Positions 1 through 14,123 of a DNA stretch of 14,123 bases are shown here, in pieces. Source of the DNA: Oscillospiraceae bacterium (GTDB taxonomy: Bacteria > Bacillota > Clostridia > Oscillospirales > Ruminococcaceae); assembly GCA_016303195.1 (NCBI GenBank), contig JAEDMD010000026.1, positions 1-14,123 of the forward strand, in the 5' to 3' direction. Both the position numbers and the translations under genes were made by a program. The first letter of the stretch is position 1. The number at the start of each line of letters is the position of its first letter. The notes beneath the pieces were generated by a model. That model had not been told where the DNA came from, searched no databases, and saw nothing but the letters and a program-made list of their open reading frames with translations.

Positions 1-17
1 CTGACATAAGGTCTCAT
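1..17 (-). CDS. Start of the next gene of the por operon, probably the ferredoxin-type delta subunit (partial)
   Basis: Only five codons are inside the window (M-R-P-Y-V). The start codon overlaps the stop of the gamma-subunit gene in an ATGA arrangement (bases 17 to 14), and a strong GAGGAGGT ribosome binding site lies at 31-24 with a 6-nt spacer, so a real translationally coupled gene begins here. In four-subunit pyruvate/2-oxoacid:ferredoxin oxidoreductases the gamma gene is commonly followed by the small delta gene, which encodes a protein with two 4Fe-4S clusters. The identity is therefore inferred from gene order only; nothing in five residues proves it. Confidence 0.6.
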
Positions 18-529
18 CGGGACACCTCCTCAGCGGCTTTCAGGAGAGCGTTGATATTTCTCTCACGGATCTTTTCGGGCATATAGCCGTTTATAGCACT
101 GACAGCCTCATCTGTTGAAACAATGCCCGAAAGTCCCGAAACGAGACCGAGCATGACAGTATTCACAGTGGGAAGTCTGAATGAAGCGGCAGTAGTTTCA
201 GCATCAAAGGAAACAGTTCCGCTGATATTATTTTTTGTATTGATAATGATTTTTCCGCCGTCCTTCAGCAATTCCGAAAGTCGGGGAGTATAGAGCGTGT
301 CATCGAGGATCACGATGAGATCGGCTTTTTCAGTCTGGCTTCTGTCGGAGATGGGCTTTGTATCGAGCTTTGTGAAAGCTCTCACAGGAGCGCCTCTGCG
401 TTCAGGGCCGAAAGACGGGAAGGCGAGTGCATATTTTTCATCGCTGTCGATGGTGTAAGCAGCTCCGAGGAGTTTTGCCGCTGTAAAAGCGCCCTGACCG
501 CCTCTGCCGAGCCATAGAATTTCTTTCAT
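14..529 (-). CDS. porG: 2-oxoacid (pyruvate-type):ferredoxin oxidoreductase, gamma subunit
   Basis: This is the gamma subunit of a thiamine-diphosphate, iron-sulfur enzyme that oxidatively decarboxylates a 2-oxoacid to acyl-CoA and reduces ferredoxin in the cytoplasm. The 171-residue protein spans the whole domain. The N-terminal glycine-rich GRGGQGA motif is at residues 8-14, and the family signature FPSFGPERRGAPV is at about 37-49, followed by RSQ and ILDD segments typical of PorG. The start has a TAGGAG ribosome binding site about 10 nt upstream. It is preceded by its own promoter (564-593) and followed by a coupled gene, so it heads a por operon whose alpha and beta subunits must lie to the left. 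Gamma subunits do not determine substrate, so pyruvate, 2-oxobutyrate or branched-chain oxoacids are all possible. The neighbouring transsulfuration genes make 2-oxobutyrate worth considering. Confidence 0.9.
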   Translation of the reverse strand: MKEILWLGRGGQGAFTAAKLLGAAYTIDSDEKYALAFPSFGPERRGAPVRAFTKLDTKPISDRSQTEKADLIVILDDTLYTPRLSELLKDGGKIIINTKNNISGTVSFDAETTAASFRLPTVNTVMLGLVSGLSGIVSTDEAVSAINGYMPEKIRERNINALLKAAEEVSR

Positions 530-563
530 CTCTGCTTTTCTCCTATCACTTTAGTATGATTTT

Positions 564-593
564 ATTTTAGCACTATTCACGCATTATGTCCAA
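564..593 (-). promoter_or_regulatory. Sigma-A promoter of the por operon
   Basis: On the minus strand, TTGGAC (593-588), an 18-nt spacer and TAAAAT (569-564) form a good -35/-10 pair. Transcription would start near 557, leaving a leader of about 28 nt before porG. The TTGGAC -35 and the 18-nt spacer are the same as at the transporter promoter (5006-5035). No convincing terminator separates lysR from this promoter, so readthrough from the cysteine operon is also possible. Confidence 0.65.
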
Positions 594-614
594 TACAAAT
601 GGGTTATTGTCAGT

Positions 615-631
615 TATAGATCAAACCTATA
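615..631 (-). promoter_or_regulatory. Putative LysR-family binding box upstream of por
   Basis: The 17-bp sequence reads TATAG-N7-CTATA, a perfect 5-bp inverted repeat that contains the T-N11-A core of LysR-type sites. It ends 21 nt before the -35, and its centre is about 66 nt upstream of the predicted start, which is where LysR proteins usually place their recognition site. Read in the direction of por it is ATAGGTTTGATCTAT, matching the boxes at 4850-4866 and 4968-4984. Binding by the LysR protein encoded next door is inferred. Confidence 0.55.
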
Positions 632-645
632 AATATAGTATGTAA

Positions 646-1557
646 TTATTGGATACTAAGATAACCTTTCAGCTTAGCAAGATATGTTTCGGCAAGTTCA
701 CTGAGAATGACATTTTTTAGCGTGATATAGCCTATTTCCATTACTTCATCATTACCGCTTTCAAAAGGAACGGCAATATAGTCGCTTCCGTTAAGTTCCT
801 CGCAGATGATGCCCGAACATAGTGTATAACCGTTAAGACCGATCATCAGATTCAGCATAGTAGCCCTGTCATTGGCTTTGATAATGCGCTGGTAATCGTT
901 GGTACTGAGAATTTCCTCTGCAAGGTAGAATGAACTGTTGTCGCCCTGCTCAAAGGAAAGACACGGGAATTCATCAAGCTGTTCAAAGCTGATGCTTTTC
1001 TGAGAGGCGAGGGGATGGCCTTTCCAGATATAAACAAAAGGATTGCAGTTAGTCAGCGCATGGAATTTCAGACCGTTTGAACTCAGAAGTTTTGTCATTG
1101 ACTGCCTGTTGAAGTCATTGAGGTAAATAATACCGATCTCACTCCTGAGAGTTGCCACATCGCTGATTATTTCCAGAGTTTTTGTCTCACGGATAGCGAA
1201 TTCATATTCGGAAGTATCGAACTCCTTGACCATTTCCACAAAAGCCTTGACAGCGAAAGAATAATGCTGAGTTGACACACCGAATTTCTTTTTTATGCCG
1301 CCTTTGCTGATATATTTTTCAGCGAGAACATCGAATTGACTCACGACCTGACGGGCATACTGCAAAAACTCCGCACCATCATTTGTAAGCGTAACACCCT
1401 TTCCGCTGCGGTTGAATATCTTGATTCCTATTTCTTTTTCAAGCTCCTGAACGGAGGAAGTAAGGGACGGCTGAGAGACATATAACTGCTCAGCCGCCTT
1501 GTTCATTGAACCATAAGCAGAAATTGCAAGGATGTATTTCAATTGTTGCAAAGTCAT
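646..1557 (-). CDS. LysR-family transcriptional regulator, probable sulfur/cysteine regulator
   Basis: The 303-residue protein has the standard LysR length. Its N-terminal winged helix-turn-helix (about residues 1-60: MTLQQLKYILAI, then the AAEQLYVSQPSLTSSVQELE recognition region) is followed by a linker helix and a periplasmic-binding-protein-like effector domain from about residue 90. The gene begins 8 nt after the stop of the mccA-like gene and is the last gene of the sulfur-amino-acid operon, so it should be produced together with the enzymes it presumably controls. Homologues in this arrangement are comparable in role to Bacillus YtlI or enteric CysB. The effector (O-acetylserine, a homocysteine-related metabolite or another compound) cannot be read from the sequence. 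Three matching LysR-type boxes in the window are its likely targets. Confidence 0.88.
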   Translation of the reverse strand: MTLQQLKYILAISAYGSMNKAAEQLYVSQPSLTSSVQELEKEIGIKIFNRSGKGVTLTNDGAEFLQYARQVVSQFDVLAEKYISKGGIKKKFGVSTQHYSFAVKAFVEMVKEFDTSEYEFAIRETKTLEIISDVATLRSEIGIIYLNDFNRQSMTKLLSSNGLKFHALTNCNPFVYIWKGHPLASQKSISFEQLDEFPCLSFEQGDNSSFYLAEEILSTNDYQRIIKANDRATMLNLMIGLNGYTLCSGIICEELNGSDYIAVPFESGNDEVMEIGYITLKNVILSELAETYLAKLKGYLSIQ

Positions 1558-1565
1558 ATTTCACC

Positions 1566-2486
1566 TCAGCCAAACAGGCCCGTACTGAAATATCTGTCAC
1601 CACGGTCTGGAAAAACAGTAACAATATTTCCCTTAGCGCCGCTGTTTATAAGTTTCTGGACTGCCGCCATTGCCGCACCGGAAGAAGAACCTGCAATGAT
1701 ACCCTCAGCAGAAGCAAGAAGTCGGGCGGAGGCAAATGATTCTTCATCGTTGATCTTGATGACATCATCCACCAGAGACATATCCATAGTTTCGGCAATG
1801 AAATCGTTTCCGATGCCTTCAATGTTGTAGTCGCTGTGTTCACCGCCGCCCATAGTTGAGCCGACGGGATCGGCGAGGATGCCTTTGGTTTCGGGATGGC
1901 GTTCCTTGATATAGCGGAGTATTCCTGTGTAAGTGCCGCCGCTTCCTGCGCCTGCGACAACATAGTCGATGTTTCCGTCAAGCCCCTCAAAAATTTCTTT
2001 TCCTGTTGTTTCATAGTGGGCGAGGGGATTGCTCTGATTCTTGAACTGTTCAAGGGAAATCGAATCGGGTATCTGAGATTTGATCTCCTCAGCCTTAGCA
2101 ACTGCACCGAGCATACCAAGTTCACGGGGAGTATTCACAACTTCCGCACCGAGGGCACGGAGGAGTGACTGTTTTTCGGCAGAAAACTTAGTCGGAACTA
2201 CAAAAATGATGCGATATCCTCTGTTGAGAGCGGCAAAAGCAATACCAAGACCTGTATTTCCGGCAGTAGCTTCAACGATAGTGCCGCCTTTTTTCAGGAG
2301 ACCTTTCTGTTCGGCATCATTTATCATGTACAGACCTGTACGGTCTTTAACGCTTCCTGAAGGGTTGTAGAGTTCCAGCTTTGCAAAAACGTTCACTCCC
2401 TCAGCTTTTACAATATTTCCCAGTCTCACCAGCGGAGTATTGCCGATGAGAGCCTGCATAGAGTCATAGTAATTCATATTCAGCAC
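1566..2486 (-). CDS. mccA: PLP-dependent cystathionine beta-synthase / O-acetylserine sulfhydrylase family enzyme
   Basis: A fold-type II PLP enzyme of 306 residues that makes cystathionine or cysteine from an activated serine and a thiol or sulfide. Seen: the GNTPLVRL entry motif (15-22), the PLP lysine in NPSGSVKDR (K47), the AGNTG asparagine loop (75-79), the GSGGT phosphate-binding loop (181-185) and the SSSG motif (267-270) that contacts the pyridine nitrogen. The YNIEGIGNDFI stretch, the NDEESF segment and the FPDRGDRY tail resemble cystathionine beta-synthases and Bacillus MccA more than the biosynthetic CysK. There is no CBS regulatory pair at the C-terminus. The start lies one base after the mccB-like stop. 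With the gamma-lyase partner it would form a reverse transsulfuration route from homocysteine to cysteine. Plain cysteine synthase (cysK) is the alternative. Confidence 0.85.
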   Translation of the reverse strand: MLNMNYYDSMQALIGNTPLVRLGNIVKAEGVNVFAKLELYNPSGSVKDRTGLYMINDAEQKGLLKKGGTIVEATAGNTGLGIAFAALNRGYRIIFVVPTKFSAEKQSLLRALGAEVVNTPRELGMLGAVAKAEEIKSQIPDSISLEQFKNQSNPLAHYETTGKEIFEGLDGNIDYVVAGAGSGGTYTGILRYIKERHPETKGILADPVGSTMGGGEHSDYNIEGIGNDFIAETMDMSLVDDVIKINDEESFASARLLASAEGIIAGSSSGAAMAAVQKLINSGAKGNIVTVFPDRGDRYFSTGLFG

Positions 2487-2487
2487 C

Positions 2488-3648
2488 TCACTTTATTTCA
2501 GCGGCATTGATAGCCTGTTCAAGGTCAGCAAGAATGTCATTGATATTTTCGATTCCCACAGAAAGCCTGATAAGTCCATCGGTGATGCCGACTTTTTTGC
2601 GGATATCAGCAGGTATCGAAGCGTGTGTCATAGTTGCGGGATGGCAAACGAGAGACTCCACGCCACCGAGACTTTCAGCCAGTGAAATAAGTTCAAGGCT
2701 CTCGAAGAATTTGCGGATATCATAGTTTTCGTGAAGCTCGAATGAGATCATCGCACCGCCGTTTTTAGCCTGACGGCGGTTTGTTTCGTAGCCGCTGTCT
2801 GATTTGAGACCTGGATAATAAACGTTCTTGACAGCTTTGTGAGCGGTGAGGAATTCAGCGGCTTTTTCGGCATTTTCAACGTGTCTGTCCATTCTGACAG
2901 CAAGAGTCTTGATTCCACGGATAAGGAGGAAGGAATCGAACGGGCCGAGGACTCCGCCTGTGGAATTCTGGATGAATGCGATCTTTTCAGCAAGTTCTTT
3001 GCTGTTCACAACTGCAAGTCCCGAAACAACATCGCTGTGTCCGCCAAGATATTTTGTAGCGCTGTGAACAACGATATCAGCCCCCAGTTCAAGCGGCTTC
3101 TGGAGGTAAGGTGTCATGAAAGTATTGTCCACGATAACGAGAAGTCCGTGCTTGTGGGATACCTCAGCAATTGCCTTTATATCGGTAACTGACATAAGCG
3201 GATTTGCAGGGCTTTCTATAACGACAGCCTTGACATCGTCAGTTATCTGAGTTTCGTAAACATCGGGATGAGTTGTGTCAGCGATAGTGTAATTGATATT
3301 GAAGTGATCGAACACCTTATCGAGAACACGGAAAGTACCGCCGTAAACGTTGCTGGATATGAGAACTCTGTCACCGCTGTGAAGCAGGCTGAGAACTGCG
3401 GTGATAGCAGCCATACCCGAACCGAAAGCGAAACCTGCGACACCGCCTTCAAGCTCAGCGATAAGAGCTTCAAGGGCTTCACGGGTAGGGTTGCCTGTGC
3501 GTGAGTATTCATAGCCTCTCATTTTTCCAAGACCGTCCTGCTTGTAGGTGGATGTCTGGTATATCGGCACATTTACAGCGCCTGTTCTTTCGTCGATGGA
3601 GATACCTCCGTGGATAAGTTTTGTTTCAGTATATTTTGAATTGCTCAT
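2488..3648 (-). CDS. mccB: Cystathionine gamma-lyase / gamma-synthase family enzyme
   Basis: A 386-residue Cys/Met-metabolism PLP enzyme of fold type I, full length for the family. Seen: YEYSRTGNPTR (46-56), whose Y48 and R50 bind the phosphate of the neighbouring subunit's PLP, a GSGMAA loop (76-81), VDN (173-175) with the aspartate that contacts the pyridine nitrogen, and the PLP lysine in SATKYLGGHSDV (K199). The C-terminal SLGGVESLVCHPATMTH motif is conserved in lyases and synthases. The start is 12 nt after the methyltransferase stop and the stop is one base before the next gene, so translation is closely coupled. The pairing with a CBS-type enzyme favours gamma-lyase/homocysteine desulfhydrase, which releases cysteine, 2-oxobutyrate and ammonia. 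Gamma-synthase (metB) cannot be excluded from sequence alone. Confidence 0.85.
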   Translation of the reverse strand: MSNSKYTETKLIHGGISIDERTGAVNVPIYQTSTYKQDGLGKMRGYEYSRTGNPTREALEALIAELEGGVAGFAFGSGMAAITAVLSLLHSGDRVLISSNVYGGTFRVLDKVFDHFNINYTIADTTHPDVYETQITDDVKAVVIESPANPLMSVTDIKAIAEVSHKHGLLVIVDNTFMTPYLQKPLELGADIVVHSATKYLGGHSDVVSGLAVVNSKELAEKIAFIQNSTGGVLGPFDSFLLIRGIKTLAVRMDRHVENAEKAAEFLTAHKAVKNVYYPGLKSDSGYETNRRQAKNGGAMISFELHENYDIRKFFESLELISLAESLGGVESLVCHPATMTHASIPADIRKKVGITDGLIRLSVGIENINDILADLEQAINAAEIK

Positions 3649-3660
3649 AGTAATTGCTCC

Positions 3661-4560
3661 TTATTCATAGTTGTAGCCTGCGGTATAAGCCGCTGATATC
3701 AGGCTTACGTTTTCAAATGCTTTCATATTATCGTTTCTGCCGCTGAAATAATGTTCCTGAACCTTTTCAGGCGGCATATAGGTATCGATCTGGAAACCGA
3801 GTTTATACAGCGCACGTGAGACTTCACTGTAATCGTATCCGCCACGCATGACCTCGCCGAGCGAACTTGTGATCTGTTCAAGCTGATGAACTCTTTCTGG
3901 GAAATTTCCGCTTTTCATGGGATAATCAAAAACCAGTTCGCTTCCGAGAGCGGATATATCAGCGATCTGAGAGAGAGTATCCGAGAACACATCCAGCGTC
4001 AGGTAATAGGTGACACCGAGAATGCTGAAAAAAGTTTTGGTATTTTTATCAAAACCTGCTTCAAGAAGTTTTTCCACCATACTGTCTTTTTCAAAATCGA
4101 CAGGGACGAATCTGACATTTTCCGGGATATTCCATTCGAGACTGCTTATTTTTTCCAGCTTGTAGCGCTGAGTGTCAGGATGGTCTATCTCGAAAATTTT
4201 AATGTTGGGGTCGGTATTTCTGAAAGTGAAAGTATCCGAACCCACACCGCAGATAACGTACTGGATGTTACCGTTTTCTTTAGCGAAATCCCTGAGTCTG
4301 CTTTCGGAAAAATGAATTCTTGAAAGGGGGATGGAAGCGAAATATTCATTAATGAACTGCTCTGTTTCATCTGCCGACATTTTTTCGTCGATACCATCGA
4401 AGCCGTGGCTTATCATGTCATATATCAGGTCATATTCTTCCTTGCCCATGAGATCATAAGCGAGGTAATCGTCATATATTTTTTCACGTGACTTATTTGA
4501 ATGCCATGCACGAACGAACGCACATATCTTGGCGGTCACGCTTTCTCTTTCATCAACCAT
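3661..4560 (-). CDS. SAM-dependent methyltransferase, LCM/PPM2-like family
   Basis: A class I methyltransferase of 299 residues. Motif I is GVGSDTFTFR (105-114), motif II is FEIDHPDTQ (123-131) with the ribose-binding acid, and FVPVDFE (151-157) is the third SAM-pocket strand. This combination is typical of the leucine carboxyl methyltransferase-like group (COG3315), a group often labelled 'polyketide O-methyltransferase' without evidence. It is the first structural gene after the cysteine attenuator, with a strong AGGAGGT ribosome binding site 6 nt before the ATG. Its position ahead of the mccB- and mccA-like genes recalls Bacillus yrrT-mtnN-mccA-mccB, where YrrT is also a methyltransferase. 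It may convert SAM to SAH to feed homocysteine into transsulfuration, or methylate a toxic thiol. The substrate is unknown. Confidence 0.8.
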   Translation of the reverse strand: MVDERESVTAKICAFVRAWHSNKSREKIYDDYLAYDLMGKEEYDLIYDMISHGFDGIDEKMSADETEQFINEYFASIPLSRIHFSESRLRDFAKENGNIQYVICGVGSDTFTFRNTDPNIKIFEIDHPDTQRYKLEKISSLEWNIPENVRFVPVDFEKDSMVEKLLEAGFDKNTKTFFSILGVTYYLTLDVFSDTLSQIADISALGSELVFDYPMKSGNFPERVHQLEQITSSLGEVMRGGYDYSEVSRALYKLGFQIDTYMPPEKVQEHYFSGRNDNMKAFENVSLISAAYTAGYNYE

Positions 4561-4590
4561 AGGTCAACCTCCTGAGTGAGTGTATCAAAT

Positions 4591-4620
4591 AAAAAAACGC
4601 AGAACGCAACGCATTCTACG
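4591..4620 (-). terminator. Intrinsic terminator of the cysteine-operon leader (attenuator)
   Basis: On the minus strand CGTAGAATGC (4620-4611), a GTT loop and GCGTTCTGCG (4607-4598) form a 10-bp stem with two G-U pairs, followed immediately by seven T (4597-4591). It lies between the leader peptide and the methyltransferase gene, 30 nt upstream of its start codon. It cannot serve an upstream full-length gene, because the transcript carries only the leader peptide at this point. It therefore acts as a regulated stop signal for the operon. Confidence 0.88.
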
Positions 4621-4693
4621 CAATAAGGCATACAGCCGTTTACTCTGTCAGACAGCGGAAGTTCAACATCGCTGAGCGGAGTTATGCGTAAAA
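4612..4693 (-). promoter_or_regulatory. Antiterminator pairing competing with the leader terminator
   Basis: Segment 2 (minus strand 4693-4682, UUUACGCAU core, within leader codons for F-T-H-N) can pair with segment 3 (4626-4614, UUAUUGCGUAGAA) over 12 base pairs with one bulged U. Segment 3 includes most of the 5' arm of the terminator, so the two structures exclude each other. Segment 1, the cysteine-codon run (4724-4715), can pair with segment 2 over nine pairs with one mismatch. These are the three alternatives of a trp-type attenuator. Pairing was worked out by eye and no folding energy was calculated. A further 5-bp hairpin (4674-4653) surrounds the leader stop codon and could be a pause signal. 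Confidence 0.75.
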
Positions 4694-4746
4694 GCGGTGA
4701 TAATAATGTTACAGCACATACAACAACACATATTAATAACTCTCAT
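4663..4746 (-). CDS. Cysteine-rich attenuation leader peptide (27 residues)
   Basis: The short frame begins MRVINMCCCMCC, continues through an ordinary tail and ends QRC-stop: six cysteines in 27 residues, five of them at positions 7-9 and 11-12 and the sixth just before the stop. An AGGAGA ribosome binding site (4759-4754) sits 7 nt before the ATG, and the message would start near 4787 from a consensus promoter. It is followed by mutually exclusive antiterminator and terminator structures and then the cysteine operon. Ribosomes stalling at the cysteine codons when Cys-tRNA is uncharged would cover segment 1 and leave segment 2 free to form the antiterminator. Ribosomes that translate past would occupy segment 2 and allow termination. 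The peptide itself probably has no function. The mechanism is inferred; the peptide, ribosome binding site and hairpins are seen. Confidence 0.85.
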   Translation of the reverse strand: MRVINMCCCMCCNIIITAFTHNSAQRC

Positions 4747-4793
4747 GTTCAGCTCTCCTTTTTAAGCTTACTATTCCTATCGGAACTATATGC

Positions 4794-4822
4794 ATTATAT
4801 CACCAAAATCATACTTTGTCAA
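4794..4822 (-). promoter_or_regulatory. Consensus sigma-A promoter of the cysteine operon
   Basis: On the minus strand TTGACA (4822-4817), a 17-nt spacer and TATAAT (4799-4794) match the consensus perfectly. The start would be near 4787, about 41 nt before the leader peptide. A perfect promoter fits a gene set whose main control comes after initiation, at the attenuator. Confidence 0.85.
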
Positions 4823-4849
4823 TAGGTGAACCGTGAATTCGTCACAAGT

Positions 4850-4866
4850 AATAGAAACTGCCTATG
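4850..4866 (-). promoter_or_regulatory. Putative LysR box upstream of the cysteine operon
   Basis: Read in the direction of the operon the core is ATAGGCAGTTTCTAT, an ATA-N9-TAT dyad that includes T-N11-A. It ends 27 nt before the -35, about six bases further than at the other two promoters. The match to the por box is strong in both arms (ATAGG and TCTAT). Recognition by the operon's own LysR protein is inferred. Confidence 0.45.
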
Positions 4867-4869
4867 TTC

Positions 4870-4885
4870 AACTAAAGATTTAGTT
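4870..4885. repeat. Palindrome between the divergent promoters
   Basis: AACTAAA, a two-base centre GA, and TTTAGTT form a 16-bp inverted repeat with perfect 7-bp arms, midway between the divergent cysteine and transporter promoters. It could be an operator for a second regulator or an AT-rich chance palindrome. No family assignment is possible. Confidence 0.35.
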
Positions 4886-4890
4886 TATAG

Positions 4891-4921
4891 TTGCAATCGG
4901 GTGATTTGATACTATTATAAT
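4891..4921 (+). promoter_or_regulatory. Weak second candidate promoter for the transporter
   Basis: TATAAT (4916-4921) is a perfect -10, but the best -35 is TTGCAA at 4891 with a 19-nt spacer, which is poor. If used, it would give a long leader that reads through the LysR box at 4968-4984. The promoter at 5006-5035 is much better supported. Confidence 0.25.
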
Positions 4922-4967
4922 ACAAAGAAATTGTTATTTTCATTTGCCAAAGTGAGGATGCTTTTGC

Positions 4968-4984
4968 TATAAGAAAAATCTATT
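4968..4984 (+). promoter_or_regulatory. Putative LysR box upstream of the transporter
   Basis: The core is ATAAGAAAAATCTAT, again ATA-N9-TAT with T-N11-A, in the same orientation to its promoter as the other two boxes. It ends 21 nt before the -35, exactly the distance seen at por, with its centre about 66 nt upstream of the predicted start. AT-rich context weakens the call on sequence alone; the conserved spacing strengthens it. Confidence 0.45.
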
Positions 4985-5005
4985 GCCGTTTATGTGATTT
5001 ATGAA

Positions 5006-5035
5006 TTGGACAAATACATAATTCCGATGTATAAT
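5006..5035 (+). promoter_or_regulatory. Sigma-A promoter of the ABC transporter operon
   Basis: TTGGAC (5006-5011), an 18-nt spacer and TATAAT (5030-5035) make a good promoter. The transcript would begin near 5042, giving a leader of about 125 nt that contains the 16-codon leader peptide. Confidence 0.75.
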
Positions 5036-5060
5036 ATAGGCATACCAAACGAAAGGAAAG

Positions 5061-5111
5061 ATGATCTTGAAAAACATGAAAACAGAGTTCCGAATGCGAT
5101 GTTGTGATTGA
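5061..5111 (+). CDS. Short leader peptide ending in a double-cysteine motif, upstream of the transporter
   Basis: The 16-residue frame MILKNMKTEFRMRCCD starts 20 nt after the predicted transcription start, behind a GAAAGGAAAG ribosome binding site (5051-5060) that is purine-rich right up to the ATG. It ends with Cys-Cys-Asp-stop. The two cysteine codons TGTTGT (5100-5105) pair perfectly with ACAACA (5111-5116), so the codons, the aspartate codon and the stop lie in one small hairpin. No U-tract terminator follows, so if the peptide senses cysteine it would act on translation or message structure of the binding-protein gene rather than on termination. The frame is short enough to occur by chance. 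The cysteine pair, the neighbouring cysteine attenuator and the promoter-proximal location support it. Confidence 0.6.
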   Translation: MILKNMKTEFRMRCCD

Positions 5112-5168
5112 CAACAATTAAGAGGATAAAAATACATTAGGTATTAGTAATGAAAGGTAATGATAATT

Positions 5169-6371
5169 ATGAATAAGAATTATAAATTTGTATCAGTGCT
5201 TGCAGCACTCTCACTTCTCACAGGCTGTGGAGCATTAAATAATTCATCCGAACAGACTGCACCGACATCATCAAGCGAGGTTGCAGTAACAGAAGCAGAG
5301 ACCACAAAGGATTGCTGTGAGGACAGCGAAAAGGACTGCTGTGAATCAAGTGTGGCAGATTGCTGCGGAGATGCGGCAGAAGCAGTTTCACAGACAATTA
5401 CACCCGAAAAGACAGATATCAATATAGACCATCTTAACTCCACCGCACATCTTCTTGCATTCGTTGCAAAGGAGGAGGGATTCTTCGAGGAGTAAGGCCT
5501 TAACGTAACACTCACACAGTTCTCCAGTGCGGCTGAGCTTGTGAACGGAATCGAATCCGACAAGCTGGATCTTGCATTCATCGGTTCAGTTCCGACACTT
5601 ACATTCCAGAGTCAGGGACACGATATTTCGATATTCGGCGGAGCAATGACAAACGGTCACGGCTACGTTATCAAGTCTGAATTCACAGACAAAGATGAAG
5701 CAGGCGTTGAGGTACTCAAAGGAAGAAATGTAGCATCTGTCAAGAACAGCGTACAGGACGCAGAACTCCAGATACTTCTTAAAAATGCACATATTCCGAT
5801 AGGTGAGGGCGAGGATGAAGTAAATATCGTATATTTCGACAGCCAGAAGGATGCATATGCGGCACTTCTTAATGATTCTATCGATGCAGCATCAGCATAT
5901 TCTCCATATACCTCACTTGCCGCATCACAGGGCTACAAGGTAGTTTACTACTGCGCTCATGAGGAGGCGCTCCAGAATCAGCCATGCTGCCGTCAGGTTG
6001 CAAAAACATCCGCACTTAGCCAGTATCCGAACACATATACAGCAATTGAAAGAGCATTCATCAAGGCTTATAAATTCACACAGACTGACCACGAAAAGAC
6101 GATTCAGGATGTTAAGCAGTACATTGACATCGAGGATGATCTTATCAATGTTGAGCTTTACGACGGATTTGCAACATCATCACCTGATCCCGACAAGCAG
6201 GGAACTATCGAACTTAAAAACACTATCGTCGAACTCGGATATACAGAGGATTATGATATTGAGCCGCTTTACAATACATCAATATATGAGAAGGCTCTGA
6301 ACAGCATTCTTGCAGAGGAAGACGACGATATCTATAAATCATTACAGGAGCATTTCAATGACTACGAATAA
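5169..6371 (+). pseudogene. ABC transporter substrate-binding lipoprotein (SsuA/TauA/NMT1-like) with an in-frame stop
   Basis: An exported binding protein of about 400 codons, with a signal peptide and lipobox LLTGC (16-20; C20 would carry the lipid). The ATG at 5169 is preferred because AAAGG lies 11 nt upstream; the ATG at 5160 would be only 2 nt from it. After a low-complexity linker with three DCC octapeptide repeats (48-71), the mature domain begins about residue 85 with HLLAFVAKEEGFFEE. At codon 109 a TAA (5493-5495) interrupts the frame, and the domain resumes without frameshift as GLNVTLTQFSSAAELVNG, then LAFIGSVPTL and an NQPCCRQ motif. Related proteins usually have Glu or Tyr here, so one base change explains it. 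No good ribosome binding site restarts the second part. The family binds sulfonates, nitrate, thiamine precursors or similar ligands; context suggests an organosulfur compound. It may be a natural knockout, a sequencing error or readthrough. Confidence 0.8.
5310..5381 (+). repeat. Three tandem 24-bp units encoding DCC octapeptides
   Basis: Within the binding-protein linker, DCCEDSEK, DCCESSVA and DCCGDAAE follow one another with an exact 8-residue period (5310, 5334, 5358). Each unit starts GAY-TGC-TGY. Outside the Asp-Cys-Cys core the units have drifted, so the cysteine pairs appear to be the retained part. Confidence 0.8.
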
Positions 6372-7176
6372 AATAGAGATAAAAAATCTCACAGTTAATT
6401 ATATTGAGAACAAGCGCAGCTTCAACGCATTGCACGATGTTTCTTTCGGTGTAGGGAACGGAGAGTTCGTAAGTGTTATCGGAGCGAGTGGATGCGGAAA
6501 ATCCACATTGCTGAGTGTTCTTGAGGGACTTCGTCAGCCCGTAGGCGGATCAGTCGAGATAGACGGAAGTCAGCTTCACGGAACAGGCACAGAGCGAGGA
6601 GTAGTTTTTCAGCACTACTCCCTGTTCCCGTGGATGACTACACGTAAGAATATCGAATTTGGCATAAAGCAGGCAAGACATGACATCAAGCGCAGTGAGC
6701 GCACAAGGATAGCTGAAGATTTTCTGAATAAGGTAGGCTTAAACGGATTCGGAAGCAAATATCCGTCACAGCTTTCAGGCGGAATGCAGCAGAGAGCGGC
6801 AATTGCACGTGCGCTTGCGATGGATACGGATATACTTCTTATGGATGAGCCGTTCAGCGCCATAGATGCCAAGAACAGAGTGATATTGCAGGAACTTCTG
6901 CTGAAACTCTGGGAGGGCGACGGAACTGAGCCACGCAAGACCGTAGTTTTCGTCACACATGACATTGACGAGGCTATACTTCTTTCCGACAAGATCGTAG
7001 TTCTCACCGCACATCCGGGAACAGTGAACGAGATCGTAAGAGTTCCTTTTGAGCGTCCGAGAAACCGTGAACAGCTTGTAAAGACGGATGAATACGGAAA
7101 ATTCCGCAATAAACTGCTGTCACTGCTTTATAATGATATTGCCGAGAGGATCGGCGGAGACGAGGTGGTATTATGA
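6358..7176 (+). CDS. ABC transporter ATPase, nitrate/sulfonate/taurine (SsuB/TauB) type
   Basis: The 272-residue ATPase powers import through the adjacent permease on the cytoplasmic face. Seen: Walker A GASGCGKST (42-50), Q-loop glutamine at 85 followed by the PWMTTRKN segment typical of SsuB/TauB/NrtD, signature LSGGMQQR (139-146), Walker B ILLMDEP (159-165), D-loop SAID, and the switch histidine in VTHD (H201). The ATG at 6358 is chosen because AGGAG (6346-6350) precedes it by 7 nt; it overlaps the end of the binding-protein gene by 14 nt. Upstream in-frame starts lack a ribosome binding site. All catalytic motifs are intact even though the binding-protein gene carries a stop codon, which argues against an old dead operon. 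Confidence 0.9.
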   Translation: MTTNKIEIKNLTVNYIENKRSFNALHDVSFGVGNGEFVSVIGASGCGKSTLLSVLEGLRQPVGGSVEIDGSQLHGTGTERGVVFQHYSLFPWMTTRKNIEFGIKQARHDIKRSERTRIAEDFLNKVGLNGFGSKYPSQLSGGMQQRAAIARALAMDTDILLMDEPFSAIDAKNRVILQELLLKLWEGDGTEPRKTVVFVTHDIDEAILLSDKIVVLTAHPGTVNEIVRVPFERPRNREQLVKTDEYGKFRNKLLSLLYNDIAERIGGDEVVL

Positions 7177-8093
7177 CATTGCAGAAACGCTATCTTCGCA
7201 TAACGCATCTGCTTTTCATTGCCCTGCTCCTGATACAGCTTTTGCCTACACGCTCCACAAAGGAAGTTTTCACAAACTCGCTGATAATATTTGCAGTCGG
7301 AGTTGAGGTCATAGTTCTTATAGCATCCACATTTATCAAGAATGAAAAATCATTGGCATTACTGCTTGATATAGCAGGATTCATCTACACAGTGCTGGGA
7401 ATATGGACACTTGCCACAGCAAAATTCAATGTGCTGAATGATATGCTGTTTCCTGCACCGGGCAAGGTGATATCGCAGTTTGTGGAGGACAGATCAACTA
7501 TCGTCACAAATATAATCAGTTCACTGGGAACAACGTTCAAGGGCTTCATCATTGCCGCAGTAATAGCAATACCGCTTGGTTTGTTCATAGGCTGGAGCGC
7601 AAGAGTCGGAAGTGCCGCAACATATATTTCCAAATTTTTCAGTTCGATCCCGCCGATAGTCTACATTCCATACGGTATCGCACTTCTTCCGACATTCAAA
7701 TCAGTGTCAGTGTTTGTAATATTCCTTGCAACATTCTGGCCTGTATTTGCAGGAACGATGAGCGGAGTACTGGGAGTAGACAAAAAGATAATAGATTCAG
7801 CAAAAGTTCTGAACGTAAGCAAGCCTGAGATGCTGTTTTCGGTAATACTTCCTGCATCATTACAGCAGATATTCCTCGGATGCAATCAAGGACTCAGCGT
7901 ATCGTTCATACTCCTCACATCGGCTGAAATGATAGGCGCACGTGACGGAATGGGCTATTATGTCAAGTATTACTCCGATTTCGGAGACTATACACGAACC
8001 ATAACAGGATTGCTTGTTATAGGATTCGTGGTCATCGCAGTAACATTTCTGTTCAATAAATTGCAGAATCATCTGCTGAGATGGAAGAAGTAA
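7173..8093 (+). CDS. ABC transporter permease, SsuC/TauC type
   Basis: An inner-membrane permease of 306 residues. Three hydrophobic segments (about 8-25, 35-55, 62-82) precede a BPD_transp_1 core from about residue 115 to 296. The coupling-helix region near 205-230 (IIDSAKVLNVSKPEMLFSVILP) matches the EAA loop that docks onto the ATPase. The first segments are an extension relative to the minimal SsuC, as seen in many clostridial homologues. The start overlaps the ATPase stop as ATGA, with GAGGTGG just upstream. A strong terminator follows at 8112, so this is the last gene of the transporter operon. The transported compound cannot be read from the permease. Confidence 0.88.
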   Translation: MTLQKRYLRITHLLFIALLLIQLLPTRSTKEVFTNSLIIFAVGVEVIVLIASTFIKNEKSLALLLDIAGFIYTVLGIWTLATAKFNVLNDMLFPAPGKVISQFVEDRSTIVTNIISSLGTTFKGFIIAAVIAIPLGLFIGWSARVGSAATYISKFFSSIPPIVYIPYGIALLPTFKSVSVFVIFLATFWPVFAGTMSGVLGVDKKIIDSAKVLNVSKPEMLFSVILPASLQQIFLGCNQGLSVSFILLTSAEMIGARDGMGYYVKYYSDFGDYTRTITGLLVIGFVVIAVTFLFNKLQNHLLRWKK

Positions 8094-8111
8094 AAGCAGA
8101 GATAAATTTAC

Positions 8112-8135
8112 AGTCCGCATTATGCGGACTTTTTG
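8112..8135 (+). terminator. Intrinsic terminator of the transporter operon
   Basis: AGTCCGCA (8112-8119), loop TTA, TGCGGACT (8123-8130), followed by a T run to 8135. It is a perfect 8-bp stem located 19 nt after the permease stop codon. Confidence 0.92.
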
Positions 8136-8173
8136 TTTAATGAAGGAATTATAGAAGATTTTACAAAAGATAT

Positions 8174-8209
8174 TGAGGGAGAATACTTTTTCAAAAGGAT
8201 TCTCCCTCA
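8174..8209. terminator. Long hairpin between convergent genes
   Basis: TGAGGGAGAAT (8174-8184) pairs perfectly with ATTCTCCCTCA (8199-8209), and the loop can extend pairing by CTTT/AAAG. It lies 17 nt after the stop of the minus-strand repeat protein and beyond the transporter terminator. There is no good T run on either side, so it may be a factor-assisted or bidirectional terminator or simply an RNA-stabilising hairpin. Confidence 0.5.
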
Positions 8210-8226
8210 TGCACTTATTTACTCGT

Positions 8227-9375
8227 TTAATAATCTTTCGGTGTTTTGCAGACTGAACATACTTTTTCAAAGATGCCCTTGAATTCTCCTCCGCAATGTC
8301 TGCATCTGCCATTTTCAATATTATCCGCTTCCTGTGATTTGAAATATGCAGGAAATGCCCAGTAATGCTTTTGCAGTTCCTTATAATCAACGTTAATCAG
8401 TTTCGGGCAATTATAAAACGTAGCGGAATTTTTTTCATATTTATAAGGATTGCTTCCACGATAAAGGTCAGTATCACCTGCGAATGTAACCTGTTCAAGT
8501 CCCGTGCAGTCGGCAAATGCCATAGGATAAACTGCCTTTACGCTTTTCGGAACGTTCAGCCTCTCCAGCTTTGAACAGCCTCGGAACGCCTGATTTCCGA
8601 TGAATTCAACGGTTTCGGGTATGCTTATGTTTCCCAGAGATGTGCAATTTCTGAAAGCATTCATGCCAATTCTGTTGACACCCTCGTCTGTACCGTCTTC
8701 CGTCCGCATACATTCAAACTTCAAATTTTCAAGGCTTTCACATTCAGCAAAGGCGCAATCTTCAATAGTTCTGACTTTTTTGGGGATTATCATATATTTC
8801 AGATTCGTACACCCTTCAAATATCCTCCACGGAAGAAGATCAGTCAAAGGGGGGATATTGACGTATTCAAGACTTGTACAGCCTGCAAATGCGCCTGCTT
8901 CCATGTTTTTCACGCTGTCAGGCAGTTTTACTGTTTTCAGGCTTATACAGCCGTTGAAAAAATCTCTGTCGATCGTCTCGACTCCATCGGGGATATTGAT
9001 AGTCTGCAAATTTTTGCACCCCGAAAATGCACCTGCGCTTATGGTCTCCAAACCATCGGGAAGATAGACGGATTCAATATTATTCATTCCCTGAAATGCA
9101 GCTTCTCCGATAACGGAAATGCCGTCAGGAATGCGGATATCCTTGTTTGTATACCCATTGTAGCGGATCAGAACGCTTCTTTCCACGATAAAACTGCTGT
9201 CATAATTATGTAACAGATTTTTTCTGTCATGATCCTGCGGTGAGATTTCATTGTAGCTTCTTATCGCCTTTTCTACGATAAATGGTTCATTGCAGAACGG
9301 GCAGACGGAGGCATCCTGTGTATCGTCAACAGCAAGGAATCCTCCGCATTTATAACATTTTCCCTGTACATACAT
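8227..9375 (-). CDS. BspA-type leucine-rich-repeat protein flanked by two zinc ribbons
   Basis: A 382-residue protein without signal peptide or membrane segment, so probably cytoplasmic. The N-terminus has a CxxC pair CYKC (7, 10) and CPFC (25, 28), a zinc ribbon. The C-terminus has a second one, CRHC (358, 361) and CSVC (373, 376). Between them are about ten LRR_5 units of roughly 23 residues, such as SVIGEAAFQGMNNIESVYLPDGLETI, with the usual I-x-x-x-A-F-x-x-C/M-x-x-L pattern. Such repeats mediate protein binding; the ligand is unknown. The gene has its own consensus promoter (9409-9437) and AAGGCGG ribosome binding site, and is monocistronic. Its neighbours give no functional clue. Proteins of this kind occur in many copies in rumen and gut clostridia. 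Confidence 0.85.
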   Translation of the reverse strand: MYVQGKCYKCGGFLAVDDTQDASVCPFCNEPFIVEKAIRSYNEISPQDHDRKNLLHNYDSSFIVERSVLIRYNGYTNKDIRIPDGISVIGEAAFQGMNNIESVYLPDGLETISAGAFSGCKNLQTINIPDGVETIDRDFFNGCISLKTVKLPDSVKNMEAGAFAGCTSLEYVNIPPLTDLLPWRIFEGCTNLKYMIIPKKVRTIEDCAFAECESLENLKFECMRTEDGTDEGVNRIGMNAFRNCTSLGNISIPETVEFIGNQAFRGCSKLERLNVPKSVKAVYPMAFADCTGLEQVTFAGDTDLYRGSNPYKYEKNSATFYNCPKLINVDYKELQKHYWAFPAYFKSQEADNIENGRCRHCGGEFKGIFEKVCSVCKTPKDY

Positions 9376-9408
9376 TTTGATCCGCCTTCTTTCTGTTAGC
9401 TTTTTATT

Positions 9409-9437
9409 ATTATATCACATTATCATACTAAAGTCAA
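9409..9437 (-). promoter_or_regulatory. Promoter of the repeat-protein gene
   Basis: TTGACT (9437-9432), a 17-nt spacer and TATAAT (9414-9409) on the minus strand, about 34 nt upstream of the ATG. Confidence 0.75.
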
Positions 9438-9522
9438 TAATTTTTGTTAATTAGCTACAATCCGTTATATACCAACATTTTGCTGCAAATCTGATTAAAG
9501 AATACAAAATTCACAATAACTA

Positions 9523-9551
9523 TTGAAAAAGAAGAAAAAATATGTTATAAT
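9523..9551 (+). promoter_or_regulatory. Promoter of the c-di-GMP genes
   Basis: TTGAAA (9523-9528), a 17-nt spacer and TATAAT (9546-9551), about 50 nt before the cyclase start. It is arranged back to back with the repeat-protein promoter across an AT-rich gap. Confidence 0.7.
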
Positions 9552-9602
9552 CATTAAAATGAATCTTTTATGCACTATAATGTTTCTGAAAGGTAGTGAC
9601 CT

Positions 9603-11135
9603 ATGCGACTTGCTTTTTCAATAATATATATAATCCTCATATTTGCACTTCTAATATGTACTATTCTTACACGGCGATCTGAGCGGCCTGTCCGTAATTC
9701 TGTAGCTTTTCTGGAAGCATCGCTGATACCTCCTGTTATAGGAAATCTGCTGATAGTGGCATCTACTGAACGTATCCCCGCTCTTATCGGATGCTATTTC
9801 TACTATATAGGTATGGATCTGGTCATGTATGCTCTTGTTAATTTCACAGATACCTATTGCCGGCGACCGGGCAGTACACGGCATCACAGACCAACTTCAA
9901 TGTATCTGGCTCTTTTCGCAGATTCGATACAAATGATACTGAACCCGTTTTTCGGCCATGCTTTCGAGGTTCAGGCAGTGAAAATTGACGGCGCTCCATA
10001 TTACAAATTAGTTCCGTTCATGTGGCAGACTGTACACCGTCTTGTGGATTATTTTATCTTCTTCTGCGTCATACTCATCTTTATCCTTGCAACTGTCAAA
10101 GCGCCAAAAATCAATAAGGAACGCTATTCTGTCATTCTGGTTACCATGATCTCAGTCGGCCTGCTTCAGACATACAATATTTTAGCAAAACATAATATCG
10201 ACCGCTCTGTGCTTGGTTACGGCGTTTTCGGAGTTGTCTTATTCTATTTCTCAATACGTTACAGACCGCTCAGACTTCTTGACCGTGTACTGTCAAATAT
10301 CGTTTCGGGACTATCCGATGCTTTCTATGTTTTTGATCCGAACGGAAACTGCATCTGGGCTAACGATCAGGGATGTACTCTTGCCGATATCAAAGACAAT
10401 GACTACGATGCGGTAAAGGATAAACTTATAAACCTGTTTGGTTCACCTGAAAAAAACGGCTCGAACATCGCAAAACTGAAAGTCGGAGAAGGCGAAAACG
10501 AGCGTTTCTATGTTCTGGAGGAAAAACAGGTAACTGATGAAAAAGGCCGTATCGACGGCACATACCTGCGAATTCAGGATGTTACCGAGGGTGAACATCA
10601 AATAAAGGTGCTTGATGAACAGATAGGACAGATAAGTCAGCAGGCTTTCCGTGATGCGCTTACAGGTGTCGGAAGCAAAGCCGCTTATCTCAAAAAAGTC
10701 AACGAGATCAATCAGGAGATCAACAGCGAAAATGCTGAATTTGCCGTTCTTATGGTGGATATGAACAACCTCAAGCAGATCAATGACGATCACGGTCACA
10801 AGGCAGGCGATCTTTACATAAAAGGATGCTGTCGTATGATCTGCGAAATGTTCAAGAATTCACCTGTTTTCCGTATCGGAGGCGACGAATTCGTCGCTGT
10901 GCTTCAGGGAAAGGACTATGACAAGCGAAACAAAAAGGTTGCTGAACTTCGTGAAATGTTTGCGGATTCCTTTGCTGATACCAGCGTTGATCCGTGGCTG
11001 CGGTATTCCGCTGCGGTCGGTGTTTCTGATTACTCGGACAGCGACAGTACATTTGAAGTTGTATTCAAACGTGCGGATTCTGTAATGTATGATGACAAAA
11101 AGGCTTTCAAACAGGCATACGGCAGTTACCGATGA
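9603..11135 (+). CDS. Membrane-bound PAS-GGDEF diguanylate cyclase
   Basis: A 510-residue protein that should make c-di-GMP from two GTP. About seven hydrophobic segments fill residues 1-220, resembling the 7TM sensor region found in front of some histidine kinases. A PAS-like domain follows at about 230-330 (SDAFYVFDPNGNCIWAN), then a short coiled linker and the GGDEF domain (about 348-505). Catalytic features are present: metal aspartate in MVDMNNLKQIND (D386), HGHKAGD, and the signature RIGGDEF (GGDEF 426-430). The RxxD inhibitory site expected six to nine residues before GGDEF is absent (FKNS there), so product feedback at the usual I-site is unlikely. AAAGG lies 9 nt before the ATG. The downstream phosphodiesterase gene follows after 47 nt and probably shares the transcript. 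Confidence 0.9.
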   Translation: MRLAFSIIYIILIFALLICTILTRRSERPVRNSVAFLEASLIPPVIGNLLIVASTERIPALIGCYFYYIGMDLVMYALVNFTDTYCRRPGSTRHHRPTSMYLALFADSIQMILNPFFGHAFEVQAVKIDGAPYYKLVPFMWQTVHRLVDYFIFFCVILIFILATVKAPKINKERYSVILVTMISVGLLQTYNILAKHNIDRSVLGYGVFGVVLFYFSIRYRPLRLLDRVLSNIVSGLSDAFYVFDPNGNCIWANDQGCTLADIKDNDYDAVKDKLINLFGSPEKNGSNIAKLKVGEGENERFYVLEEKQVTDEKGRIDGTYLRIQDVTEGEHQIKVLDEQIGQISQQAFRDALTGVGSKAAYLKKVNEINQEINSENAEFAVLMVDMNNLKQINDDHGHKAGDLYIKGCCRMICEMFKNSPVFRIGGDEFVAVLQGKDYDKRNKKVAELREMFADSFADTSVDPWLRYSAAVGVSDYSDSDSTFEVVFKRADSVMYDDKKAFKQAYGSYR

Positions 11136-11182
11136 TCGTTGAGGTGACATTATTATTTTTGAAACAGAAAGGATGTGGACAT

Positions 11183-12370
11183 ATGAATTATACGTCAGAG
11201 GAGATCAGAAAAGCACTGGAGGATAATGAATTCTGTGTATATTATCAGCCGATGTTCGTCACAATGACAGGACAGCTTAAAAGTGCGGAGGCTCTCATTC
11301 GCTGGATAAGACCTGACGGAACATTCATTTCGCCTGCACAGTTTATCCCCACAGCAGAGCGATCTGACCTGATAATGGATATCGACTGGTATGTTACAGA
11401 ATCTGTTTGCAAAACCCTTGAAAAGCAGAATACCATGCCTCAGTTTCCTATATCTGTCAATTTCTCACGCAGACATATCAGAGAGAAAAACTTCACAGAG
11501 AACCTTGTCTCCATTGTTGATAAATATGAACTGCCGCATCCGCTTCTTGAAGTTGAAATAACCGAATCTGCAATGGTCGGCGAAGAAGATAAGCTCTACG
11601 ACTGGATCGTGTCCATCAGAAATGCAGGTTTTTCCGTCGCTATCGACGATTTCGGCAGTGGTCTTTCATCATTGCAGTTCGTCAAGGACATCCCTGCCGA
11701 TGTGCTTAAAATAGACAAATCCCTCCTTAGCCACAACTGCGAGGACGAAAAGGAACGCATAGTTCTGGAAAGTATTTTCAATTTCGCTCACAGACTGAAT
11801 ATGAAGACCGTTGCCGAGGGTGTGGAGACTAAGGAACAGCTTGCATTTCTGCGCTCATGCGACTGCTATAAGATACAGGGATATCTCTTTGCACGTCCTA
11901 TGCCTGAATCTGATTACCTCCTGCTCTGCCAGTCTAATAATGTAAGCGAACAATCTGAGGATGTTTTACAGATACAAAGCAACACAAGTGCTACAAATCT
12001 CCTGCTTCAGGCTGTTCTTGCAAGGCATCCGCTGATATTCTTCGTTAACCTTACAAGAAATACATATTATGCTATGGCATACAAGAATTTCACTTCAACA
12101 GGCTGTCCGTCAACAGGTATTTTTGATGAACTGATCGGACACGGAACACTAAGTATGCACCCCGATGACCGTGAAATATTTGCTTCGACCTTCAACAGGG
12201 AGAATCTGATAGAAAAGTACAAGCAGGGTGAAAAATTCGTTCGTCTCATCACCCGTCAGCTTGGCGATGACGGTATTTACAGAAAAGTCGAGACCGTTGA
12301 CTGCTTCGTAAAAAGCAGTTACTCCGACGATATCATAGCAATAACCCTTTGCGAAAATCTGCCTGAATAA
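11183..12370 (+). CDS. EAL-domain c-di-GMP phosphodiesterase with a C-terminal sensor-like domain
   Basis: A 395-residue soluble protein predicted to linearise c-di-GMP. The EAL domain occupies about residues 1-250 and has all the usual catalytic residues: EAL (36-38), N93, E125/E128 in EVEITES, DDFGSG (155-160), K176, EGVE (212-215) and Q232. The remaining 125 residues resemble a PAS-like fold (LIFFVNLTRNTYYAM, later HPDDREIF) but are not clearly assigned. The ATG at 11183 is chosen because GAAAGGATGTGG precedes it; an upstream in-frame ATG at 11132 overlaps the cyclase stop and would add a hydrophobic, unrelated 17 residues. Paired with the cyclase it forms a local synthesis/degradation module, and its targets are not evident here. 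Confidence 0.88.
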   Translation: MNYTSEEIRKALEDNEFCVYYQPMFVTMTGQLKSAEALIRWIRPDGTFISPAQFIPTAERSDLIMDIDWYVTESVCKTLEKQNTMPQFPISVNFSRRHIREKNFTENLVSIVDKYELPHPLLEVEITESAMVGEEDKLYDWIVSIRNAGFSVAIDDFGSGLSSLQFVKDIPADVLKIDKSLLSHNCEDEKERIVLESIFNFAHRLNMKTVAEGVETKEQLAFLRSCDCYKIQGYLFARPMPESDYLLLCQSNNVSEQSEDVLQIQSNTSATNLLLQAVLARHPLIFFVNLTRNTYYAMAYKNFTSTGCPSTGIFDELIGHGTLSMHPDDREIFASTFNRENLIEKYKQGEKFVRLITRQLGDDGIYRKVETVDCFVKSSYSDDIIAITLCENLPE

Positions 12371-12436
12371 AGCTGTTATATGAGTACTCTCCTTATGTGT
12401 CTGCTTTTTGTATGCTGTCAAAAATTTCAGCGGATG

Positions 12437-12444
12437 CATATAAT
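12437..12444 (+). promoter_or_regulatory. Candidate sporulation-sigma -10 element for cotJ
   Basis: CATATAAT resembles the sigma-E -10 consensus (CATACANT) and also fits the sigma-K CATANNNTA form. A convincing -35 cannot be seen; GTCAAAA 13 nt upstream is only a partial match. Bacillus cotJ is sigma-E dependent, so the position is plausible. Confidence 0.35.
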
Positions 12445-12447
12445 AAT

Positions 12448-12467
12448 CTGTGCCTGATCCGGCACAG
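12448..12467 (+). repeat. 7-bp inverted repeat just before the cotJA ribosome binding site
   Basis: CTGTGCC, loop TGATCC, GGCACAG, followed directly by AAAGGAGAG. There is no T run, so it is not a terminator. It overlaps the predicted transcription start and could be an operator or a 5'-end hairpin. Confidence 0.5.
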
Positions 12468-12482
12468 AAAGGAGAGATTTAT

Positions 12483-12737
12483 GTGAATCTGAATCTGTTC
12501 GACGATATGGATGGGCTTGTTCTGCATGAACGTGAGAATTCCCTTATGTCGGCTGAAATAAACATTATGTCGGATAAAGACGGCGGAATGACACGTTTCC
12601 CTAAAGATACGCCTTTGGGAATGGCATATGTTCCGTATCAGCAGTGGGGCGAAGTCTACAACAGCGGCGATGCACTGGAAAACGGTACACTTTTCCCTGA
12701 TCTGAGATTTCCGTTTGAAAGAGGAGGGGCAAGATGA
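12483..12737 (+). CDS. cotJA: Spore coat-associated protein CotJA
   Basis: A small protein of 84 residues, recognised by the CotJA core FPKDTPLGMAYVPYQQW (about residues 39-55) and the GTLFPDLRFPF segment near the C-terminus. CotJA is a minor protein of the inner spore coat that works with CotJB and CotJC. GTG at 12483 is taken as start because AAAGGAGAG (12468-12476) lies 6 nt upstream. An ATG two bases earlier (12481) is in another frame and is followed at once by TGA. The gene ends overlapping the cotJB start (ATGA), as in the usual cotJABC operon. Its presence indicates that the organism or its recent ancestor forms endospores. Confidence 0.88.
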   Translation: MNLNLFDDMDGLVLHERENSLMSAEINIMSDKDGGMTRFPKDTPLGMAYVPYQQWGEVYNSGDALENGTLFPDLRFPFERGGAR

Positions 12738-12982
12738 ACGAAAAACAACAGCTTCTCAGGAAGATAAAGCAGTATGATTTTACCTTGAAGGAACTGAACC
12801 TTTATCTTGACACTCATCCTAACTGCCGCCGTGGACTGGCGATGTTCGAGAAATACAAGGGATTGAGAAATAAATGCATCAGCGAATATACCGAAAGATT
12901 CGGCCCGCTTACACCTGAACAGAATAATGATGGCAAGCATTGGGACTGGATCGACGATCCGTGGCCGTGGGAAAGGAGATAA
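12734..12982 (+). CDS. cotJB: Spore coat protein CotJB
   Basis: An 82-residue protein of typical CotJB length. Seen: the LLRKIKQYDFTLKELNLYLDTHP opening (about residues 7-29), conserved NCRRGLAMFEKYK, and the aromatic tail HWDWIDDPWPWE characteristic of the family. It has a strong GGAGGGG ribosome binding site inside the cotJA 3' end and a 4-base stop/start overlap with cotJA. The cotJC ribosome binding site lies within its last codons, so the three genes are translationally linked. Confidence 0.9.
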   Translation: MNEKQQLLRKIKQYDFTLKELNLYLDTHPNCRRGLAMFEKYKGLRNKCISEYTERFGPLTPEQNNDGKHWDWIDDPWPWERR

Positions 12983-12985
12983 TTT

Positions 12986-13195
12986 ATGTGGCAGTATGAG
13001 AAAAAATTGCAGTATCCCGTCAATATAAAAACTCCAAACGCAAAGCTGGCAAAGGTGATAATATCACAGTTGGGCGGACCTGACGGCGAACTTGCCGCAT
13101 CTCTGCGCTATCTTAATCAGCGCTATGTCATGCCGTATGCGGAAGTCAAGGGACTGCTTACTGATATTGGTACAGAAGAATCTGTCCATCAATGA
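12986..13195 (+). pseudogene. cotJC: CotJC, 5' fragment (manganese-catalase-like coat protein) interrupted by an element
   Basis: The start MWQYEKKLQYPV and the run GGPDGELAASLRYLNQRY (30-47) to LLTDIGTEE (57-65) are unmistakable CotJC. The family is about 190 residues long, and here the frame ends after 69 residues. Similarity stops around codon 65 (13180); the last residues SVHQ then TGA do not continue the usual helix, although the His may still be the native metal ligand, so the junction lies between about 13180 and 13190. A serine recombinase gene begins its reverse reading 20 nt further on. The break therefore most likely marks one end of an integrated element. The rest of cotJC should lie beyond the right edge. 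AAGGAG precedes the ATG at a good distance. Confidence 0.85.
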
Positions 13196-14123
13196 TATAC
13201 ATGATATGCAACACTTTAAATCAGCGTAATAGCGATAGAAAAAGGGACAGGATGCCATTTATCTCTTATCTCGGTTTCACGATAGTAGGTCATATCCTTG
13301 ACTACCGCTTTCAGCAGGCAGTTTTTTTCTTCTGCGGATGCTGCCTTTTTTTCCATTACTGCTACGGCTTCCTGCAATGCAACGAGCTTCTGCTTATAGT
13401 CAGTGACCGAAACTTCATTTTTAGCAGCATCTTCCAAAGCTGACATAAGTTCGGTTCTCCTTTTTGACAGTATCTCATTTCGCTTTACAAATACTTCGCT
13501 TGTATATATACCTTGTTCGAGAAATTCATAAAGCCGTTCTTGCTGAGTTTCAAGTGCATTAAGTTCTTTCTTGAGTACAGATGTAATGCTTTTCTGTATG
13601 TTAGGTGGACTTTTTTCACCGTTTTTCAGCATTTCTTTCATATCAGCCATAAGCTCCTTCAGGGCTTTAACGACCTCCGCTTCAACCTCAGCATATGTTG
13701 CAGATCTGTTCCCACATCTTGTCTGGTACGCACAGTGTAGTCTCGGCTCACAGTTTTTGTGCGGCTGGTATATCATAGGCCTGCCGCAGGAACAATGCAT
13801 TATACCTGCGAAAGGATTGGTTAGTTTCTTGCTCGCCTTTACCTTTGGCATACTGCCGAAACGTTCAAGGGAAGCATTAAAGGTGTCCTCAGAGATAATG
13901 GCTTCATGCTTGCCGTCAACGAGTATCAGATCCTCACGCTTTGCCTTCGGACGTGAAGCGGTTATTATTCCGTCCTCATATTTTTTTACTGTTTTTCTCC
14001 AGTTCCAGCGTATCTTTCCGATATAAACAGGATTTTTCAGCATATCTCTTATGCTTGCACTGCTCCACAGCTTGGACTTTCTCGGCATGATATGCATATC
14101 ATTCAGGCGATTGGCGATGGAAG
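13181..14123. mobile_element. Left end of an integrated element inside cotJC
   Basis: The region from the cotJC break to the edge of the window holds a large serine recombinase pointing back toward cotJC and nothing else recognisable. Serine recombinases integrate phages, conjugative elements and sporulation 'skin' elements at short core sequences, and their gene normally lies next to one attachment site. The attachment half-site would lie around 13180-13215. Element type and size cannot be judged because the rest is outside the window. Confidence 0.7.
13216..14123 (-). CDS. Large serine recombinase, C-terminal part (runs off the window)
   Basis: The frame stays open to the right edge: eight codons before the first internal ATG (14097) read SIANRLND, the expected lead-in to the Recombinase domain, so the true start and the catalytic N-terminal resolvase domain lie outside. 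Seen from the edge: the Recombinase domain (WSSASIRDMLKNPVYIGKIRW, then KHEAIISEDTF), a zinc ribbon with CSCG and CAYQTRCGNR, and a long charged coiled coil of about 100 residues that controls subunit interaction and direction of recombination. The protein would perform site-specific integration and excision by a serine-DNA intermediate. It is convergent with cotJC and 20 nt from its broken end. The visible part is intact, without stops or frameshifts. Confidence 0.9.
   Translation of the reverse strand, partial: SIANRLNDMHIMPRKSKLWSSASIRDMLKNPVYIGKIRWNWRKTVKKYEDGIITASRPKAKREDLILVDGKHEAIISEDTFNASLERFGSMPKVKASKKLTNPFAGIMHCSCGRPMIYQPHKNCEPRLHCAYQTRCGNRSATYAEVEAEVVKALKELMADMKEMLKNGEKSPPNIQKSITSVLKKELNALETQQERLYEFLEQGIYTSEVFVKRNEILSKRRTELMSALEDAAKNEVSVTDYKQKLVALQEAVAVMEKKAASAEEKNCLLKAVVKDMTYYRETEIRDKWHPVPFSIAITLI

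Follow-up and report, generated by a model that had tools for sequence, protein, structure and literature searches.

Introduction

The trp attenuator combines a short leader open reading frame (ORF), a run of codons for the end product, and an antiterminator that is set against a terminator. In Listeria, one paper (PMC5864092) is said to deal with ribosome-mediated attenuation. Statements on the following systems, here and below, refer to excerpts of the cited papers. In bacilli, a His leader peptide precedes hisS/hisZ where other species use a T-box, and the paper presents it as the first regular leader peptide from beyond the Proteobacteria and Actinobacteria (PMC2965389). Leaders with Cys codons include uORFC-8-2 of Rhodobacterales cysS, a motif of tandem Cys codons and a terminal U run that is predicted to act by ribosome-mediated attenuation (PMC8632094), the actinobacterial cys leaders, which have Cys runs and, in the excerpted text, no conserved terminator hairpin (PMC1262725), and the mycobacterial polycysteine uORFs before cysteine genes, whose control is called translational with reference to a 2020 paper (PMC13236596). 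The Clostridium ubiG-mccBA(-luxS) operon for methionine-to-cysteine conversion is controlled by a T-box-Cys through premature termination (PMC2940859).

Here we analyze a leader found in the window, by which we mean the whole 14,123-nt stretch of contig JAEDMD010000026.1 (assembly GCA_016303195.1) from an Oscillospiraceae bacterium. A previous sequence-only reading of the window had held that cysteine genes of Firmicutes are usually described under T-box or CymR control, and that cysteine-rich leaders are known mainly from actinobacteria. On the former statement, the bacillar His leader provides a precedent for a regular leader peptide in Firmicutes (PMC2965389); the latter statement needs correction in view of the motif predicted for Rhodobacterales cysS (PMC8632094). 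The further claim that no clostridial Cys peptide attenuator has been described agrees with our search of the open-access full-text literature, most subscription journals being outside its scope, in which no Cys-codon transcription attenuator was found described in Clostridia.

Results

Leader and operon in the window

The leader and the genes behind it are encoded on the minus strand and comprise the following features, each given with the basis of its assignment:

4817..4826, minus strand: −35 region CCTATTGACA, with TTGACA at 4822-4817 (promoter match)
4794..4799, minus strand: −10 element TATAAT (promoter match)
4774..4785, minus strand: palindrome TTCCGATAGGAA at the expected transcript start (leader comparison)
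4754..4760, minus strand: Shine-Dalgarno sequence AAGGAGA of the leader ORF (reading of the sequence)
4663..4746, minus strand: leader ORF of 27 codons, MRVINMCCCMCCNIIITAFTHNSAQRC followed by a stop (reading and homologous ORFs in relatives)
4711..4728, minus strand: Cys-codon run CCCMCC, codons 7-12, the predicted sensor (reading and relatives)
4682..4693, minus strand: segment 2, TTTTACGCATAA, the 5′ arm of the antiterminator, within the reading frame (pairing and alignment)
4664..4677, minus strand: near-invariant GCTCAGCGATGTTG, which includes the rare Arg codon CGA at 4671-4669 (alignment and codon count)
4614..4626, minus strand: segment 3, the 3′ arm of the antiterminator, overlapping the 5′ arm of the terminator (pairing and alignment)
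4591..4621, minus strand: intrinsic terminator, with an 11-bp stem at 4621-4597, a 3-nt loop and a U tract to 4591 (covariation)
3661..4560, minus strand: SAM-dependent methyltransferase (TIGR00027, PF04072), the first structural gene (family search)
2488..3648, minus strand: mccB-like PLP enzyme of Cys/Met metabolism (family search)
1566..2486, minus strand: member of the cysteine/cystathionine beta-synthase family, mccA/cysK-like (best model cysK, slightly below its cut-off)
646..1557, minus strand: LysR-family regulator, next in line after the mccA/cysK-like gene (family search)

As the sequence-only reading had claimed, the promoter, the ribosome site, the 27-residue CCCMCC ORF, the antiterminator, the mutually exclusive terminator and the operon are all present at these coordinates. 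The promoter agrees with the consensus at 12 of 12 positions, TTGACA and TATAAT being separated by a 17-nt spacer, and the stop codon of the leader ORF begins 16 nt beyond segment 2. Folded as a single sequence, the whole window leader is not unusually stable (z −0.56), so the evidence for it is comparative rather than energetic.

The methyltransferase, mccB and mccA genes form a probable operon for the conversion of methionine to cysteine. For the mccB-like product, the best NCBIfam model is cystathionine gamma-lyase/homocysteine desulfhydrase, at 570 bits against a cut-off of 594. In one relative (L079), a gene resembling luxS by eye lies between the methyltransferase gene and mccB. Transporter genes at 5160-8093 are divergent from the operon in the window, and include a substrate-binding lipoprotein of a sulfonate/taurine-type transporter (5160-6371, plus strand) with a linker rich in Cys pairs (DCCE..KDCCE..ADCC); in the window the reading frame of the lipoprotein is broken by an in-frame stop at 5493-5495. 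This linker is present in many relatives and missing in others (e.g. L002, L007, L024, L035 and L040). In 45 of the 58 closest loci (L001-L058) the transporter ATPase and permease genes lie upstream of the operon on its own strand, and in none on the opposite strand; the orientation in the window would reflect a local inversion or rearrangement, or a misassembly. By eye, the ORF list also shows adjoining GGDEF-like and EAL-like proteins (9603-12370, plus strand) and a serine-recombinase-like ORF at the end of the window (13216-14121, minus strand).

Conservation of the Cys-codon leader

Relatives were collected by a methyltransferase-alignment scan of species genomes, and the best 80 of 249 loci, mainly from Ruminococcus flavefaciens and its kin, were searched for a leader, defined as an ORF of 10-60 codons with at least three Cys within six residues and located no more than 420 nt ahead of the operon; in L059 and L061, where mccB comes first, the sequence ahead of mccB was taken. 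A Cys-rich leader ORF was found by script in 69 of these best 80 loci, with 54 attaining four Cys, whereas the opposite strand and shuffled sequence each gave 3 of 80, none of which attained four. The count by reading is likewise 69 of 80, with L072 (a chance-like ORF) and L080 (ambiguous) removed and L052 and L054 added. Eight of the 80 loci have no Cys-rich leader by reading (L062-64, L067, L068, L070, L072 and L077), and in two (L043 and L060) the leader region is cut off by the contig end.

A covariance model built from 37 leaders was run on 125 genomes of the genus and matches a leader in 49 of them. The methyltransferase gene is present in 53 of these 125 genomes, and 49 of the 53 have the leader; in each of the 49 it lies on the strand of that gene and stops 13-25 nt short of it. 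The genes that go without a leader match are that of G327, which has the contig coordinates of L043 and only 147 nt upstream, and the divergent copies of G331, G390 and G403, at 54%, 37% and 34% identity, respectively. The leader is single-copy in 48 of the 49 genomes, with a second weak match in G405. Among 297 genomes sampled more widely from the family, 4 match the model under stricter filters that lose weak matches. Low-scoring matches at L086-L089 and L092 appeared chance-like on reading and were rejected.

The CCCMCC run, the conservation of which had been set beforehand as a refuting test of the sequence-only reading, is conserved in the relatives, with the run broken in a few leaders (e.g. 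L022, L054 and L056). The competing pairings, which were to be checked in the same way, are kept in most relatives of the window type and less so in one subgroup. The scripts run on 55 leaders omit L052, for which no ORF was picked, and L048, in which the script found no terminator; in both the Cys run is visible by eye, and both match the covariance model. By reading, the Cys-run frame of L052 has no stop before the terminator, unlike the other leaders examined.

Terminator and antiterminator

A script search located the terminator in 56 of 57 leaders of the Ruminococcus type. In alignment A2, which holds 37 of the 57, leaving aside L004, L006, L049 and diverged ones, and which ends at the U tract, 92.1% of the terminator cells are paired, compared with at most 62.1% in slid versions. 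Both sides have changed in 8 of 13 pairs (30 cells), a level reached in 0 of 500 shuffles. The terminator covariation proposed as a check across relatives is strong.

Segment 2 mimics the 3′ arm of the terminator, and in most Ruminococcus leaders it is near CGTATTCTGCGTA, encoding RILR or similar. In the 37 aligned leaders, 88.3% of antiterminator cells are paired, against 22-75% in slid versions. The position of the antiterminator is kept, while its covariation, the other part of the proposed check, is present but modest: five pairs have changed on both sides, with only five such cells, 6 of 500 shuffles match this, and the pair 77-155 fails in 21 of the 37 rows. In 34 of 55 leaders, the duplex of segments 2 and 3 (2:3) is stronger than mononucleotide shuffles (p≤0.05). 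When the 13 codons after the run were recoded synonymously, the natural duplexes were the stronger overall (−15.7 versus −12.2 kcal/mol, Wilcoxon 5e-7), and leader by leader p≤0.05 was reached in 19 of 55, with p 0.09 for the window; the 55 leaders are related and hence not independent, and single leaders are often not significant against recodings. Because the duplex is stronger overall than the synonymous recodings, the pairing seems to have been selected beyond the needs of the peptide. The antiterminator is weak in the diverged subgroup with MCCMMCC (within L041-L053), where 2:3 lies above shuffles in 2 of 9 tested (L046 and L053). Additionally, RNAalifold found a 1:2 protector hairpin, in which the Cys run pairs with the conserved TATGCTCAGCG, with no compensatory changes.

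Folding with a ribosome mask and proposed mechanism

The nascent RNA was folded with a 31-nt mask in place of the ribosome. Over the 55 leaders, the occupancy of segment 3, which here counts any pairing with the stretch after the run and not with segment 2 alone, averages about 0.72 when the A site lies within the run. It drops to 0.22-0.28 at codons +6 to +14, and comes to 0.55 at the stop and 0.57 without a ribosome. In 51 of 55 leaders the value on the run exceeds the average over codons +4 to +12, and one leader is clearly opposite. In the window, where segment 2 alone was counted, 2:3 stands at 0.76 for A-site codons 6-13, 0.17 at codon 14 and at most 0.01 at codons 15-26, and returns to 0.52 at the last Cys and 0.72 at the stop, with 0.76 in the absence of a ribosome. 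The block of segment 2 by an overlying mask is a trivial outcome of this procedure, while the spacing of the pairing segment is not: in 51 of 55 leaders at least 10 nt separate its start from the final Cys codon of the run, which places it just outside a ribosome stalled there.

For the complete window leader at equilibrium, the terminator (3:4) dominates in every state tested (≥0.56), and reaches 0.56-0.87 with the ribosome on the run. Since 3:4 wins at equilibrium even there, only a kinetic switch would work. Without a ribosome, too, segment 2 is free in the window leader (0.76), so the model predicts antitermination in the absence of translation, unlike trp.

In the mechanism that we propose, cysteine starvation would stall the ribosome on the Cys run (codons 7-12), a position that is predicted by folding to leave segment 2 accessible. 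The free segment 2 would capture segment 3 as it emerges, before segment 4 is made, and the terminator would be pre-empted. An advancing ribosome is predicted to cover segment 2 while it moves between about codon 15 and codon 26 (CGA), and if segments 3 and 4 are transcribed in this interval the terminator would form. The 'off' state would thus arise mainly from the translating ribosome over segment 2, and the protector hairpin between the Cys run and TATGCTCAGCG may assist it. The sequence-only reading had cautioned that segment 2 lies in frame, with the stop 16 nt further on, and that the timing would differ from trp; this caveat is real, as the translating ribosome covers segment 2 in the mask folding. 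The conserved Cys run, the covarying terminator and the mask folding together favor the peptide-based cysteine attenuator suggested by that reading, and we regard it as very probable that the leader is a ribosome-mediated transcription attenuator in which 27 codons with a Cys run sense charged tRNA-Cys and decide on the terminator before the predicted methionine-to-cysteine operon.

Codon choices in the leaders

Among Cys codons of the leaders, 252 of 341 are TGT, while in 316 long ORFs of the same loci TGT accounts for 20% of 1,170 Cys codons and TGC for 80%; the Arg codon that precedes the later conserved Cys was scored by script as CGA in 53 of 55 leaders, compared with 5% of Arg codons in the long ORFs, and since the leader sequences are related neither the TGT nor the CGA counts are independent. 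In the other two, L002 and L007, the script took an Arg-Cys inside the Cys run, and reading shows CGA at the later Arg of both as well; the Arg-Cys of L010 is displaced downstream of the usual position. An RNA-level constraint could be the source of both the TGT bias and the CGA conservation. In the mask folding of the window, segment 2 stays covered as far as the CGA codon and no further, and this position suggests that CGA may act as a ribosome brake. A conserved partner for the near-invariant CGATGTTG was sought by eye only and none was seen; a role of this stretch as an RNA polymerase pause element was considered.

Leaders of other architecture in Clostridia

In other Clostridia, leaders before the same gene share little sequence beyond the Cys run, and some keep the run, a mimic of the terminator and the terminator. 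A terminator-like hairpin lies downstream in 22 of 22 tested leaders of other architectures, and 2:3 lies above shuffles in 9 of the 22 (8 of 18 and 1 of 4 in two sets). L066, L071 and L074 have CCCCML and, within 20 nt downstream, AACTCGGGCA, which mimics the terminator 3′ arm, with p 0.017 in one case and 0 of 300 shuffles in the two others. L124 has CCCCLCCC, then ACAGGTGG, then the stop (p 0.007), and the arrangement in L123 resembles it (p 0.003). The antiterminator of L133 gave p 0.01, and those of L131, L130 and L132 gave 0.077, 0.34 and 0.56; the latter three are no better than shuffles, nor are those of L059, L065, L069, L073, L075, L076, L079, L080, L127 and L128. The result for L078, one of the nine that lie above shuffles, spans a stretch that includes another hairpin. 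In L065, L073, L075, L076 and L078 the leader is of another type, with CPCCC or CCCC, and the methyltransferase gene behind it has no mccB/mccA neighbors; several of these leaders show two tandem hairpins with U-rich stretches by eye.

Fifteen more distant relatives (L123-L128 and L130-L138) were also inspected. Eight have a Cys-run leader (L123, L124, L127, L128 and L130-L133) and seven have none (L125, L126 and L134-L138), L137 having a chance-looking two-Cys ORF. In L125, which has no visible Cys leader, an Rrf2-family gene lies directly beside the methyltransferase gene. A repeated origin of the Cys leaders is plausible from these comparisons, the alternative being very fast divergence. 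A broader proposal is that Clostridia repeatedly built Cys-codon attenuators on this gene set in replacement of the T-box, that in the Ruminococcus type CGA before UGU brakes the ribosome at the last position that covers the antiterminator, as the stop codon does in trp, and that the bias of the leaders toward UGU, which their own genes avoid, sharpens the sensor; taken as a whole we advance this only tentatively, and it is rather more likely to be wrong than right.

Alternative explanations

A T-box or other riboswitch was considered as the controller and ruled out, as no T-box or other Rfam match lies over a leader in the window or in 33 loci (the window and 13 loci at the gathering score, and 20 more). 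The 22 Rfam matches in the 20 further loci are five tRNAs, an rRNA, 15 CRISPR repeats and a TwoAYGGAY RNA, the last on the strand opposite the methyltransferase gene in L128.

Alternatively, an Rrf2/CymR-like repressor and the LysR protein could exert most of the control by acting at the promoter, with the leader minor or constitutive, and several features of the promoter region point in this direction. The start-site palindrome TTCCGATAGGAA is found in 38 of 55 leaders and CGATAGG in 48, TATAAT in 50 and CCTATTGAC at −35 in 44, with a gap from TATAAT to CGATAGG of mostly 11 nt. Rrf2 genes are present in five of five genomes searched, an Rrf2 (CymR-like) gene adjoins a cysK-like gene by eye in L139 and L142, and CCTATTGAC recurs near the Rrf2 gene in L143. 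The palindrome is thus a possible operator of an Rrf2/CymR-like repressor, and these sequence patterns suggest that a repressor probably acts in addition to the attenuator. As the main control, however, the promoter leaves the Cys run, the TGT bias and the terminator mimics that other lineages make from new sequence unexplained, and the two layers are compatible; we consider control mainly at the promoter unlikely. A chemical role of the peptide, in which the Cys-rich nascent or released chain would sense metal, redox state or sulfide, whether by arresting its ribosome or as a small protein, and act through the terminator, would suit the four to eight Cys per peptide (mean 6.2 over 55 leaders) and the C-terminal AQRCC that is conserved in most Ruminococcus leaders. 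The peptides of other Clostridia, however, share little but the Cys run, yet all 22 tested have the downstream terminator-like hairpin, and the C-terminal motif is conserved at the nucleotide level, including the otherwise rare CGA, which points to an RNA or codon function. Peptide chemistry is accordingly an improbable explanation, still less likely than control at the promoter. Least likely of all, and in our judgment very improbable, is a translational mechanism, in which the leader would hide the ribosome binding site of the methyltransferase gene as in the mycobacterial Cys uORFs; excerpted text does place cysteine genes of M. smegmatis under translation attenuation (PMC13236596), but a covarying intrinsic terminator lies ahead of the gene in 56 of 57 leaders.

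Discussion

Peptide attenuators are a known kind of regulator, and we judge the window leader to be a new and well-supported example. If the transcription attenuator proposed here is correct, gut and rumen Firmicutes can gauge cysteine by translating a short peptide where related Clostridium use a T-box, and a single gene set would allow the swap of one sensor of tRNA charge for another to be traced. The near-invariant CGA codon and the UGU bias would provide handles on the 'off' position of an attenuator and on its sensitivity.

The window leader resembles the trp/his-type attenuators of Proteobacteria in its leader ORF with end-product codons, its mutually exclusive hairpins and the biosynthetic operon behind them. 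It differs from trp in that segment 2 lies within the ORF, with the stop 16 nt further on, and in that the 'off' state is predicted to come from a moving ribosome over segment 2, the protector hairpin being weak. Like the bacillar His leader as excerpted (PMC2965389), it would be a regular leader peptide in Firmicutes where others use a T-box, but the amino acid is cysteine rather than histidine, and the genes and the class are others. Tandem Cys codons and a terminal U run are shared with uORFC-8-2, which, in the excerpted description (PMC8632094), is set apart by gene and phylum: it precedes a tRNA synthetase gene in alphaproteobacteria and has two Cys codons. A Cys run ahead of cysteine genes is common to the window leader and to the mycobacterial and actinobacterial cys leaders (PMC13236596, PMC1262725, both in excerpt); the window leader carries a strong intrinsic terminator, which a leader of the mycobacterial type would not need. 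The T-box operon of Clostridium, as far as its excerpted description goes (PMC2940859), appears to share the gene set of methyltransferase, mccB and mccA, the methyltransferases being likened by their place in the operon, along with premature termination and tRNA-Cys charging as the signal. The T-box reads the charging of the tRNA directly, whereas in the window leader, where no T-box was detected, it would be read through translation of the Cys run.
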